A stretch of 64,000 bases of DNA from the IMG/VR virus record IMGVR_UViG_3300028676_000005, positions 62,001-126,000 of that record; one strand, written 5' to 3'. The position numbers and the translations under genes were made by a program. Below the pieces are notes generated by a model that worked only from the letters and a program-made list of their open reading frames with translations, was not told the origin of the DNA and ran no database searches. Each line of letters starts with the position of its first letter. Within the stretch, counting starts at the first letter, position 1. The stretch is from a virus. Shown here one piece after another: positions 1 through 64,000 of the stretch.

Positions 1-964
1 GGTTAGCAGCCTCACCAAACTCTGTGTACTTCATCCACCAGTTAGGTCCAATGATACGCTCGAACACTTCCAACATGTCAGCTAACAGTGCTGGATAGTC
101 TTCAGGGAACACATCATCGTTAAACCGAAAGTTGCTAAACAAGATCTCAATGAAGTTTGGATACTTGGAGCGAATCATTTTGCGATTCTTTTCAATACCA
201 AGATCGTCTTCATCAAGAATGGCAAGAACTTCTTTAATACTTTTAATGTCACCATTGGTGATCATGTACTTAAGAGCTTCTAACGCGGCATCTCTTCGTA
301 CATCGCCAAAGCCAGCGGGATAGCTGTTCCAGATACCACGGTAACCGTTACGCATCCCATACTGCGCCGCGTTGTTAAACAGTGTGTTATACAAAGCACT
401 TGTAACGCTGCGGTCTACAAACTGGTCAACACCGGTGAGCTTGGTAAGCATCTTTAACGTGTTACCGCCAATGATACTGCGCCAGTTCTTGTTAGCGGCA
501 AACTTCTTACCGTCTGTAGTAACCAGCCCCCCAAGGTTAACCCCAGTAATGCGGGTAAACTCTGAGTTAATCTCGTTAGCAACTTTTCGCATTGCATTAG
601 ATTCACTGCTAACAGGAAACCCAAGCTGTCGACTAGCCGCTGCTAAGATACCGTCGGTGTCAAACGTAACACCGTCACGACCAACTTTAATACTTTTGGT
701 AATGTCCTTGGTATTAAGCAACCCATGGGAGATTGCGCCAATAACACCATCCAGCACACTTACTACGTCATCACGGTATTCGGTAATGGTACCCTGCACA
801 CCAGTATCACGACTGGTTTTAGTGGCAATACCATTCTTCATCCGATCCGATGTGACGTTCATTGGATCTAAGTTGTCTTGCTTAACCCGAAGCATCGAGT
901 TATTGGTCTTAGTCTTAAACGTGTTAAGACTAGGCGCAAGGTTGACTCCCTGAAACGGGTCCAT
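1..964 (-). CDS. Large protein of unknown function, probable virion component; C-terminus beyond the window
   Basis: An open reading frame starts at 964 and runs off the left edge, giving at least 321 residues. AAAAGGGG lies six bases before the ATG and supports this start. The protein begins MDPFQGVNLAP, has no signal peptide or membrane segment, and is mixed alpha/beta in composition, with a Trp pair (PNWWMKY) near the visible end. I recognise no family. Its place next to other leftward late-type genes suggests a structural role, which is inference only. Confidence 0.6.
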   Translation of the reverse strand, partial: MDPFQGVNLAPSLNTFKTKTNNSMLRVKQDNLDPMNVTSDRMKNGIATKTSRDTGVQGTITEYRDDVVSVLDGVIGAISHGLLNTKDITKSIKVGRDGVTFDTDGILAAASRQLGFPVSSESNAMRKVANEINSEFTRITGVNLGGLVTTDGKKFAANKNWRSIIGGNTLKMLTKLTGVDQFVDRSVTSALYNTLFNNAAQYGMRNGYRGIWNSYPAGFGDVRRDAALEALKYMITNGDIKSIKEVLAILDEDDLGIEKNRKMIRSKYPNFIEILFSNFRFNDDVFPEDYPALLADMLEVFERIIGPNWWMKYTEFGEAAN

Positions 965-997
965 AGCTTACCCCTTTTCCTACAAAAAAATAAAACA

Positions 998-1027
998 AGT
1001 TAAAGGGGGATTTCTCCCCCAGTAACT
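998..1027 (-). terminator. Intrinsic terminator of the 1027-1485 gene
   Basis: A G/C hairpin pairs 1005-1010 with 1015-1020, and an outer stem pairs 998-1002 with 1023-1027. Read leftward it is followed by a T-rich run (TTTTATTTTTTT), as in a Rho-independent terminator. It lies between the stop of the 152-residue gene and the start of the edge gene. Confidence 0.75.
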
Positions 1028-1485
1028 TACTTGTTCTTTTCAGCTTCTTTGGTAACTGCAACTTCGATCAACTTCTTACGATCTCTAGTCACCAACTTGA
1101 TGCTGTCTGAAACCCTTATGATGTTACCATTAAGGTCTTTTACGGTAATGTCTATTTGACATTCTTCAAATTCTGTAATGCTTAAGCCTTCTAAGAATTT
1201 GTTGAATGTTAGTCTGGGTGTATGAAAATAAGTGTCCCGAATATTACCGCTTCGGGTTTGCCGCTCGACTTTAGCCTTTTCTGGATCTGGATTGGTGACT
1301 ACCCAATCGAGATACCGACTTAAGAAGTTATTCCACCGAAATGGGTTCATCTCCATCTTTCTAAGAATTGCACGGAACAGCTTTGCTGGAGAATCCTCTA
1401 ACTGGTGATCCTCGACATACTTAGGAGAAATGGAACTTAGCTTATTTGCTTTGAGTTCTTTCCTCCCTTTAGAGGGCTTTGTCAT
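1027..1485 (-). CDS. Hypothetical protein, 152 aa
   Basis: The N-terminus is lysine-rich (MTKPSKGRKELKANK) and the C-terminus is highly charged and also lysine-rich. I see no membrane segment or catalytic motif. It overlaps the upstream 203-residue gene by 17 bases, so the two are probably translationally coupled and transcribed together from the early-type promoter at 2107. A terminator follows. Function unknown; a small basic nucleic-acid-binding protein is possible but unsupported. Confidence 0.8.
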   Translation of the reverse strand: MTKPSKGRKELKANKLSSISPKYVEDHQLEDSPAKLFRAILRKMEMNPFRWNNFLSRYLDWVVTNPDPEKAKVERQTRSGNIRDTYFHTPRLTFNKFLEGLSITEFEECQIDITVKDLNGNIIRVSDSIKLVTRDRKKLIEVAVTKEAEKNK

Positions 1486-2080
1486 TGACCAACCTCAACT
1501 GGGAATGGATTGCAATCCGCACCACAGTGAGGAAGTCATCCAGCATTAACTTGAAGTACCGAGAGTTAAAGAACTCCATGAGCCCTACTGACAACTCGAT
1601 ACGGTTAACCGCATCAAAACGTTGGCCTTCTTCCCGCTCGTGTTCTTTAGGGAACTCAAGACAGTAGATGTGCAGTAGCTGTGCAAACTTGTAGATAAAT
1701 GTTTGAGTTGCTTTATGGTTGCTGTGCCAATCCAGAAATTCACGTTCCCTTGTGATGTCACCCAGTTGATGAAAGAACGGATCGAACTTGAAACGCTCGT
1801 CGGTAACTACCCGCTGAAGTAGCTCTAAGGCTTCTCCAGACGTTTTCGTGTAGGCCGAGATGTCGAGTGTCATAAGCCACTCAAAATCGTTTTCAAGCTC
1901 TAGTGGGACGTTCTTAAGACAATCGTATAGATCATGAATTGTTGAGTCAAAGCTGACCATCGGGTGCTTTGCTCTGGCTATAATCAAATCGATGCTTGAG
2001 ATAGCTTCTGAAAACAGTTTACGTTTAATCGGTTTGCCTACAACTGGTAGATCTTTAAACAACAAAAACAACTGGTTCAT
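1469..2080 (-). CDS. Hypothetical protein, 203 aa, first gene of a two-gene early-type operon
   Basis: The protein is mostly helical, rich in Leu and Phe, and shows no recognisable motif. GGAGAG lies just upstream of the ATG at 2080, and a TATATTAC element sits about 27 bases upstream of the start. That makes this the promoter-proximal gene of a short operon that ends at the hairpin near 1000. Function unknown. Confidence 0.8.
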   Translation of the reverse strand: MNQLFLLFKDLPVVGKPIKRKLFSEAISSIDLIIARAKHPMVSFDSTIHDLYDCLKNVPLELENDFEWLMTLDISAYTKTSGEALELLQRVVTDERFKFDPFFHQLGDITREREFLDWHSNHKATQTFIYKFAQLLHIYCLEFPKEHEREEGQRFDAVNRIELSVGLMEFFNSRYFKLMLDDFLTVVRIAIHSQLRLVNDKAL

Positions 2081-2106
2081 AAATTACTCTCCATTATTCT
2101 ACTTAA

Positions 2107-2114
2107 GTAATATA
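2107..2114 (-). promoter_or_regulatory. phiKZ-type early promoter element (TATATTAC)
   Basis: On the minus strand the context is AAACCTATATTACT, close to the conserved early-promoter core known from phiKZ. It lies 27 bases upstream of the 203-residue gene. It is one of eight such leftward elements in the window. Confidence 0.75.
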
Positions 2115-2127
2115 GGTTTAAAAAATT

Positions 2128-2661
2128 ATGACAACGCTAATTACTGAGACCATCGACACTACTGTTTCGGCTACCCCTTTAGTGGATCAGAAACGTAAGA
2201 TAGAAGAAGATGATGTTAACAACCTTCTCCAACTTCTTGCTGATACTCTTCACCCTCAAGAAGAAGATAAAGAGCAAGTTAGCTTCGTTACTGCTCTGCA
2301 ACAGAACCGTCAATTTCTTCTGCGTTATGCAATGCAGTCTTACATGGATAACCCTCGTAGTGCTAGTTTGCTTGAAGGTGTTACCTCCCTTATTGGCCAC
2401 ATGGAAAAGACTGTACGGGACGACCGTAAAGAACGAGCCAAGAAACAAGAGAACCAAGATAACGTTGTATCGTTTAAGCAGATGCTTGATGCAATGAACA
2501 TGATCAAGACTGGTGCTCTTGCAATTCCTGTGTTCGACTTTAACAGCTTTATGCCTGACCCTAGTAAAAGTCTCATCGAAGGATTGGACGTTAAGCCAAT
2601 CAGTGAAAACGAGCTTGTACAAGGTAATCAGATTGTTGATATTGCCGGTAATCCGGTTTGA
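2128..2661 (+). CDS. Hypothetical protein, 177 aa
   Basis: This rightward gene diverges from the 203-residue gene. Its protein has an acidic Glu/Asp-rich stretch near residues 24-50, a charged helical middle (RDDRKERAKKQ) and a hydrophobic, proline-containing C-terminus. The helical region followed by a longer tail vaguely resembles small terminase subunits, but no diagnostic motif supports that. The Shine-Dalgarno is weak (A-rich). Transcription ends at a strong bidirectional hairpin. Confidence 0.75.
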   Translation: MTTLITETIDTTVSATPLVDQKRKIEEDDVNNLLQLLADTLHPQEEDKEQVSFVTALQQNRQFLLRYAMQSYMDNPRSASLLEGVTSLIGHMEKTVRDDRKERAKKQENQDNVVSFKQMLDAMNMIKTGALAIPVFDFNSFMPDPSKSLIEGLDVKPISENELVQGNQIVDIAGNPV

Positions 2662-2672
2662 CGTAATAAGAC

Positions 2673-2709
2673 CTATACCCTACCGGCCCAGAAGGCCGGT
2701 AGGGTATAG
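2673..2709. terminator. Bidirectional terminator hairpin between convergent genes
   Basis: A perfect 16-bp stem (2673-2688 with 2694-2709) with a five-base CAGAA loop sits in the 59-base gap between the rightward 177-residue gene and the leftward 259-residue gene. Equivalent hairpins occur at the other convergent junctions. Confidence 0.8.
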
Positions 2710-2720
2710 GGTTATGTTCG

Positions 2721-3500
2721 CTAGTCAAGATAGTCGTACAGACTGTGCTCGATAGGCAACAGCTTAAGCGAAGGACCCAGGGAGATGAAAGATGCAAGCA
2801 TCCAGTCTTTGGTGTCCCCTTCAAAAGTGTTCTGGCTAAACAGCTGAATGTCTGGAACAACAAACGACGTATCCGGAATAGGCTTAATCGTAAACGTGTC
2901 CATCAAAGCCTTGCTACTTTCATCCAGCAGCAAGTTGTAACGGAAGACATGGTTGTACTGACCGTAGAACGCAGCATCTTGCAGGCTTTGGTCAGAGAAG
3001 ATCGTCTTGATCTCAAACATACCTTTAAAGCTAACACGCAAAGACTCCTTAAGCATGTTGAGGAGGTCCTCATCAAAGCTGTAGGGAAATGTGTTAACAA
3101 ACAATTTAATCGAAGAGATCTCGATTGGGCGTTCTGCAATGTTTTCAATATCCATGACACAAGAAAACAATCGCTTAGTAAGAGCGGTAGGATAAAACAT
3201 CCCAGTAGCCCAATGCTCAACTGAACGCTTATCGTAGATCTCTTTAAATTTAGCCTGATCGATACCCAACCCAGGATAACTGAACGTGTCGTAACGACGC
3301 TCCCTGTAGTTCCTGGAAAGGTATTTATCCCACAGCTCATCGCCTTTGCTTTTGCGCAGGTTAGCGTAGTCGACTTCTTCTTTATCAGTCTGACCAGCTA
3401 CTGGGGGGAAATCTTTCTCAGTTAACAGGTATTGCAGTAACGCACGGCGCACATCGTAGAAAGAATCCAGATCCGCGTAGATAAGAATGTCTTTATTCAT
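2721..3500 (-). CDS. Hypothetical protein, 259 aa, probable virion-block gene
   Basis: This is the last of four closely spaced leftward genes (5091 to 2721); it overlaps the upstream 178-residue gene by 4 bases. The protein is soluble, rich in Tyr, Phe and Asp, and has no signal peptide. It begins MNKDILIYADLDSFYDVRRA. The N-terminal 'ADLDSFYDVR' resembles the first acidic motif of DinB-family polymerases, but nothing else in the protein does, so I treat that as chance. The tight cluster suggests joint assembly or DNA-packaging roles, by inference. Confidence 0.75.
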   Translation of the reverse strand: MNKDILIYADLDSFYDVRRALLQYLLTEKDFPPVAGQTDKEEVDYANLRKSKGDELWDKYLSRNYRERRYDTFSYPGLGIDQAKFKEIYDKRSVEHWATGMFYPTALTKRLFSCVMDIENIAERPIEISSIKLFVNTFPYSFDEDLLNMLKESLRVSFKGMFEIKTIFSDQSLQDAAFYGQYNHVFRYNLLLDESSKALMDTFTIKPIPDTSFVVPDIQLFSQNTFEGDTKDWMLASFISLGPSLKLLPIEHSLYDYLD

Positions 3501-4033
3501 TTACCAGGGCCTTTAGCTTTAGGCTCAACAGGCCTAGGTGGAGCTTTAGTCACGCTGGCCACGTAGAAACGCAACACCAACAGAATGACGTAGTCAATCC
3601 GCATTGATGGTACGCTACCAAGTGTTGGTGCAGTCGAGCCGCTACCGTCAAACAGTTTGCGAGCAAACAGCTCATCGCCGCCGGGAGCGTCACGAAAGAT
3701 GCGCTTAGCCAGATCCAGAAACTTTGAAAGAGTAGCATTGGATTCTTCACCCAGCTCGGTTACAAAGGTCAGCAAGAAAACACGCCACCGATCATTCAGC
3801 ATGTTAACTTTCTTACCAACACTTAGTTTCTTGTTAAATTCCTCGTAGGCTTTGTCGAACTCTACCAATGGAATAAGAAAGATTGTCTTAACTTCTTCTA
3901 TCAGATCCCGGGTCTCATCAATGTCGCTAAAGTCCCAGTCGTTAAACATGCCAATTGCCAGGTTACGCAAGAAAGGTAACCCGGTGAGATTTTCCTCGGT
4001 AATAACTACCGAAGGTGATTCAACCTTATCCAT
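3497..4033 (-). CDS. Hypothetical protein, 178 aa
   Basis: The body is predicted helical, followed by a basic, proline-rich C-terminal tail (TKAPPRPVEPKAKGPGK). The gene starts two bases after the stop of the 227-residue gene and overlaps the next by 4 bases, so translational coupling is likely. No family recognised. Tails of this kind are common on phage proteins that bind DNA or nucleoprotein, but that is only a hint. Confidence 0.75.
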   Translation of the reverse strand: MDKVESPSVVITEENLTGLPFLRNLAIGMFNDWDFSDIDETRDLIEEVKTIFLIPLVEFDKAYEEFNKKLSVGKKVNMLNDRWRVFLLTFVTELGEESNATLSKFLDLAKRIFRDAPGGDELFARKLFDGSGSTAPTLGSVPSMRIDYVILLVLRFYVASVTKAPPRPVEPKAKGPGK

Positions 4034-4035
4034 GA

Positions 4036-4719
4036 TTAGCCCATCCGTTTGTTGATGTTGCTATCCAAGTGCCGTGCACGAAACAGATAATAAACCGTCT
4101 GTAGTACTTTGGCAATGGACCCTTTACGAAGGCTTGCGTTGGTGTTAGTCTTACCGGTGGTTAACAGGTCATTCTTGTAATGACGCAGTGCATCCAAGTC
4201 GCCACCTTTAACGTTGTACAATTCGTTGGACATGATGTCCAGGCCCAAGTTACGAAGAACAGTAATCTCAGGCTGACTCACGCCAGTACTACGACTGTCA
4301 CCCATTACTTGGCCGGTGAGGTCATCAATGTTGTGGTCGTTAGTCGCAGCACCAAACTTGGTTACCAGCATCTGACGTTGTTTACGGATACGCACCAGGC
4401 CGGTAATTGCGGTGTGCGGTGTAACAGACTTAATCCCGGTGTCACCGTCATAGACAACCAACTGCTGCTCATACTCAACGCCATACTTCTTGGCAAGACG
4501 TTGAATAACCGCAAAGTCAATCATCTCTTTACGGTCCCAGTTGCTAATCCAAACACTGAGTGGTTTACCCGCCTCAATAGCAACTACGATGTCGTCTAAC
4601 TGTTTATCGTTAAGAACAGCAAACAGCTTGCGGTAAATTTTGCCATTACCACCACCAGGAGTAAGCGCGTCCATAAACTCCAGGATGAACTTCTCAAAAC
4701 CTGCACGATTACCAGCCAT
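4036..4719 (-). CDS. Hypothetical protein, 227 aa
   Basis: A soluble protein without membrane segments; it has a basic middle (VRIRKQRQMLVTKFG) and an Arg/Asn-rich end. The ATG at 4719 lies three bases after the stop of the 122-residue gene and is preceded by a GGAAG ribosome site. It belongs to the four-gene leftward cluster. No family recognised. Confidence 0.75.
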   Translation of the reverse strand: MAGNRAGFEKFILEFMDALTPGGGNGKIYRKLFAVLNDKQLDDIVVAIEAGKPLSVWISNWDRKEMIDFAVIQRLAKKYGVEYEQQLVVYDGDTGIKSVTPHTAITGLVRIRKQRQMLVTKFGAATNDHNIDDLTGQVMGDSRSTGVSQPEITVLRNLGLDIMSNELYNVKGGDLDALRHYKNDLLTTGKTNTNASLRKGSIAKVLQTVYYLFRARHLDSNINKRMG

Positions 4720-4722
4720 GAT

Positions 4723-5091
4723 TTACTTCCTTTCGTAGCCGAACGTGGTGATGGTCTTTTGCGCGTTGCCAAGAACTTCTTTAGCCGCGGCCATGAATGG
4801 ATCACTAGAGCTGTTAGTCACGACCAACAGTTCATCTACAATCCCGGCCACGTTTTCCAATGTTTGACCAAATACAGTTTTGTTTTTGTCATCTACTGCC
4901 AAAGCTTTGAATGCTTCGTCAATAGTACTTACACCGTAACGACCGCTCACTGTCATTACAGTAACATTCGTTGAGCGCTTGCCCAAAATTGTACGCAACC
5001 GAGTAAGGTAATCGATCGGGTTTTTACACAAACTAACAAAGCCGCTATCGGCAACTACCAGAACTACACTAGAACTAATAACAGGTGTCAT
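4723..5091 (-). CDS. Hypothetical protein, 122 aa
   Basis: This small protein is Val/Thr-rich at the N-terminus (MTPVISSSVVLVVADSGFV), with alternating beta and helical segments suggesting a compact alpha/beta fold. It is the first gene of the four-gene cluster that runs to 2721, just downstream of the terminator after the RecA-like gene. Function unknown. Confidence 0.7.
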   Translation of the reverse strand: MTPVISSSVVLVVADSGFVSLCKNPIDYLTRLRTILGKRSTNVTVMTVSGRYGVSTIDEAFKALAVDDKNKTVFGQTLENVAGIVDELLVVTNSSSDPFMAAAKEVLGNAQKTITTFGYERK

Positions 5092-5117
5092 CCCTTGTTA
5101 CCCCTAACAAAAATAAA

Positions 5118-5154
5118 TATAGTAGGGTTCCCGTAAAAGAAGAACCCCTCTATA
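5118..5154 (-). terminator. Terminator after the RecA-like gene
   Basis: An imperfect hairpin pairs 5118-5130 with 5142-5154 (two mismatches). In the leftward direction it is followed by a T-rich tract. It lies directly downstream of the stop at 5166. Confidence 0.6.
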
Positions 5155-5165
5155 AAAGTGATAAA

Positions 5166-6644
5166 TTACTTAATCCAATATGGCTTACGCTCGCCAATAG
5201 CGATACGAAGCAGTTCCAGGGTAGGCAAGGAGTGCTTGGTAATCAAAGGGTTGGTGTGCCAGTAATCAACAGTGTTGCTCAAAATATCGTCCCAGTCGTA
5301 GCCCTGGTCTTTGATCTTGTCATACAGCTCTTTTGGAGTCATACGATACTTGCGGTCCAGATCCAACCAGATCTGCTGCATGTGACCCATCTGATAGCAA
5401 ATGGTCAGCGCCCGATAAAGTTTCGGGTCAGACATGGTCTTGTCCCAGATTGTAGTACGACCAACTTTCAGTTCTGGATACAGAACGTTCCAGTGACTGA
5501 TAGCCGAACCTTCAAAACCCCACATCTTGGCGGTCTTGCAATAGTGGTACATGGTCAACCCAAATTGTACTCCGAGGCTTTGTGAGCCAATAAAGAAAAA
5601 GTCGCCACCAGAAAGGCCACTCTTATTACGGAATACGTTAAATGGGTAGAACAGAAGATCAGGGTTTTCTTTTGCATTTGGGTCCAGTACAACGTCATTG
5701 CCAAATGGATTTGGATACATCCATTCTTGGTTACTCTTCATTGCGCTACCGCTGACGATACGAATACCCGTCTGTGGAATACGCAGCATGGAACGTGGGG
5801 CTTTCAGCTTTTTGCCAGGAGCAATAAAGACCGATTCTTTTTCTTGTGGACGGCCGGTCATGTTGATAACGTCAGTGATCTGAGCAGTCCACCATTGGAA
5901 CATGCCAATCTCACCACCGAGGTTATCGGCATCTTCAAACACGATACGACGCATGTTACCGATTTGCATGTCACGGGTGCGCTTCTCACCACCGTCATCC
6001 ACGTCACCTTCCTGGAAGTGAGCAGAGACCTTGTGGAAAGGCATTTCAGAGATCGAGTCAACAAAGGACATGATCGGGGTAATGTGTTGCAACGGTTTAC
6101 CGTCATTGCCAAAATAAGGCAGGTCCATGTAGACCCCTTTCTTCTTGGCTTTGATATCCGCTTTAACTTTGGTGTTCAGGTCTTTGAACAGATGGTGGAC
6201 CCAAGTACCGTCAACACCGGAAATAGTACCTTCCAGAGCAGGGTTCTTGAATGGGTTAGCATTCACATCGTTCTTGTTGAAATAGAAGAAGCGTTTGTTA
6301 AACACGTTCTTCATGAATTCGCCAGGGATGCCTGCGTGACGGTCGTACGCTTTAGCAATACGAGTCATTTGCAAGGTGGCCTCGATATCTACCACAAAGG
6401 CAACCGACGTGGGGATACGCCACAGGACGGTAACGATGTCTTCAATGCTGCTACCGGTCTTTTGAGTGTTGCTACCGCCAGTCTTGGCGTTATTATGTAC
6501 AGCCCCGCCATTCAGCCACATGACACCGTCACGGCCCAGAACATATTCACCGTTGATGATGTCAGAAATGGGGTTAATGTTTAATGCCGGAATGATAGAA
6601 TCGGAAGACTCTACTTCTTCTAAGAAGCTAAATGCTGATGACAT
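5166..6644 (-). CDS. RecA/UvsX-like recombinase, putative, 492 aa
   Basis: The order of motifs fits a RecA-fold strand-exchange ATPase. A degenerate P-loop AVHNNAKT (around residue 50) is followed by a beta strand ending in an acidic pair (FVVDIEATLQMTR), a Walker B-like MSFVDSISEM (around 185), a basic loop-1-like segment (RDMQIGNMRRIV), and AQITDVINMTG where RecA has its FINQ motif. The second P-loop glycine is replaced by Ala; T4 UvsX also departs from the consensus there. At 492 residues it is longer than UvsX, with about 150 extra C-terminal residues. It is monocistronic and ends at a hairpin. A virion or degenerate ATPase role cannot be excluded. Confidence 0.45.
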   Translation of the reverse strand: MSSAFSFLEEVESSDSIIPALNINPISDIINGEYVLGRDGVMWLNGGAVHNNAKTGGSNTQKTGSSIEDIVTVLWRIPTSVAFVVDIEATLQMTRIAKAYDRHAGIPGEFMKNVFNKRFFYFNKNDVNANPFKNPALEGTISGVDGTWVHHLFKDLNTKVKADIKAKKKGVYMDLPYFGNDGKPLQHITPIMSFVDSISEMPFHKVSAHFQEGDVDDGGEKRTRDMQIGNMRRIVFEDADNLGGEIGMFQWWTAQITDVINMTGRPQEKESVFIAPGKKLKAPRSMLRIPQTGIRIVSGSAMKSNQEWMYPNPFGNDVVLDPNAKENPDLLFYPFNVFRNKSGLSGGDFFFIGSQSLGVQFGLTMYHYCKTAKMWGFEGSAISHWNVLYPELKVGRTTIWDKTMSDPKLYRALTICYQMGHMQQIWLDLDRKYRMTPKELYDKIKDQGYDWDDILSNTVDYWHTNPLITKHSLPTLELLRIAIGERKPYWIK

Positions 6645-6727
6645 TTATCCCGTTTCCTGTATTTTATGAAAAATATTTTAAATAGAGCAAAAAAGCTCTA
6701 TCAGCTTATACTTATGATGAGGTAGTT

Positions 6728-7594
6728 ATGAAACACTTAAACCCTTCTAACAACGTTGGCACTACCTCTGAACAAGAAGCTGCCCAACGTCGTGAAGTTA
6801 TCCGTTCAGTACAACATCCAGAAATTTTGAGCATCTCCGGTTTTGAAGCACTGAGCATCGGTGAAAGCATTAATCTCTTCCTCAAAGAGATTGGTGGTGG
6901 CATGGACCGTCGTCTGGCTTCTCTGTCCAAGAGTGTCCACCCAGTAGAGTTCCTCAGCGTTAAGCGAGAACTGGAAAAGAATGGCATCCTTTACGTTAAG
7001 AATACCACTGTCCAAATCCTGACACCAGAAGCTTTCATTCCTGGTATGGGTAACATGATGGGGTACACCAAAGCTGTTATCAGCGGCGCTTACATCATTG
7101 GTAGTCTTAAAACTGAGGCGGCCAGGCTATATGATTGGCTTAAGCAGGTAGTCTCTAAAGGCCGTATGGAGAGTGATTTCAAGTGGGCCGTAAGTGACTT
7201 CTCCATGGCTGTTAACAAGGCTGAGACTTTCCTTAAAGACCTGCCTGAGACCAGTCGTTCGGTTACTTACAACCTTAATCAAGTGTACATGAGCTTTGAC
7301 GAAATGTGGGACGTGCTCAACACGTTTAACAACGCTGTCAAAACTATCGGTGGTCGTGATGTGGAAGTGCTCGCCAAAACCTGGCAAGACGTTTACAACA
7401 TCGGGCAACTGTTGGTGCGCAAGATTAAAGCAAGTGACCTGATCATTGACGAGCAGACCATGCAGGACATTGAACAGGTTGTTACCAAGTTCTCTGGCTT
7501 GAATAACGTGGCTGCTGCAATGATGGTGTTGACTAACGAACTTTCTGCGGTGTTTGCTGCACAAGTAGAAACCGTTAAGAAACTTCAGTACTAA
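6728..7594 (+). CDS. Hypothetical protein, 288 aa, possible virion or inner-head protein
   Basis: An almost entirely helical protein with a short Gly/Met-rich hydrophobic segment (IPGMGNMMGYTKAVISGAYIIG, split by small residues) near residues 98-120. GAGG upstream of the ATG supports the start. It is a single rightward gene between two leftward ones and ends at a strong hairpin shared with its convergent neighbour. I recognise no family. Helix-rich proteins of this size are common among jumbo-phage inner-head proteins, so that is a candidate role only. Confidence 0.7.
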   Translation: MKHLNPSNNVGTTSEQEAAQRREVIRSVQHPEILSISGFEALSIGESINLFLKEIGGGMDRRLASLSKSVHPVEFLSVKRELEKNGILYVKNTTVQILTPEAFIPGMGNMMGYTKAVISGAYIIGSLKTEAARLYDWLKQVVSKGRMESDFKWAVSDFSMAVNKAETFLKDLPETSRSVTYNLNQVYMSFDEMWDVLNTFNNAVKTIGGRDVEVLAKTWQDVYNIGQLLVRKIKASDLIIDEQTMQDIEQVVTKFSGLNNVAAAMMVLTNELSAVFAAQVETVKKLQY

Positions 7595-7605
7595 GCAGAT
7601 ATAAC

Positions 7606-7643
7606 CCTATACCCAGGAGCCCTCGCAGGCTCCTGGGTATAGG
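7606..7643. terminator. Bidirectional terminator hairpin
   Basis: A perfect 16-bp stem (7606-7621 with 7628-7643) and a six-base loop separate the convergent 288- and 503-residue genes. Confidence 0.8.
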
Positions 7644-7649
7644 TGTGCT

Positions 7650-9161
7650 TTAAGCTTTCTCTTTGCTTCGACCTAATTCAGCCAATGACAATACCTTGAG
7701 ATTGGCTTCGGCAGAGGTATGGATATAGATGTGATCATCCGTCTCTACCAATGTGCAATACCGCACACCATTTGCATTACGTGTGTCAGCCGCTACCCAG
7801 ACTTTTGCATTTGGGCAGGTAATCGAGTTAAACGAGTTCCGATCGGGCATGTCATACCCAACGCTAAGAGTCAGCACAACAGGCTTAACTGCTTTAGGGT
7901 GAGGCACACTAAACTTGAAAACAGTCTTCAGCGTATTGAATGCTGGATTAAGAGTGACTTTAATATCACCCTTCTTGTTTTCTGTCTTGACCAAGAAGTC
8001 GTCGGTAACATCAATAAACGTGGTAGTGCCATGCTTGTTGTTGTCATCACGCGCTTTAAACATGTTCAGCAGTACATCTAACCCTGCCAACTCATCACGA
8101 ATGCGATAACTCATGAGCACCGGAGAAATCAACTCAATAAGAATTGGTTTGCCGTTACCTTTGGTTACTGGTGACACCAAGTTGTTGCCTTCACGAATTG
8201 CCGGATGCGTGTCAATCAAACGAGCAACTTCTTTACTTGTCAGGTGATTAAGATCACCACCCACCAAATAACCGTTCGGGTTGTCAACCTTACGAGTTGT
8301 GAACTCAAACAGCTTATCCAACAAGGCTATTGGAGTTTTGGTGTACAACGCCGAATAGGTAACATCGGGTGTTGTCTTGCCGTAATAGTTCTTGTCTGGT
8401 TCAACTTTACCAAACGAGTACTTACGGTACCCATGAATAAGCTCGTAAAACACTTCTACGTTAAGACTGTCGTAATACCACCGAGTGGCCGTAACAAGTT
8501 TATTAAAATCAGTTTCGGGGTTTTCGTAAACTTTGCGAGGTACAACAAAGAAGTCGATTGCCTTGTCGTCACTAAACGTAGAGATAACTTCCGCCATCTC
8601 CACTTGCTTAAACGCAAGACGATTACCCGCCCCACCTTCAGCGCTGCCCGGGAAGTCAAAGATAACTTTAGAAACACCAGCCGCTTTAAAGGCATCAATA
8701 ACCAGCACAGTCTCTTTGAGCACCTCCATGTCAGCCGGCGATAGTTCCAGCTTACCGAAGGTTACCTTTTCCTTTAACGTTGCTGTAGTGAGCTTGTAGA
8801 CCTCCTGCAACACCTTGTGCGGGGTGATCAAACAAAGATTCTTATAAACTGAACCTTCTTCTACAAACTTAGCCAATACCGTTTTAAAACCAAGCAACAC
8901 AGCCTGAATCAAACTGTCAGCGTTGGGAATGGTCATCGAGATAATATCATCAACGACAACCACGGTATTCGCCTTCTGGGTATTACTTACATAATACCCA
9001 TTTGTGGTCGCAACATCTTTAGCAAGCTTCTTCTTACCTTCGTTAGCCACGGTATATGTGTACCCATGGCCTCCTAAGTAATGCAGTTGCTTGCGTCGCA
9101 CTTCCAATGTTTTGGCCGACATGTACAGGACCAAATTCATTGTGCGTTCTAAATCTGCCAT
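7650..9161 (-). CDS. Hypothetical protein, 503 aa; N-terminal part possibly RNase H-like
   Basis: The N-terminal 200 residues alternate beta strands and helices. A strand rich in Val ends in Asp-Asp (VVVVDDIIS, about residue 68), and a later segment FPGSAEGGAGNRLAFKQ is reminiscent of the GH-G-xGN-A handle of RNase H-type folds. The remaining residues look like a beta-rich domain ending in a basic tail (LGRSKEKA). No complete catalytic set can be assigned, so nuclease activity is not claimed. The gene is convergent with the 288-residue gene and its ribosome site is weak. Confidence 0.3.
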   Translation of the reverse strand: MADLERTMNLVLYMSAKTLEVRRKQLHYLGGHGYTYTVANEGKKKLAKDVATTNGYYVSNTQKANTVVVVDDIISMTIPNADSLIQAVLLGFKTVLAKFVEEGSVYKNLCLITPHKVLQEVYKLTTATLKEKVTFGKLELSPADMEVLKETVLVIDAFKAAGVSKVIFDFPGSAEGGAGNRLAFKQVEMAEVISTFSDDKAIDFFVVPRKVYENPETDFNKLVTATRWYYDSLNVEVFYELIHGYRKYSFGKVEPDKNYYGKTTPDVTYSALYTKTPIALLDKLFEFTTRKVDNPNGYLVGGDLNHLTSKEVARLIDTHPAIREGNNLVSPVTKGNGKPILIELISPVLMSYRIRDELAGLDVLLNMFKARDDNNKHGTTTFIDVTDDFLVKTENKKGDIKVTLNPAFNTLKTVFKFSVPHPKAVKPVVLTLSVGYDMPDRNSFNSITCPNAKVWVAADTRNANGVRYCTLVETDDHIYIHTSAEANLKVLSLAELGRSKEKA

Positions 9162-9219
9162 TTTGTCTACTCTTAACTAGCCTGCCCATAGAAGACCAGC
9201 GCAGTAAAGTTTAATTACC

Positions 9220-9672
9220 CTACTTAACGCACTTTTGCAACAGCACTGAATTGTTCTGTCGTAACAACTGAACTTCTTTGTTCTGACTAGATAACAACAC
9301 CTGAATCCAATAGTTCTCATAGAACAAGGTGATGTTAGCATCAGTTAATTTCGTGTTCTCTTTACGCAGGGTATTGGCGTAGCCGTCAATTGACTCAGTC
9401 AAATTGCTAAGCGCTTTGGCGTTCCCCACCATGTTCTCCGGCTTTAACAGAAATCCTAGCTTGTCAATAGCAGATTCATAGTCCTTCATTGCTCGTCTGA
9501 TATTTAGGTCATCTATTACAAGACCTGCAACCGCAATGGTCAAAACTGTAATGAGAATAGAAGTTGTCTTTAGAGCCGATGTGAGTCGGTCTTCAGGCGT
9601 ATCACCCTTAGACATATGGAGGGCGAATTCTATGAATCTGTCAACTAGCTCTTTTATGAGCGTAAACTGCAT
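9220..9672 (-). CDS. Single-pass membrane protein with coiled-coil domain, 150 aa
   Basis: A helical N-terminus of about 35 residues precedes one hydrophobic segment (around 38-55, ILITVLTIAVAGLVI). A long charged helix with heptad-like spacing follows, ending near residue 145. AAGGAAAT lies just before the ATG. The next gene diverges only 26 bases away. The topology (short cytoplasmic part, one span, long external coiled coil) resembles phage i-spanins, but there is no neighbouring outer-membrane partner, so a lysis role is only a possibility. Confidence 0.6.
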   Translation of the reverse strand: MQFTLIKELVDRFIEFALHMSKGDTPEDRLTSALKTTSILITVLTIAVAGLVIDDLNIRRAMKDYESAIDKLGFLLKPENMVGNAKALSNLTESIDGYANTLRKENTKLTDANITLFYENYWIQVLLSSQNKEVQLLRQNNSVLLQKCVK

Positions 9673-9698
9673 ATATTTCCTTATATTGAGGGTTAGTA

Positions 9699-11042
9699 AT
9701 GGCCACTAAAAGTTATTTGTCGTTTGCGGCAATCGCCGAATTCGCTGACAATGCGGTTAAGGTTATCTCACCTATTGGTGAGTTGTCAAACAAAGCTAAA
9801 ACGTACTCTAAGGATCAGGGTATTTTCAGCATTAAAGACCAACCTAGCGCAACTGTCCTTCACAACTTTATCAGTTTGGATGGCGATGTCGAAATCGTCA
9901 TGCCGGCTGCAATTGCTAACAAGCAATTGGAAATCAGTAACTGGTTGGTAGCACAGACTAAAGCCGGTAACATTACCGACAGTCGTCCAAGTGCATTGGC
10001 ATTACTCCAGGCTCAATTTAGCAATGGGGTTGAGATTCTCAACATTGGTGAAATGGCTACAAATAACCGGTACTGGCTCCCCAGCTTTGTACAGGGCTCG
10101 CATATTGTTGGTACAGAGAAGCAGACTTTTTATCTGTGGTTTGCTGATGCTTATTTCAAGCGTCAGTACCCTCTAGTAAGTTTTGCGGTAGTGCATCCAT
10201 TGGACTTGAAAGCCATGGATCAGCTCATGCCAATGAACTACAAGCAAATGGAAACATTGCTAGCCACGCAAACACCAGACATTATCAGTCAACGTTTTCA
10301 TGACGTTACAGATAATGCCGAATGGCCGGTGACTGATACTGGTACCATGCCGTTTGAAATCATGGATTTGATCAACACGCCCCGCTCTGTTACAGGCTGG
10401 TGGCGCTACGCGTGGTGGGGTAATGGTGTTGACTCTGATGATATCCTTCTGGAACAAATCCGTAAGGAAATCCTGGACAATTCAACTTACCCGCTGGCTA
10501 AATGGGAAGAGAAGATCCCCGATCTCTTCAACCCAATCGAATTTTACGTTATCCCGAACTTTAACCGATATGGCTTGCTTAACAAGACTAACGGTGCTCG
10601 TAACTATTCCCCGATCTTTGACGAGGAAACTGCTATGGACTTGGTCAACAAGTTCCTTACGCCAGTTATGACCCCGGAGCATGTCATAAAATCTACCCAG
10701 TTCGTTCCTTTCCTCTGGAAGTCCATTGGGTGTTCTTTTGTTGGCAAGTTGAATAACCGTGAGGGTACCAAGAAGATCTACCAGATCTTTGAAGACTACT
10801 CACTCATCCCGTCTACCGATGACAACTTCGGTTTGATGAATTTCCAAACCATGGAATTCATCCGCAACATGGAAAACTTGTTGGCAGCAGCAGAGGTTAT
10901 GACTGACATTAGTCTACCACTGCCAGGGATTACCCGCGTTGTACGCTTCAACAAGATCTTTGCTGCGCGTCGTGTAGGTAAAGTTAAATACCTGGTCCTG
11001 ACCAAATTCCAAATGGCTCAGGATGGAGTACAAGGACTCTAA
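9699..11042 (+). CDS. Hypothetical protein, 447 aa, probable virion structural protein
   Basis: A large soluble protein rich in Trp, Phe and Tyr, including a Trp-dense segment (GWWRYAWWGNG, about residue 230). It has no signal peptide or enzyme motif. GAGGGTT precedes the ATG. It opens a three-gene rightward run (9699-12811) with 1- and 13-base gaps that ends at a perfect hairpin. The size, aromatic content and context fit a tail or baseplate protein, which is inference. Confidence 0.6.
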   Translation: MATKSYLSFAAIAEFADNAVKVISPIGELSNKAKTYSKDQGIFSIKDQPSATVLHNFISLDGDVEIVMPAAIANKQLEISNWLVAQTKAGNITDSRPSALALLQAQFSNGVEILNIGEMATNNRYWLPSFVQGSHIVGTEKQTFYLWFADAYFKRQYPLVSFAVVHPLDLKAMDQLMPMNYKQMETLLATQTPDIISQRFHDVTDNAEWPVTDTGTMPFEIMDLINTPRSVTGWWRYAWWGNGVDSDDILLEQIRKEILDNSTYPLAKWEEKIPDLFNPIEFYVIPNFNRYGLLNKTNGARNYSPIFDEETAMDLVNKFLTPVMTPEHVIKSTQFVPFLWKSIGCSFVGKLNNREGTKKIYQIFEDYSLIPSTDDNFGLMNFQTMEFIRNMENLLAAAEVMTDISLPLPGITRVVRFNKIFAARRVGKVKYLVLTKFQMAQDGVQGL

Positions 11043-11043
11043 C

Positions 11044-11679
11044 ATGCCGTCTAACAACATTATCCCGTCTATTGATGCTCGCGGTCGCTTCGAAGCAGAA
11101 GCGCCGTTTGATACCGTGGTTAAAGAAGATGTTTATTACACGGTCGAAGCAATCCGAAACATTCATGAAATGGAAGCGCTCAAGCTCGACCTGTACACAC
11201 TGGTGTTCAAACCAGTAGGGGTTGCCGCTGAGGATTTTAGTCGTGTGCTGGAGACAGCCCGTAAATCTGGGGCTAAGGTACTTAGTCTTCTGGATCGCTC
11301 GGACGTAGCTACTTACGTGTTGACTACTTACCTCAAAAGCTGGCCGTTGATTGATGGGGTAAGTTACGAGCGCATGTGTGCCATTGTTGACTTTGGCCCA
11401 TGTCCTCCAGGTATGAAAGACGTTCTGGCCAAAGAGATTGAGCATATCAAGAGCCACGTAGAGGCCACCATTGGCATCACCACTACTGTGACTCTTGGTA
11501 CGATCCCTACTCTTGGCTATGTATCTGCCGACCAGGCTGCCGCTTACGAGAACAACCGTAAGGGCAAGATCACTAGCAACACTAATGATGTGGCAAGGGC
11601 CAGGGAACTGGAAGCGCTCATCGTTAAGAAAGACGCGTACATCTTGGAACTAGAAACCGCACTGTCTAAACGACCTTAA
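11044..11679 (+). CDS. Hypothetical protein, 211 aa
   Basis: The ATG at 11044 is chosen over one 21 bases earlier because AAGGA lies seven bases before it and it follows the stop of the 447-residue gene directly. The protein is alpha/beta with a C-terminal charged helix. It is co-transcribed with its neighbours. No family recognised. Confidence 0.75.
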   Translation: MPSNNIIPSIDARGRFEAEAPFDTVVKEDVYYTVEAIRNIHEMEALKLDLYTLVFKPVGVAAEDFSRVLETARKSGAKVLSLLDRSDVATYVLTTYLKSWPLIDGVSYERMCAIVDFGPCPPGMKDVLAKEIEHIKSHVEATIGITTTVTLGTIPTLGYVSADQAAAYENNRKGKITSNTNDVARARELEALIVKKDAYILELETALSKRP

Positions 11680-11692
11680 CTGGAATAAGAAA

Positions 11693-12811
11693 ATGGATGA
11701 GCTTTTTGACGAAGTTTCTGATGACTATCAGGATATTTCTGAACCGGAACACTTTGATGAGGTAGCTCAAGGTGTTATGGAAGTAATTGTTGGTACAGAG
11801 AGTCTGTCTAAGGCTCAGCGCTATCTGTACTCGTGCCTGGAGGCTTCTGACTCCATTACCTTTGCCCAGCGTCGTGATGGTGCCGAAGGTATCTTCAGTG
11901 CGATTGGGGAAGGCTTTAAAGCAGCGTGGGATTTCCTCATGCGTTTGTTTAAAGCAGCCTGGAACTTCTTCTTTGGTAAAGGCGACGGCACTATTGGCAG
12001 CAAAGCTGATAAAGCTTCCGACACCATTACCGAGAACGAGAAGACCCTTAAAGAGTCTACTCAAACAGGTAAAGCTGACGCCGTTGTTGAAAAGAAACGT
12101 GCTAAGGCAAAAGAAAAAGTTAAAAAGATCATCAACAGTTCTACTGCTACTTCCGCTGAGAAGAATAAAGCACAGGACATTAACAAGAAACTTAACGAAG
12201 GTAATGTCAAACCTATTCGCGAAAAAGAAAAGGAAGTTGACAAGATCGTTGAAGAGTTGGCTAACATTGATAAAGATATGCGCCAAGGCATTATCAAAGG
12301 TGTCGGTAGTGCTGAAGCTCTTCGTCGTAAGTTTGTTGCTTATGGTGAGAAAGATCGTTCTTCTGAAATTGGCGAAGGTCGTTTCAAAAGCATGTACAAG
12401 GTTTTCCGTGAGGCCCTTACTCAAGGTGCTTTTGGTAAACCTATCAATGAGATCGTAAAAGTAGACAGCATGAAAACTATGAGCCAAGCTGTTGCAACAC
12501 AGCATGCTCTGAATGAAGCTGTTAAGCAACATAAACGTGTTAGCGAGTTCTTTGCATCAGAGCGTAATGACTTTGAAGTAGAGATCAAGGTTATCAAAGA
12601 CCTTATTGCCAGCAAGAGTAAGGACAGTAACTCCGGGCAAGCTCTGGGTGAGCCTTACAAGAACAAAGGTGAGTTGCGTGCTCGTCTGACTTCGGCTCAA
12701 ACTGCACTGAGCATTGTTAACGCTACGGCTGGCTTCCAGTCCAAGATGCTTGCAGCCCTGGAGCGCTTGAGCGGTACTATCAATGCGCTGTATCTGGTAG
12801 AAGCAGCTTAA
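11693..12811 (+). CDS. Lysine-rich helical protein, 372 aa, candidate inner-head protein with propeptide
   Basis: The first 60 residues are acidic (MDELFDEVSDDYQDISEPEHFDE). An amphipathic Trp/Phe segment follows (about 78-100), then a long Lys/Glu-rich helical region (about 110-230) and a further helical domain. Acidic leaders followed by basic bodies are typical of phage internal head proteins cleaved by the prohead protease. Several S/A/G-x-E sites lie in the leader, the specificity reported for the phiKZ protease. Cleavage and location are inferred. Last gene of the rightward run. Confidence 0.45.
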   Translation: MDELFDEVSDDYQDISEPEHFDEVAQGVMEVIVGTESLSKAQRYLYSCLEASDSITFAQRRDGAEGIFSAIGEGFKAAWDFLMRLFKAAWNFFFGKGDGTIGSKADKASDTITENEKTLKESTQTGKADAVVEKKRAKAKEKVKKIINSSTATSAEKNKAQDINKKLNEGNVKPIREKEKEVDKIVEELANIDKDMRQGIIKGVGSAEALRRKFVAYGEKDRSSEIGEGRFKSMYKVFREALTQGAFGKPINEIVKVDSMKTMSQAVATQHALNEAVKQHKRVSEFFASERNDFEVEIKVIKDLIASKSKDSNSGQALGEPYKNKGELRARLTSAQTALSIVNATAGFQSKMLAALERLSGTINALYLVEAA

Positions 12812-12823
12812 CACAAATGCAGC

Positions 12824-12861
12824 TATAACCCCCTACCCCAGCAATGGGGTAGGGGGTTATA
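12824..12861. terminator. Bidirectional terminator hairpin with GCAA tetraloop
   Basis: A perfect 17-bp stem (12824-12840 with 12845-12861) is closed by a GCAA loop of the stable GNRA class. It separates the convergent 372- and 490-residue genes. Confidence 0.85.
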
Positions 12862-12874
12862 TGTCTGTGGCTAC

Positions 12875-14347
12875 TTAACCGCGGCGGACACTGCCGATTG
12901 CAACACCATCGTCTTCTTCCACTACCACACGGTGGGTGTAAGGACGGATGTAAGGACTTTTAACGTTCTGAAGGAAAGCCCCCAGGTAATCCATGAAGCG
13001 ATCCAGGTACTTCTCGAAGATCTCGGTCTTGAAGTTCAACTCATCAGTGACGAGAGGAGTTGGCTTGGAATTGTCGTCGTGGTACTGATAGACAATCCAG
13101 CTGTTAAGATCCAGACCGATGTTGCCACCATGCGCGTTCAGTTTGTTGATGATGTCTTCTGCCAGTTCGTTAACCAGCGGTTGAGCAGCATCAATACCGA
13201 TAGCGTAGATTTCTTTGATGAAGTGGCTGGACGCGATCAGTTGAGTACGCAGGTTTTCAGCAAACTGTTTACGAATGTACGGATGGTCTTTGATGTGGAC
13301 CAGCGTGTCGCGAATCAGTTTGTTAGCACGGACCTCGTATTTCTTGACCTTGCGCACAACACTGATGGTTTGAGCACTGTGACCTTCCCAATCCGACAGG
13401 AGGATCTCGTTTTCACCAATGTTGATTTCGCCACCAGGCAACTTGGCTGGGATCTTGTCGAGCGAGATACGGAGTTGGTCGTACGTGTTAGTCGCACGAA
13501 ACCCCAGGATCAACGAGTGATCTTTGTTGTAAACAGTACGGATCAAACCAGACGCCTGGATAGTTGCTTCTTTCAGCAATTGGCGCAGACGCTTGTTAAA
13601 CGTTTCGATCTGGCTATCGATAATGGCGAAATCGCCGTTGACCAAGCCATCAAACGTGGTGTCATAGCCTGGGAGCAGCCAGAGGTGTGGGAGTTCCAAA
13701 GCGATTTGGGTAACGTTACGACGATAACGACGGTCGACCATATCTTTGTTAGCAACTGGCAGACGAGTCCATTTGATCGCCGTTTCTTTATCTTCTTCAG
13801 ACAGCTCTGCTCGCGCCCAAACTGTAGCAAAGAGCGGCAACGCCTTGCTTTCCAGTACGTAGGTAACGGACTCTTTGCCTTTCAGGTTAAAACGGATATA
13901 CACAACTTCAGTAAAGTTGATCATGCCGTCGTAAAGCATCACACAACCGGTGCCTTCTACGTCAGCACGAACAGTGGAGAAGAAGTTACGCAAAGCCTTA
14001 CACAGGTATTCGTAATCTTCGTTCGATTCGCCATTGACTTCATGTTGATCGAGAAGCTCTTCCAGACTTTGAATATCGCGAATACCGGCCACAACTGGGT
14101 GCCATGGGTAATAATGTGTCATGGACGTAAGGTCCAGATTCGACACGTAGTACGCAGGAACCCCGGCAGCGACTTTATCAAGGTCAATTGCAAAACGTGG
14201 GCGGTCAGACACAACCCCGTAAGCAGGATCAATCTCCGGCTGAGGCTTGCCAACACTTTCCAAAGCCTCTACAAACGGATCTTTCTTTTCATCCGCCACT
14301 GCGTTTTCAACGATACGCGCCAAAGGACTTTGATCTTGTTCGCTCAT
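12875..14347 (-). CDS. Hypothetical protein, 490 aa, probable virion protein
   Basis: A large acidic soluble protein without membrane segments or recognised enzyme motifs; it ends in a short basic patch (SVRRG). AAGGAAAG precedes the ATG. It diverges from the helicase gene with about 110 bases between starts. A 490-codon open frame on the opposite strand is an antisense shadow of this gene. The size and neighbours suggest a structural protein, but no family is recognised. Confidence 0.6.
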   Translation of the reverse strand: MSEQDQSPLARIVENAVADEKKDPFVEALESVGKPQPEIDPAYGVVSDRPRFAIDLDKVAAGVPAYYVSNLDLTSMTHYYPWHPVVAGIRDIQSLEELLDQHEVNGESNEDYEYLCKALRNFFSTVRADVEGTGCVMLYDGMINFTEVVYIRFNLKGKESVTYVLESKALPLFATVWARAELSEEDKETAIKWTRLPVANKDMVDRRYRRNVTQIALELPHLWLLPGYDTTFDGLVNGDFAIIDSQIETFNKRLRQLLKEATIQASGLIRTVYNKDHSLILGFRATNTYDQLRISLDKIPAKLPGGEINIGENEILLSDWEGHSAQTISVVRKVKKYEVRANKLIRDTLVHIKDHPYIRKQFAENLRTQLIASSHFIKEIYAIGIDAAQPLVNELAEDIINKLNAHGGNIGLDLNSWIVYQYHDDNSKPTPLVTDELNFKTEIFEKYLDRFMDYLGAFLQNVKSPYIRPYTHRVVVEEDDGVAIGSVRRG

Positions 14348-14457
14348 TGTTTCTTTCCTTACTTCACAAGGGTTTTAACAAACCGGATTATGTATAACAG
14401 TTAACTGTATTGACACCTTATGTACAGAAAACTTATTACACCTTTAAAGGACTATTT

Positions 14458-17232
14458 ATGTTTGATCTTTTCGCCGTCAAAGCAAAACAGATCGGTAACT
14501 ACGTGCATATCACCGGGGTACCGTTCAATCTTCTTCAAGCTGACATAGGTAAGCTATACAATACGTCTCTGATTACAAAGTATCAGTTGCGCAGGGATTC
14601 GTGGAACACGCTTAAAGTACATAACTTTTTCTTAGTTGAACTCCACAAGATTCTTAAAGAGCTGCTTAAGCTACAAAACCTTAAGAGTCGTCGGCGTGAC
14701 TTGAACGAACTTAAGTTGGTCTTAGAATCAGATACCTGGTTAAAAGACACGGTCAACCCAATTGGGAAGACTTTTGACTTTAAGAAGCTTGCATTGTTTA
14801 ACACGGTACCGTTTCCACAACAACGCGAATTCTTGGAAACCTATCCAATCATTGTAAACAGTTTCCACCTAAGGGGGTTGCTGCTTGACAGTGCTGTGGG
14901 TAGCGGTAAAGCACATCCGTTGGATACTAGAGTTAAAACACCTAACGGCTGGAAAGCTATCGGTGATGTTGTTATTGGCGATAAGTTGTTGACCCCTAAG
15001 GGTGAGGTTACCGAAGTAACAGGCGTCTTCCCACAGGGCGTTACAGCTGTTTACAAGTTTGTGTTTGCTGATGGTCGTGCTGCCAAATCACACCCGCAAC
15101 ACTTGTGGGATATTTTCTATGGTAAGGAACCTATCCGCACCACAGTTACCACAGAACAGATTGTCAATGATTTTGGTTTCTTCTCGCAGTCGGTACCACT
15201 AGTTAACGAGTTACCGGGTTCTCTGGACATGTTGAGCGTTAGTGAGCTTAACCACCTTGCTAAAGAACTACTGGAAGGTAACATAACTGTAGATGAGAAA
15301 ATAGAAGAACTCATTTATGTGGATCGGCTGGCAATTGCCAAGATTATGTTTAACCACCAGTCCCCTGTGGACATGGAACCGATCTATACCTTTTACCACG
15401 TTAACGAGCAAGCTGCGATTAACTTCCAGGAACTCATGTGGACCATTGGTGGAGCTGCGCCTATTAAACGGCATATGCACTACTACCATGTGGACGTAGC
15501 TCACCCTGAGTTCCCACATGAGGACAATGACTTTAACCGCCCTAGAGACCGCGTAGAGATTAAAGCGATCACCAAGGAAGCTCCTGCTGAAACTGTTTGC
15601 ATTACAGTGGATAGTGAGGATCGGTTGTATGTCATTGATCAATACATCGTAACCCATAACACCTTTACTTCGATTGCTTGGGCTGAGCTTGTTACTGACA
15701 ATGAGAAGTTTGTGCTATGTCCTAAGAACATTGTTGAAGAGGTCTGGGTTAACCAGCTTAACAAGCACTATAAGAAACCTCCTAAGATCTGGACCAGTAC
15801 CGGGCTAAGACCGTTAGGCCCCGGTTATGATTGGTACATCGTGCATTACGACTACCTGCAACGGGAAGGGTTTATTATCCTTAAACGTTTCTTATCGAGT
15901 CTTAAAGCACAGCCAGTTCTTATTGTGGATGAATCTCACAACATGAACGAGATAAAGGCAAAGCAGACACAGCGGTTAATTGAGCTGGCCGATGCTAACT
16001 TCTTTTCTGATTCGTTGCCTATGTCTGGTACTGCGCTTAAAGCTCAAGGTAGCGAGATCTTTCCTACCCTGTGCCTGATTGACAGACACTTTGATAAACC
16101 AGCCAGAGAGTTCTTCATGGCTTCTTACGGACGTAACAGACCAGCCCTCATTGATCTGTTGCAGAACCGTATTGGTCGAGGCAAGTTTACTATCCCAGAG
16201 CTAGTCGGGATGGGACCACCTCCCCCATTTGAAATCATCAAGATCTCATTTCCTGGTTCTGGTAAGTACACCCTTGAAGCAATTAAATTGGAAATGCAGA
16301 CATACATCAATGACCGTCTTGCCTTTTACGACAAGAACATGCCAGAGATGTTGCGTTTCTACCAAGAGACCGTATCTAGTTATGCTTCTAGCATTGCTAA
16401 TCAAAAAGGAGATATGCAAGACCTCCTTAAATACAAGGAGATCGTTAACCGATTCAGAACCAAAGGTTACAACAACTTTACTGATTCGTCAGACAGCATG
16501 TTCTGTAAGTTAGTTGAAGAACGTATTGAGGTTCGTCTTAAAGGTAAAGAACTGGCTCAGTTCCGCAACGTTAAATCGGCTGTCAAGTACCTCGGTTTGA
16601 AACTGCGAGGGGAAGCGCTGGGTAACGTTCTTGGTAAGGCCAGAGTAAATGCCATTAAGGATATGATCGAGCACGCTGGCTTACCAGAGATGATCACGTC
16701 GGTAGAGAAGAAGACAGTAATCTTTACCAGCTACATTGACTCTCTGATAATGACTGAGAACTACCTGCGTTCTAAAGGGTTCACACCTGTAACGGTTTAT
16801 GGTGAAAACAACCATGAGCGTGAGGTAAACGTAAGACGCTTTGAGAATGACAAAAATGTCAATCCGTTGGGTGCTACTTACAAGAGCCTTAAAGAAGGTT
16901 ATCCACTCATCATGGCTAACCAACTGATCTCCCTGGATTCGCCTTTCCGCGATCATGAGATTAAGCAGGTTCAAGGTCGTATCTGGCGTACTGGTCAAGA
17001 CGCTCCTTGCTTCTTCAAGATGCTGGACATGGATACTGGTGACAAGATGAACATCACCACCCGTAGTCTGGATATCATGAATTGGAGTAAGGATCAGGTC
17101 GACGCTTTGCTTAGTCGTGTTGAAGGACATGCAATCCTTAACAACATTACTGGCGAAGAAATGTGGGCGATGAGTGAAGAGGATAATACCCTCGGTATCT
17201 CTTTGCGTAACAGCGCGCTGTCGATCTTTTAA
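14458..17232 (+). CDS. Snf2-type (SF2) DNA helicase/translocase containing an in-frame intein, 924 aa precursor
   Basis: ATP-dependent DNA translocase of superfamily 2. Motif I (GSGK then T) is split by the intein; after splicing it reads GSGKTFTSIAW. Motif II is VLIVDESHN (about residue 490), motif III is MSGTALK (about 523), the C-terminal lobe has VIFTSYIDSL (about 755), and motif VI is QGRIWRTGQ (about 840), the Snf2-like arginine-finger motif. Residues 1-151 and 402-924 form the 674-residue mature protein. ATG 14458 is preferred to an upstream TTG at 14410 because AAAGGA lies six bases before it. Likely roles are replication, recombination or transcription remodelling. Monocistronic, ending at a hairpin. 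Confidence 0.88.
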   Translation: MFDLFAVKAKQIGNYVHITGVPFNLLQADIGKLYNTSLITKYQLRRDSWNTLKVHNFFLVELHKILKELLKLQNLKSRRRDLNELKLVLESDTWLKDTVNPIGKTFDFKKLALFNTVPFPQQREFLETYPIIVNSFHLRGLLLDSAVGSGKAHPLDTRVKTPNGWKAIGDVVIGDKLLTPKGEVTEVTGVFPQGVTAVYKFVFADGRAAKSHPQHLWDIFYGKEPIRTTVTTEQIVNDFGFFSQSVPLVNELPGSLDMLSVSELNHLAKELLEGNITVDEKIEELIYVDRLAIAKIMFNHQSPVDMEPIYTFYHVNEQAAINFQELMWTIGGAAPIKRHMHYYHVDVAHPEFPHEDNDFNRPRDRVEIKAITKEAPAETVCITVDSEDRLYVIDQYIVTHNTFTSIAWAELVTDNEKFVLCPKNIVEEVWVNQLNKHYKKPPKIWTSTGLRPLGPGYDWYIVHYDYLQREGFIILKRFLSSLKAQPVLIVDESHNMNEIKAKQTQRLIELADANFFSDSLPMSGTALKAQGSEIFPTLCLIDRHFDKPAREFFMASYGRNRPALIDLLQNRIGRGKFTIPELVGMGPPPPFEIIKISFPGSGKYTLEAIKLEMQTYINDRLAFYDKNMPEMLRFYQETVSSYASSIANQKGDMQDLLKYKEIVNRFRTKGYNNFTDSSDSMFCKLVEERIEVRLKGKELAQFRNVKSAVKYLGLKLRGEALGNVLGKARVNAIKDMIEHAGLPEMITSVEKKTVIFTSYIDSLIMTENYLRSKGFTPVTVYGENNHEREVNVRRFENDKNVNPLGATYKSLKEGYPLIMANQLISLDSPFRDHEIKQVQGRIWRTGQDAPCFFKMLDMDTGDKMNITTRSLDIMNWSKDQVDALLSRVEGHAILNNITGEEMWAMSEEDNTLGISLRNSALSIF
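14911..15660 (+). other. Class 3 intein in the helicase P-loop, 250 aa, without intact homing endonuclease
   Basis: The insertion lies between Lys and Thr of Walker A. It starts with Ala rather than Cys/Ser and ends His-Asn, with extein Thr next. Block A (DTRVKTPNGWKAIGDVVIGD) and block B (DGRAAKSHPQHLW) are clear. Trp66 after block B, Cys230 in block F (ETVCITVD) and Thr248 before the terminal His-Asn match the Trp-Cys-Thr triplet known for class 3 inteins, in which the block F Cys replaces residue 1 as nucleophile. The middle 140 residues keep linker-like sequence (VTTEQIVNDF) but no LAGLIDADG motif, so the endonuclease appears degenerate. Confidence 0.85.
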
Positions 17233-17253
17233 ACAAAAAAGAAACAGGACTAC

Positions 17254-17284
17254 CTAACCCTTAGCCCAAGAGGCTAAGGGTTAG
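17254..17284. terminator. Bidirectional terminator hairpin after the helicase gene
   Basis: A perfect 13-bp stem (17254-17266 with 17272-17284) with a CAAGA loop separates the rightward helicase gene from the leftward accessory operon. Confidence 0.8.
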
Positions 17285-17296
17285 GGTCATGTCTGA

Positions 17297-17626
17297 TTAA
17301 AGAATCTTTTCTTCAATGTAATCAATGAGTTCAGAGATTGACTCAAACTCATGTTGGGTCATGGTCTCTTTAACTTGGATTTGAACTGCCCAGCACGCAT
17401 GAGGGTTTACTGGGAGGTTGTATTTAACACCACCAGGATAGGTCATCACCTTACGGTCAAACGTAATCCTGGTGTTTACTCCAATGTGGTTAAGACCGTG
17501 TGGTCTAGCGTTAACGATAGCCGCATTAAGACGGTGTTCATTAGCGCGCATGTCATTAGTTAACACGCCCATGTAGTGGACCTGGAGTTCTAACTCCCCA
17601 GTCAGGTTAGGTAACACTTCATTCAT
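17297..17626 (-). CDS. Hypothetical protein, 109 aa
   Basis: A small soluble protein with a beta-rich middle and an acidic C-terminal helix (FESISELIDYIEEKIL). AAAGGA, overlapping the stop of the upstream 56-residue gene, serves as its ribosome site. It is the last gene of the leftward run that begins at 22274. Function unknown. Confidence 0.75.
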   Translation of the reverse strand: MNEVLPNLTGELELQVHYMGVLTNDMRANEHRLNAAIVNARPHGLNHIGVNTRITFDRKVMTYPGGVKYNLPVNPHACWAVQIQVKETMTQHEFESISELIDYIEEKIL

Positions 17627-17636
17627 AACAAATCCT

Positions 17637-17807
17637 TTACTTGTCGGAGCGAAGTTTAAAGGCCTTTACTAGGGACTCAAATTGCTTTACCTGAGCCTCT
17701 ACTAAATAGATCAAATCTCTATCAGTACCTGGTGGCAGTTTGTCACGGTGTGCAGTAGCCTCTTCTAAACACAGGAGGGCTTCTTCGTAAGTCATACTTT
17801 GTCTCAT
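17637..17807 (-). CDS. Small hypothetical protein, 56 aa
   Basis: This short gene starts at 17807 with a near-consensus AGGAGG seven bases before the ATG, and it fills an otherwise empty gap. The product starts MRQSMTYEEALLCLEEAT and is a charged, probably two-helix protein. It is followed at 10 bases by the 109-residue gene. Function unknown. Confidence 0.7.
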   Translation of the reverse strand: MRQSMTYEEALLCLEEATAHRDKLPPGTDRDLIYLVEAQVKQFESLVKAFKLRSDK

Positions 17808-17832
17808 AAGTCACCCTCCTATCTTTAAATGA

Positions 17833-18030
17833 TTACAACCAGCCTAACAGCCCAGCAAACTTTTCAACAGACAAGTAGATACCATACGGTGGGAACAACG
17901 CACCCCAGGTCATCCAGAACCCTTTGGCTAGGGCTATGCCGTGCATCCACATGAAGAACAAAAGCAAGATGACTGACATTTCTACTATTGACTCAGTAGC
18001 ATCTATCAGTCGTGCGCCAGTGTTACTCAT
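17833..18030 (-). CDS. Small membrane protein, 65 aa, two predicted spans
   Basis: Hydrophobic stretches at about 18-38 (MSVILLLFFMWMHGIAL) and 43-63 suggest two membrane helices with a short loop. It overlaps the upstream 213-residue gene by 8 bases, so translation is coupled. A holin-like size and topology is noted, but there is no lysis cassette nearby. Confidence 0.65.
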   Translation of the reverse strand: MSNTGARLIDATESIVEMSVILLLFFMWMHGIALAKGFWMTWGALFPPYGIYLSVEKFAGLLGWL

Positions 18031-18664
18031 CGACTGGTTCCTTTACTTGCTCTGGTTGTTTAAGCTCACCAGTATGGTTAACCTGATTAGTCCAGATTTT
18101 AATGTAACCAGGACCTGGCGATTCTGCCGAATAACCGGCCTCTTTCATGATTTCTTTTAAAACATCGCTGAACCCTTCAACTTTCCATTCGGCATTAACG
18201 ACATCAGCATAAGCACCCAAGATAATGAGTTCATTGCCAGGTCTGTTCTCGAACTTAATGCGACCTTCACTGACCGCAGTAAACACCTCACTAAACGGAG
18301 CGGCGTTAATTGGCCACTGACGTTTTACAAAAGCTTGGGACAACGCATTTTTCAACCCGTCTTCAAAAACAAATGGGTTGGAGTAATCATCCCGAGAAGA
18401 TTCAAACAACTGAGTCACGTTAATAACGTGAACATTGTTGTTGGTCTCATAAGGAGTACTCAACAGATCTCCAACAACAGTGGCCGCTTTGGTAAATACC
18501 TTGCCGACAATAATACCCATACCGTGGAACACGTCAGTTAAAAGAGCTTTGCGTTCTTCTGGCGGCATGGCCTTGAGATACTCCTCGAACTTTTCGGTAT
18601 CGAGCACGTTGTCAGTTTGGCAGTAATCCAACAACTCGGTATACATCGTTTTAATATCGCGCAT
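18023..18664 (-). CDS. Hypothetical protein, 213 aa
   Basis: A soluble protein with a helical N-terminal half and a proline-rich acidic tail. Its ATG overlaps the stop of the upstream gene (TAATG), and GAGGATAA provides the ribosome site. No recognised family. Confidence 0.75.
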   Translation of the reverse strand: MRDIKTMYTELLDYCQTDNVLDTEKFEEYLKAMPPEERKALLTDVFHGMGIIVGKVFTKAATVVGDLLSTPYETNNNVHVINVTQLFESSRDDYSNPFVFEDGLKNALSQAFVKRQWPINAAPFSEVFTAVSEGRIKFENRPGNELIILGAYADVVNAEWKVEGFSDVLKEIMKEAGYSAESPGPGYIKIWTNQVNHTGELKQPEQVKEPVDE

Positions 18665-19008
18665 TACAGTTTATCCTCACCTGAGAAAGTTGCGTGGAAG
18701 TCTAACATGCCGGTTATGAAATTATCATCATCAGCAGAAATGTAAACACTAGTAATACGGTTAAGTACCTCGTAAGCTTTGACAAGATCCTCTTTACGTA
18801 AAACCCAAACATGGCGCTCTTGCTCGTCTTGCTGATCAAAAGAAATAAAACTTATATCGTAGTAGTGTTCTTTTGGATCACATGGAGTATAAACACCCCA
18901 TTGCTTTTCACTATCTTTCTCATAGCCATATTTAAAATAATTAAGATCTTGCTCACTAGACGCAAGCTCAACCCCATTGACAACACTTTTAACCCAATTG
19001 GTTGCCAT
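18664..19008 (-). CDS. Hypothetical protein, 114 aa
   Basis: A compact acidic protein rich in aromatic residues. A central segment (HVWVLRKEDLVKAYEVLNRI) loosely resembles HVFHKEDLRGLALAFSRLN in the 141-residue protein at 21849, hinting at distant common origin within this operon. It is coupled to the 213-residue gene through a one-base stop/start overlap. Function unknown. Confidence 0.7.
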   Translation of the reverse strand: MATNWVKSVVNGVELASSEQDLNYFKYGYEKDSEKQWGVYTPCDPKEHYYDISFISFDQQDEQERHVWVLRKEDLVKAYEVLNRITSVYISADDDNFITGMLDFHATFSGEDKL

Positions 19009-19010
19009 GA

Positions 19011-19319
19011 TTATTCCTTAGGCTTTGTTTCCGGCTTAACCATATACTTAAATTTATCATTAAGGATAATGGTGGTCTCCTTGGAATAATGCTGGGTTAA
19101 TTCCACCCGCGGAATTTTAACCGGTCTCTTTGTATCGGTAAGTTCCATAGCCAAATGAAACAATTCATTGGCAACGGTGCGAAGCTGAGTTTGAATTGCA
19201 TCACGTTCAGAACCAACAGCACGCATGTAATCCTGGGTAAGTCTGGTCTGGATGTTTTTCAATTCAAGAATTTGTTTACCGATACCGCTACCAGGAAACT
19301 GAATAATCTTTGCAGTCAT
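19011..19319 (-). CDS. Hypothetical protein, 102 aa
   Basis: A short coiled helical region (about 15-60) is followed by a beta-rich basic C-terminus. The start at 19319 lies just downstream (leftward) of a terminator-like hairpin, so the gene may depend on read-through or on its own promoter. The gap to the next gene is two bases. Function unknown. Confidence 0.7.
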   Translation of the reverse strand: MTAKIIQFPGSGIGKQILELKNIQTRLTQDYMRAVGSERDAIQTQLRTVANELFHLAMELTDTKRPVKIPRVELTQHYSKETTIILNDKFKYMVKPETKPKE

Positions 19320-19334
19320 GTGTTAAACCTCCAC

Positions 19335-19363
19335 AAAAAAGAAAACCCCCTTGCGAGGGTTTC
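19335..19363 (-). terminator. Rho-independent terminator after the secreted 125-aa gene
   Basis: Read leftward, an AACCC/GGGTT hairpin with a CGCAA-containing loop is followed directly by a run of Ts (TTCTTTTTT), a classic intrinsic terminator. It lies between the 125- and 102-residue genes. Confidence 0.7.
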
Positions 19364-19369
19364 TTGTGT

Positions 19370-19747
19370 TTAGCTGGCCAGTTGCTTAAAGCACATGGAA
19401 GACATTTGTTCGGCTACTGCCGTCGCTGCTTTACTGCGATCAGGCATTTCATTATTGTAATAACGCAAGTACATGCTGTACAACAAATGGTTATCCCGCA
19501 AGAAGAACAGACTTTGCTGTACAGTTCTTCCGCCGCCTTCATCTGACTCGATTACACCGAAATGTGAAACAGAGTCTTCTGCCACATCGCGGGTAACCAA
19601 TTCCATATCAGGAATCTCCCCGATGTTTAAGATTGCCTCGGCCAAAGCCTTAGTGGACGTTTTAACTTCAGCACAAACAGCTTTGTCATAACCTGCAAAC
19701 GCAGCACACGATGTCATCATGAGAACTGCAAAGATTACTTTACGCAT
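19370..19747 (-). CDS. Secreted (periplasmic) protein, 125 aa
   Basis: The N-terminus is a signal peptide: basic start, hydrophobic core and Ala-Phe-Ala before Gly-Tyr at about residue 18 (MRKVIFAVLMMTSCAAFA). The mature part has one Cys near each end (VCAEV and MCFKQ) that could form a disulfide. Export to the periplasm of infected cells is likely. The role may involve envelope modification or superinfection exclusion, but this is inference. Confidence 0.7.
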   Translation of the reverse strand: MRKVIFAVLMMTSCAAFAGYDKAVCAEVKTSTKALAEAILNIGEIPDMELVTRDVAEDSVSHFGVIESDEGGGRTVQQSLFFLRDNHLLYSMYLRYYNNEMPDRSKAATAVAEQMSSMCFKQLAS

Positions 19748-19772
19748 TTCGGTGTATCCTTACTAATTATGA

Positions 19773-19997
19773 TTAAGTGTTTTGTTTAAAGCCGTCTTGC
19801 ACCCAACAGAGTGCTTTCCAGATAATAAATGGAACTGCTGTTCCAATCATCCAGAAAACAAACAAAATAACCTTTTGGGTAAGGTTAATCTCGTAGGTGT
19901 CCATAGCCACACTGATTACAAAAATACCCATTGCTAGTGCTGTAATGCACGTGATAAGTATGACAACGCGGCTGATACCTTCAGAACGCAGATTCAT
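19773..19997 (-). CDS. Small membrane protein, 74 aa, two spans
   Basis: Two hydrophobic segments (about 11-31 and 42-62) are separated by a short polar loop (DTYEINLTQK). The hydrophilic end is QDGFKQNT. It lies next to the secreted 125-residue protein, so this part of the operon has an envelope theme. Function unknown. Confidence 0.65.
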   Translation of the reverse strand: MNLRSEGISRVVILITCITALAMGIFVISVAMDTYEINLTQKVILFVFWMIGTAVPFIIWKALCWVQDGFKQNT

Positions 19998-20008
19998 AAC
20001 GACCCTTA

Positions 20009-20395
20009 TTAGTTGAACGCTTGATCGCCAACGTCAGTTAGGAAATCATGAATGGCTTCACGATCATTGGGCTTTTGTTTAGGAATAAGACTACGCAGAG
20101 TAGTCTGGTTTATAAAGCCTTGCAGGACGCTATCATTTTCGGAGTAGACCGACTTAAGACCGTAGACAAGTTCGTTGCCATGCGAATCTAACTGGGCTTC
20201 ACGCAGATACAGCCCAAAAAGCATTTGAATTTCTTCATTACGCTGCTCTGCAAATGCCTTACCACGACGTGCTAAGTTTTCTTCATAGCACTTACCGCCG
20301 GGTCGGTAAGACATGGCCCCAGCCAATTTTTGAGAAAATTGCAAACGCTTACGTGCCAGCGCTTCTTGTTGCTTTACTTCTTTAGATTTAGCCAC
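20009..20395 (-). CDS. Hypothetical protein, 128 aa
   Basis: The N-terminal third is basic and helical (MAKSKEVKQQEALARKRLQF) and the C-terminus is acidic. There is no membrane segment. GGAGTTACCGTGGC precedes the ATG. Function unknown. Confidence 0.75.
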   Translation of the reverse strand: MAKSKEVKQQEALARKRLQFSQKLAGAMSYRPGGKCYEENLARRGKAFAEQRNEEIQMLFGLYLREAQLDSHGNELVYGLKSVYSENDSVLQGFINQTTLRSLIPKQKPNDREAIHDFLTDVGDQAFN

Positions 20396-20404
20396 GGTAA
20401 CTCC

Positions 20405-20668
20405 TTAATCAATAATAGTAAGCTGCGAGTTAGTTAACCCACGACCAACACCGGCAGATTGGTTAACAGTCCTTTGAAGACGGGAGAGTTCCATTTGCAA
20501 CTCGCCATTTTTAATAGCAGCCCGTTCACGCTCAAGAACATTGTTAGAAGAATAGAGCGTGTTACGGTTCTGCCTCATCAAAGTTTCAATTTCACCAATT
20601 CGTGCTATAGCACACCGACGGTTAGTTCTCGTTTTACGAAAACTGGCCATGTCCACTACGGTACCCAT
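20405..20668 (-). CDS. Hypothetical protein, 87 aa
   Basis: A basic, helical coiled-coil-like protein that starts MGTVVDMASFRKTRTNRR. Its first residues resemble those of the 100-residue protein at 21249 (MGTV, then a basic patch), a weak sign of paralogy. The ATG overlaps the preceding stop as TAATG. Function unknown. Confidence 0.7.
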   Translation of the reverse strand: MGTVVDMASFRKTRTNRRCAIARIGEIETLMRQNRNTLYSSNNVLERERAAIKNGELQMELSRLQRTVNQSAGVGRGLTNSQLTIID

Positions 20669-20865
20669 TACAGTTGGAACTCCGACTCAAGAGCGTCTAC
20701 CAACTCGTCCAGCCCATCAGCTGCATCAGTAAGTTGGTCTTGGTCATCCCACGCCACCCATTTGCCGTCAATTGGGTCAAACTCTAGACCCAAGCTGATG
20801 TCATTTTCTTTGCAGTGGTTCTGGATAGCTTTAAAACGGTCTTCTACAGATTTCTTAATACCCAT
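20668..20865 (-). CDS. Acidic small protein, 65 aa
   Basis: The C-terminal half is strongly acidic (DDQDQLTDAADGLDELVDALESEFQL in parts) and predicted helical; the N-terminus is basic. Small acidic early phage proteins often act as inhibitors or DNA mimics, but nothing specific supports this here. It is coupled to the 87-residue gene. Confidence 0.7.
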   Translation of the reverse strand: MGIKKSVEDRFKAIQNHCKENDISLGLEFDPIDGKWVAWDDQDQLTDAADGLDELVDALESEFQL

Positions 20866-20878
20866 TGTGTTCCCCTGG

Positions 20879-21217
20879 TTAGCGCTTCATTGCCGAATTG
20901 ATCAAAGGGTTATTCCAGTTAGCGTCCTCGGTCATCAGTTTGAGGAGAGACGGGCTAGACTTAACCAGCGGACTCATCTCCACTTCAAACCGACCACCTT
21001 TACGAATGTGCAGGTTGCCAAGGTGGATACCATGTTCGATGCTGGTGAACTCAACAAAGTCACCTTCGTTGCAATAGCTGATTGCCAGTTGCAGCATACG
21101 AGGCATCGCAGTGTCGAAATAACCATAGTGGCGAGTCAAGATGACATCTTTAGATCGGCCGCGCATCATTACTGCAAGAACACGGCGACGACCAAGTTGG
21201 TTAAGATCGTTACTCAT
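20879..21217 (-). CDS. Hypothetical protein, 112 aa
   Basis: An alpha/beta protein with a basic start (MSNDLNQLGRRRVLAVMMRGR). It has no recognised motif or membrane segment, and AGAGGATTTATCT precedes the ATG as ribosome site. Function unknown. Confidence 0.75.
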   Translation of the reverse strand: MSNDLNQLGRRRVLAVMMRGRSKDVILTRHYGYFDTAMPRMLQLAISYCNEGDFVEFTSIEHGIHLGNLHIRKGGRFEVEMSPLVKSSPSLLKLMTEDANWNNPLINSAMKR

Positions 21218-21248
21218 AGATAAATCCTCTACGTACTAAACAGTTAAA

Positions 21249-21551
21249 TTAGCAAATCTTTTTAATGGGAGACATGTCACCTTTGTAAAGCACCTCGTAC
21301 TCTTTTTCTAGCACGAGCAATTCAGCCATGACAGCCTTTTCAACAATGAGTTCTTTTTTAAACTCATTTGTCATATCCGGCTTAATAACCATCTGCTGAG
21401 CTTCAAGAAAAGCTACAACACGTTTTGAATGGTTACCAATAATAAAAGCAAGGTCTTGCAAACTAGACTTAGCCAGTTCGCCATATTCAGCCAGCTTTTG
21501 GTTGATACGGCGAATCGCCATAGCACGATAAATGCTAGTAACTGTTCCCAT
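21249..21551 (-). CDS. Hypothetical helical protein, 100 aa
   Basis: Nearly all helix, with a basic N-terminal helix (MAIRRINQKLAEYGELAK) and an acidic middle; it ends in a Lys-Lys-Ile-Cys tail. It starts two bases beyond the 79-residue gene's stop. The N-terminal MGTV resembles the protein at 20405. Function unknown. Confidence 0.7.
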   Translation of the reverse strand: MGTVTSIYRAMAIRRINQKLAEYGELAKSSLQDLAFIIGNHSKRVVAFLEAQQMVIKPDMTNEFKKELIVEKAVMAELLVLEKEYEVLYKGDMSPIKKIC

Positions 21552-21552
21552 G

Positions 21553-21792
21553 TCAGTAGTTCCACGGTGAAGACTTGGTTACCAATGCGTTTGGAAACGC
21601 GCCCCAAAACTGATCACGCAGGCTATTGACAGTTGCCTCACACTGGGTGATCTCTTGCTTGAGCTCTACAGCTTCCACGCTGTCGTCACAGACTACCAAG
21701 TCTGCAATTAGCTCATTGGTATGACTGGTGAGGTTATTAAGCTCTACCGTCATCCTGGCCCTTTGCAGAGCCTCATCCTTATTGTATTCCAT
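21553..21792 (-). CDS. Hypothetical helical protein, 79 aa
   Basis: A charged, heptad-patterned helical protein with a Trp/Phe-containing C-terminus. A strong GGAGG ribosome site is present (AGGAGGAAGTA before the ATG). It is the first gene after the hairpin at 21823. Function unknown. Confidence 0.75.
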   Translation of the reverse strand: MEYNKDEALQRARMTVELNNLTSHTNELIADLVVCDDSVEAVELKQEITQCEATVNSLRDQFWGAFPNALVTKSSPWNY

Positions 21793-21822
21793 TACTTCCT
21801 CCTTTTAAAAATAAGAGATAGA

Positions 21823-21843
21823 TTGGGGCTTTTTAGGCCCCAA
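21823..21843 (-). terminator. Hairpin between the first and second genes of the leftward run
   Basis: An eight-pair TTGGGGC/GCCCCAA stem with an A/T loop lies directly after the 141-residue gene. Leftward it is followed by an AT-rich stretch with TTATTTTT. It may terminate partially and so set a polarity gradient in this run. Confidence 0.6.
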
Positions 21844-21848
21844 GGTGA

Positions 21849-22274
21849 TCAGAACTTAGAGCGTTCAATTTGCTCGGCAGTAATGCCCGAGTAGAACGCA
21901 TCAATAGTCTGATGTGCGTTTTCAACGCTACCGTTACGGTACGTTTCCAACCACCGGGCCTTATGACCCACACCAACCCAACGGCCACCATTGAGACGGG
22001 AGAACGCAAGCGCCAGACCACGCAGGTCTTCCTTATGGAAAACGTGCATTGTCTTACGATCGTTACCCAACTCAACAGCAACCGTAAAGTCCAGCAAGAA
22101 CTCTGGAACTTCCTCTACAACTGTGTACGGAAGGTTAAACATGTCCATGTACCAATCTTCGGAACAGAACTTGATACCGTCCAACTCGCCCATGACCTGA
22201 CGACCATAGTTAAGCTCAAAGCCATCTTCGCCTTTACGGATCAGTACTTGAGCTACCAGACTTTTGTTGGTCAT
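21849..22274 (-). CDS. Hypothetical early-type protein, 141 aa
   Basis: First gene behind the early-type promoter at 22334, so probably among the first and most abundant transcripts of this run. It is an alpha/beta protein with a beta-rich centre (FLLDFTVAVELG). AAAGGGGAATTGCA precedes the ATG. Its 5' leader carries a 24-base element that also occurs ahead of the metallopeptidase-like gene. Function unknown. Confidence 0.75.
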   Translation of the reverse strand: MTNKSLVAQVLIRKGEDGFELNYGRQVMGELDGIKFCSEDWYMDMFNLPYTVVEEVPEFLLDFTVAVELGNDRKTMHVFHKEDLRGLALAFSRLNGGRWVGVGHKARWLETYRNGSVENAHQTIDAFYSGITAEQIERSKF

Positions 22275-22295
22275 TGCAATTCCCCTTTGGAATAA

Positions 22296-22319
22296 TTAGT
22301 AATCAAATGATTTACTGTT
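22296..22319 (-). repeat. 24-bp leader element, copy A
   Basis: The 24 bases TTAGTAATCAAATGATTTAC plus TGTT (plus-strand reading) are identical to 34347-34370. Both copies lie between an early-type promoter and the first gene. The core is an inverted repeat (AATCA/TGATT) that could fold in the RNA or bind a protein dimer. Confidence 0.8.
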
Positions 22320-22333
22320 ACTTACTCACCCAG

Positions 22334-22341
22334 GTAATATA
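22334..22341 (-). promoter_or_regulatory. phiKZ-type early promoter element (TATATTAC)
   Basis: The minus-strand context CAAACCTATATTACCTGGG is followed by TGAGTAAGTAAC. It lies about 60 bases upstream of the 141-residue gene and drives the leftward run to 17297. The downstream G-T-G/A-A-G-T-A sequence recurs at the elements near 38.3, 50.0 and 54.4 kb. Confidence 0.8.
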
Positions 22342-22361
22342 GGTTTGAAATGATCTAGGAG

Positions 22362-22589
22362 TCAATGCATCGCCTGAAATACTTCACGATAACGATCCAG
22401 ATGTTGTTGTGCCAACTGGGTAGCTGTCGCCGCAAGTTTCATATAACGACGACGTTTCCAAGGCAACCAGGTTAACATTGCCATTTGGTTATAACTCAAT
22501 GCAAGTCCTAGGTGATGCCCAACAAGCATCCCACACTCTAACCGGAATTCCTTAGTAAGGATTGTTGGTATTGGTGTAATAGTTGACAT
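22362..22589 (-). CDS. Hypothetical protein, 75 aa
   Basis: The start at 22589 is chosen because GGAG lies six to seven bases before it. The protein has a hydrophobic central stretch with Trp and Leu followed by KRRR, and an amphipathic C-terminal helix; it may attach to membranes. It lies upstream of the early-type promoter, so it must be transcribed from the intergenic region shared with the rightward tail block. Function unknown. Confidence 0.65.
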   Translation of the reverse strand: MSTITPIPTILTKEFRLECGMLVGHHLGLALSYNQMAMLTWLPWKRRRYMKLAATATQLAQQHLDRYREVFQAMH

Positions 22590-22788
22590 GATGATCTCCA
22601 TGGGTGTGTTAGTTAGCGGTAGTATGGCACTACCCTATTAAATTATAGACCCCCTCCCCAAATTAGTCTAAAGAATAGATAGCTAGTAAAAATCAACTAG
22701 GGGTATTTTTAAGCCACCGTTGCAATCTTATTTTAAACAATATTATGCCTTACTTAGACGCACTCTCTCCCTACCCTCGGGATTAACC

Positions 22789-23361
22789 ATGGCCATTCCA
22801 AGTAATCAATTGTTCCTGGATCGGTTCATCGAATATAACTCTGAGCGTTATAAAGATAACCCGTCCCTGGTTGCAATGTTTCAAGGGCTTACCCTTGACA
22901 AAGTCGAACTCACCAACCTTCGGGAAACTATTCTTGAAGATGGTAAGCCAGCCAACCTTTTTGATATCAAAGTTCCTGGAGTTTTTGTTGGTAAGAACCA
23001 AAAGTTCTATCCAGCGGATTACCTTGTACACAACGTAGCGGAGATCTCCAAGGATGAGCCCGTAACGTTGCAGGATCTCCCTGAAAAAGATACACCCGGC
23101 ATTTATACCGTTCTTCCAGAAGGCGGTAGCGCATTGGTACTTAAGGGCGGCAAGACTGAGGCGACAGTCAAGGCTCTGATTGAGGTTAAAGCCCTCTATG
23201 ACATTACCGATGCACAAATCACCATTAACACAGACCTTAGCTCTCTGACAATTAAGTCACCTACTATCGTGGGTACTTTGTACGTTACTGAAAGCATGTT
23301 TGACGATCTACTTCGCTATAACGGAAAACACCGTGCAGACGGTTCCGTTCGAGCACTCTAG
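22789..23361 (+). CDS. Structural-like protein, 190 aa; paralogue of the protein at 44522
   Basis: ATG 22789 is chosen over a TTG at 22720, although its Shine-Dalgarno is weak (GGGATTAACC). The N-terminus (LFLDRFIEYNSERYKDNPS, then FQGLT) matches the N-terminus of the protein at 44522 (LFFERFLAFNLNRYKDD, then FTGLT). The C-terminal TIVGTLYV likewise matches TYNGTLTW. It opens the rightward tail-fibre block, 15 bases before the giant fibre gene. A head-fibre, decoration or tail-attachment protein is plausible. Length and beta-rich composition fit a small capsid or tail decoration, by inference. Confidence 0.55.
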   Translation: MAIPSNQLFLDRFIEYNSERYKDNPSLVAMFQGLTLDKVELTNLRETILEDGKPANLFDIKVPGVFVGKNQKFYPADYLVHNVAEISKDEPVTLQDLPEKDTPGIYTVLPEGGSALVLKGGKTEATVKALIEVKALYDITDAQITINTDLSSLTIKSPTIVGTLYVTESMFDDLLRYNGKHRADGSVRAL

Positions 23362-23376
23362 TCAGGAGATAATGTA

Positions 23377-26300
23377 ATGGCTATTGATGATGAAACAGTA
23401 ACGCCCGCAGATCTTCCCCCCATTGTTGAACAGGCAACATGGACCGAGCACATGCCGGCTATCGTGTCTGATGTTCTGATGCAGGCCAAGGTAGACGGCA
23501 CTGGGGTAATGAACTTCCAGGCTCGGGTCATGGATGCTCGTACCCGGTATTTGAAGAAGCAAGTTGAAGAACTGCTCCTTCAAGGCATTAACGTTATCGG
23601 CACGCTGAATAGCGAAGCTGAACTGGATGCCATCGATACAGACACCCTGAAGAAAGGCGACTCTTATTTTGTAGAAGGGTCTCTCCGCGTTTGGAACATG
23701 CTCGAATGGATCAACTCCGGTTCGTTGCTTGGTCCTCGTGGTATCACCCTTCTTGGCACCTGGCCTAATGGCAACCCCCTCCCTGACGTTGACTCCGGCA
23801 CCGTTGGTGACGCTTACGTCTGGAAGAGTGACATCTGGTTGCTGGTACCTGGCCAAGGTGATGATCCTCGCTCGTGGGTCTCCATTGGTCTGGAAGGTCC
23901 AGAAGGTATCAGCGCTTACCAAGTAGCCGTCAATAACGGGTTTAACGGCACTCAGCCTGCATGGCTTGCTAGCCTTGTTGGTAAGTCCGCTTATCAAACC
24001 TGGCGTGACATTGGCAACACTGGTACTCAGGCCGACTTCATTGCTTCCCTGGAAGGCAAAGATGCTTTCCAACTGTGGCTGTTGGAAGAAGGTAACGAAG
24101 GCAAAACCATTGAAGACTTCTTTGAGTTCTTCCGTGGTAAAACCGGTATCCAATGGCGTGCTGCTTGGGTAAGTGACACAGCTTACTTATTTGGCGATGC
24201 TGTTAGCCACAACGGCAGTTCTTTCTTTAACGCTTTGACCATTCCAAATACTAACCGTGAACCAGGTACTGGTAACAACGGTTGGCAGGTAATGGCTGCC
24301 AAAGGTGACAAGGGCGATCCAGCTGTACCGTTCTCCGTAATGGGTTCCAAGTCTACTGTTGAAGATCTTCCACGTCCTGGTGCCGCTACTCAAGCCTGGT
24401 ACGTTGGGTCTACTCTGTATGTCTGGGTTACTGATCTTCTGGATTACGTTGACCTGGATGGCATTGGTGGTTTGTCGGCTTACGAGCTTGCCAAACAAGA
24501 AGGTTTCCAGGGCACTCTCCAACAATGGTTGGTCTCACTGAAAGGTGAAAGTGCTTATCAGTTGGCTGTTGATGACGGTTACCCAGGTACCCTGCAACAA
24601 TGGCTCGCTAGCCTGAAAGGCAAGTCGTCTTATCAAAGCTGGCTTGACCAAGGTAACACTGGTGATGAGGCTGCTTTTGTAGCTAGCCTGAAATCCACTG
24701 AGCCGGGTATTAAAGGTGATCCGGGTCCTGCTCGTGCTCCATTCAAAGTCATGGGTGTCAAAGCGACCATTGGTCTGCTACCAACTCCGGGCCAAGAAGA
24801 CGAAGCCTGGTTTGTTGGTCAGAATCTGTACGTCTGGGTAGAAAGCGAAGCCCAGTATGCAGACATTGGTTCCATGGGCGGGATTGACGCATATGGCGTC
24901 GCGCAAGCCAATGGCTTTGCCGGTACCGTACAGGAATGGCTGGCTTCCTTGAAGTCTACCGAAGAAGGCCCTATGGGTCCTGCCGGTAAGAACCTGGTAG
25001 TAAAAGGTACTGTTGCTAACGCGGCGGTTCTGGACACCATTTCTAACCCGAATGACAATGACGCTTATGTCACTAACAATGACGGTCACCTGCACACTTA
25101 CATCCTCGACACCACCACCTGGGTAGACCTCGGCCCATTCCGTGGTTCTGACGGTAAGTCCTCTTACCAGATCTGGCTGGCTAATGGTCACGCAGGTTCT
25201 GAAATTGAGTTCCTGGCCAGTCTGAAAGGTAAAGACGGTACTAACGGTACTAGCGTTGTTATCCGTGGCTCGGTAGTTACTTTTGAAGAGCTACCTGCCA
25301 ACCCGCAAGATCAATGGGTTTACGCCGTACGCGACGTTAACACGTTGTATTGCTACGTTGTCAATGCTTGGGTATCGCTGGGTGAGTTCCGTGGCGAAAA
25401 CGGTACTGACGGTCAAAACGGTACTTCCATTGACATCGTCAAAGTACTGACTCCTGAAGACCAAACCATTCCGTCGGCTAGCGCTAACACTGGTAAAGCT
25501 TACATCAGCCTTGACAAGCGCATCATGTTGTCTGTGGGTGGTGTTTGGACTGATGGTGGTCCTGTCGGTGTTGCTGGTGACCGTGGTCAACAAGGTACTG
25601 GTCTGAAGCTTCGTGGTATTGTGCAGACTGTTTCTGGTTTGCCTGCTAAAGCTACGGCTGAAGAAGGGGATGGTTGGTTTACTTCTGTTGACAAGATGTT
25701 GTATGTCTTGACTGACGGTGAGTGGGCTGGTCCTTTCGACATCACTGGTCTTCAAGGTAAGGACGGTGAGATTGGTCCAGAAGGTATGCCTGGTAAGTCT
25801 ATCAACATCCTGGGTCAGTTTGACACCATGGCGTTGCTGGCTGCTGCTCACCCTACAGGTACACTGGGTGATGGTTATCTGGTTGGTACTGGCGACACTC
25901 CTCGTGACCTTGCTATCTGGTCGACTGAAGAAGGTGGCAAGTGGATTAACGTTGGCCTGATCCAAGGTCCTCCTGGTAAACAGGGCGAACGTGGTCCTAT
26001 CGGTATCGGTAAACCTGGTGAGAAAGGTCCACGCGGTAGCATGTGGATTACCTTGCCTGTTGGTCAGGATGCTCCGGCAGCTGGCTTTACTGGTTTGGTT
26101 GGTGACTGGGCTGTTTCCAGTTCCTTTAAAGTCTACTACAAAACCGCTGATCAGGGCTGGGTGTACTGGGGTCAACTGGTAGCCGGTGACGTTAACTCGC
26201 CAGTTCTGTCTGTTGGTAAAGTGGTTCGTCTTGGTAATGAATGGGTTCCGTTGCTTGTTGACGAAGCCCCAAACATGATCGATGGTGTTCCTTACGTCCG

Positions 26301-27048
26301 TATGTTGATCAGCGGTAATACTGACAACGAAGGTGAGTGGGTCGAACTGGTCTTCCCAGATCCTTTTGATGAGCCAACCGCTGATGGCAAGATGTATTTG
26401 CGTACTCGCGCAGTTGGTCAAGAGAAAGGTACCTGGACCGCACTTGGTAACTTCATTACTGAAGCTCCAGATGACGGTAAGTTGTATGGTCGGAGAAATC
26501 CAACTGGTGCGACTCCTGGTGGTTGGGAAGAGATTCCTGCAAGCATCTCCGACATTACTACCAAAGACGGTAAGTTGTACGCCCGTTCCTTTGCTACCGA
26601 CGGCACAACAGCTTTGTGGAAAGAGTTCACCACAATTGCTGACCTGCTGACCAAAGACGGTAAACAATACGCCCGTGTGTTTGAGAACGGCGGGACTACC
26701 CCAATCTGGAAAGAGATTGTCGCGCCTGTTTTTGACCGCTACTCGGTGAAATTGCTGGCTACCACTGCTGAACTGGATCTGAGCATCTGCCAAGCATTCA
26801 GTTTGAACGCCAGCGTGGCGCGTACCGTAACTTTCAAAGCAGGTACTGTCCCAGCCGCAGACCGTTCGATGACTGTGGTCATTGTTGTAAACGGTACTGG
26901 TACTATCACCTGGCCGACAACCATTACCTGGCACCAGAACACTCAACCTGTTCAAGGTGCTACCAGTACTGTTGTTGTTCTCATCTGGGATGGTATTGGT
27001 ATTGGTGCTGGTGGACGTTGGTTGGGTAGCGCTGGCGCTACTGTTTAA
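23377..27048 (+). CDS. Giant tail fibre protein with collagen-like and SAYQ-type repeats, 1223 aa
   Basis: Probable receptor-binding fibre. After an N-terminal domain of about 150 residues, eight copies of a 24-residue repeat occur: [SD]-[AS]-[YF]-x3-9-G-x2-G-x5-[WF]-x-S-L-[KV]-G, starting near residues 179, 205, 229, 367, 392, 417, 504 and 595. A CBM5/12-like domain (WRAAWVSDTAYLFGDAVSHN) lies near 260-310. Several beta modules (LP..GDaY.V...LYVW) are linked by collagen-like Gly-x-y runs, clearest near 860-890 (GPPGKQGERGPIG). The C-terminal 160 residues are beta-rich. AGGAG precedes the ATG. The protein likely trimerises through the collagen segments and projects from the baseplate. Confidence 0.88.
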   Translation: MAIDDETVTPADLPPIVEQATWTEHMPAIVSDVLMQAKVDGTGVMNFQARVMDARTRYLKKQVEELLLQGINVIGTLNSEAELDAIDTDTLKKGDSYFVEGSLRVWNMLEWINSGSLLGPRGITLLGTWPNGNPLPDVDSGTVGDAYVWKSDIWLLVPGQGDDPRSWVSIGLEGPEGISAYQVAVNNGFNGTQPAWLASLVGKSAYQTWRDIGNTGTQADFIASLEGKDAFQLWLLEEGNEGKTIEDFFEFFRGKTGIQWRAAWVSDTAYLFGDAVSHNGSSFFNALTIPNTNREPGTGNNGWQVMAAKGDKGDPAVPFSVMGSKSTVEDLPRPGAATQAWYVGSTLYVWVTDLLDYVDLDGIGGLSAYELAKQEGFQGTLQQWLVSLKGESAYQLAVDDGYPGTLQQWLASLKGKSSYQSWLDQGNTGDEAAFVASLKSTEPGIKGDPGPARAPFKVMGVKATIGLLPTPGQEDEAWFVGQNLYVWVESEAQYADIGSMGGIDAYGVAQANGFAGTVQEWLASLKSTEEGPMGPAGKNLVVKGTVANAAVLDTISNPNDNDAYVTNNDGHLHTYILDTTTWVDLGPFRGSDGKSSYQIWLANGHAGSEIEFLASLKGKDGTNGTSVVIRGSVVTFEELPANPQDQWVYAVRDVNTLYCYVVNAWVSLGEFRGENGTDGQNGTSIDIVKVLTPEDQTIPSASANTGKAYISLDKRIMLSVGGVWTDGGPVGVAGDRGQQGTGLKLRGIVQTVSGLPAKATAEEGDGWFTSVDKMLYVLTDGEWAGPFDITGLQGKDGEIGPEGMPGKSINILGQFDTMALLAAAHPTGTLGDGYLVGTGDTPRDLAIWSTEEGGKWINVGLIQGPPGKQGERGPIGIGKPGEKGPRGSMWITLPVGQDAPAAGFTGLVGDWAVSSSFKVYYKTADQGWVYWGQLVAGDVNSPVLSVGKVVRLGNEWVPLLVDEAPNMIDGVPYVRMLISGNTDNEGEWVELVFPDPFDEPTADGKMYLRTRAVGQEKGTWTALGNFITEAPDDGKLYGRRNPTGATPGGWEEIPASISDITTKDGKLYARSFATDGTTALWKEFTTIADLLTKDGKQYARVFENGGTTPIWKEIVAPVFDRYSVKLLATTAELDLSICQAFSLNASVARTVTFKAGTVPAADRSMTVVIVVNGTGTITWPTTITWHQNTQPVQGATSTVVVLIWDGIGIGAGGRWLGSAGATV

Positions 27049-27057
27049 ACCCTGAAT

Positions 27058-27085
27058 AACGGCGAGGTTTACACAACTCGCCGTT
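27058..27085 (+). terminator. Hairpin after the tail fibre gene
   Basis: A nine-bp stem (AACGGCGAG at 27058-27066 with 27077-27085) and a ten-base loop lie between the fibre gene and the 245-residue gene. There is no strong U-tract, so it may be a partial terminator or an RNA-stabilising structure. Confidence 0.55.
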
Positions 27086-27107
27086 AACCCTTTAAGGAAC
27101 TAAAGAG

Positions 27108-27845
27108 ATGACTGAAGAAAGTAACATTGTTGCTGAAGATGAAGTCATTACGCAAACTGCTGGTGATGGAAGCGAAGTGATTATCCCAAATGAAAAGGTT
27201 GGTGTGAATACCCTCTTTATTGAGGTGGCCACCGGTCTCTATCCCGTAAGCCTTTACATGATCATCGAGAAATTCAAACCGATGAACATGTCGTTCTCCA
27301 TGACCCCACCTCGTGTTGATATCGAGAATTTGGGTTATGGTGTTGTCATGCCAATGCAGCGCCCTGAGGGCAATGTGGTAACTGAGGGTGTGCCCAAATT
27401 GGTTAATGGCCAGTGGGAACAAACCTGGGTTGTGCGTGATTACAACGAAAGTGAATTGGCCGCTCAACTTGAGTATGCCAAGATCACCGCCAACGACAAC
27501 ATCATGGCTGTTCGCAATGATGACTTTCAGTTGGGTATGACGTACACCGTTGGTGACAAGACTTTTAATGTGCAGTTGCGCGTTGAAGATCGTGTAAACT
27601 TGATGGGCATGTACATCATCGGCAAGGAAATGGTTGAAGCCAATATTGAACAATTGGAAGAATTCCGTAGCTTTGAAAATGAGTCGATCATGTTGACTCC
27701 GCAACAATCGGTAGATTTGGCTAAGGCCGCCATGGCTGCTGTTAAGGCAATCTACAAAACAACGTGGACACTGAAGGATCAAGTTGACGCAGCCACTACA
27801 GTTGCAGCTATTCCTGTAATTCCTTCTACGTTCATTCCTGCGTAA
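27108..27845 (+). CDS. Tail fibre-associated protein with DUF4376-like C-terminus, 245 aa
   Basis: The N-terminal part (VATGLYPVSLYMI) is beta-rich. The C-terminal half has the YTVGDKTFNVQLRVEDRVNLMG and TPQQSVDLAKAAMAAVKAIYKT segments (each cited in part) typical of DUF4376 domains found in phage tail-fibre and fibre-assembly proteins. It directly follows the fibre gene with its own AAGGAAC ribosome site. A role as fibre chaperone or fibre-tip protein is inferred from this position. Confidence 0.65.
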   Translation: MTEESNIVAEDEVITQTAGDGSEVIIPNEKVGVNTLFIEVATGLYPVSLYMIIEKFKPMNMSFSMTPPRVDIENLGYGVVMPMQRPEGNVVTEGVPKLVNGQWEQTWVVRDYNESELAAQLEYAKITANDNIMAVRNDDFQLGMTYTVGDKTFNVQLRVEDRVNLMGMYIIGKEMVEANIEQLEEFRSFENESIMLTPQQSVDLAKAAMAAVKAIYKTTWTLKDQVDAATTVAAIPVIPSTFIPA

Positions 27846-27853
27846 CAATTAAA

Positions 27854-27881
27854 CAGGGTACAGACGAAAGTCTGTTCCCTG
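27854..27881 (+). terminator. Hairpin with GAAA tetraloop
   Basis: CAGGG-TA-CAGAC pairs with GTCTG-TT-CCCTG around a GAAA (GNRA) loop, with one mismatch. It occupies the gap between the 245-residue gene and the kelch gene. The stable tetraloop supports a terminator or RNA-processing role. Confidence 0.6.
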
Positions 27882-27903
27882 CTCTATCTCTGTGGGTGAT
27901 GAC

Positions 27904-28821
27904 ATGTTTGAAGCACTTTCCACCCGCCCTAATTTTGGTCCAGCCCCTCCAGGCCCAGGTGGTTGGGCGTCATTAACCAATAGCGCTGTTTCATACCTAG
28001 GTCGAGCAATTGCTTTTGGCGGTGACATCTTTATATTTGGTGGTCGCATCCCCTCTGCGCAAAGCAACTTAATACGTAAGTACAACATAGCTAGTAAAAG
28101 CTGGTCTAACGTTGGAACCCTTCCTTGGACAGGTGAATCTGCCGTTGCTGTTGTTATCGATGGTTTGATTTATGTTCATGGTGGCGCGGGTAGCGGGACT
28201 ACACGTTACGGTAACACTGTTTCTTTCAACCCGGTTACCAATGCTGTCACTGTATTAGCAGTTGGGTTAGCGGCTCGTGCTTCTGCTGCCGTAGCCATTG
28301 ACGGGAAGATGTATGTATTTGGTGGTGAGACTACCACTTATGTTAACACGTTGCGGTGTTACGACCCTACAACTAACACATGGATAACACTGTCGCCAAC
28401 CGGTAACGTTCCAGCTGCACGTGCGTTTCATGAAGCCGGTGTTATCAACGGCAAGATGTACGTTGTGAGTGGGTTTGCCACCGGAAGTCAAACTGTTAAA
28501 ACAATAGACATCTATGATCCAGCGACTAATGTTTGGGAACCGGTAATTAACCTTAACTTTGGGGTTTACGCGTGCGGTCTTGTGGTTATTGGTAAAAGGA
28601 TTTACGTGTGTGGTGGTATTGAACAACCAAGCACTACTTACGTTGATACAACCAGGGTTTATGACACCGATACTGGTCAATGGACTACAGTTCAACCAAT
28701 GTTCAAGAAAATGGCTTATCTACAGGTAACTATGTCCAATAATAAGTTGTACAGCATTGGTGGGTATGCCGTTTCTAGTGGCGGGCCAGTAGGAGACACT
28801 TCAGTATACACACCTTCTTAA
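27904..28821 (+). CDS. Kelch-repeat beta-propeller protein, 305 aa, probable adhesin
   Basis: Six kelch blades are visible from the repeated [DN]-G-[KLR]-[MI]-Y-x-x-G-G signature near residues 39, 86, 133, 182, 230 and 279, spaced about 48 residues apart. Each is followed by a Tyr-containing strand and a Trp (for example NTWITLSP, NVWEPV, GQWTTVQP). ATG 27904 is chosen over a GTG at 27892 because the start MFEALS matches MLETLA and MLEALG of two other genes in this block. A six-bladed propeller with a short Pro/Gly N-terminal linker suits a ligand-binding fibre tip. Kelch proteins are rare in phage adhesin clusters. Confidence 0.8.
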   Translation: MFEALSTRPNFGPAPPGPGGWASLTNSAVSYLGRAIAFGGDIFIFGGRIPSAQSNLIRKYNIASKSWSNVGTLPWTGESAVAVVIDGLIYVHGGAGSGTTRYGNTVSFNPVTNAVTVLAVGLAARASAAVAIDGKMYVFGGETTTYVNTLRCYDPTTNTWITLSPTGNVPAARAFHEAGVINGKMYVVSGFATGSQTVKTIDIYDPATNVWEPVINLNFGVYACGLVVIGKRIYVCGGIEQPSTTYVDTTRVYDTDTGQWTTVQPMFKKMAYLQVTMSNNKLYSIGGYAVSSGGPVGDTSVYTPS

Positions 28822-28834
28822 AGGAACCCCTGTT

Positions 28835-29821
28835 ATGTTAGAAACATTGGCAAGCACTGGGAGTAAATCCCAGGTAGACTTCCCCAATTCAGGACCGGGT
28901 AGCAAGCGATTGCAATTTGGTACTGATAAATTAGGTTATTTTGGCAGTGTCCCCCCATCACAATTCTTTACTGCCAATGAACTTAGAAAGCAGTTAAACT
29001 TTCAGTTAGGTTCTGATAACAATAACGACGCACTCAATTGGGTAAAGGCCTTTTATCAAGGTAAGGTACTGTTCTTTCCGCAGTTCCCTTTTGCAGCTGT
29101 CGTTACCTGGAACCAGTTATATGCAGCAGGCTTAGTTTATGGTGTTGACGGCCCTGGCGCTTATCCGGCTGGGTCGGGACCAGTAAACCAGTTCAAGTTG
29201 GTTAACATCGGGAGTGATGTATTTAAAGTACGTTTGTTTAATACATTTACCGAGGGTACTAACGATGGTTTTTGGAATAGGTCTAGCACTGCCCAAATAG
29301 CAGGTAACTCGCCCTTTTTAAGTGAATCGGAATGGTCAATGCTGTGTCAGTCACTTATACAAGGGGTTTCAGCTAACTACACCGGACCTAAGTGGGGAAT
29401 ATACCCATCCAATTCATTTTTGGCTTTAGGACGAGTAGGTGCTGCAAAGGATTCTTGCACGGACACTACTTACTCTGTAATGCTTTCCAATACACAGATA
29501 ACTGGTGGGCTTAAAACAGCCGCTAACTGGTGGTATCCGGTCTTGGAATTAATTCCAGGTGATCAGCGTCCACTGTTACCAGTGAATGGTATTGACGTTA
29601 ATGTAAATGGGCTACCAAGCCCAATGACAGTAGACGAGATTGTTCAAGACGTAGGGTTGACTAAATATCGCGTGATGTATAGCGAGGTTGTCTTTACACC
29701 GCCGAATCCAACTGTTGACGATATCACTTACGAAGGGTTTAACAAAATTCGTAGAACAGATATTCGTGTAATCACTACTGACCAATTCCAGCCCGTTGTT
29801 ACTGACATTACATACGCTTGA
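28835..29821 (+). CDS. Adhesin-like virion protein 1, 328 aa
   Basis: First of four tandem paralogues. It begins MLETLASTGS, followed by a Gly/Pro linker and GYFGSVPPSQFFTANELR, which aligns with GYFGTVASTDFFTPGDL and GIFGFVAASEMVTNQEL of the next two. A shared central domain ends with WWYPVLELIPG, and about 80 extra residues are appended. AAAGGAAC precedes the ATG. These are probably host-recognition or baseplate side proteins; the diversity of their ends suggests interchangeable receptor specificities (inference). Confidence 0.65.
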   Translation: MLETLASTGSKSQVDFPNSGPGSKRLQFGTDKLGYFGSVPPSQFFTANELRKQLNFQLGSDNNNDALNWVKAFYQGKVLFFPQFPFAAVVTWNQLYAAGLVYGVDGPGAYPAGSGPVNQFKLVNIGSDVFKVRLFNTFTEGTNDGFWNRSSTAQIAGNSPFLSESEWSMLCQSLIQGVSANYTGPKWGIYPSNSFLALGRVGAAKDSCTDTTYSVMLSNTQITGGLKTAANWWYPVLELIPGDQRPLLPVNGIDVNVNGLPSPMTVDEIVQDVGLTKYRVMYSEVVFTPPNPTVDDITYEGFNKIRRTDIRVITTDQFQPVVTDITYA

Positions 29822-29829
29822 GGTGAACC

Positions 29830-30792
29830 ATGTTCGTAAGACTTAAATGGGTGAACCGGAACCAGATTCCCGTCACCACCAAAATTTATCGTAATGAGAC
29901 GATTATCCCTAATGACCAGCTTACCAATCCTCTAGCATCGTTAGATGGTTCGGTGCTCACTTGGCAAGATAACACAGTAGTGCGCCGCAAAACCTACTAC
30001 TACGTTTTTGAAACCGTTAATGCTGGTGGTCAGAAAGTTTACTCTAACCCACTTAAAGTGTATGTTGAGTACAACAACGGTCCTGGTCCTCGTGATCTCA
30101 TTTGGGGTGATACCCAATTTGGTTACTTTGGCACTGTGGCGTCTACGGATTTCTTTACTCCGGGTGACTTGGCTGTATTTACCCCGGCAATACCGTATAA
30201 CCCTCCTACCAACCTTCTTCCATTATGGAATAAATGGATTCGTCGCGGTAAGATTTGTTATACCCCGCAAAGCCCTTGCAACATGCTAGTTACTTACACA
30301 AGTTTGTACGGCAATGGTTTGCATTTTGGTACTGATGACAACGGTCCTTGGCAACCAGGTGGTATTGCGGTTGTTAACCAAAAACGTGTTATTGAAAAAG
30401 GGTTTGATAAGTTTATTGTTCGTCTGCCAACTGCCACAGACGATCGTAATAACCCCACTGTTACTATCCCGGCTGGATCACCAGATACCGTCCGTCGTTA
30501 TAGTGAAGTAGCCGACTTCTTTTATCCAGGTCTGTCTACTGTTGTCTGTCCTTCCCAGCGGTCGCCTAAACTGGCCAGCGCTGTAGCACCTCCTACTGCT
30601 AACGGTGGGCGTGAGATGGCAACAGCAACCCGATTTGGCACTACAGGGTTTGTAAGAGCATTGCTTGCAAGCCCAGTAACCCCAGGGTCTGAATACGAGA
30701 AACTGGGAACACTGAATGCTTGGAACACAGGGTGTTCTTGGTTACCAGTGCTTGAACTTATTCCAGAAAACGGCATTACCATCGGAGCTTAA
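29830..30792 (+). CDS. Adhesin-like virion protein 2 with N-terminal FN3-like domain, 320 aa
   Basis: Residues 1-78 resemble a fibronectin type III sandwich (LKWVNRNQIPVTTKIYRNE, later TYYYVFETVNAGG). The linker NGPGPRD leads into the shared domain (GYFGTVASTDFF to WLPVLELIPENG). It starts eight bases after the first paralogue, with GAGGTGAACC upstream. FN3 domains in phage proteins usually mediate surface attachment. Its role as an adhesin follows from the array context. Confidence 0.65.
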   Translation: MFVRLKWVNRNQIPVTTKIYRNETIIPNDQLTNPLASLDGSVLTWQDNTVVRRKTYYYVFETVNAGGQKVYSNPLKVYVEYNNGPGPRDLIWGDTQFGYFGTVASTDFFTPGDLAVFTPAIPYNPPTNLLPLWNKWIRRGKICYTPQSPCNMLVTYTSLYGNGLHFGTDDNGPWQPGGIAVVNQKRVIEKGFDKFIVRLPTATDDRNNPTVTIPAGSPDTVRRYSEVADFFYPGLSTVVCPSQRSPKLASAVAPPTANGGREMATATRFGTTGFVRALLASPVTPGSEYEKLGTLNAWNTGCSWLPVLELIPENGITIGA

Positions 30793-30795
30793 TCC

Positions 30796-31680
30796 ATGAG
30801 CATTACCCTTAAGTGGACTAATCCACCTGTCTTGGATGAAGTCCAGGTTTTCCGATCGGATACTCCATTGGCAGCAGGAGCAATCCCCACCGGATCTCCA
30901 ATCGCGACTATCACCGATAAAAGCCAGAGTTACACCGATAGCACCTCGGTTCAAAACAAGTATTACTATTACACCCTTGCCTTTAAGACGGCCGGTGAAT
31001 TGGTTTATGCTCCGCAGTCTGTCGCCATCAATATGCCTTACACGGGCCCTGGTCCTCAAACTATCCAAACGGGTACTTGGGAACGCGGCATCTTTGGGTT
31101 TGTTGCTGCTTCGGAAATGGTCACCAACCAAGAACTACAAGCGTTCTTAGGTGGCGGTACGGCCTTTGCTACTAACGGCGGCTGGCTTAAACTGATCTGG
31201 AAAGGCAAGATCATGTTTTATCCTCTCTATCGAGTAGCCTCGTTAGTTTCGTGGAACATGATTTACTTGGCCGGCTGTATGTACGGTGTTGCCGGTAACG
31301 GGCCGGCTACTGGTCACGGATTAACTCCTACAGATCAAGGGCGCGTTATCAGTAAGGGTGAACACGATTTCCTCTTACGGTTGCCTCGGGTATCTTCCAC
31401 TGCTGATTTTAGCTGGGGCGGGAACAACCGCGACCTAGATAGCGAATGGCACAACATGATTTGCGCTTGCTTTAATCAGAATAGCGCCTCGCCTGCTTTT
31501 GATTTGGCTGATTATGTTCCAGGCACGTACTTTGACGCGACTAGCACTATTTTCATGGAGATTAATGGAGCTAACTGCGCTAACCTAGTAAGTGCGGTTC
31601 CAACAGCAGTTGTTGCCCCATCTATTGCCAGAACTAATGCCGGGTCACTATGGCGTCCTATTCTTGAATTGGTACTGTAG
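30796..31680 (+). CDS. Adhesin-like virion protein 3 with N-terminal FN3-like domain, 294 aa
   Basis: This has the same architecture as the preceding protein: an FN3-like domain (SITLKWTNPP, YTDSTSVQNKYYYYTLAF), a TGPGPQ linker, then the shared domain (GIFGFVAASEMVTNQEL to LWRPILELVL at the C-terminus). It ends exactly at the shared WxPxLEL motif, without the appended tail of paralogue 1. A hairpin follows. Confidence 0.65.
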   Translation: MSITLKWTNPPVLDEVQVFRSDTPLAAGAIPTGSPIATITDKSQSYTDSTSVQNKYYYYTLAFKTAGELVYAPQSVAINMPYTGPGPQTIQTGTWERGIFGFVAASEMVTNQELQAFLGGGTAFATNGGWLKLIWKGKIMFYPLYRVASLVSWNMIYLAGCMYGVAGNGPATGHGLTPTDQGRVISKGEHDFLLRLPRVSSTADFSWGGNNRDLDSEWHNMICACFNQNSASPAFDLADYVPGTYFDATSTIFMEINGANCANLVSAVPTAVVAPSIARTNAGSLWRPILELVL

Positions 31681-31688
31681 TTAATATT

Positions 31689-31711
31689 GAGGGGGACTAC
31701 ACATCCCCCTC
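31689..31711 (+). terminator. Short hairpin between adhesin paralogues 3 and 4
   Basis: A seven-bp GAGGGGG/CCCCCTC stem with a nine-base loop lies in the 42-base gap. The right arm ends just before the AGGAG ribosome site of the next gene, so it may also tune translation. Confidence 0.5.
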
Positions 31712-31722
31712 TAGGAGTTATC

Positions 31723-32352
31723 ATGTTAGAAGCATTGGGTAGTGGCGGAGCTGTTAACAAAGCACCAAAGCCAATATTTCAACAAGTTTTACCAGCCGAC
31801 TTCATTACTGCTTCCGCATTATCTACATTGGTCGGAGCCGGATCAATGGGCACACTGATGACCGATGGAGATAATACTCCTTGGTTGGTTATCAGAGAAA
31901 ATACCAAAGTTTACGCAATCCCGCAGAAGCCTCTTAGACATTCTGTTCCTTATCGAACCATGCAAAGTGCCCAATTGTTGTATGGTAAAAACGTTACGAT
32001 TAAAGGCGGGGTTTGGAAAGTAAGAGTATTTACTGGTGTGGATGGTGTTACCAGCGAGTGGATGCGAATCATGAGTGGGTTAGTTGCCGGTGGTAAGTTG
32101 TCTAATGGTGCAAACCCACCTATTCGCTGGGCTAACCTTACCTTTGATGATATTGGGTTAGGGTCTGCTACTAGCGGTACCAACGGGGTTAACAACTACA
32201 TCCAAGAAACCTACAACCAGTACCAGTATTACACCCAGGGTACTAAGAACCAGCTGTTTTCGCTTTTTAATAATAACATGGACACGACATTTACTTCTAA
32301 CGGTTGGCGCCCATTACTTGAGTGGGTATCTGGAACCCAGCCTTGGGTTTAA
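31723..32352 (+). CDS. Adhesin-like virion protein 4, 209 aa
   Basis: The most reduced paralogue: start MLEALGSGG, a linker with GGAVNKAPKP, the shared DFITASALSTL segment, a central module (WLVIRENTKVYAIPQKPLR) and the C-terminal GWRPLLEWVSG. ATG 31723 is chosen because AGGAG lies seven bases before it and because the N-terminus matches the two other MxE(A/T)L starts in the block. It lacks an FN3 domain. Confidence 0.65.
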   Translation: MLEALGSGGAVNKAPKPIFQQVLPADFITASALSTLVGAGSMGTLMTDGDNTPWLVIRENTKVYAIPQKPLRHSVPYRTMQSAQLLYGKNVTIKGGVWKVRVFTGVDGVTSEWMRIMSGLVAGGKLSNGANPPIRWANLTFDDIGLGSATSGTNGVNNYIQETYNQYQYYTQGTKNQLFSLFNNNMDTTFTSNGWRPLLEWVSGTQPWV

Positions 32353-32368
32353 TACACGGAGTTGATCC

Positions 32369-32830
32369 ATGAGTACATTCACGCGGTTTAGTGCGGAAGA
32401 ACAGTTGCGGTTTAACAAAACTGCTACTGCTTTTTACGGGAAGAACCTTTGGGACACACTTCCCGGTTTTCGTTATTACATTGGATCTGAAAACTCCAAT
32501 GAGTACGTGGATGTAGAAACAGGCTTCTTGACTGATGGTGCTACCATCCCTCGCTTCCTGTGGTGGCTCCTGCCGCCAATTGATGAGTACAGTCAAGCGA
32601 CGACACTCCATGACAAGCTGTGTCGCACCTACACTATCACACGAGTTGTGAACGGGTTACCTACAACGGTTCCGGTGACTCGTAAAAGGATTGACGAGAT
32701 TCTGAAAGAAGCCATGGATGTATTGGAGGTAACCGCGTGGAAAAAGAAAGCAATTATGTTAGGTGTCAATACTAACAGGATTGTGCTCAACCCTACCACG
32801 CCAAAGACCCTTGCAGAAAGTATCAGCTGA
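32369..32830 (+). CDS. DUF1353 family phage protein, 153 aa
   Basis: The segment GFLTDGATIPRFLWWLLPP, followed by ATTLHDKLC, is the diagnostic DUF1353 signature (TDxAS/TIPR ... HD). The family occurs in many tailed phages next to tail or lysis genes; its biochemical role is not established. The conserved Asp, His and Asp suggest a metal or catalytic site. It is the last gene of the rightward block and ends at a strong hairpin. Confidence 0.82.
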   Translation: MSTFTRFSAEEQLRFNKTATAFYGKNLWDTLPGFRYYIGSENSNEYVDVETGFLTDGATIPRFLWWLLPPIDEYSQATTLHDKLCRTYTITRVVNGLPTTVPVTRKRIDEILKEAMDVLEVTAWKKKAIMLGVNTNRIVLNPTTPKTLAESIS

Positions 32831-32851
32831 AACAAAAAAATAGATATAAGC

Positions 32852-32884
32852 TAACCCTCTAGAGCCTAAGGCTCTAGAGGGTTA
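32852..32884. terminator. Bidirectional terminator hairpin
   Basis: A perfect 15-bp stem (32852-32866 with 32870-32884) with a three-base loop separates the rightward tail block from the leftward accessory region. Confidence 0.8.
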
Positions 32885-32897
32885 TAGCTGCATGTTG

Positions 32898-33188
32898 TTA
32901 GCCAACTGCCTTAGTAAGAATGTTGGTTACTACGGAAAAAACTTTGTAAGACCATTTGCTTTCAGTTTTACATTGAGCTGTTACCCACTCAATGTTGACT
33001 TCCAGCTCTTTCATTTTTTCTTCAACCATGCTGACTTTAATCAACATGTACTCCGCACGGCCCACATTACTGTTTGCAGTTAACCGCGCTTCCTTGTAAC
33101 GATCATTAACTTCAGCTTGCAGTAACCGGTGTTCACGCAGCATTGCGTTGATTACAGTGTCAAACTGAAACTCATTGTTAATAGTCAT
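32898..33188 (-). CDS. Hypothetical protein, 96 aa
   Basis: The protein is dominated by a charged helical stretch (about 12-75) with heptad spacing, then a Trp-containing basic region. It probably oligomerises as a coiled coil. It is the last gene of the operon behind the promoter at 34384. Function unknown. Confidence 0.75.
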   Translation of the reverse strand: MTINNEFQFDTVINAMLREHRLLQAEVNDRYKEARLTANSNVGRAEYMLIKVSMVEEKMKELEVNIEWVTAQCKTESKWSYKVFSVVTNILTKAVG

Positions 33189-33205
33189 GTTGTAATTCCA
33201 TTTAA

Positions 33206-33805
33206 TTAATTAAAGACGATCTTAATACCGGTAATGCATTTAGACCAGTTTTGTGAACATGGAGAACGGTTGGCATTATCGAAATAACGACCACGAAATA
33301 ATTCAATATCCAAAAGAACTACTGGTGGCTCTTCTTCAGGAGCACATTCTTTTGCAAAGAAAGCTTCCATGTCATCATCATCATCATCCCGACCGTCATC
33401 GTCACAGTCATCAAATGAATCATTAGGAAACTCATTATCGTAGTCAGCCTTATCACGGGCTACACGCTCCTGATGCTTTGGCAATGTAGTGCATGCCGTG
33501 CAGACGATTGTTGGCAGATCACCTTGCGCAGGGTAGTAATCGTAAGGAGTCCACGAGATGGAATCCTTAGTCTTTACAGTAAGTCTGCAATCATGACAAC
33601 AAACTATTGTTTCCCGTGCCTCAAGTTTTATTTTGTCACGACACCCTTCGCAAACAATGTAGTGCCCAACTGGACCAAAGCTATCTTCTTCGTAGAAGTA
33701 GCCAACTGCTTTACTGTGGTCGTCATACGAGGTATGATCACAGAAATCAGAACTTTCCAGATGAGGAAACTTAGTTGTAGCGCGATAACCGGTTTGGTTA
33801 GCCAT
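33206..33805 (-). CDS. Putative zinc-ribbon protein with poly-Asp stretch, 199 aa
   Basis: ATG 33805 (MANQTGYRATTKF) is chosen because AAAGGAG lies nine bases upstream, rather than the longer frame back to 33922. Three Cys pairs (VCEGC, CCHDC and CTAC, about residues 55-110) suggest one or two zinc knuckles. An Asp-rich run (DDCDDDGRDDDDDD, about 135-155), encoded by GAT/GAC repeats, follows. This may be an RNA polymerase- or nucleic acid-interacting protein, but no family is recognised. Confidence 0.6.
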   Translation of the reverse strand: MANQTGYRATTKFPHLESSDFCDHTSYDDHSKAVGYFYEEDSFGPVGHYIVCEGCRDKIKLEARETIVCCHDCRLTVKTKDSISWTPYDYYPAQGDLPTIVCTACTTLPKHQERVARDKADYDNEFPNDSFDDCDDDGRDDDDDDMEAFFAKECAPEEEPPVVLLDIELFRGRYFDNANRSPCSQNWSKCITGIKIVFN

Positions 33806-33822
33806 TCGATAATACTCCTTTA

Positions 33823-34332
33823 TTAAAAACCTTTTGCGCGTTTGTGAACCACAGCGAGTGCTTCTTCCTCGCTTAGGCCATACATGTACATGCCTTGTGC
33901 AACGTGGGCTTCTATTTCCCAAGGCTGAGCAAAGTATTCAGATAGCGTTGTGTGAAGCTTGTAAACTTCACCCTCCCAGATGTAATGATCATCACGGGAC
34001 ACTAACCGACCTTCTTGCATCTGTCTTACATGGGTAAGCTCATGCACAAGAGTACCAACATAAATACGTTGCTGGCTGGCCTTAACAAGACGCTCCATGA
34101 GTGTAAACTCTTCATAGATGCGTTCTATGTTAACAAACATAGCGATCTCTGACTGGGTGCTGCCTTTTGGCAACCAATTGCAAACCCAGGCATTAAGATC
34201 AGACATGGCTTTAGCCTGAGGCATGTCATTATTAACAAGGATGACACGAATGTCATATGGCTTGACTAGGTCGTAACCTTCTTCGCCAAAGTAATCTACA
34301 AACAGCTCTTTATCGCAATTATCCAAAATCAT
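33823..34332 (-). CDS. Putative zinc metallopeptidase (HExxH), 169 aa
   Basis: VGTLVHELTHVRQMQEG (about residues 90-106) contains the HExxH zinc-binding and catalytic motif in a hydrophobic helix, as in gluzincin-like peptidases. The third ligand is not certain; a downstream Glu (YIWEGEVYKL or YFAQPWEIEAH) could serve. There is no signal peptide, so it would act in the cytoplasm. It is the first gene of an early-type operon, with the 24-bp leader element and AAGGAAC before the ATG. Target unknown. Confidence 0.65.
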   Translation of the reverse strand: MILDNCDKELFVDYFGEEGYDLVKPYDIRVILVNNDMPQAKAMSDLNAWVCNWLPKGSTQSEIAMFVNIERIYEEFTLMERLVKASQQRIYVGTLVHELTHVRQMQEGRLVSRDDHYIWEGEVYKLHTTLSEYFAQPWEIEAHVAQGMYMYGLSEEEALAVVHKRAKGF

Positions 34333-34346
34333 AACAGTTCCTTAAC

Positions 34347-34370
34347 TTAGTAATCAAATGATTTACTGTT
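34347..34370 (-). repeat. 24-bp leader element, copy B
   Basis: Identical over 24 bases to 22296-22319 and in the same position between an early-type promoter and the first gene. Flanking sequence is not conserved to the same extent, which points to selection on the element itself. Confidence 0.8.
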
Positions 34371-34383
34371 GTTATCTACCCTA

Positions 34384-34391
34384 GTGATATA
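34384..34391 (-). promoter_or_regulatory. Early promoter element, variant TATATCAC
   Basis: The minus-strand context CAGACCTATATCACTAGGGT differs from the core by one base but has the same flanks. It lies about 50 bases upstream of the metallopeptidase-like gene. Confidence 0.65.
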
Positions 34392-34428
34392 GGTCTGAGA
34401 TGCTACAAAAATTAAAAGCATATATAAA

Positions 34429-34458
34429 CTACCACTACCCGGTTAGGGGTAGTGGTAG
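34429..34458 (-). terminator. Terminator hairpin after the 222-aa gene
   Basis: A perfect 12-bp stem (34429-34440 with 34447-34458) and a six-base loop lie ten bases after the stop of the leftward gene and just before the next promoter. Confidence 0.75.
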
Positions 34459-34468
34459 TAACTAATGA

Positions 34469-35137
34469 TTAGCCAATAACTGTTTTTACGTATTGTGCGT
34501 CACTAGGGTAACGTTCAAGCAACAGTTCTTTAGCCAAATTAATAGTCGGCTGATAAGAGCCTTTCCGACGATAATCTTCGTAGAACTCTTTAGCTAACTC
34601 AAATGCTGCTCTGACGTAGCAGTCATCTGTGTCAGACGCTTGAGTAAAATCATGATCTACCCATCGTTGAAAGTCTTTCCAACGCCCATGGATCACGTTT
34701 GCCAAGCATTCGATAAAACGACGGTGAGTCAGTAAAGCGGTCATGTCACGATTTACCGCTCGAAGTTCTCGTTCCAGTTTATTATGAATCGTGTTGGGGA
34801 GTGGATCAGACGAATGATAGTCTGAGATTACCACCAACTGGTTCAAGTTGTTAAAACTAACCTTGTCACCAGGAAAGGGAATATAGATCCCCTGCTCCCA
34901 CAAATCCAAAGCAATTTGCTTGATAAGCATAAACTTAGTGCTAGGGCAGAAAACCCCGATCTCTTCCTTCATCAAAGCGGTTTGGATATGGAACGGACTA
35001 AGCTTAATTGATTTAAGCTCCAATTGCCGCACGATTTCCCACAACTTAAAATCTTTGCGAATACCCAGTAATTTACAAACCCGATGCATCATGTCGGCGT
35101 TATGTTCAGCTTGTGTAGACGGTCGCGTGTTACCCAT
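34469..35137 (-). CDS. Hypothetical protein, 222 aa; paralogue of the protein at 35531
   Basis: ATG 35137 (MGNTRPSTQ) is chosen because AGGGTGA precedes it and it overlaps the stop of the upstream gene by 8 bases. The central segment LWEQGIYIPFPGDKVSFNNLNQLVVIS parallels KKHQIYVPFDDDEFGLKDKFSLVVIS in the 355-residue protein two genes upstream, so the two share a domain (each cited in part). Function unknown. Confidence 0.65.
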   Translation of the reverse strand: MGNTRPSTQAEHNADMMHRVCKLLGIRKDFKLWEIVRQLELKSIKLSPFHIQTALMKEEIGVFCPSTKFMLIKQIALDLWEQGIYIPFPGDKVSFNNLNQLVVISDYHSSDPLPNTIHNKLERELRAVNRDMTALLTHRRFIECLANVIHGRWKDFQRWVDHDFTQASDTDDCYVRAAFELAKEFYEDYRRKGSYQPTINLAKELLLERYPSDAQYVKTVIG

Positions 35138-35528
35138 AATAGTCACCCTGCAATGAAAGTGTGCGTTCAATGTAAAGATTGTCATCACCTACAGTAGATG
35201 ACCCATCGTAGACTTCGGCAATGACTTGGTTAAGCACCTTGCCTAAAATAAACGTAAGGTATTTACGGCGCAGCCACTCACCAAACCCACGTTTATTTTC
35301 TATCATGTAGAGCATGGTCTCAATAGTAGTTCCTTTACTATCGGTGTACAGTTTGACAGTAGCCGACAAGTGGTGCTTGCCGCCATAATAAACCCGGAAA
35401 GTAGTAAACCCGCTTGAAGGGTCATTCTCAATGGCGGTAACTGTTTGTTTTACGTAATAGCTATTACATTTAGGCTGGAGTCTGGTGATAGCCATCAACG
35501 ACTTGAAGAGTTCTTTGTTAACTGACAT
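35130..35528 (-). CDS. Hypothetical protein, 132 aa
   Basis: A small alpha/beta protein starting MSVNKELFKSLMAITRL, with a beta-rich centre. It lies between the two paralogues at 34469 and 35531: two bases from one and overlapping the other. It may act with them. Function unknown. Confidence 0.75.
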   Translation of the reverse strand: MSVNKELFKSLMAITRLQPKCNSYYVKQTVTAIENDPSSGFTTFRVYYGGKHHLSATVKLYTDSKGTTIETMLYMIENKRGFGEWLRRKYLTFILGKVLNQVIAEVYDGSSTVGDDNLYIERTLSLQGDYYG

Positions 35529-35530
35529 GG

Positions 35531-36598
35531 TTAGCCTTTAGTAAGAGAAGTAAGAATGGCGTTAGCTACTTCGGTACGAACGTTAATATTGTTTTTGGTA
35601 TCGGGTAGATTGTTTTTGTAATCAGGATGACTGAACATATAGGCGTCAACCATGTCACGCATGATATTAGTTTTGGGGTCACCAATGTTGCGTTTAATAA
35701 CGTGCTCTTCTTCAGTAGTGGTAATTTCTTCGTAAAGCTTTTTGAGCAGATCTTTGGCACTCCACTGACCGCTTGCCCAGTTAGAACCCCAGCTGTTATT
35801 TTCAGCGTGATACCAGACATCCAGGATAGCACTGTAGCTATTGAACAAGAGGTTGATCTTGTTCATTAAACCCGCTTCAGGAAAGATGCTGGAAGACATT
35901 GGCTGTTTAATTGGAAAGGCGATACCAGACCCAAAGTATTTGGACTTGGAGATAACCACAAGAGAGAACTTGTCCTTGAGCCCAAATTCGTCATCGTCAA
36001 AAGGAACGTAAATTTGATGTTTCTTCAACAGGTGACGAACCAGCTCCACGTAAATGTGCCAGCGCTTACTGTAAGTAATCGGCAAGCCGAACCCAAAAAC
36101 AATTTCAAGGGAGGTCATCTTGCTGCTAAGACCGCGTTCTGAAGCAAGTCTTACGAGCATGGACCGGCTAGGGTTTTCTGGGAAATAGAGCGACTCACAC
36201 AGACGTGGCAAGTGTGCTTTAAGACGAAACTCAGCCATGACCTCCTGAGACTCTTCTACGGTCTCTTTAACTACTGGCTGAAGATTGGCATCAACACCAG
36301 GGTAACGGCCCTCCAGCACTGCTATGCGCCGTGACATCCAGCGCAGACGGTCCTTGGCGATCTCACCCAACATGCTCTTGCAGACATAGTCGCCGTTGGT
36401 GCGATGCGCGTCAATCATCATTGCCGTGTCACGTTCGTCACTGATGGTAGACATCATCGAAAGTTTGTTAGCCAACTCATCGTCACTGAAAAGATGAGCA
36501 CCAGCTAGATCTTCACGAGGAAGACCAACGTAACGTGGATGCGGATCTTCAAGACCGTCTTTCAACCAACGCATATCAACTACTTCTTTAACAGCCAT
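35531..36598 (-). CDS. Hypothetical protein, 355 aa; paralogue of the protein at 34469
   Basis: Mixed helical protein. The middle region (HQIYVPFDDDEFGLKDKF, about residue 195) is shared with the 222-residue protein. There are no membrane segments and no enzyme motif that I can name. It is the first gene of a three-gene set ending at the hairpin near 34.44 kb. It may be read from the promoter upstream of the 178-residue gene if the 36.63 kb hairpin is leaky. Confidence 0.7.
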   Translation of the reverse strand: MAVKEVVDMRWLKDGLEDPHPRYVGLPREDLAGAHLFSDDELANKLSMMSTISDERDTAMMIDAHRTNGDYVCKSMLGEIAKDRLRWMSRRIAVLEGRYPGVDANLQPVVKETVEESQEVMAEFRLKAHLPRLCESLYFPENPSRSMLVRLASERGLSSKMTSLEIVFGFGLPITYSKRWHIYVELVRHLLKKHQIYVPFDDDEFGLKDKFSLVVISKSKYFGSGIAFPIKQPMSSSIFPEAGLMNKINLLFNSYSAILDVWYHAENNSWGSNWASGQWSAKDLLKKLYEEITTTEEEHVIKRNIGDPKTNIMRDMVDAYMFSHPDYKNNLPDTKNNINVRTEVANAILTSLTKG

Positions 36599-36628
36599 GA
36601 TATTCTTCCAAAAATAAAGTTAGGTATA

Positions 36629-36661
36629 TTACTCTACCGCCTTTTTAGGGCGGTAGAGTAA
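36629..36661 (-). terminator. Terminator after the 311-aa gene
   Basis: A perfect 13-bp stem (36629-36641 with 36649-36661) with a T-rich loop, followed leftward by an AT-rich run. It insulates the high-GC 311-residue gene from the next operon. Confidence 0.75.
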
Positions 36662-36687
36662 TTATTGCTTTTGCTGGACGTCAGCAG

Positions 36688-37623
36688 TTAGGCCTTTTTC
36701 TTGGCCTTTTGTTGTTGCGGCTTTTCAGCGACTTTCTTTTCTTTCACGGCCTTGACCGGTTCCGGCGCAACCAGCGCTTCTTTCAGACGGTCGTCAGTAA
36801 ATGCACGACCGACACCGCGACCAGTAGGCAGTAGCACTGCTGGAACTTCTTCAGTTTCGCGCTGGGCTTTCTTGGCCTTGTTACCACCCTTGACGAGCAG
36901 TTGACCCAGGCTTACTACGCCGAGCGAGGTGTTGCGCTTTTCGTTGGCATTGGTCCACAGCTTGCAGCCACGGTTGACCTGCTGACGAGGGAATTCACCC
37001 AGGTTGATGTCGTAGCAGAAACCGCCGACCGACAGGATGTTTTCAGAAGGTTTGCCCGGCGAGAAGTACAGCTTGCTTGGAACGAACTGGCGAGTGATGT
37101 TCAGAGTGTGACCGTTGATGATGGTCGGTTCGGTGAACACAGCGCCCAACAGGTGTTCCCAGAAGTCTGGGTACATGGCGATGTTGGAATCGAAGGCGCG
37201 CGGACCGGCGTTGATACGGTTGAAGAAGTACGCAGCGATCACGTCTTCTGGGGTGCCGTAAGAACCTTCGATACGGAAGTTCCAGATCTTTGGACCCAGG
37301 CCGACGATGAAGAACGTTGCAGCGGTAGTAACGATGAAAGCCATGCGGAACGCGCTGTCAGCGGATGGGTGGGTCTGCTCGAAGCGACCGTAGCACGAGA
37401 TGTGCCCTTCCAGTTCCAGCTTGTGGGTGGTCTTTTTGTCAGCAACGGCGCTGGAGGTGTAACGGGTCAGATCGCCATTGTTAACAACGATGGAGCGAAC
37501 GCCGAACTCTTTGAAATCTTCGGAGGTGAAACCGACCTCGGACAGTTGGAGACCGTTGGAAGCGAACACAGCCAGTTTCAGGGCTTTCTTGGAGGACACT
37601 GCGAATTTAACTTGAGCGTTCAT
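36688..37623 (-). CDS. Hypothetical protein, 311 aa, GC-rich and probably abundant
   Basis: The codon use is visibly richer in G and C than that of its neighbours (many stretches near 55-58%), which suggests high expression or recent acquisition. The main part is beta-rich with an aromatic core. The last 50 residues are a Lys/Ala/Glu-rich tail ending KPQQQKAKKKA, typical of a flexible nucleic acid- or membrane-binding extension. It does not carry the tubulin signature of PhuZ and is too short for the phage nuclear shell protein. A strong terminator follows. Function unknown. Confidence 0.65.
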   Translation of the reverse strand: MNAQVKFAVSSKKALKLAVFASNGLQLSEVGFTSEDFKEFGVRSIVVNNGDLTRYTSSAVADKKTTHKLELEGHISCYGRFEQTHPSADSAFRMAFIVTTAATFFIVGLGPKIWNFRIEGSYGTPEDVIAAYFFNRINAGPRAFDSNIAMYPDFWEHLLGAVFTEPTIINGHTLNITRQFVPSKLYFSPGKPSENILSVGGFCYDINLGEFPRQQVNRGCKLWTNANEKRNTSLGVVSLGQLLVKGGNKAKKAQRETEEVPAVLLPTGRGVGRAFTDDRLKEALVAPEPVKAVKEKKVAEKPQQQKAKKKA

Positions 37624-37716
37624 AGCTGGTACCTATTCATAAAGGAAGGATTGTGTTGCGTTAAAACTAAGGACTGTTATTTGTCCTTAGGTATTGTGTT
37701 TGGTGTAAAAACTTAT

Positions 37717-38253
37717 TTATCGCATACGACCATGGTGCTGTTGAAAACGGCGGGCCTGATCGACAAACTCATCAGCACACTGTGCATCTACCCGGTTGAG
37801 TTCAATGAGATCGCCGCTAGAGGCAACGATCATAATGATAGCCTCAAAATGAGGCCCAGAAGGCAACCGCCGAGCGATAGTGAATCGAGCTACGGAACCA
37901 CCCAGATTTTTGTAGATCAGCAGTTCCCAGGAATTGACTTCTGTGTCTGCCGGGACATGCTTGCGCCACAGATCACGATCAGTGTTCATTTCTGCCAGGC
38001 GACCGGCGGCAACCATGAGCAGTGAGGTGGTGCTGGACGAATGGTTGCCGAAGTGGGCCATATGAGACAATGCCTCGGCCAACTTCAGGTTATCGTGGGA
38101 ATACATGCCACGATCATGTTCGACCTGTTTACCGCGCCCGATCAGTTCGGCAGCGCTCTGATCACCAACTGGCAGCTCCCACACTTTAGCAGCAATGGGT
38201 TCCTCCATGTTGCGAGGTTCCTCACGACGAGCTTCACTTTTTTCAACTGCCAT
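37717..38253 (-). CDS. Hypothetical protein, 178 aa
   Basis: A charged N-terminus (MAVEKSEARREEPRNMEEP) precedes an alpha/beta domain and a C-terminal Gln/His/Arg tail. Like the 311-residue gene downstream it is relatively GC-rich. It is the first gene behind the early-type element at 38295. Function unknown. Confidence 0.7.
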   Translation of the reverse strand: MAVEKSEARREEPRNMEEPIAAKVWELPVGDQSAAELIGRGKQVEHDRGMYSHDNLKLAEALSHMAHFGNHSSSTTSLLMVAAGRLAEMNTDRDLWRKHVPADTEVNSWELLIYKNLGGSVARFTIARRLPSGPHFEAIIMIVASSGDLIELNRVDAQCADEFVDQARRFQQHHGRMR

Positions 38254-38294
38254 AACCGCACTCCTAATAAAAACTTCATTGTTTACTCACCCTA

Positions 38295-38302
38295 GTAATG
38301 TA
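38295..38302 (-). promoter_or_regulatory. Early promoter element, variant TACATTAC
   Basis: The minus-strand context GTCTACATTACTAGGGTGAG has the conserved T-A-C-T and G-T-G-A-G-T-A downstream parts, with one change in the core. It lies about 40 bases upstream of the 178-residue gene. Confidence 0.6.
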
Positions 38303-38338
38303 GACGTGAGTTATTGTTTAAGTTAACTACCCCGAAGG

Positions 38339-38890
38339 CTAAGTCAAATGTCGTACCTTAATGTTAGCCGGCCCCACACTTTCCAACGGATTTTTAGGAT
38401 CGTTGAATGGGTGGATAAACATAATCGGTGAATCGTTTGTATTAAGGATACGTACTCGACCAACAAAGTTAACGCGCACCGGATCAAGTACACAGGTCTC
38501 CTCAGTTACGCATGCGTCCCAAACAAACTTCTTGGCGGTAAGCTCTTCTGGAGTAACAATGCGCTCGGTTCCTTTAAAGACAGGTTGGAACACATTGTAC
38601 TCCATGTAGGGGTATTTCTTTTCCTTAAAGAACTTGGCCACGTTTGGATACACCGCACGGAAGCACTGCTCGATGGTAGGGCTGAAAGAAATACGAGGTA
38701 GACTTGGCTCAGGGTAAGGCCAGCTAGGGTCACCAACAACACCAGGAGAACTCTCCTCGCTATGATCCAACCCTGCTGGGTCATCAGGCAGCCAGATGCC
38801 GGCTGCTTTATGATCTTTAAACGAGAGGTGGAACAATATCCCCACCCCTGGTTTTGCGGTTATTGTTTTGAGATCAGTTAACTTACTCAT
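38339..38890 (-). CDS. Hypothetical protein, 183 aa
   Basis: The start at 38890 (MSKLTDLKT) overlaps the upstream stop by 8 bases and is preferred to a longer frame. The protein is beta-rich and proline-rich, with no membrane segment or named motif. It is the last gene of the leftward set 41045-38339. Function unknown. Confidence 0.7.
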   Translation of the reverse strand: MSKLTDLKTITAKPGVGILFHLSFKDHKAAGIWLPDDPAGLDHSEESSPGVVGDPSWPYPEPSLPRISFSPTIEQCFRAVYPNVAKFFKEKKYPYMEYNVFQPVFKGTERIVTPEELTAKKFVWDACVTEETCVLDPVRVNFVGRVRILNTNDSPIMFIHPFNDPKNPLESVGPANIKVRHLT

Positions 38891-39077
38891 GAAGGCCCTC
38901 GTCTTCGACACGTTTGATAAACTCTTCAACCGCATCATTCAGTTTAGTAAATTCTTCCGTAACACCGAGACTACCATCTCCCCAGACACTGACAACCATA
39001 GAACGCATTTCACCTTTAGCGCGTTCCCAGGCCATGTGACGCATGGTGCGGATTTCACGAGAATCATTATTAGCCAT
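38883..39077 (-). CDS. Hypothetical protein, 64 aa
   Basis: ATG 39077 (MANNDSREIRTMRHM) is chosen because it follows the 345-residue gene's stop by two bases; the upstream in-frame codons lie inside that gene. The protein is helical and charged. Function unknown. Confidence 0.65.
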   Translation of the reverse strand: MANNDSREIRTMRHMAWERAKGEMRSMVVSVWGDGSLGVTEEFTKLNDAVEEFIKRVEDEGLHE

Positions 39078-39079
39078 GG

Positions 39080-40117
39080 TTAACGTCCTGAATGAGAGTT
39101 GCCTGTGTAAAACAACATACGTTCTTGGTCTTGATGACCGATAGTCCCTACGTTGACATGAGGGAAACGATCTTTGAAGGCTGGGCGATAGTTGGAACGA
39201 GACATCCCCATTTCCCACATAGCTTTTTCAACCCACTCCTTGCGCTTATGGTTACGCGGTACCGGGTCTTTCAGATAACCCTCTTTATCCCGAGGTTGTT
39301 TCAGGTCATCTCTGTAAATTTCTGTAATACTGTCGTAATAATCGTAAACACCAAACTCACCACCAAAAGCTTGGTAATCTGGAAACCTTTTCCAGTCCTT
39401 AACAACAAACCCGGCAACCCACAACTCATGTCCCCATACTTGTGCATAAGGACTTTCCTTGGTGTGATCTACAATCCGAGTACTTGTTTCATAAAGATAA
39501 GGGTTGGTTAAGAATCTTGGTTTATTTGTAAAATGCGTGGTAAATGGTTTTTGTTTCTCGTAACCTCCTGACCCATCCAGTTTTTGTTTGTAGTGGTTCA
39601 TAGTAAAAATTGGTGGCATTTCTTTAGCAAATGGGCTTTGTTTTATATGTAACTTTAAATGCCCGTATTGTTTCTGAATGGTCGCTTCTAAATCAAAAGC
39701 AGTCTCTTCGTAACTAATACGACCAACCCTTAACTCAGGTGCTACGAATGCATTATGACTAATAAACTCACCACGACGGAACCCACCGCCTGGCATCATC
39801 AGCCCACGGGCAGGCAAACCGCCAAAGTAGCCCAAAGAACCAATAGCTGTCATTGCTGGACCGCGCACAGCAGGATCTTTACGACGAATAGCATAAACCC
39901 GTTCCAGATGTTCTTTGAACTGTTGGTCGTTCAGATCAGGGCGGATCAAAGCATCCAAACGCGCCAGTGTTTCAGGATCGCTTTCGTAAGGGTGGAATGG
40001 TAACATTGACTTATCGGCAGAACGGGATTCTTTATCGACCAAATCGTCAGCCAACTGGGACAACCCTTCTTCGTAACCTTTATAATCAAATGGTGTGCTA
40101 TCGTCATCGCGTTTCAT
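39080..40117 (-). CDS. Hypothetical protein, 345 aa
   Basis: A Gly-rich segment (PARGLMMPGGGFRRGEFIS, about residue 105) is reminiscent of the stretch that precedes the P-loop in DnaB/RecA-type ATPases, but no Walker A follows, so ATPase function is not claimed. The remainder is rich in Tyr, His and Pro. AGGAGAAATACC lies before the ATG. Function unknown. Confidence 0.7.
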   Translation of the reverse strand: MKRDDDSTPFDYKGYEEGLSQLADDLVDKESRSADKSMLPFHPYESDPETLARLDALIRPDLNDQQFKEHLERVYAIRRKDPAVRGPAMTAIGSLGYFGGLPARGLMMPGGGFRRGEFISHNAFVAPELRVGRISYEETAFDLEATIQKQYGHLKLHIKQSPFAKEMPPIFTMNHYKQKLDGSGGYEKQKPFTTHFTNKPRFLTNPYLYETSTRIVDHTKESPYAQVWGHELWVAGFVVKDWKRFPDYQAFGGEFGVYDYYDSITEIYRDDLKQPRDKEGYLKDPVPRNHKRKEWVEKAMWEMGMSRSNYRPAFKDRFPHVNVGTIGHQDQERMLFYTGNSHSGR

Positions 40118-40175
40118 GGTATTTCTCCTAAAAATAAAAAGGACCAGCGAATGCCAGCCCTTTTACAACAATTAA

Positions 40176-40769
40176 TTAAACGATCTTGGAAGAAGGAGCG
40201 TCACCCAAACGAAGCGTATCCAATGGGTGAGTTTTAAGATCTGAGTGGAATGCTGGTTTGCCGAAGGGAAGCATTTTAACGGAAGTGCTGTTAAACCCTT
40301 CTTTAATAACCTGGAAATAAACAAACTCTTTCCGCCACTTACAAGCCAAAGTCCAGTCAAACTTGAGACCGCAGGTACTGAACAACCATTCTTCTACAAC
40401 GGTGTTGATAATTCCACCAACCACGCCGGTGGTTAATTTGTCGTCAGTAAAGTACGCCTTGGCCAGGTTTTCCAAAGCTTTATCCACACTCAGAGTAACC
40501 CCTTTAATGCGGTAGGTGTATTTACGGGAGCCGTTAACCCACAGATATACCGTTTCATTTTCATTAGAAACGATAACTGTTTTAACATTGCTTTCGCCAT
40601 GGCAGATGCCAAAGAACTTAACATCGTGGGCGAGGCGGTGGTTAAAGGAAAAGGAAGGAACTTCACTTTCCGCCGAAACTGGCATCAGGGTTTCTTTACA
40701 CAACCGCGCAGATTTAGCTGGAACAAAGTAAGCAACGTTGGCACGCAGTTCAAAGGATTTAGTAATCAT
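40176..40769 (-). CDS. Hypothetical protein, 197 aa
   Basis: A beta-rich protein with several Cys and Lys residues and no membrane segment. AGGAATGCC precedes the ATG. It lies between the HTH gene and the 345-residue gene in a leftward set. Function unknown. Confidence 0.75.
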   Translation of the reverse strand: MITKSFELRANVAYFVPAKSARLCKETLMPVSAESEVPSFSFNHRLAHDVKFFGICHGESNVKTVIVSNENETVYLWVNGSRKYTYRIKGVTLSVDKALENLAKAYFTDDKLTTGVVGGIINTVVEEWLFSTCGLKFDWTLACKWRKEFVYFQVIKEGFNSTSVKMLPFGKPAFHSDLKTHPLDTLRLGDAPSSKIV

Positions 40770-40790
40770 AACGGCATTCCTAGGTAAAAT

Positions 40791-41045
40791 TTAAGAGTTG
40801 AGTTGCTGTTTTTCCGCAATGTCTCTAAGGACATGAATTGCAGCCGGTGCTCTTTCAAGAAGACCAACTAGCAACATTGTTGCTTTAGGGATGGGTGCGT
40901 AGCACGTTTCATAACGAGCAATGTCACTATTACCACGCCCAATCAATGTACTGAATTCTTCTTGTGACATGTGAAGCGACTGACGAACACGACGCATTAA
41001 CTCGGCATGTTCTTTTACAATAGGACGCGCTGGGGTATGAGCCAT
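40791..41045 (-). CDS. XRE-family helix-turn-helix DNA-binding protein, 84 aa
   Basis: Residues 15-60 form a classic five-helix HTH: MRRVRQSLHMSQEEFSTLIG is the scaffold and first helix of the pair, and NSDIARYETCYAPIP is the recognition helix with the usual Glu-Thr/Pro ending. The length fits Cro/CI or MqsA-type regulators. Promoter-proximal in its set (to 38339), it may autoregulate this operon or repress host or phage promoters. A GGAGAAGG ribosome site precedes the ATG. Confidence 0.85.
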   Translation of the reverse strand: MAHTPARPIVKEHAELMRRVRQSLHMSQEEFSTLIGRGNSDIARYETCYAPIPKATMLLVGLLERAPAAIHVLRDIAEKQQLNS

Positions 41046-41057
41046 GCCTTCTCCATA

Positions 41058-41090
41058 AGTAAACGTACCGGACTAACCGGTACGTTTACT
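41058..41090 (-). terminator. Terminator hairpin after the 231-aa gene
   Basis: A perfect 14-bp stem (41058-41071 with 41077-41090) and a five-base loop. The leftward end lies about 13 bases before the HTH start codon, so it could also serve as a regulatory structure for the HTH gene. Confidence 0.7.
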
Positions 41091-41097
41091 GTGCTAT

Positions 41098-41793
41098 TTA
41101 GCGGATACCGACTTTGAGATACTGGAAGATCTCATTGTTTGGCTGGATACCAAACTTGTCCGCATCGTCGGGGGTATCAATGGCCTGCACACGGCCGGAC
41201 TTGTCGAGATAGAGGACAACGTCACCACGTCCCAGGTGGAGTGTTACAAACTCGGGTGGGGTGTTCAGGGAAAACACACCGTCAAGATCGAAGACGACCA
41301 TGAACTCTTGCCACACTCGATCGGTAACGTCCCATACCCGCCAGCCTTCTTTGAACTTCTCAAACTCCACAGCACGCTCAGGAGAAGGAATAAAGCGTAC
41401 GTTAACGTCTGTACCCATAACACTTGGGCCACCAAAAGGAACCACAGTTACTACTGTGTCCTCGGTTACCTTTAATGAATTTTTCAGTGCCTCAACAAGC
41501 TGACCGCAAGTACCTTCCATAATGCTTTCATGTTTACTGTTAAAAGTAAACGAACCATCCTCGAGCATAAACTGCCCGGTACCACTGGCGGGATGAAACA
41601 TGAACGCACCAGGAATGTGTTGCATACCACCGCCCAAAGTAGGGCGCATGTTGAGATTAGCCGGCGCTGCCACGACTTCAAGCCGCCCCACAGGAGTCAA
41701 CAAAGGGTTACCACCAAATGCGGTGTCATTGCTAAAATCCATTTTAGCTTTGTTGTTTACGGCAGTAGCGTCGAGGTTGATGTTGATGTGCAT
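41098..41793 (-). CDS. Hypothetical protein, 231 aa
   Basis: AAGGA is eight bases from ATG 41793 (MHININ) but only two from the ATG at 41799, so the former is taken as start. The protein is beta-rich (likely sandwich), with Gly-rich turns and no membrane segment. It follows the membrane-anchored 414-residue gene by 43 bases. Function unknown. Confidence 0.65.
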   Translation of the reverse strand: MHININLDATAVNNKAKMDFSNDTAFGGNPLLTPVGRLEVVAAPANLNMRPTLGGGMQHIPGAFMFHPASGTGQFMLEDGSFTFNSKHESIMEGTCGQLVEALKNSLKVTEDTVVTVVPFGGPSVMGTDVNVRFIPSPERAVEFEKFKEGWRVWDVTDRVWQEFMVVFDLDGVFSLNTPPEFVTLHLGRGDVVLYLDKSGRVQAIDTPDDADKFGIQPNNEIFQYLKVGIR

Positions 41794-41836
41794 TGACATG
41801 TTCCTTAATAATGAAGGGTTGTGTAACTGTGTGCTG

Positions 41837-43081
41837 TTAGTGGCAGAATGCCTTGTATGAAACCGGGGAAGCTTTGCCACGACCACCAACAAACCAATAC
41901 AGGTCAGTTGGTTTCAGAATTGGATTGCCGAATTCACCTTTGGCAAAGTCCATACGCCAAGGTTTGTTATCTTTAGGGTCCACGCCCAGGATGATGATGT
42001 CATCACCGGTAAGTTTGAGTTTGGTAACTTCGGTGATCGACGTTTTGTCAATCTGTTGGAAACCGAAGAGTTCTTTGTACGAGTAACTTTGGAAACGTTC
42101 TGCCGTGAGGCGGTCATCACCATATGGAACTGTGCATTCCGAGATGATGGTGTTGCGACCGGAAGTAACCATCATGCGACCAAAGTAAATGGTCAACGCA
42201 ATGATTGCCACCAGGGAACAGAATACGACACCCATGTTGATACGGCGTTGTACGACACGACGACGTTCAGCAGCGCGGGTTTTGCGAAGTACTGCCAGGC
42301 AGATAATACCCGGATCATTCGACAGGTCTTGCGAATCGTCTAGCTGTTCTACCCGCTCAGACAAATGTTCAATCGCTGTATCGATGTCAGCGGCGGCGGA
42401 TTGCATTGCACGATGGATAGACATTTGACGATTGTTTTCAGGACTGCCTGGACGAGGAGGGATGTTTAACGGATGGTTGTCGTCAGTTAAGAATCGACGC
42501 ATAGCCGGATGGTTTACATTTTGGCCTTCATCACGAGGCCAGTTGCCTTCCGGCTGAACACCAACAGGACGATCACCATCATGATCTTTTGCAAGGAATG
42601 CACGTTCTTCCTCGACATAGACCATAACCACCAATTGAGTAGCCACCATGCGCAACAACTCATTACTTTCCTGAAACCATTCTTTTAGAATAATTTCAAA
42701 GGTTGAACCAGTGTGGCTTACATCACCACCACCCCAGATCGTTATGAGCATTTCGCGAATGGCGTCTTGAGTACTTACGGAAATATCCCACGGGACAGTA
42801 ACCTTAAGCGAATTACCGACATGGGTAACACCAACCGGCGACAAAGCACCCAATGAAATGGTTTTGTTATTTTGGATAAGCGCGCAGTCAACACAACCGA
42901 TACTTCCAAGAAGATGCGCAGCCAAAGCAAACCCACTTGAAAATACACCTTGATCGATAGGGAGATTTTCAGAGGTTACCGCCAGAATGAAAACGCCTTC
43001 TGGTTTTTCTGTCAACGTGGTGCCGTCATTTACAGCGGCTTGACAAAACATTACCAAAGAATCACGGGTAAAACGACGCAT
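41837..43081 (-). CDS. Membrane-anchored protein, 414 aa
   Basis: The first 265 residues form a soluble domain with no signal peptide and a Pro/Asn-rich linker. A basic stretch (KTRAAERRRVVQRRI) precedes one membrane span near 283-305 (VVFCSLVAIIALTIYF), and about 110 residues follow. By the positive-inside rule the N-terminal domain is cytoplasmic and the C-terminal domain periplasmic. It is the first gene of a pair ending at the 41.07 kb hairpin. Function unknown. Confidence 0.65.
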   Translation of the reverse strand: MRRFTRDSLVMFCQAAVNDGTTLTEKPEGVFILAVTSENLPIDQGVFSSGFALAAHLLGSIGCVDCALIQNNKTISLGALSPVGVTHVGNSLKVTVPWDISVSTQDAIREMLITIWGGGDVSHTGSTFEIILKEWFQESNELLRMVATQLVVMVYVEEERAFLAKDHDGDRPVGVQPEGNWPRDEGQNVNHPAMRRFLTDDNHPLNIPPRPGSPENNRQMSIHRAMQSAAADIDTAIEHLSERVEQLDDSQDLSNDPGIICLAVLRKTRAAERRRVVQRRINMGVVFCSLVAIIALTIYFGRMMVTSGRNTIISECTVPYGDDRLTAERFQSYSYKELFGFQQIDKTSITEVTKLKLTGDDIIILGVDPKDNKPWRMDFAKGEFGNPILKPTDLYWFVGGRGKASPVSYKAFCH

Positions 43082-43110
43082 ACTGTACTTCCTTCTGTTA
43101 AGTAATTGTT

Positions 43111-43142
43111 AATACCACTAGCCCGCAAAGGCTAGTGGTATT
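43111..43142 (-). terminator. Terminator hairpin after the 178-aa gene
   Basis: A perfect 13-bp stem (43111-43123 with 43130-43142), six-base loop, 13 bases after the stop. Confidence 0.75.
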
Positions 43143-43154
43143 AGAGTTGGTACA

Positions 43155-43691
43155 TCAGACGGTCAAACGCGACCGGTTAAACGGTAAGCTGTAGCGACGA
43201 TCAGGATTACGCACATCCCTGAAATAGAGAATAGCGTGTCCGGTCTCTGGCGAGAAATCTCGATTGATACTAAGCGAGTATTCCCCATTGTCTATGTGCA
43301 CCACAATGTGAGGGCGCAAGGTAGTCAATACATAGTTGATGATGGGCAAATATTCGCCATCAAAAAAGTCCTCAATAACCTGTGTCGTCTTTGAACTAAC
43401 CTGGCACCCAGTAAGTTCTTTGCGACTAAGGTTTCCCGCTCCAGCCAGCGCTAGTTCAGCCAACAGAGGTGTAACGTCAACGTTGTTCAGCATGCGCCTG
43501 GTTGGTGTTTGTGGATCGTTGATAATTTCCACCAGACAGTCCATGCCGAAAAGGAACTCACGTATCAGATACTTGGAATCCTTACCGAAAATAGTGACCA
43601 GCTCCGCGGTAAATTTCGGAGTAAGTACATGGTCAAAGTAATTCTGAAAAAGTTTACCTAGAGGGGGTTTTTTGGCAGTATGATTCTCCAT
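43155..43691 (-). CDS. Hypothetical protein, 178 aa; paralogue of the protein at 43758
   Basis: The C-terminal 80 residues (SSKTTQVIEDFFDGEYLPII to YSLPFNRSRL) align with the next upstream gene (GSPTIKLLEEFFHHNYFTVI to LRLPFFLERL). The two therefore share a domain with an E-x-F-F-x3-Y helix and an L-P-F-x3-R-L end. It sits alone between an early-type element and a terminator. Function unknown. Confidence 0.7.
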   Translation of the reverse strand: MENHTAKKPPLGKLFQNYFDHVLTPKFTAELVTIFGKDSKYLIREFLFGMDCLVEIINDPQTPTRRMLNNVDVTPLLAELALAGAGNLSRKELTGCQVSSKTTQVIEDFFDGEYLPIINYVLTTLRPHIVVHIDNGEYSLSINRDFSPETGHAILYFRDVRNPDRRYSLPFNRSRLTV

Positions 43692-43742
43692 GGTGTTACC
43701 TCATTAAGGGGAGAGTACCTAAGGGTATTACTTTACACTGTA

Positions 43743-43750
43743 ATAATGTA
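43743..43750 (-). promoter_or_regulatory. Probable early promoter element, weak variant
   Basis: On the minus strand CTACATTATTACAGTGTAA keeps the overall pattern but departs from the core. It lies about 50 bases upstream of the 178-residue gene, in the 66-base gap where a promoter is expected. Confidence 0.45.
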
Positions 43751-43757
43751 GACTTGA

Positions 43758-44414
43758 TTACTTATGTAAGTTAACTAACCAATCCTTAGGTCCTTGGCAA
43801 AGTAGGAAAGCTGGGTGGAGTCTTTCCAGAAAGAACGGCAATCGCAAAGTGCGTTTGGTTTTCAATTCAATAAAGTCCAGCACACCAAACATTGGGTGAG
43901 GAGTGAGTACCGACAGGTTGAAGATGTAGGTATTCCCCGACATTACAACTGCCACACGGCCCTTGCTATTGGCGTGAAGCAAGCGGAAGATAACGGTGAA
44001 GTAATTGTGGTGAAAGAATTCTTCCAGCAACTTGATAGTTGGGCTACCAACTGATTTGATTTTCCAGTTAGTAGGGTCTTTGGGGTTTGGACGACTGTTG
44101 AAATGGTTATGTACAGATGGCTTGCCACCAAGAGTATCCGGAGTTTCCAGAATACGCTTATCACGGAAATGTGAAGTCGCCATGATGTCAGTGAGTGTAT
44201 CAATGGCGTAAAGCAACTCTGCACGGTCTGCACGGGTCATAGGAGACCCGGTAAAGAAACTATTGGTCTTTGCATCAAGACACGAGTCATGACGGTCGTA
44301 ACGCTCTTTAAAGGTTTCGAACGTTTCTTCTTTAGGGCTATCCCGTTCAACAAGAGCAAGTAGCTCACCAAGACCTGGTTGTGGCATTTTCAAAACAGAA
44401 CTAAACTTTTTCAT
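43758..44414 (-). CDS. Hypothetical protein, 218 aa; paralogue of the protein at 43155
   Basis: The N-terminal half is helical and charged; the C-terminal domain is shared with the 178-residue neighbour (LLEEFFHHNY ... LRLPFFLERL). Tandem duplication followed by divergence is the simplest explanation. The ribosome site is weak (GGGACAATTAC). Function unknown. Confidence 0.7.
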   Translation of the reverse strand: MKKFSSVLKMPQPGLGELLALVERDSPKEETFETFKERYDRHDSCLDAKTNSFFTGSPMTRADRAELLYAIDTLTDIMATSHFRDKRILETPDTLGGKPSVHNHFNSRPNPKDPTNWKIKSVGSPTIKLLEEFFHHNYFTVIFRLLHANSKGRVAVVMSGNTYIFNLSVLTPHPMFGVLDFIELKTKRTLRLPFFLERLHPAFLLCQGPKDWLVNLHK

Positions 44415-44484
44415 GTAATTGTCCCAATGCTGTGTTATGTTAATAAGTTGACGGTACAGTTATAAAACGATATTGCAGACATAA

Positions 44485-44514
44485 CCCCTACCCACTCTTG
44501 CGAGGGGGTAGGGG
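44485..44514 (-). terminator. Terminator hairpin after the 198-aa structural-like gene
   Basis: CCCCTACCC pairs with GGGTAGGGG, and an inner CTC/GAG stem closes a four-base loop (one internal mismatch). It directly follows the stop at 44522. Confidence 0.7.
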
Positions 44515-44521
44515 GTAACCT

Positions 44522-45118
44522 TTAAGCTACAGGTTCTGCACCGGCCAGTTGACCGTAGTCGGTGTCAGGGATTTCCAACATTGGGATTACAGCTTCGACC
44601 CAAGTCAGAGTACCGTTGTAAGTAGTACCGGCAATGGCAACAGTAGTGCCACCTTCTGGTACAGTGTAACCATCGTTCTCGTACTGCATTGCTGCGGTCA
44701 GAACGGTGCCTACAGCGGCAGCCACATCGGCGGTTTCGATACCTTCTGGAATTACAACACCAGCGGTAGGAACACCTTCGCCGTCCAGGTAGACGTAAAC
44801 ACCGGCTACCGTTTGTTCGGCCAGAGCTGCTTCGTCAGCCAGAGGAGCACCTGGGTTTTTCAGGGTCCACAGGTTGAGGTCAGTAGCCGCGTTGGCTGCA
44901 GTCCAGGACTGGTTAACACCGCGGAAGCGACGAGTAGCCGACGCAACCGAAGCGTTAAAACGGTTGGGTTGAGCCAACGCAGTGATCGACGTGATTGCTA
45001 CGTCAGGAAAGGTCAAACCGGTAAAGTACGCGAGACTGGTCGCGTCATCTTTGTAACGGTTCAGGTTAAAAGCAAGGAAACGTTCAAAGAACAGTTCCAA
45101 ATGTTTCTTAGCAGCCAT
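44522..45118 (-). CDS. Structural-like protein, 198 aa; paralogue of the protein at 22789
   Basis: The N-terminus (LELFFERFLAFNLNRYKDD, then FTGLTFPDV) and the C-terminal GTTYNGTLTWVEAV match the 190-residue protein that opens the tail-fibre block. The gene is comparatively GC-rich, bounded by hairpins on both sides, and lies directly downstream of the chaperonin gene. That suggests high expression and possibly a folding link. ATG 45118 follows GAGG, which is part of the upstream hairpin. A decoration or virion role is inferred from the paralogue. Confidence 0.55.
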   Translation of the reverse strand: MAAKKHLELFFERFLAFNLNRYKDDATSLAYFTGLTFPDVAITSITALAQPNRFNASVASATRRFRGVNQSWTAANAATDLNLWTLKNPGAPLADEAALAEQTVAGVYVYLDGEGVPTAGVVIPEGIETADVAAAVGTVLTAAMQYENDGYTVPEGGTTVAIAGTTYNGTLTWVEAVIPMLEIPDTDYGQLAGAEPVA

Positions 45119-45122
45119 ACCC

Positions 45123-45180
45123 ACCTCGTCAGTATCTTAAAACCCTGGCACAATACCTGGGTATAAGATCCTGACGAGGT
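45123..45180 (-). promoter_or_regulatory. Long hairpin that can sequester the ribosome site of the 198-aa gene
   Basis: Between the chaperonin stop and the next start, 45123-45132 pairs with 45171-45180 (10 bp). ATCTTA (45134-45139) pairs with TAAGAT (45164-45169), and an inner ACCC/GGGT stem extends it. The GAGG ribosome site of the 198-residue gene lies in the outer stem. It could attenuate transcription, control translation or act as a processing site between the two genes. Confidence 0.65.
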
Positions 45181-45188
45181 TTATTAAG

Positions 45189-46817
45189 TTAGTGTGTGCT
45201 AACAGCAAACAGCTTGCTGGTGATCAACACTGAACTCAGGTTAGCCAGGATTTTGGCAGTTTGCATACCGCCTTTCAACGCTACAACCGAAGCATGTGCT
45301 GTGTCGTAGATACCCAGATCTTCAGGGTAACCAATTTCCCCGTTTGCCAGGTTCACTACGGTAAGGTCACCTTTCAACAGTTCCTTAACGTCAGCGGTCA
45401 GACGTTCGTATTGCATTTCACACACTTCGACAATGTGTTCTAAAATGTTGAGCTTGTTTTGGTCTTTTTCGTTGTAGTATTGGGCAACCACTGTTCGGCA
45501 AGCCTTAATCAGGCTAGTGCCAACCCCAGGCAAGATGCCGTTAGTAAGCGCACTCTTAACAGCTTTGATAACGTCCTCAAAGCGGTCTTTACGCTCTTTA
45601 ACGTCAGCCTCGGTCTCACCGCCAACCCAGATGGTGATAACTTCACCAGAGAGGTTACGAACACGCTCCTCATCAAAACGAGCACGACGACCAAACCGAG
45701 TAGCCCCGTCATAATTACCCAGGGCTTCTTTAATGAGGTCAATACGAGTTTTGATACGCGCTGTTGCCGCAGCATTTGGAGTAAAGACAGAACGGCCAAC
45801 GCCGACGACCAATGGAGTTTCCGTTACCAGCATATTTCTAACGCCACTAACTTGTTCCAGAGCCGACCAAGATGGGACACCAAAGATAGCCGAGAGATCC
45901 TGCATGATCATGCTACCAACTGAACCGCCAGTACCATTAACCCGGCAGCCAATCATGCTCCTGGATGCACGTACGTTGTCAGGATGTTTGTTAAAGCCTA
46001 CTATGAAACTATCCATGGAAGTTTCGATGGAACGACAGATCAGAACAAACACAACATCAGACGCCTCAACAGGTTTAACGGACATAAGCTGTCCCATCAA
46101 CGCACTCAAACGTTCACCATCAGAATTACGAATGGAGTCATCCAGAATAATTGGGATGTATCGGTTGAGTGTACGCTTACCGCCGCTTGGCCCAGAATAA
46201 AGAGCTGAGTTGCTGTACTCCATGTTGATAGTAAGTCCGTTACCACGAACAATCTTGTCGGTATCTTCAACACCGTTAATCAGATCAAACGAAGGGAACG
46301 AATTAGGATTAGCACGATACTGGTCAATGACAATCTGGCTCAACCCTTCATCATTGTTAGACGAAGTAAGAGCCAGTTTGAAAAGCCGATCATCATTAAC
46401 ATCAATAATGATTGCCTGCTCACGCAAAGAGTGAATCAACTTTTCGCCAACTTCTTCGATAAACCGTTGGTCGCGATAGGTTGGATACCCACGGAACAGA
46501 TTGTAGAACGCCGAAGTCAGCATGATGGTAGTGGTGGTGCCGTCACCACATTCTTCATCAGTCTTGATTGGTGCTTGAGTCATGATCTTGTTGACCACTT
46601 CTTCACGCGGGTCGTTGAATGTAATTGCACGAGCAACGGTTACGCCATCTTTGGTAACCTTAGTGCTGTTACCGGTGGTGAGTACTGCCAGACGACCGTT
46701 AGGACCCATCGTGGCGGTTACAGCCTGGTCTACAGTCTCGACCACTTTGGTTACCATTGTTCTTACATCAGCGTCCAGAGTAATGAACTGAACGGCACCA
46801 TTTTTAACTTCCGACAT
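45189..46817 (-). CDS. GroEL-like chaperonin, 542 aa
   Basis: ATP-dependent protein-folding chaperonin of the phage EL/OBP type. GroEL landmarks are present: VTATMGPNGRLAVL (about 33-46), TKDGVTVARAI (54-64), the nucleotide-binding GDGTTTTIML (about 91-100), and GGETEADVKERKDRFEDVIKA with the catalytic-region Asp near 395-415, followed by GILPGVG where GroEL has V-V-A-G-G-G. The C-terminus lacks the GGM repeats. The length is near the 548 residues of E. coli GroEL, but the apical domain is divergent and no GroES gene is seen here. It is driven by the early-type element at 46860. It probably folds phage proteins without the host co-chaperonin, as reported for phage EL. Confidence 0.93.
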   Translation of the reverse strand: MSEVKNGAVQFITLDADVRTMVTKVVETVDQAVTATMGPNGRLAVLTTGNSTKVTKDGVTVARAITFNDPREEVVNKIMTQAPIKTDEECGDGTTTTIMLTSAFYNLFRGYPTYRDQRFIEEVGEKLIHSLREQAIIIDVNDDRLFKLALTSSNNDEGLSQIVIDQYRANPNSFPSFDLINGVEDTDKIVRGNGLTINMEYSNSALYSGPSGGKRTLNRYIPIILDDSIRNSDGERLSALMGQLMSVKPVEASDVVFVLICRSIETSMDSFIVGFNKHPDNVRASRSMIGCRVNGTGGSVGSMIMQDLSAIFGVPSWSALEQVSGVRNMLVTETPLVVGVGRSVFTPNAAATARIKTRIDLIKEALGNYDGATRFGRRARFDEERVRNLSGEVITIWVGGETEADVKERKDRFEDVIKAVKSALTNGILPGVGTSLIKACRTVVAQYYNEKDQNKLNILEHIVEVCEMQYERLTADVKELLKGDLTVVNLANGEIGYPEDLGIYDTAHASVVALKGGMQTAKILANLSSVLITSKLFAVSTH

Positions 46818-46859
46818 AACTGTATCTCCACAAAATTAATGTACCTAATGTACACAGTA

Positions 46860-46867
46860 GTAATATA
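46860..46867 (-). promoter_or_regulatory. phiKZ-type early promoter element (TATATTAC) of the chaperonin gene
   Basis: The minus-strand context TCAAACCTATATTACTACTG lies about 43 bases upstream of the chaperonin ATG, in the gap after the 205-residue gene. Confidence 0.75.
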
Positions 46868-46884
46868 GGTTTGATTTATTCTAG

Positions 46885-47502
46885 TTATTTGTCAAACACT
46901 TCACGTTCAAAGAACTTACGGGTTTGGTGAATGGCTTTAATAGCCTTATCAACACCAGCAATCAACTCGCTAATATCTTTAACTTCTTTAAGAGCTTTTC
47001 CATCGTTGTACTCTTTAGAGTTAAAGTAGATGGCATTCACCCGCTGACAATCTGCAATGCGTAAGCTACCCTGACCGTCTTCAGTAAGGTCATAAGCCAC
47101 ATAGCCACCGTATGCGCTAGTCTCGGGATTTAGCCACTCACGCCGAGTTACAGGGCCATCCACGCCAGGTTTGGCATAACGCTTGCGCCATTCCTTATTA
47201 GCCTCTTCTAATACTTCTTTAAGGAGAGTTAACTTCTTCTCTAGAAGCACTAGCCCAATGTCTTCGTTATTAGTGTGCAGTGTAATCCGCACAAGAGTAA
47301 AGAGAGTAAAGCTACCATTCCAGTTATAACGGTATAACTCTGGTTCGCCTTTCTTGCGAGTAGCCTGTGGTTCTAGCCACGGGTTAACCCACATTGAGTA
47401 TGCATAAAAACTAAGATCGGGAATAAACGTTGCATTAATAAAAGATTTACTAAGTACTGAAATACGATCAAACAGAATCGTGCCAGTTTCTGGATAATCC
47501 AT
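46885..47502 (-). CDS. Hypothetical protein, 205 aa
   Basis: ATG 47502 (MDYPETGTILFDR) follows AGGA by six bases. The protein is alpha/beta with many aromatic residues in the first half and helical charged segments later (VLEEANKEWRKRYAK). No membrane segment. Function unknown. Confidence 0.7.
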   Translation of the reverse strand: MDYPETGTILFDRISVLSKSFINATFIPDLSFYAYSMWVNPWLEPQATRKKGEPELYRYNWNGSFTLFTLVRITLHTNNEDIGLVLLEKKLTLLKEVLEEANKEWRKRYAKPGVDGPVTRREWLNPETSAYGGYVAYDLTEDGQGSLRIADCQRVNAIYFNSKEYNDGKALKEVKDISELIAGVDKAIKAIHQTRKFFEREVFDK

Positions 47503-47534
47503 GGGCGGTCCTAAAAGAAAATAAATGAGGTTGT

Positions 47535-47568
47535 GTAAACCCTCCACCTGTTAAAGTGGAGGGTTTAC
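47535..47568 (-). terminator. Terminator after the 86-aa gene
   Basis: A perfect 13-bp stem (47535-47547 with 47556-47568) with an eight-base loop; leftward it is followed by a T-rich stretch (ATTTATTTTCTTTT). Confidence 0.75.
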
Positions 47569-47575
47569 TTAGTGG

Positions 47576-47836
47576 TTACTTGGCAACAACCAAAGCCCAG
47601 TGGTTACCGTCAACGATCATGAAGTGGGAATCAGCGTCAACGCGGCCGATGCCTTCAGTTGCATGAACTTCGATTTTACCACCCAGGTTGAACGCATCAG
47701 TGACTTTGCCCAGTTTGTGGACTTTACCAAGGTTGTCCTGGACAACAATGTTGAGCCCTTGTTCGGACTTGATTTGTTCACGGATGCCGCCAAAGACTTC
47801 GTTGCGGATCTTCTGTTTAACTTTTACCTGAGCCAT
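47576..47836 (-). CDS. Hypothetical small basic protein, 86 aa
   Basis: A Lys-rich N-terminus (MAQVKVKQKIRNEVFGG) is followed by a beta-rich, Gly-containing region (KVTDAFNLGGKIEVHATEG). It could be a small OB- or SH3-like nucleic acid-binding protein, but that is not established. Relatively GC-rich, with AAGGAAAC before the ATG. Confidence 0.7.
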   Translation of the reverse strand: MAQVKVKQKIRNEVFGGIREQIKSEQGLNIVVQDNLGKVHKLGKVTDAFNLGGKIEVHATEGIGRVDADSHFMIVDGNHWALVVAK

Positions 47837-47863
47837 GATGTTTCCTTATGTATAAATTTTTTG

Positions 47864-48604
47864 TTAGACGATATGTCGTTTGACGATTTCCAGCAGCGTA
47901 TTATAGCTGCCAGGTGGAAAGGTGTACGTTGGGGTAGCTTTGGTCAAATCAATTTCACCCAGATCCTCAACACTATCCAGGATAAAAACTCGAATACTTT
48001 GATTGTGCGGTGCCGCGATCACAATGAAAGATTCGTCAGTGGTGCGGTTTTCAATAATCGAATACACCGCACCAAGTACATGGGAAATAGTAACACGCAG
48101 CGCCTTGGCCTCGAATACACCAAACGAAGTGGTCTTGGCAAAAGTTTGATTGTTCCAGGCGTCAGCGTGAACTATTTTCCGGACAATCCGATCCAAATAC
48201 TCTGGATCATCAGCAGTGGGAACGGCCGGTTCCGAGAAAATGCGAGGAGCCAGTTCAGGCAGACCTTTTGCAGCTGGGCAGTATTTAACAATTTGCTGAA
48301 GAAACGTCCCCAGGAAATCCAGGACTTGAACAATTGGTTCTTCAGCGATAGAACCGTTAATGGCCTCGCTGCCAGTTTTGTAAACGTAGCCGCCAGGGGT
48401 CTTGATTACGGCAAAGAACATAGCACCGATGTAACCGTGGCCGTAGGCACAACCACCAGTGAACTGAAAGCTGATGTTGGTCTCCAGGCCGTAGGAATCA
48501 CCCTGAAGAACGCGCTTGGAAAGAAAACGACTAGGGTCTTTTTCATTACGTGGATCGTTAATGTAATTGAAAAAGTTCATGAACACATTGTTTGTATCGG
48601 TCAT
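47864..48604 (-). CDS. Hypothetical protein, 246 aa
   Basis: A soluble protein with a Gly/aromatic-rich segment (TGGCAYGHGYIGAMFFAV, about residue 50) and a beta-rich C-terminal domain. It has no signal peptide and no named motif. It forms a leftward set with the 154- and 86-residue genes. Function unknown. Confidence 0.75.
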   Translation of the reverse strand: MTDTNNVFMNFFNYINDPRNEKDPSRFLSKRVLQGDSYGLETNISFQFTGGCAYGHGYIGAMFFAVIKTPGGYVYKTGSEAINGSIAEEPIVQVLDFLGTFLQQIVKYCPAAKGLPELAPRIFSEPAVPTADDPEYLDRIVRKIVHADAWNNQTFAKTTSFGVFEAKALRVTISHVLGAVYSIIENRTTDESFIVIAAPHNQSIRVFILDSVEDLGEIDLTKATPTYTFPPGSYNTLLEIVKRHIV

Positions 48605-48634
48605 GACAAAGTACTCTTCTGTTAAGTTAGGTAG

Positions 48635-49099
48635 CTACTGCTTTACAATTTGCAGACTAGCCAAGTTTTCCGGTTTGAGGTTCTCAAAGATGAGCCTTCG
48701 AGAACCAGCCACTGATAATTCAAAATCGATGTTGTAGGGTCTGGTAGACAATGGAACGTATAGAACAGTTTCTTCAACCACTTCGGTTCCATCGTTAGCA
48801 CGATAACACCACATCACCTCACAAGGTTTAATATGGTCGGTATAAACGGTACCGTCTTTATCATGCGCACGAACCGCATGCGCCGCAGCAAGCTTTTGGA
48901 AGTGGCAAACTTGCTTTACAAAATGTTCATGGGCTGGGTCGTCCACTGGAAGACTTTCCAATATAGAAAGCGCGTCTTTTAGACACATTACTGCATTCGC
49001 GTAGTCCATTGCTCCAGCACCGAGACTGTTTACCAACAATCCGGCTTTCCACACATCCTGCCGCAAGAGCAATTCTGCCCGAGTTTCTTCTTTAGACAT
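48635..49099 (-). CDS. Hypothetical protein, 154 aa
   Basis: A helical N-terminal two-thirds contains repeated Ala, His and Cys (HFQKLAAAHAVRAHD); the C-terminal part is beta-rich. GGAGTTTGT precedes the ATG. It lies directly after the terminator at 49116, so a promoter must lie in that short gap or read-through must occur. Function unknown. Confidence 0.7.
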   Translation of the reverse strand: MSKEETRAELLLRQDVWKAGLLVNSLGAGAMDYANAVMCLKDALSILESLPVDDPAHEHFVKQVCHFQKLAAAHAVRAHDKDGTVYTDHIKPCEVMWCYRANDGTEVVEETVLYVPLSTRPYNIDFELSVAGSRRLIFENLKPENLASLQIVKQ

Positions 49100-49115
49100 A
49101 CAAACTCCAATAAAA

Positions 49116-49142
49116 AATAAGAGGACAGGACGCCCTCTTATT
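49116..49142 (-). terminator. Rho-independent terminator after the 185-aa gene
   Basis: A nine-bp stem (49116-49124 with 49134-49142) is followed leftward by TTTTTTATT. Confidence 0.7.
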
Positions 49143-49147
49143 AATTG

Positions 49148-49705
49148 TTACGCGGTGCGTGACTTAGCTTTATCCCAAGCCCGTGCTTTGTTAGCACATA
49201 CTTCGATCAGGTCTTGCATCTTGATGGTCTCAAGATCTTTCAAATGCTGTTGGAAAGCCCCAATGATTGCGTTGACCTGTTTAACCAGATCAGCACCACG
49301 AATATCCAGGCCGTTAAGTTTACGACCAAACAACTCCATGATCATAGTTGTTTTGCCATTGCCCTTTTTCTTGGACCCGTACACGTAGATAGGGTCTTCG
49401 TTATCACAGAAGTGTGAAAAGGTTTCAGTAGTTGGCTTTCGTGCCCACGCTAAGAAACTTTCCAACCCATCAATAATGGACAGCACTTCGTCGCCATGTT
49501 TGCTAAGCATCTGGTAGACCATGTGAGGATCAAACTTCTCACAGTCCAGATTTGCACTCACATCGACAGAACCATGTTTACCAAAGTCCACAGTGGCACG
49601 CACGTTGATGTTGCTGGAAAGGCTAACAGTAGCCCCAGAACGAAAGACAACGTTACGACCAGTGAACTCAGGGAACAGAAAACGGTTAGCGATCAAAGTA
49701 GACAT
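49148..49705 (-). CDS. Hypothetical protein, 185 aa
   Basis: The N-terminal half is beta-rich; the C-terminal half is helical. A segment YVYGSKKKGNGKTTMIMELF (about residue 105-124) resembles a P-loop but lacks the first glycine at the right spacing, so nucleotide binding is only possible. AAGGAAATACC precedes the ATG. Function unknown. Confidence 0.65.
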   Translation of the reverse strand: MSTLIANRFLFPEFTGRNVVFRSGATVSLSSNINVRATVDFGKHGSVDVSANLDCEKFDPHMVYQMLSKHGDEVLSIIDGLESFLAWARKPTTETFSHFCDNEDPIYVYGSKKKGNGKTTMIMELFGRKLNGLDIRGADLVKQVNAIIGAFQQHLKDLETIKMQDLIEVCANKARAWDKAKSRTA

Positions 49706-49751
49706 GGTATTTCCTTAATTGCCAAAAGGCTAATTGTTGGGTTGTTGTATG

Positions 49752-49994
49752 TTAGGAAAACAGGATCGAGTTGTAGCCAAAGCTAGCGGCGACCATCTCA
49801 ATGAGAAGGAACACAACTACCAGAATAAGCACCGCTGCCAAAGAGCAGAGTATCTTGAGGCCACGCTCGTAGAAGTGAGAGAGATCTGTACGCTCTAGTT
49901 CTCTTTCTTGGACACGCACAATCGCGACCAAGAGAACCAGAACAACCAGAAGCATTGCCATGAACTTGTTTTGTGTAAAGCCGCCGCTGAGCAT
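49752..49994 (-). CDS. Small membrane protein, 80 aa, two spans
   Basis: Hydrophobic segments at about 11-28 (FMAMLLVVLVLLVAIV) and 47-68 (ILCSLAAVLILVVVFLLIEM) flank a charged loop (RVQERELERTDLSHFYERG). By charge rules the loop is cytoplasmic and both ends are periplasmic. GGAGGAATATTT precedes the ATG. It is the first gene behind the early-type element at 50037. It may be a membrane-remodelling or exclusion protein, by inference. Confidence 0.7.
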   Translation of the reverse strand: MLSGGFTQNKFMAMLLVVLVLLVAIVRVQERELERTDLSHFYERGLKILCSLAAVLILVVVFLLIEMVAASFGYNSILFS

Positions 49995-50036
49995 AAATAT
50001 TCCTCCGTGATTAATTTTGGTTTACTACTCACCGGA

Positions 50037-50044
50037 GTAATATA
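50037..50044 (-). promoter_or_regulatory. phiKZ-type early promoter element (TATATTAC)
   Basis: The minus-strand context GGATCTATATTACTCCGG, then TGAGTAGTAAAC, lies about 43 bases upstream of the two-span membrane protein gene. Confidence 0.75.
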
Positions 50045-50068
50045 GATCCAAGCTTTTCCAAAAGTTAA

Positions 50069-50578
50069 TCAGAAATTGTTATGGTACATTGTTGTATAAA
50101 TGGGTCCCTCTTGTTCAAGGACAAACCCGAGTTTGAGATAGAGACGCAAAGCGTTGAGGTTAAAATTAACCACTGTAAGCTTTAAACGATCTTTAAAAAT
50201 CTCCATATGGTTACGGATCAAATAACTAGCAATACCCAAACCACGACAATCCTCACGAACAAACAATGCCGAAACAACGTTAGGCTCATCTACGGTCATG
50301 AATGCAACCGGGGTAATACCAAAATAAACCACGTACGTCCACTTGGCTTTCTTAGCACACATTACCCAATAAGTTTTAAGCTTGGGCATGTCGTCACGAG
50401 AATCTGCCGCCGAATGTTTCAGAGAGTCATTAGGAGCACCATTTTCAATAAACGTAAGGTCGCTACGTGTAAGCTCCATCCACAGTTCCATTACGTCCGT
50501 GGAAACTTTTGTAGGCACGCACTGGTGAGCGTACATCTTGAGCTTACCAAAGTGGTGAAGCTGTAAATCATTCTGCAT
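50069..50578 (-). CDS. GNAT-family N-acetyltransferase, 169 aa
   Basis: Probable acetyl-CoA-dependent acetyltransferase acting on a protein or small molecule. Motif A is clear: VVSALFVREDCRGLGIASYL (about residues 115-135) has the R/Q-x-x-G-x-G/A loop that binds CoA pyrophosphate. NFNLNALRLYLKLGFV is the usual motif B helix with N-x-x-A-x-x-x-Y-x-x-x-G-F. ATG 50578 is set by AAGGA eight bases upstream and overlaps the preceding gene. It is the third of three adjacent acetyltransferase-like genes. Confidence 0.85.
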   Translation of the reverse strand: MQNDLQLHHFGKLKMYAHQCVPTKVSTDVMELWMELTRSDLTFIENGAPNDSLKHSAADSRDDMPKLKTYWVMCAKKAKWTYVVYFGITPVAFMTVDEPNVVSALFVREDCRGLGIASYLIRNHMEIFKDRLKLTVVNFNLNALRLYLKLGFVLEQEGPIYTTMYHNNF

Positions 50579-51218
50579 TGGTGAGTTCCTTACGGGCAAG
50601 CACCAGAAGTGATTCCAGTTCCTTCAAGGTGTAATGCCCGTCTACCACAGCGTGATCACCGCGGAAATCAATGTAGCTTTTGTCGGCCCCGTCAACGATG
50701 TTGTTGTGATATTCCATGTTAACCGGAGTAGTCGCTATTGATTCAGCAAAACCTGTAGCCCATGGTGACGCGGTCATGGTTACATCAAATCCAGTGCGGG
50801 TGGCCAGCTTAAGCAGCTCAGGATGATCCCCGCCCCATCTTGATACAAACTGTTGGTGCTCGTCCTTACGGAATTTCTTAAACTCCATAATGAGATTTGT
50901 TGCGATGCGCTGTTTGCGATACGGGGGGTCTACATACACCTCGAGTACTCGGTTACCAGCACAAATTACGTAGCCAACATATTCATTAGAAGTCGACAAA
51001 GAAGCATCAAAGGCAAGACCGATGTAATCCACACCAGTGTCAAGAATAGAAGAAAACTCTGCTATTCGCACGCCGTCACCAACGATATACGGAATATTGT
51101 AAAGTTTGCTAAATAGCGCAATAAACTTTTCAAATACGTGCTTGTAGAAAGTGGGGGAAAACTCTTTACCTGCTTCAGCTTTATGGTTGCGTTCAAAATC
51201 ACGATACATAATAGTCAT
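50568..51218 (-). CDS. GNAT-like acetyltransferase with extra C-terminal module, 216 aa
   Basis: The core has a GNAT beta4-alpha3 element: NRVLEVYVDPPYRKQRIATN (about residues 90-110) with R-K-Q-R-I-A in place of the canonical loop. The last 35 residues (FRGDHAVVDGHYTLKELESL) match the end of the next gene upstream (FRGTHAIVDGRYTLNELRAI) and are not part of a normal GNAT domain. ATG 51218 is chosen because AAGGAGG is nine bases upstream. The substrate is unknown. Confidence 0.7.
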   Translation of the reverse strand: MTIMYRDFERNHKAEAGKEFSPTFYKHVFEKFIALFSKLYNIPYIVGDGVRIAEFSSILDTGVDYIGLAFDASLSTSNEYVGYVICAGNRVLEVYVDPPYRKQRIATNLIMEFKKFRKDEHQQFVSRWGGDHPELLKLATRTGFDVTMTASPWATGFAESIATTPVNMEYHNNIVDGADKSYIDFRGDHAVVDGHYTLKELESLLVLARKELTNAE

Positions 51219-51219
51219 G

Positions 51220-51720
51220 TTAGTCATCCTCCTTCTCAAGTTCTTGTTCTGCCAGTTCAACAATCGCCCTTAACTCATTAAGGGTATACCGCCCATCCAC
51301 AATTGCGTGTGTTCCGCGAAATTCGAGAAGACCCTGGTTACCCGACAGCACAACTCTTGGACTTGGTTGTTTGGGGGTGATGTAGTTACGTTGGAAATCC
51401 AACATGAACTCACCTACTTTACGATTCAACCCACCTTTAGCAATAAACATGTGCGTACAGCGAACATTAGAGCTATAAACATAACCAAGCATTTTGTTTT
51501 CTTTATCTGTCGCTATAATGATCCACTCTACTCCACCGCTAATCAGTTGTTGCCAAATTGCATCTGTGGGTTCAATGATCCGATGAGTACGATAGGCTAT
51601 GTTTTGGCAATACAGTTCCAAAAAACCTGGTTTGATCTTCTCATGGAACTCTGCGCTAAAATCGCTTGTAAGCGCATCCAGCATGCGATTGTGTTCATAC
51701 CGCGTAACAGTAATACCCAT
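51220..51720 (-). CDS. Divergent GNAT-like protein sharing the C-terminal module, 166 aa
   Basis: WIIIATDKENKMLGYVYSS fits the beta2-beta3 hairpin of a GNAT fold, but the CoA-binding loop is degenerate (MFIAKGGLNRKVGEFMLDF). The C-terminal FRGTHAIVDGRYTLNELRAI is shared with the following gene, so the two are paralogues. It may be an inactive or regulatory partner. ATG 51720 (MGITVTRYE) follows AAGGA by 11 bases. Confidence 0.55.
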   Translation of the reverse strand: MGITVTRYEHNRMLDALTSDFSAEFHEKIKPGFLELYCQNIAYRTHRIIEPTDAIWQQLISGGVEWIIIATDKENKMLGYVYSSNVRCTHMFIAKGGLNRKVGEFMLDFQRNYITPKQPSPRVVLSGNQGLLEFRGTHAIVDGRYTLNELRAIVELAEQELEKEDD

Positions 51721-51748
51721 AAATAAAAAATCCTTAAAGAGGTGGTGA

Positions 51749-51769
51749 GTGGGTAGCAACGCTACCCAC
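51749..51769 (-). terminator. Hairpin after the secreted 144-aa gene
   Basis: A perfect nine-bp stem (GTGGGTAGC with GCTACCCAC) and a three-base loop lie nine bases after the stop at 51778. Confidence 0.65.
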
Positions 51770-51777
51770 CCTACAGG

Positions 51778-52212
51778 TTAGTGTTTGGTGCAGCCGGCCA
51801 AAACAATACCACGGTTAATTGGAGACATTGGCGGCTTGGTGCGGTCGCCCATGTAGATCAGGAAATACAGATTGCCATTAGGGGCAAACTTTTTGAACAT
51901 CATGTCGATCGCATTACCAGAAATTCCGGTAATAGCACCACCGACAGGGATACTTAGTTTCAACTCATCCGTGAAGAGGATGTTCTTCTCCACAGTAAAC
52001 ATGTACTTGGTTTGGGTGATAGTGGTTTCCAGTTCTACTACCGGGTTATCGGTAACAAAACCGTTTTCACCATCGACGACGTTGTCGGTGTACTTGGTGC
52101 AGGTGTAACTGGTGTCGACTTTGGCATCCTCAATATAAGGAGCTTGGTAAACGGAACCAAAACAGATAGCGGGTACCAACAGTGCGAGTGCCAAAGATGC
52201 TTGTTTAAACAT
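51778..52212 (-). CDS. Secreted periplasmic protein, 144 aa
   Basis: A signal peptide is present (MFKQASLALALLVPAICFGS): Lys start, Ala/Leu core, small residues before Ser-Val at about 20. The Cys does not fit a lipobox well. The mature part is beta-rich with one Cys near each end (YTCTKYT and LAGCTKH), which could form a disulfide. Export in infected cells suggests an envelope function such as superinfection exclusion. AGGAGTACACC precedes the ATG. Confidence 0.7.
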   Translation of the reverse strand: MFKQASLALALLVPAICFGSVYQAPYIEDAKVDTSYTCTKYTDNVVDGENGFVTDNPVVELETTITQTKYMFTVEKNILFTDELKLSIPVGGAITGISGNAIDMMFKKFAPNGNLYFLIYMGDRTKPPMSPINRGIVLAGCTKH

Positions 52213-52238
52213 GGTGTACTCCTAATGGTAACTTCTTA

Positions 52239-52601
52239 TTAGCGATTAAAATTGAATTCGGGACGACTCACCCCAAGTATTTTTAATACGGGGTCTTCGC
52301 CTTTACCGAAGGGAGGAGACTTGCGGTTAATGCTGAATTGCTTATCTTCCAACTTGGCAAACCCACGGTTTAAAGCCACCACTCGCGGCGCACCGGTTTG
52401 CCGCATATGCCACAATACCCAGTCGTTAGACAAGAGGTTATCAAAACCTCCGGTCAACTTAGGTTCTAGATCCAGCGCAAGTTTAATACGATTAAGTACT
52501 AACGTTGCATTAGGTCCCAGAACATTGCTGATGGGTTTAAGGGCAAGCGCTGGCCTTTTTACAAGACGATCGGGTCCTTCATCCCCATGAAAATCAGCCA
52601 T
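52239..52601 (-). CDS. Hypothetical protein, 120 aa
   Basis: A basic protein with helical and beta parts (NRIKLALDLEPKLTGGF, VVALNRGFAKLEDKQFSI). It starts five bases after the 311-residue gene's stop, so the two are coupled. No family recognised. Confidence 0.75.
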   Translation of the reverse strand: MADFHGDEGPDRLVKRPALALKPISNVLGPNATLVLNRIKLALDLEPKLTGGFDNLLSNDWVLWHMRQTGAPRVVALNRGFAKLEDKQFSINRKSPPFGKGEDPVLKILGVSRPEFNFNR

Positions 52602-52606
52602 GTTAG

Positions 52607-53542
52607 TTACCCCTTGTTTTTTGGATTTTCATAAGACAGGGTGTTTGCGTACTTTTCGGCAGCAGTCTCATGATTACTCTTAAGCAGGTTGTAATTTTTC
52701 ATGATTACTTCCCGCATGATGGTGTTGCCATTCTGGGTACAGACATAAATAGCCTGGTTACCAGCAGAGTCGTGAGCGATATGTAGCACACGGTTGTCAC
52801 TGGTAACGTGTGTACGATGATAAACGTCGCCCTCCATAAGAGCAGGAATGGTGACGTTGAAGCCTTCTGGGGCTTCTTTACCGCTCAGTGAATTCCAGAG
52901 AGAACGCGGGCCGGTCAGGGCTTCTGGAAGTTTAAAGCACGGACTGTCGTTAATAACGATTTCCGCACGGTTACCTTCTTTGTCCAACGGCATTTGGTCA
53001 TCAGGAATTACTGTGCAGATAACCCCACGATCACCGTGCATATCGGTGAGTTTGTAAGGATACTTGTGTTCGCCCAAAGCAGCGCGACCTTTGTCAGTAA
53101 GACATTGTGAAGTCAAACAGTCGTGATCAAGTAATGCAAGATCCAGACCTTCACCACGAATGTCCATTTGTTCTTGTTGACCTGGATGAATCAGACCGGC
53201 AGTTTCTGCATTGGCCTTTGCATTCATTGCGTCGTAAATGAGTTGATCCGCTCCAGGCATGACACCTTCAAAATCAGCGTTCATCCCCTTTACATGTCGG
53301 TGTGGGGTAATTGCATATGACACACCGCCAATCGATACCCAATCGCCAGTGATATGAATACCACAAAAGCCCCAAAAGGACTTTACCACTTTGCGCATAT
53401 GACCTTGCATTTGGTCAATGCCCAAAACAATGGACGCACGATCTTCCGCAGAGGCCTGATTCCAGAAGTCCATAACAAACTTTTGGATTGCTTCGTTACC
53501 TTCAACGTCAGCCAAGTCTTTGATGAAATCAAAAATGTTCAT
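52607..53542 (-). CDS. Hypothetical protein, 311 aa
   Basis: An acidic helical N-terminus (MNIFDFIKDLADVEGNEAI) is followed by alpha/beta sequence with several His and Cys residues (LLDHDCLTSQCLTD) and a beta-rich C-terminal half. No membrane segment or named motif. AATGAGGTAACACC before the ATG supplies a GAGG site. It lies mid-operon behind the promoter at 54384. Function unknown. Confidence 0.75.
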   Translation of the reverse strand: MNIFDFIKDLADVEGNEAIQKFVMDFWNQASAEDRASIVLGIDQMQGHMRKVVKSFWGFCGIHITGDWVSIGGVSYAITPHRHVKGMNADFEGVMPGADQLIYDAMNAKANAETAGLIHPGQQEQMDIRGEGLDLALLDHDCLTSQCLTDKGRAALGEHKYPYKLTDMHGDRGVICTVIPDDQMPLDKEGNRAEIVINDSPCFKLPEALTGPRSLWNSLSGKEAPEGFNVTIPALMEGDVYHRTHVTSDNRVLHIAHDSAGNQAIYVCTQNGNTIMREVIMKNYNLLKSNHETAAEKYANTLSYENPKNKG

Positions 53543-53564
53543 GGTGTTACCTCATTAATTAAAT

Positions 53565-53774
53565 TTAGGCAGCAGCTTTACAGATGCCACGCTTGACAGG
53601 TTGTTTGTTGATACGGAGCATTGCAGCCATTACAGCACGATTGTAGGTTGCGTTAAACGCGGCTTGGTACCACTCAACCCATTTAACGTTGATTGCGCTT
53701 GGATCACCATCACAGCTTACTACAAGAGCAGGCTCACTAGTGAGGGTGTGGTTCTTCTTGATGCAAGTTTTCAT
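53565..53774 (-). CDS. Small W-x2-WY motif protein, 69 aa
   Basis: Most of the protein is one copy of a 30-35 residue motif: W-V-E-W-Y-Q-A-A-F-N-A-T, then R-A-V-M-A-A-M-L-R-I. The same motif appears twice in the 104-residue protein at 54027 and once at 59225. It overlaps the upstream gene by 38 bases. A small helical-hairpin binding module is likely. Function unknown. Confidence 0.65.
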   Translation of the reverse strand: MKTCIKKNHTLTSEPALVVSCDGDPSAINVKWVEWYQAAFNATYNRAVMAAMLRINKQPVKRGICKAAA

Positions 53775-54024
53775 TTGGTTTATCTTCCATGGTGAACAAC
53801 CCCAGCCGATCTTTCAGCAGGGATGGTTTATTTTTGGTGCTCGGCAGCGCAGGAACACTGGTGTCGAGTTGTTTAAGAAATTTGTGGACATTCCGGCCAG
53901 CGTCCAATTCAAAGTTACCAAACCCAATGGTCAGATACTCATCAGACGTCAAGCCCAACTTGATGCTACCCTCTGCGAACACGGCCGCGAGCAATCGTGC
54001 ACCTAAACTATCATTAACGTACAT
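53737..54024 (-). CDS. Hypothetical protein, 95 aa
   Basis: ATG 54024 (MYVNDSLGARLL) is preferred to one 12 bases earlier because GGTGGTG lies just upstream. The protein is alpha/beta with a His/Glu-rich tail. It lies between two W-x2-WY proteins, with overlaps or short gaps on both sides. Function unknown. Confidence 0.6.
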   Translation of the reverse strand: MYVNDSLGARLLAAVFAEGSIKLGLTSDEYLTIGFGNFELDAGRNVHKFLKQLDTSVPALPSTKNKPSLLKDRLGLFTMEDKPNENLHQEEPHPH

Positions 54025-54026
54025 AG

Positions 54027-54341
54027 TCACCACCATACTGTCTTGTGCGCTTCTGGAAGTACTTTACCTTCTGCCTTTTCTTTAATACGTCTTTTGCACG
54101 TATTCAAAGCAATGTTAGAAGATACCCTTTTACGAATACGATACCATTTTTGCCAAAGAGGATTTGGCTTGCCAGACGTAGTTTCCAATTCTGGCTCAGG
54201 CAAGATAGCAATTCTTTCACAAAAAGCACGATGTGCTGATGTGGGAGTTGCCTTATGTAAGGCGGTGTACCACTCGGTCCAGGCAGATTGATTAAATCCA
54301 CCCTCTTCCGTAAACAACAAAGGTTCTTTGTTTTCGGTCAT
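54027..54341 (-). CDS. Protein with two W-x2-WY motifs, 104 aa
   Basis: Two tandem copies of the motif are visible: SAWTEWYTALHKATPTSAHR (about 19-38) and PLWQKWYRIRKRVSSNIALN (about 60-79), each followed by a basic residue and Ile. It is the first gene behind the early-type element at 54384, with AGGTGACACC before the ATG. A repeat-type binding protein is likely; the partner is unknown. Confidence 0.65.
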   Translation of the reverse strand: MTENKEPLLFTEEGGFNQSAWTEWYTALHKATPTSAHRAFCERIAILPEPELETTSGKPNPLWQKWYRIRKRVSSNIALNTCKRRIKEKAEGKVLPEAHKTVWW

Positions 54342-54383
54342 AACGGTGTCACCTAATTAAATTGTTTAACCTTACTTACACGA

Positions 54384-54391
54384 GTAATATA
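54384..54391 (-). promoter_or_regulatory. phiKZ-type early promoter element (TATATTAC)
   Basis: The minus-strand context TTTGAACCTATATTACTCGT, then GTAAGTAAGG, lies about 43 bases upstream of the 104-residue gene. Confidence 0.75.
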
Positions 54392-54463
54392 GGTTCAAAC
54401 AATCCTAGAAATTAAACGGTTTACCATATAGATGAGGTTACAGTACAAAAGAAAGAACCTTAC

Positions 54464-54498
54464 TAATACCCTCTAGCCCAAAAGGCTAGAGGGTATTA
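54464..54498 (-). terminator. Terminator hairpin at the end of the 54.5-58.8 kb operon
   Basis: A perfect 15-bp stem (54464-54478 with 54484-54498) and a five-base CAAAA loop follow the 69-residue gene directly. Confidence 0.8.
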
Positions 54499-54499
54499 A

Positions 54500-54709
54500 C
54501 TAACTGCGGCTACGACCTTTTTTGGCTTTCTTTGGATAAGTAGATGCCGGGCTGGCTTTAATGCCACACAGCACTTTCTTAACACTGTTCCCAAATGCTG
54601 CGGTTGCATGGAGCAACACTCCAGCTGCACGAGAACCCCCAATAAGCAAAATCTTTTTATCAGGGTTTTCATCATCTTGTAATTCAAGAGACTTAATAGT
54701 TTCGTTCAT
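54500..54709 (-). CDS. Small basic-tailed protein, 69 aa
   Basis: An acidic N-terminus (MNETIKSLELQDDENPDKK) precedes a hydrophobic Gly/Ala segment (ILLIGGSRAAGVLLHATAAF), and the C-terminus is basic (PKKAKKGRSRS). The middle could insert into or associate with the membrane. It is the last gene of its operon. Function unknown. Confidence 0.65.
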   Translation of the reverse strand: MNETIKSLELQDDENPDKKILLIGGSRAAGVLLHATAAFGNSVKKVLCGIKASPASTYPKKAKKGRSRS

Positions 54710-54718
54710 ACCGACTCC

Positions 54719-55252
54719 TTAAACAGTACGGGTTTTATCAGCCCAGTCCAGCAGGATGTCTTCTATGTCAAAGTAAACTTCTTTGTCGTGACTGTGTGGT
54801 CGCACAATGCCTTTATTAAGCTCTTTACGCAAAGTTTCAAACACAGCCATCATCTTGTCAGGATCAGGATGGGAACGATCCAGCACAGACCCGTCAGCGT
54901 GTTTGGTGGGATTGAGCGACGTACCTGTTTCTTCATTCAGAAATACCTGAGCATAGATACCCAAGTTTTGACTGTTGATGAAATCCAGATTGGCCAGCTC
55001 GCCTTTGTAGAAACACAATGTGCGAGAGGTACTGTCAATAACACCTGAAAAGTTGAGCAAGTCTTTTTCAAACTCTTCTTTGCAGGTGCCTTCCAGTGGG
55101 TGATTGGTATGTGCTTCCACAATACGACCACCGGACACATTGATTACACCGATACCCAGATCCCAACGAACTTGGGTTTCTGCCCCTGCTTCAATGACGT
55201 GACCGTGTTGCTTGATCTCATCTTTGAAGTTTACATCCATAATCCAACCCAT
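54719..55252 (-). CDS. Hypothetical protein, 177 aa
   Basis: The ATG at 55252 is kept because GGGGG lies five bases before it; an alternative is 55240. The protein is alpha/beta with an acidic C-terminus (EVYFDIEDILLDWAD) and a His-containing segment (RPHSHDKEV). It directly follows the phosphatase gene and could be its partner or substrate adaptor, but this is inferred from spacing alone. Confidence 0.7.
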   Translation of the reverse strand: MGWIMDVNFKDEIKQHGHVIEAGAETQVRWDLGIGVINVSGGRIVEAHTNHPLEGTCKEEFEKDLLNFSGVIDSTSRTLCFYKGELANLDFINSQNLGIYAQVFLNEETGTSLNPTKHADGSVLDRSHPDPDKMMAVFETLRKELNKGIVRPHSHDKEVYFDIEDILLDWADKTRTV

Positions 55253-55260
55253 GCATCCCC

Positions 55261-55944
55261 CTAAATGACTTTTAAGTCATTCAAATCCAGCAAAGTGAAT
55301 TTACCAATACCAGGACGCCACCCTTCGGTATCAATGTAGTAGGTGTTACCCAGCTGGAGCATTTCCGGAACCGGGTTATGTCCCACCACTACCGCAAAGA
55401 TATCTTTGATTGGAGTAGCGTCCTTCAAGTTAAAACGAATACGGCTGTGGAAGCACTCATTCATTACAAGCTTGTGAGACTTGCGACGAAAGTTGTTCTC
55501 AAGGGCGTACACTAACTCAGCCCAGCTATCAAAATTACAGGCAGCATGAACAATACCAACGGTACCTTGTTTAGTGGCTACCTCAATTAAAACAGGCAGT
55601 TCAGTAAACTTGTCTACCAGCATGTCCTGATCCCTGAAATCAAGATGTTTGAACCACGCCCCCTTGTCTTTGTGGTTAAGCCATTTAGGTCGTGTAGCGT
55701 AGTTGACTAAATGGTTATCGTGGTTCCCACGTACCGATTCGGCATTATGCTTAGCAAGCCAAGCAGCAGCTTCATGAGACTTAGGACCACGATCTACCAA
55801 GTCACCCACAATAAACAACCGGTCTACTGCTTTGTTGTAGCCAATGCGTTCAAGCTCTGCATCAACTTCATCAAAGTGACCATGCACGTCCCCACAAGCA
55901 ATATCCCGTCCTAGAGTGTTAACCCCGAATCTTTTAACATACAT
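55261..55944 (-). CDS. PPP-type metallophosphatase (calcineurin-like), 227 aa
   Basis: Probable Ser/Thr or dual-specificity protein phosphatase of the lambda-phosphatase/bacterial PrpA type. The three PPP signature blocks are intact: GDVHG (18-22), GDLVDRG (47-53) and RGNHD (73-77), which supply the Asp, His and Asn ligands of the two-metal centre. GIVHAACNF (about 130) and VVGHNPVPE (about 190) give the later His ligands. Its length is close to lambda phosphatase (221). It could reverse phosphorylation by host or phage kinases; nucleotide substrates such as Ap4A are also possible. Confidence 0.9.
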   Translation of the reverse strand: MYVKRFGVNTLGRDIACGDVHGHFDEVDAELERIGYNKAVDRLFIVGDLVDRGPKSHEAAAWLAKHNAESVRGNHDNHLVNYATRPKWLNHKDKGAWFKHLDFRDQDMLVDKFTELPVLIEVATKQGTVGIVHAACNFDSWAELVYALENNFRRKSHKLVMNECFHSRIRFNLKDATPIKDIFAVVVGHNPVPEMLQLGNTYYIDTEGWRPGIGKFTLLDLNDLKVI

Positions 55945-55975
55945 ACCTACCTCTGAATTTTAATTGTACTTAGTA

Positions 55976-56236
55976 TTACGGCGCTGTTTTAATAGACCCT
56001 GCGTCGTCGATCGCTTTGATCAACTTGTCATAGTCTTCTTTGGCCTTAGTCTTGGCCGTCAGCTTTACCAAGCATTCAGTGGTACGGTATTCCCCATTAC
56101 ACATTTCTTTTTGGCCGCCATCGACAATTTTCCAAGCAATGGTAGCCGCAAGTACAACGCCAAGAAGCCCAAGTACGATTGAGATAATTTTTACACTGCG
56201 TCTGATGTAAGGGTCAGACTCAGAGAAACCTTTCAT
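55976..56236 (-). CDS. CxxxYxTxxC membrane protein 1, 86 aa
   Basis: A basic N-terminus, one membrane span (about 17-36, IISIVLGLLGVVLAATIAW) and a C-terminal domain with the family motif C-NGEY-RTTE-C (about 46-55), followed by a charged helix containing Tyr (KAKEDYDKLIKAI). The motif side should be periplasmic, where the two Cys could pair. One of five such proteins in this operon. It overlaps the upstream gene by 4 bases. Confidence 0.7.
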   Translation of the reverse strand: MKGFSESDPYIRRSVKIISIVLGLLGVVLAATIAWKIVDGGQKEMCNGEYRTTECLVKLTAKTKAKEDYDKLIKAIDDAGSIKTAP

Positions 56237-56745
56237 GGCGTAATTACGATCTTGTTAGTAAAGATAACCCAATCAATCCCACGGGCATGGACCATTTTGG
56301 TTTCTTGAGGAATGTAGTTACCCTCATGCAGTTCCAAGATTAAAGTGCTGGCCAGCTTGCCGTTAGCAATTAACCCCTCTTGTAAAAGCTCAAGCATAAT
56401 TTCCCGAACGTATTCTCGCGGTTTACGTCGCATGGCACGGCTGCCATTATGAAGATACGGAGTCATTGCATCTTCAAGACGTTGAAATAAATTAACCCCA
56501 TAACCAACACCTTCATCGATCACGTTAAGATCAAAATGAATGTAAGCCGGTTCAATAGGTTTCGGCTTAGGGATAGTCTTATCCAGGCTACGGAGACGTT
56601 CCTGAAGATAGGCTTTCATCTCAGGACCGGAGGGACGGGTATCTTCGCCAGAACGCTTGGTGGTGTCGTAGATGTTGTAATACGACAACAGGTTAGCCAG
56701 GTCCGCTAAAGACATTAAGTCCAACTTCTTTTTACATGGTGTCAT
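56233..56745 (-). CDS. Hypothetical protein, 170 aa
   Basis: A soluble helical protein (MTPCKKKLDLMSLADLANLL at the start, REIMLELLQEGLIANGK later) with a beta-rich end. It overlaps both neighbours by 4 bases inside the membrane-protein operon. It may be the cytoplasmic partner of the membrane proteins. No family recognised. Confidence 0.75.
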   Translation of the reverse strand: MTPCKKKLDLMSLADLANLLSYYNIYDTTKRSGEDTRPSGPEMKAYLQERLRSLDKTIPKPKPIEPAYIHFDLNVIDEGVGYGVNLFQRLEDAMTPYLHNGSRAMRRKPREYVREIMLELLQEGLIANGKLASTLILELHEGNYIPQETKMVHARGIDWVIFTNKIVITP

Positions 56746-57269
56746 AATAATGTGGTCCTTTCATGCACGGCCACCCAAACGCCATAACGCTGGATGAGAT
56801 AAGTTGGCGAACCCATTATGGGATAAATATCACCCATAAAGGAAATACGAACGTTAAACCCGGCCAGTAAGCTGTCATATACCGGTGTTGGAATATCGAC
56901 CGCCCCAGGAGTATTCAGGTAAGCCTGTGCGACCAGTTCTGATTCAGCGCTGATCTTGTAAAACAGATCAATGATTTTCTCCAGGGGAAGCTCTGGATAC
57001 CCGTACGACAACAAATTAATGTAAACCGGGTTTGGGCGGTGTCCAATCAAAAACATAATGGTGTTTTTGAAATTCTCTTTATAATTATTAGCCAGTGCTT
57101 CCGCCAAACTTTGTTTAGCTAAAGTCTCGTTATCAGCCATGCGCTTACGACTTTCAGCATGGTAAAGCGCCACCCGACGATCTACTTCAGTAGGTTCTTT
57201 AGCAACTTCAACACGACCAAAGTTGCTAAAAAGACCCTTGAAATACATCCACCAAATCCAGTTCTTCAT
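56742..57269 (-). CDS. Hypothetical protein, 175 aa
   Basis: The N-terminus is short, aromatic and hydrophobic (MKNWIWWMYFKGLFSNFG), probably a membrane-associating helix rather than a full span. A charged helical domain follows, and the C-terminal part is beta-rich. It overlaps both neighbours by 4 bases. Function unknown. Confidence 0.7.
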   Translation of the reverse strand: MKNWIWWMYFKGLFSNFGRVEVAKEPTEVDRRVALYHAESRKRMADNETLAKQSLAEALANNYKENFKNTIMFLIGHRPNPVYINLLSYGYPELPLEKIIDLFYKISAESELVAQAYLNTPGAVDIPTPVYDSLLAGFNVRISFMGDIYPIMGSPTYLIQRYGVWVAVHERTTLL

Positions 57270-57619
57270 TTGTTTTCCTTTATGTATTTTTCATAAGCTG
57301 CTTTATTGCCTGCAGTTTTTCGCTCATGACACGCAGGAGTATCAAACTTACCCCAGCAATGGCGGTAATCAAAACCTTTAGCCCAGGTAGACAAATCTTC
57401 TGCCTGTTTTTGCATACCCATTGTAACTAGCCAGCTAAACAGCACAATCCCCGCAATAACGAATACAACATCACGAAAGGTTCGCAGACGACCTTTCAAA
57501 CTACGAGATTCAGCCAACTTAGCCGCTTCTTCTTCCCGGCGCTTTTTACTCATGCCGTGGACATACGCTAAAGTTTCTTTGCTAAGTGGCGCTGGGATAG
57601 GTGGTATATTTCTTGACAT
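57266..57619 (-). CDS. CxxxYxTxxC membrane protein 2, 117 aa
   Basis: ATG 57619 (MSRNIPPIPAP) is taken as start. After a basic cytoplasmic part with a charged helix, one span lies at about 50-66 (VVFVIAGIVLFSWLVTM). The periplasmic part carries C-WGKF-DTPA-C (about 87-96) and a Tyr-containing charged tail (AAYEKYIKENK). It matches the family spacing exactly, with Phe in the Tyr position. Confidence 0.7.
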   Translation of the reverse strand: MSRNIPPIPAPLSKETLAYVHGMSKKRREEEAAKLAESRSLKGRLRTFRDVVFVIAGIVLFSWLVTMGMQKQAEDLSTWAKGFDYRHCWGKFDTPACHERKTAGNKAAYEKYIKENK

Positions 57620-57623
57620 GTGA

Positions 57624-57872
57624 TCACCAATTAGTTCTGAAGATGGCCGCATAAAGGACCATGACTGTAATAGGGATGACCTGAGCAGCAAGTAACAGCG
57701 TTGCTGCTTTATTCTGCTTCATACGTTTCCAGATACTTTTGCGCGGCTTACGTGGTGCCGGTGCGGTATCAACAATGGTGGCAAAAAATACTGGTTCGTC
57801 CAAGTGCAATTCCTCATAAAGAGGTTGTGCAGATAACCGACGTGCTTTAAGTCGTTTATGCTTGCCGCGCAT
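57624..57872 (-). CDS. Small tail-anchored-like membrane protein, 82 aa
   Basis: A basic N-terminus (MRGKHKRLKARRL) and Pro/Lys-rich linker lead to a single hydrophobic segment near the C-terminus (about 56-77, ATLLLAAQVIPITVMVLYAA). It lacks the Cys motif of its neighbours. The topology suggests a C-terminally anchored inner-membrane protein with a cytoplasmic domain. Confidence 0.7.
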   Translation of the reverse strand: MRGKHKRLKARRLSAQPLYEELHLDEPVFFATIVDTAPAPRKPRKSIWKRMKQNKAATLLLAAQVIPITVMVLYAAIFRTNW

Positions 57873-57874
57873 GT

Positions 57875-58168
57875 TTATTCTGCCTTATTAATGTTTTGAA
57901 TCTGGCGTTCATAACTTTCGCGGGCTAACGTTGCTTTAAGACGACGCTCCAAGCACGGTGACGTGTCATACTTAGCAACACACGTTTGCTGAAAGATGAA
58001 ATCGAGGTCAGCGCGTTTATTAGCAACAAAGCGTTCGATACCCAAGAGAACTGGCACCCCAATGGCCGCGATAAGCAGAACCACCAGAATGTAACGCCAA
58101 ACCTTTTTAGCTTGTTTGTTTTTAGACAGATCAGGTCCGTTAAACAAATAGTTAATTACACCTTTCAT
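57875..58168 (-). CDS. CxxxYxTxxC membrane protein 3, 97 aa
   Basis: ATG 58168 is chosen because AGGAG is seven bases upstream and its A overlaps the stop of the 40-residue gene (TAATG). One span lies at about 27-45 (ILVVLLIAAIGVPVLLGI), then a linker, then C-VAKY-DTSP-C (about 63-72) and a charged helix ending SYERQIQNINKAE. Confidence 0.75.
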   Translation of the reverse strand: MKGVINYLFNGPDLSKNKQAKKVWRYILVVLLIAAIGVPVLLGIERFVANKRADLDFIFQQTCVAKYDTSPCLERRLKATLARESYERQIQNINKAE

Positions 58169-58290
58169 TAGCAAGCTCCTGTTAACATTGTCTTAACACC
58201 AAACAACACAAGCAAACAGCAAAAGATCACGATCCCAAAGAAAGCAAAGGCGTATTTTTCGCGTCTAAAGAAATCCTTTATCTTTTTCAT
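58168..58290 (-). CDS. Very small membrane protein, 40 aa
   Basis: A 41-codon frame (ATG 58290, stop 58168-58170) fills the gap between two family members. It overlaps both by classic coupling signals: ATGA with the upstream stop and TAATG with the downstream start. The product begins MKKIKDFFRREKYAFAFFGI and is one membrane span with a basic cytoplasmic head, ending Thr-Gly-Ala-Cys. The tight coupling argues that it is real. Confidence 0.65.
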   Translation of the reverse strand: MKKIKDFFRREKYAFAFFGIVIFCCLLVLFGVKTMLTGAC

Positions 58291-58544
58291 TGCCCCACCT
58301 CATGTTTTTTACGGGATTCAAGTAGCAACTGTTCAATCTTGAGTTGGTGACACGGAATAGTGTTGTAATCACCAGTACAGTCTTTAATAGCAGCAGTACG
58401 TTTATCTGTTGTAAGCGCTTTACCCATGTCGCCAAAGACCATTACAACAACAGCACAAATACCACCCACAATAAGTGTGCGAAAGCCGTATTCGACAATC
58501 TTGCTGTTTTGGACTTTTGGATGACGGAGAATCCTGTTAATCAC
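58287..58544 (-). CDS. CxxxYxTxxC membrane protein 4, 85 aa
   Basis: A basic N-terminus, one span (about 21-38, FRTLIVGGICAVVVMVF), then C-TGDY-NTIP-C (about 56-65) followed by a charged helix. It lies between the 73- and 40-residue genes with 4-base overlaps at both ends. The spacing of the Cys motif is identical to the other members. Confidence 0.75.
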   Translation of the reverse strand: MINRILRHPKVQNSKIVEYGFRTLIVGGICAVVVMVFGDMGKALTTDKRTAAIKDCTGDYNTIPCHQLKIEQLLLESRKKHEVGQ

Positions 58545-58762
58545 TTATTGAGTTCCTTTATTTGTTGTTCGTAAGCTTCTTTAGCTTTTGCTTCTTCGAC
58601 CATCCGCATCAAACAAGCTGAAGTACGATAACTCGCTTCACAGTTTTCTTGGGCGGATTTCCGATCAAGATAAAAAACACCCCAAAAGAACCCACCAATA
58701 ATTGAAAGCACGACAAGGATTCCAAAGATTTCTTTCGGAGTATATTTTTTAGAGTTGCTCAT
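58541..58762 (-). CDS. CxxxYxTxxC membrane protein 5, 73 aa
   Basis: ATG 58762 (MSNSKKYTPKE) is chosen over one six bases earlier because AGAG is better placed. One span lies at about 13-32 (IFGILVVLSIIGGFFWGVFY), then C-EASY-RTSA-C (about 42-51), and a charged helix ending EAYEQQIKELNK that closely resembles member 3. It is the first gene of the membrane-protein operon. Confidence 0.75.
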   Translation of the reverse strand: MSNSKKYTPKEIFGILVVLSIIGGFFWGVFYLDRKSAQENCEASYRTSACLMRMVEEAKAKEAYEQQIKELNK

Positions 58763-58792
58763 AATCATCTCTTTTCTTAGATAAAAAATAAA

Positions 58793-58820
58793 CTACCAAG
58801 TCCCGTAAAGGACCTGGTAG
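58793..58820 (-). terminator. Terminator after the 129-aa gene
   Basis: An 11-pair stem with one mismatch (58793-58803 with 58810-58820) is followed leftward by TTTATTTTTTATC, a U-rich tract. It separates the 59-64 kb genes from the membrane-protein operon. Confidence 0.75.
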
Positions 58821-58854
58821 CTACATATTAATTGGCTAACAGTTGAGAAACAAA

Positions 58855-59244
58855 TTACTTGTCAGCTCTAAACCCATGAACACTCATTGTTAATGGTTCA
58901 GGTGGTATTGGTTTTTCTGGCCTCTTGGGTAGATTAGGAGTTGGGTTCTCCATATCAATGATTTCTTTGCCTTCTAGGCGCTTTAGGCGACCGCTCAAGA
59001 AACGCAAACGATGGATCACAGCCTTGAGTAGCTCTTTGTAGTAAATGTTGTCAGCCAACGCTAGATAGTTTTCCAGACGGATAACCTCTTTGGCCAGTTC
59101 GTTATCAGACAGATGACCCAGGGCCAATTCGTCACGTTCGCACAACGAATTGTCAGCGGCCTTGGCTGGAGTACGAAACCCCATATGAGGGTCTAACTCT
59201 TGAAACAACTTATCTTCAAAATATTCAATCACTTTTTCCGTCAT
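58855..59244 (-). CDS. Hypothetical protein, 129 aa
   Basis: A charged, helical protein with a long helix (about 38-90) and a Pro-rich tail (PTPNLPKRPEKPIPPEPL). Proline-rich ends like this often act as docking tails. It overlaps the upstream gene by 20 bases, with AAGGAAC before the ATG. Function unknown. Confidence 0.7.
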   Translation of the reverse strand: MTEKVIEYFEDKLFQELDPHMGFRTPAKAADNSLCERDELALGHLSDNELAKEVIRLENYLALADNIYYKELLKAVIHRLRFLSGRLKRLEGKEIIDMENPTPNLPKRPEKPIPPEPLTMSVHGFRADK

Positions 59245-59692
59245 GACTACGTTCCTTCTTTATTTGAGCTAAACGTAATAGTCCGGCATCACGGGCTTCA
59301 ATAAGGCTACACCCTTTACCCTGACAGCGGTACCAGTCCATCCATTCAGCACTTAACCCACCAGCAACTTTGCCATGGATATTAGGCTCACCCCCGGTGG
59401 TTGCTACCTGCTCACTGTCCAACATGCCTGAATGTTTATGATCATGCATTGATAGCGCTGCTGTAACAACAGGGTTACCAAAATCTAATCGGGCGTCAGA
59501 AAGGTACAAGGGCTGTTGATCACCGATTATTACTCGGTAAATGTGACCGTTCATGTGGTCTTTACCGACTTTGTCCACACGAGCGTTCAAGTCCAATTTA
59601 AAGCCTCCACTGTACACCTTTAACAATTCTTCTGGAATAACAAGGCCAGGAAGAACTTCCACACTAATATCTGGTTGTTTAATTCGGCTCAT
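59225..59692 (-). CDS. Protein with C-terminal W-x2-WY motif, 155 aa
   Basis: ATG 59692 (MSRIKQPDISVEV) is one base beyond the upstream stop and follows AGGTGTGAG. The first 90 residues are beta-rich. The C-terminal segment EWMDWYRCQGKG then EARDAGLLRLAQIKK matches the motif of the proteins at 53565 and 54027, here as a C-terminal add-on. Function unknown. Confidence 0.65.
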   Translation of the reverse strand: MSRIKQPDISVEVLPGLVIPEELLKVYSGGFKLDLNARVDKVGKDHMNGHIYRVIIGDQQPLYLSDARLDFGNPVVTAALSMHDHKHSGMLDSEQVATTGGEPNIHGKVAGGLSAEWMDWYRCQGKGCSLIEARDAGLLRLAQIKKERSHDGKSD

Positions 59693-59693
59693 C

Positions 59694-60623
59694 TCACACC
59701 TGTGGTCGTGGGTCAACAATAGCTACAAGCTCATAAAACTCGCTAAGCAAAACGGTAAGTCCTTCTCGACTCATACCGTACTGTGCCAGGACACTCACTT
59801 GTAAACAGGACAGCACAAGACTATGATCAATATCAGGACATTTCTCAAAAATCTTCATTGTCAGATATTCCATGTGTGTGCTGTCATAAGCGCCGACGGC
59901 AAAAGCAACTCGCTGGAACTGTGTATTGATGCGCCCCATTAAATCGCTAATCGACATTACTTCACGTCGGAGATCACCGTATTTACGACCAAAGGCCGGG
60001 GATACCATAACACCAGAAGTAGGACTTCCAACCACACCACGCATGCCGTTTTCAAACTGGACTGGGTGTGGAGGAGTCAACTTGGGACGTTTGAGAGAGA
60101 GCGTGGTATGCCCTTCGATGACTTCAGCAGAAAAGATTGTTTCTGCCTGTTCTTTATTTTCTTTTGTTATTGTTGGTCCCCGCCCCATACCAACACGTCG
60201 AAAAGACTGATTAGCCGGTTGGGTGTCTTCAGGCGCAGGAGCTGTCTCAATTGGAGCACCATCAGCCGGAATAAACTTAGGACGCTCTTCTGGAGCAGGA
60301 TCAGTATCCAGGTGAACCTTGTAACGACCAAGCGCCTTTTCAAAGGCGGCTGTCAGTTCGCCAGAAACTTCACAGTTAGCTGTCAGGTGAACGTCCCGAA
60401 ACAAGCAAAAGGCCATCTCTAACAACTCGGGTACCTGAGCCGCTTTGATATCCCGTACGTTGAGATTAGCCACCCAGTTGGTATAAGCGCTAGCCGTAGT
60501 GAAATGCTGTTTAAGTTCGTCCAACCCTACTGTCTTACCAAGAACAGTTTGTGGTTTCCTTAACTCGGCAGCACTGGATGTGCGCTGGCCTTCAGGCGGA
60601 TAAGCGTGATCAGAAGCGGCCAT
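59694..60623 (-). CDS. Hypothetical protein, 309 aa
   Basis: Two helical parts are joined by a Pro/Ala/Glu-rich linker (about 108-140, with PAPEERPK and APAPEDTQP) that is probably disordered. No membrane segment or motif. It starts two bases after the 154-residue gene's stop. Function unknown. Confidence 0.75.
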   Translation of the reverse strand: MAASDHAYPPEGQRTSSAAELRKPQTVLGKTVGLDELKQHFTTASAYTNWVANLNVRDIKAAQVPELLEMAFCLFRDVHLTANCEVSGELTAAFEKALGRYKVHLDTDPAPEERPKFIPADGAPIETAPAPEDTQPANQSFRRVGMGRGPTITKENKEQAETIFSAEVIEGHTTLSLKRPKLTPPHPVQFENGMRGVVGSPTSGVMVSPAFGRKYGDLRREVMSISDLMGRINTQFQRVAFAVGAYDSTHMEYLTMKIFEKCPDIDHSLVLSCLQVSVLAQYGMSREGLTVLLSEFYELVAIVDPRPQV

Positions 60624-60625
60624 GA

Positions 60626-61090
60626 TTATTTTTCCGTTGTGGTGTGTTTGGATGGATTAAACGGCGGCATGTTTTCTATTAATGCAGGCCAATCAACCGG
60701 ACGGTCACCGGCAGTCTCCAAAATCGTATCCAACCCTTCGACTTCTTGTTTGTTGGACACAACCATTTTGGGAAGGGTCCCGTCTACCAGGAAATTTAAA
60801 AGCACAATAAACTGTTCTTTGATTTCTTCAGTGGTCATCGGTTTGCAAACAAATGCACCGCCACCCCAAGACAAACAAAGCTGAAAATGTTCTGGCGTAA
60901 GAACTGTAAGACTCACACCACGTCCAATCGGTTTATCCACAACGTAGTAGCTAAAACGATCTTCTACCAGAACAACACGAATCTCAGCCATTTTGCCAGC
61001 AAAAAATCCACTGCTGGCTACTTGACGAAAACCCTCATCCAAAAGAAGAAGACTTTTGTTGAGGTTGACATTGTTAAATGTAATTGCCAT
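60626..61090 (-). CDS. KPMT-domain protein A, 154 aa
   Basis: It shares a domain with the proteins at 61144 and 61951. The common part runs from the beta strand FQLCLSWGGGAFVCKPMTTE to a helix ending LLNFLVDGTLPKMV. The order of strands and one long helix suggests a compact alpha/beta fold. No enzyme motif. A hairpin separates it from the next paralogue. Confidence 0.7.
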   Translation of the reverse strand: MAITFNNVNLNKSLLLLDEGFRQVASSGFFAGKMAEIRVVLVEDRFSYYVVDKPIGRGVSLTVLTPEHFQLCLSWGGGAFVCKPMTTEEIKEQFIVLLNFLVDGTLPKMVVSNKQEVEGLDTILETAGDRPVDWPALIENMPPFNPSKHTTTEK

Positions 61091-61107
61091 GTGAGTATAC
61101 CTTAATA

Positions 61108-61131
61108 AGCCGTGGGGAATTCCCCACGGCT
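61108..61131 (-). terminator. Palindromic hairpin after the 124-aa gene
   Basis: A 24-base perfect palindrome (AGCCGTGGGGAA mirrored by TTCCCCACGGCT) lies 13 bases after the stop of the 124-residue gene. It would form a hairpin in RNA and a possible protein-binding dyad in DNA. Confidence 0.65.
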
Positions 61132-61143
61132 ATGACCGGGTTT

Positions 61144-61518
61144 TTACAAAGGAGCACCAAAAGCTTTCATGTACTCGTCTGTATCAGTGATAAGCTTTGG
61201 CAGCTCACCGTCGGCAAGAAAGGTCAGAAGGGCGTCCAGTTCTGACTTAGCCTCTTCATAAGTCATTGGCTTGCAAACAGCAGCGCCACCTTCCCAGGTC
61301 AGCCTGAATCGAATTGTTTCCGGAGAGTCGGACACAAAGACCACACCACGGGTAAACGTCTTTGTCGGAGCGTAGTAGTGGTACTCATCTTCACGAATCA
61401 TCGTGGAGATATCCGCCTCTTTCTTTTCGTTCTTAACCAGTACCGCTCGTTTGCGGAACTCTTCATCCAGTTTTACGAGTTTGTCAACGCCTGGAAGATT
61501 CTTAAAGGTAATAGTCAT
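61144..61518 (-). CDS. KPMT-domain protein B, 124 aa
   Basis: Closest to the 154-residue protein: both start M-[AT]-I-T-F-[NK]-N and carry LTWEGGAAVCKPMTYEE and LLTFLADGELPKLI. It is shorter because it lacks the C-terminal extension. Three related genes within 1.7 kb point to local duplication. AAGGAGTCTATC precedes the ATG. Confidence 0.7.
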   Translation of the reverse strand: MTITFKNLPGVDKLVKLDEEFRKRAVLVKNEKKEADISTMIREDEYHYYAPTKTFTRGVVFVSDSPETIRFRLTWEGGAAVCKPMTYEEAKSELDALLTFLADGELPKLITDTDEYMKAFGAPL

Positions 61519-61544
61519 GATAGACTCCTTATAGCGTGGGGGAT

Positions 61545-61967
61545 TTAGTTGCGTTGCATTACTTCTTTTAGCGAGTAAACGTGGTTGTCAAGTGGATCGG
61601 TAAACGTTGCTTTCTTTGTTGCTACGTCGTAGTCCAGATGGTAACGTTTTTCGTCGCCACCCTTGTTGATGCAGAACTCATTGTTAATAGTCATTTTGCT
61701 AAACGCAACAGAGCCGTCGCCTCGCATAAACGACACAGCCGAAACCGGCTTATTTAAAAGTGGGTTAGGGATGGCCTGCCATTCAGGACGGATAGAAGCG
61801 TCCAGCAAAAAGCCTTCTACTTCCGGCAACAACTCCGATGGAATAGAAGTGATGTTGTATACCCCGTATTCGGTACCGCCAATAACTTTAACGGTTCTTA
61901 CCAGTTCGATTGGAGTGCCGTCCATATCTTTAGTAAAGCGACGCAAAGGTTTAATCATCAATGCCAC
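61545..61967 (-). CDS. Hypothetical protein, 140 aa
   Basis: A beta-rich soluble protein (RTVKVIGGTEYGVYNITSIP, then KKATFTDPLDNHVYSL). It overlaps the upstream gene by 17 bases and has GGAGAGTGGC before the ATG. It lies between KPMT proteins B and C but does not show their signature. Function unknown. Confidence 0.75.
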   Translation of the reverse strand: MALMIKPLRRFTKDMDGTPIELVRTVKVIGGTEYGVYNITSIPSELLPEVEGFLLDASIRPEWQAIPNPLLNKPVSAVSFMRGDGSVAFSKMTINNEFCINKGGDEKRYHLDYDVATKKATFTDPLDNHVYSLKEVMQRN

Positions 61968-62346
61968 TCTCCTTTAAAAGTCTTTCATGGTCTTTAACCA
62001 TTTGAGGGATAGTCCCATCGACCAGAAAGTTTAACATTGGATTTAACTGTTTTAAAAGTTCGTCTATAGTCATGGGTTTAGTAATAAACGAGTTAGCAGT
62101 CCAACGGAAAGTTACTCTAATAGTTCCCGGGCTTTCGCATGTCGGTAGTGATATGCAAAAACGAAGAGCGCGAGAGAGACCATCAGACCGGGTGTAATCA
62201 AACATTGCTTCTTCGAGGTTACGACGGATGGTCGCAAGCCAGCAATTACTTAAATGACTTCCCAGCTTTCTACAAAAAGCTTCGTAAATAGCAGAAAGAT
62301 CTTTTTCTGATGCAGTAACTTCTGGCACTTCAACCTTATCGGCCAT
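61951..62346 (-). CDS. KPMT-domain protein C, 131 aa
   Basis: The divergent third member: RVTFRWTANSFITKPMTIDE and LNPMLNFLVDGTIPQMV match the shared core, while the N-terminal 60 residues differ (helical, with two Cys). The conserved K-P-M-T and F-L-V-D-G segments are the likely functional part. Function unknown. Confidence 0.7.
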   Translation of the reverse strand: MADKVEVPEVTASEKDLSAIYEAFCRKLGSHLSNCWLATIRRNLEEAMFDYTRSDGLSRALRFCISLPTCESPGTIRVTFRWTANSFITKPMTIDELLKQLNPMLNFLVDGTIPQMVKDHERLLKESGIDD

Positions 62347-62348
62347 GA

Positions 62349-62774
62349 TTAATCCTTTTTAGTTGCAAGTGACGTACCGTAAATAAACGCCTCTTCTGGG
62401 GTCATCTTTTCTGTATTGGACACGTACATAATCCAACGCATGGAGATACCACCTTTGGAGGTAATCAGTTTAGGCGGCGGGAATAGATCTTCGGGGAAAC
62501 CTTCAGCAATCTGTAAACGAACCTTACCAGCCAACAGGCGCCCAAACAACTGGATAGACAAGTCACCTATTCGTTTCTTTGGTTTTGGCTGACTGTTAAA
62601 CGCAGGGCTGTTTAGAAAACCTTCCAAGGCATCGAACTTTTCAATGCCCTCCTGGATAGCAATTCCCAACATAACTGCACGATTTTCTTCAATCCATTGC
62701 TGATTAACAACATCTGGTTTATCGCTAAAGACTGACACTGCGTCAGGATCAGGTAAGTAAAACTCTTTGCTCAT
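62349..62774 (-). CDS. Hypothetical protein, 141 aa
   Basis: An acidic N-terminal region (MSKEFYLPDPDAVSVFSDK), a helical segment with QQWIEENRAVMLGIAIQE, then a basic stretch (QPKPKKRIGDL). No named motif. It lies two bases after the ADP-ribosyltransferase-like gene and could be a partner, by position only. Confidence 0.7.
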   Translation of the reverse strand: MSKEFYLPDPDAVSVFSDKPDVVNQQWIEENRAVMLGIAIQEGIEKFDALEGFLNSPAFNSQPKPKKRIGDLSIQLFGRLLAGKVRLQIAEGFPEDLFPPPKLITSKGGISMRWIMYVSNTEKMTPEEAFIYGTSLATKKD

Positions 62775-62776
62775 GA

Positions 62777-63370
62777 TTAGCTCCAGAAAGCCTTACCAGG
62801 CTTAAAGTAGACTTGAGCACGATTAAATACGCAGTACTCAACCTCCCCCGCAGAGCCGTGCCCACTGCCGGCGTGAATAGCACCATCGTAGCCAGCTTGG
62901 ACCAATCGACGTATTTCAAAGACGCTGTCGAAGAAACGATAAGCTTGGAAATAAAGATTATTGATATCTTCACCGGCTAACAAATAAGCTTTGACATCCG
63001 CATATTTATTATTAGCGTTAATCCGGTCTCGCCAATTATCAGTCTCCTCAATGTACTTTGAGAAGCGCAAGGCGATACGTTGGGCATCAATTGAACCCAG
63101 AGTGGCGGTAATGTGTTCAAACTCCAGGAACGCGCCCTGAGGTTGGTTAATGAACGGGTTTGCCATCAAGAGGTGCACTGGGAAAATGCGCGACGTATAG
63201 TAGTTACCGTCATTCTCGACAGTATCTGCATAAATCTCGGCGGTCTTAAGACTACCGAAGTAAATACGCCGCATGCGATAAAACGGTTCGATCTGATGCG
63301 GGTGGTTGCACTCACCCCGGTAAAGGGTAAGTGGATTGCCCTCCGCATCCTTAAGAAAGAAAGGATTCAT
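62777..63370 (-). CDS. Putative ADP-ribosyltransferase, 197 aa
   Basis: The three regions of the ART fold are in order. D-x2-GNPLTLYRGE (8-20) gives the NAD-binding Arg18. RIYFGSLKTAEIYA (35-48) matches the F-S/T-S plus A-x-x-Y-A segment (Ser40). VHLLMANPF is followed by the final GEVEYCVFNRAQVYF, whose Glu176-x-Glu178 is at the catalytic ExE position. This layout is seen in ART domains of phage polyvalent proteins. If active it would transfer ADP-ribose from NAD to a host or phage target in the cytoplasm. ATG 63370 lies two bases after the upstream stop. Confidence 0.65.
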   Translation of the reverse strand: MNPFFLKDAEGNPLTLYRGECNHPHQIEPFYRMRRIYFGSLKTAEIYADTVENDGNYYTSRIFPVHLLMANPFINQPQGAFLEFEHITATLGSIDAQRIALRFSKYIEETDNWRDRINANNKYADVKAYLLAGEDINNLYFQAYRFFDSVFEIRRLVQAGYDGAIHAGSGHGSAGEVEYCVFNRAQVYFKPGKAFWS

Positions 63371-63372
63371 AC

Positions 63373-63996
63373 TTACTCCTGTTGTTCGCGACGTTCCGGG
63401 TTAAGTAGATACTCTAACTCAAGACGAGTTCTTTCGGCATCTTCTTTCTTGTAGACTTCCTGCAACTCAGCCCACGTCTGCTCGCTAAACTTGTGGTCTA
63501 CCGCCTGAGGGGTACCACTAAACCCAAACTGAGTAAACAACACCAGCCTGCCCTGGAAACGTTGACGACGTTCTTTGGCCATCCAGGTAAGTAAGACCTT
63601 GTCCATGATCTCATCTTCGTCTTCTTCAGTCCACCGGCCATCTTTAACAGGGTCGAGCCATTTCTCTCTGGTATCAACTACCACACCATAGATCTTGGCC
63701 CCTTCCATGATCATGCCGTGGTTACCGTCGTCAATCAGACCTTGCATAATTACCGGGTATGCATCCAGGTCTTGGAAGGCTTGCTTAAGGAAGCCAACTG
63801 GGTCACGAGTAGCACCCAGTTTCAGGCAAAGGTTTTCTTGCAAGAACAAAGGGAGCAGAGGACAAATATAGATATTCATCTTCTTAAGCTTTTTAGGATT
63901 GGTTGTGAAGTTCTCACGAAACCAGGCCAACACATGAAGCTCTTGTTCAAACGGTGTAAGGTCAGTGGGGAATACGTATTCTTTTGCAACGGCCAT
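63373..63996 (-). CDS. Hypothetical protein, 207 aa
   Basis: The complete frame lies just inside the right edge. It is a helical, soluble protein with an acidic segment (GRWTEEDEDEIMDKV) and a charged C-terminus (LLNPERREQQE). It precedes the ADP-ribosyltransferase-like gene by two bases. Only four bases upstream of the start are visible, so the ribosome site and promoter cannot be judged. Function unknown. Confidence 0.7.
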   Translation of the reverse strand: MAVAKEYVFPTDLTPFEQELHVLAWFRENFTTNPKKLKKMNIYICPLLPLFLQENLCLKLGATRDPVGFLKQAFQDLDAYPVIMQGLIDDGNHGMIMEGAKIYGVVVDTREKWLDPVKDGRWTEEDEDEIMDKVLLTWMAKERRQRFQGRLVLFTQFGFSGTPQAVDHKFSEQTWAELQEVYKKEDAERTRLELEYLLNPERREQQE

Positions 63997-64000
63997 GATT

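Follow-up and report, generated by a model that had tools for sequence, protein, structure and literature searches.

The locus described here raises the question of what a jumbo phage might do with five small membrane proteins of one type, encoded side by side and sharing a pair of regularly spaced cysteines. We addressed it in a window of 64,000 bases (the whole stretch of DNA analysed), which corresponds to positions 62001–126000 of a virus record of 229,429 bases.

The window belongs to an EL-like jumbo phage

The tail fibre encoded in the window has its best match among relatives of Pseudomonas phage EL (38% identity). Compared with EL, the capsid protein is 52%, the ribonuclease 51% and the helicase 54% identical; a GroEL gene and the colinear flanks of the cluster are common to the window phage and the EL group, and the window is colinear with EL over long stretches, in reverse. 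The window phage is an EL-like jumbo phage of about 229 kb. Genes for the nuclear shell and PhuZ tubulin are annotated in EL itself. A 41-kb contig (IMGVR_UViG_3300029990_000016, L016) encodes the ribonuclease of the window phage with 100% identity; given this match, the phage was probably sampled twice.

Five paralogs share a membrane span and a cysteine motif

Five small ORFs on the minus strand (55976–58762) had been reported in the first-pass annotation as paralogs with a common plan. They are present as claimed, each with a single membrane span, then C-x3-[YF]-x-T-x2-C and then a short charged helix:

58541..58762, minus strand: paralog A, CEASYRTSAC, 73 aa; K-rich N-terminal end, span at about 12–30, charged tail
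58287..58544, minus strand: paralog B, CTGDYNTIPC, 85 aa; found by leave-one-out profile
57875..58168, minus strand: paralog C, CVAKYDTSPC, 97 aa; found by leave-one-out profile
57266..57619, minus strand: paralog D, CWGKFDTPAC, 117 aa; found by leave-one-out profile
55976..56236, minus strand: paralog E, CNGEYRTTEC, 86 aa; found by leave-one-out profile

Likely starts are ATG at 58762 for A, with AAGAAAAGAG six bases upstream, GTG at 58544 for B, ATG at 58168 rather than TTG at 58174 for C, ATG at 57619 rather than TTG at 57691 for D, and 56236 for E; those of A, C and D are corrected with respect to the first description.

Counted over all six frames of the window (644 ORF frames of at least 40 codons), the motif is observed five times, where composition would predict 0.18 occurrences; after shuffling of their residues, the five proteins contain it in 0–0.035% of cases. 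When a profile built from four of the proteins was used to find the fifth, each paralog ranked first among the 644 window ORFs and 1000 shuffles (E = 5.3e-11 for A, 8.2e-6 for B, 1e-10 for C, 3e-6 for D and 3.7e-7 for E), the best background match over these leave-one-out runs having an E-value of 0.16. Searched against the whole 229-kb record, the family profile finds exactly these five members. Leave-one-out recovery and motif statistics together bear out the paralogy.

Relatives are rare and diverged

Relatives were sought in 40 records, namely 29 EL-like IMG/VR records collected via the conserved ribonuclease and 11 named jumbo phages. This profile search of jumbo-phage genomes, which the first-pass annotation had proposed, found members in only 2 of the 40 records: five in IMGVR_UViG_2162886007_000107 (G003) and one in IMGVR_UViG_3300015262_000001 (G010). 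The motif family was absent from EL and the rest of the set by profile searches; some of these records are fragments, in which absence is no proof. Three weak profile matches in named jumbo phages (E = 0.007–0.05) were set aside, frames with stops being among them. Searches beyond this set agreed. IMG/VR scans with single proteins (A, the 175-aa protein of the operon and a 309-aa upstream protein) gave no match. No credible relative emerged from phage records by tblastn with A, B, D, E or one member of G003 as query, nor from plasmids with D as query, and motif-based DNA patterns returned from IMG/VR only G003 and G010, the other matches being short out-of-context frames. GTDB genomes gave no match to the profile query and, with the motif pattern, only frames lacking the span–motif–tail plan; the profile E-values of these frames, as low as 1.9e-6, are inflated by the selection of the loci through the motif. 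The family is rare, these searches having found it in no more than three phage genomes.

The G003 cluster lies at the same genomic place, between the same flanking genes, as that of the window. By best reciprocal scores A, B and D pair with G003 members, in conserved order (A with L048:9283–9540, B with L048:9644–9883); for C, E and two G003 members no clear counterpart emerges between the two phages, so that an ancient fixed set of five does not follow. Most forks of the family tree are without resolution. Across the motif, 23 of 23 consecutive residues are identical between D and its ortholog whereas the N-terminal parts differ, which indicates that the constrained part is the outside part.

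The motif had been called invariant with Tyr or Phe at the aromatic position. This holds for all five window paralogs, but G003 contains a Trp variant (CQGQWRTIEC); C-x3-[YFW]-x-T-x2-C after a single span describes all 11 family members in the window phage, G003 and G010. With the ten motif residues masked, significance was kept by the D ortholog pair alone, so that homology of the remaining members leans on motif, architecture and co-location. Outside the motif and plan, the members thus appear to have diverged almost completely, with weak similarity except in the D pair. That most cross-phage similarity drops to noise upon masking is what one would see if small membrane proteins without a common origin resembled each other by chance. 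Such a coincidence is nonetheless extremely improbable, given that one operon holds five motifs where 0.18 would be expected in the whole window, that G003 again has five, and that each paralog was recovered by the leave-one-out profiles; for the motif itself, the motif counts and this recovery refute it.

The motif matches no family in the libraries searched and resembles an SLC6 loop

Searches of Pfam, PHROGs, NCBIfam, PADLOC and structures gave no significant match to the motif region, and we found no matching family in the literature on jumbo-phage exclusion proteins. The earlier statement that no described family carries the motif is thus borne out in the four family libraries, with one qualification: an extracellular loop of animal SLC6 transporters has C-x3-W-N-T-x2-C. 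The best PDB sequence match of the family profile is a taurine transporter (E = 0.017), aligned over the span and HCNHSWNTPHC, with dopamine and proline transporters ranking below; D alone did not recover the SLC6 match. As in the phage family, a span is followed in SLC6 extracellular loop 2 by the motif, with equal Cys spacing and on the extracellular side. SLC6 proteins are, however, large animal transporters with a twelve-span fold, whereas the phage proteins have one span and 73–117 aa. We therefore rejected SLC6 membership, there being one span, no fold match and no similarity beyond the loop, and the likeness is most simply a convergence of disulfide loops. In the serotonin transporter (SERT), the corresponding pair of this loop is Cys200 and Cys209. 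In modelling, these two cysteines have been treated as a disulfide (PMC12139788). The same spacing, aromatic residue and Thr outside a span in SLC6 raise the plausibility that a disulfide closes the loop of the phage proteins, and by this analogy their extracytoplasmic part is probably pinned by one C-x8-C disulfide.

One sub-threshold match concerned lysis. Paralog A weakly matches an Rz-like spanin family (E = 0.037), and Rz-like inner-membrane spanins share the N-in/C-out plan, with a single N-terminal span and a periplasmic helix. The proteins could then be lysis accessories such as inner-membrane spanin-like proteins or holin regulators, which we consider improbable: the match is found in 1 of 11 members, the neighbourhood of the cluster revealed neither a lipoprotein partner nor an endolysin, and five paralogs with a restricted distribution would be unusual for a lysis gene. 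Membership of the Rz-like spanins was rejected, A alone giving the match and no partner outer-membrane lipoprotein being seen in the operon.

Topology and predicted fold

The positive-inside charge distribution favours N-in/C-out in all five window paralogs, B being the weakest, and supports the single-span, periplasm-facing topology initially proposed; the N-terminal charge bias is weaker in several G003 and G010 members. AlphaFold models were made for A and D, both from one shared 11-sequence alignment. In each, a long helix runs through the span and is followed by a short loop with the aromatic residue and the first Cys; the Thr marks the beginning of a second helix, whose first turn contains the second Cys. 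Confidence is modest (mean pLDDT 81 and 78, pTM 0.41 and 0.30). The two models agree in helix order on a shallow alignment, and since they share their input, their agreement is limited evidence for the shared fold expected from the first reading. Structure searches with the A and D models gave no meaningful fold match. The idea of an amphipathic tail gained no support, the hydrophobic moment detecting no amphipathicity, and the tails therefore provide no evidence of assembly.

Operon organisation

The proposed translational coupling was recovered: junctions from A to E are overlaps of 1–4 bases or gaps of 2–4 bases, the start of B, for example, overlapping the stop of A (GTGA). Between and around the paralogs lie the following features:

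58791..58822, minus strand: terminator-like hairpin just upstream of A, 14 pairs, T-rich tail
58168..58290, minus strand: single-span protein ending in Cys, 40 aa, between B and C
57624..57872, minus strand: 82-aa protein, basic in its N-terminal part, with the span at the C-terminal end; weak G003 relative at the same place (pairwise E = 2e-4)
56742..57269, minus strand: protein without clear span, 175 aa; weak G003 relative (pairwise E = 1e-4)
56233..56745, minus strand: soluble protein, 170 aa, no family match in family library searches
55261..55944, minus strand: Calcineurin-like / NinI-like Ser-Thr phosphatase (PHROG 246, E = 8.7e-52), next gene after E in the unit
54462..54500, minus strand: terminator-like hairpin of 18 pairs at the end of the unit, which beyond the phosphatase comprises two further genes

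Terminator-like sites overall are not over-represented compared with shuffles, so that the terminator reading draws only on the two stem lengths. The terminal Cys of the 40-aa span protein stands at the place of the first motif Cys of the paralogs, and judged from its sequence this protein might be a truncated sixth paralog. G003 too has a small span protein, between the orthologs of A and B.

The cluster is an accessory element

The interval flanked by homologs of gp129 and gp133 of EL measures 9.0 kb in the window, about 10.7 kb in G003 and only 1.3 kb in EL, where it holds no motif protein. Since EL lacks the family and the cluster sits in an expanded variable interval, we regard it as accessory, most likely an optional rather than a core part of the phage. 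Most likely, small type-II-like proteins that pass the inner membrane once have expanded here, as a new family, to five co-translated paralogs in an accessory island. Absent from the libraries searched, the family marks such an island in EL-like jumbo phages. What is new is the set of five linked paralogs with a disulfide-type motif; accessory phage proteins of small size and membrane location are already known.

The distribution also bears on a structural role. In nucleus-forming phages, the inner membrane is where capsids assemble, and the channels of the early-infection vesicle are unknown (PMC12908238). The paralogs could accordingly anchor virion assembly, or this vesicle, to the membrane, the more so as the window phage encodes an EL-like capsid protein. 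We judge this very unlikely, because EL and most relatives with that life cycle do without the family.

Possible function

Accessory position, inner-membrane location, an outward conserved loop and paralog divergence lead us to a reading in terms of envelope competition; absence from EL and most relatives, together with the expanded gp129–gp133 interval, fits an accessory function of this type. The N-terminus of each paralog would lie in the cytoplasm, with one helix crossing the inner membrane and a helix-turn-helix in the periplasm, where the C-x8-C disulfide would close the turn and the Thr cap the second helix. From the periplasmic side, the paralogs may modify the envelope of the infected cell. 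As a tentative first guess they would serve superinfection exclusion by keeping the DNA of competing phages out of the cell, every paralog perhaps having a target or partner of its own. Small membrane superinfection-exclusion proteins of the T4 Imm and Sp and P22 SieA type are encoded in accessory phage loci. The present family shares small size, membrane location and accessory locus with them but no sequence similarity in the libraries searched, which yielded neither a homolog of known function nor a link to a known exclusion protein. To our knowledge, no superinfection-exclusion protein comes in a set of five paralogs bearing this motif. The genes with their arrangement, the motif, the paralogy, the rarity and the accessory position are observed and topology and fold are predicted; the disulfide, an oligomeric or multi-target role and exclusion are what we infer. 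If rival phages are excluded, several paralogs would together make up one exclusion locus; the five-gene cassette, at less than 3 kb, is readily testable in a laboratory host.

The hetero-oligomeric complex first suggested is possible in the sense of a five-part assembly. Its strict form, in which several disulfide-pinned paralogs, none replaceable by another, would have to assemble into a periplasm-facing inner-membrane machine of undescribed type, appears doubtful. Should a complex form, it would be a new kind of periplasm-facing phage structure.

Two further roles were weighed against exclusion. Directly after the G003 cluster come a membrane protein of phrog_2087 and a LemA-like protein of phrog_1383, a pair present in 6 of 30 EL-like records. 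An envelope-stress or membrane-integrity module akin to this LemA-type pair, keeping the infected inner membrane intact until lysis, might be considered, but seems somewhat unlikely: the pair is missing from the window phage and G010, and its other five carriers lack the motif family. Pair and family occur apart and are therefore separable, and the LemA-type cassette was rejected as a fixed part of the system. Alternatively, the periplasmic or membrane parts might disarm effectors of abortive infection that are anchored in the membrane, with a separate paralog for each target. Such counter-defence would suit the accessory location, the divergence of the paralogs and the small coupled genes; with no clue in PADLOC or elsewhere, and most known membrane effectors acting from the cytoplasmic side, we consider it unlikely.

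Other features of the variable region

The Cys-rich phrog_2087 and LemA-like phrog_1383 cassette (L048:10921–12592 in G003; also in G013, G014, G015, G021 and G029) encodes proteins different from the motif family, and several carriers have it in the same variable region. A 432-aa G003 protein (L048:6438–7736) matches with its N- and C-terminal parts two separate window proteins (58855–59244 and 59694–60623), which by sequence comparison is a gene fission or fusion. A segment of about 40 residues (W-x2-WYR-x-n-EA) recurs in otherwise different small proteins of EL-like phages, one G003 protein holding it twice. Its carriers are:

window 59225–59719, 54030–54356 and 53568–53813: W-x2-WYR-x-n-EA pattern
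G003 L048:7905–8378: same pattern
EL 143375–143707: same pattern

Finally, window 51778–52212 encodes a 144-aa signal-peptide-like protein with a Cys-x-n-YTDN segment near its N-terminal end, which is kept in EL (gp136) and in other EL-like phages.
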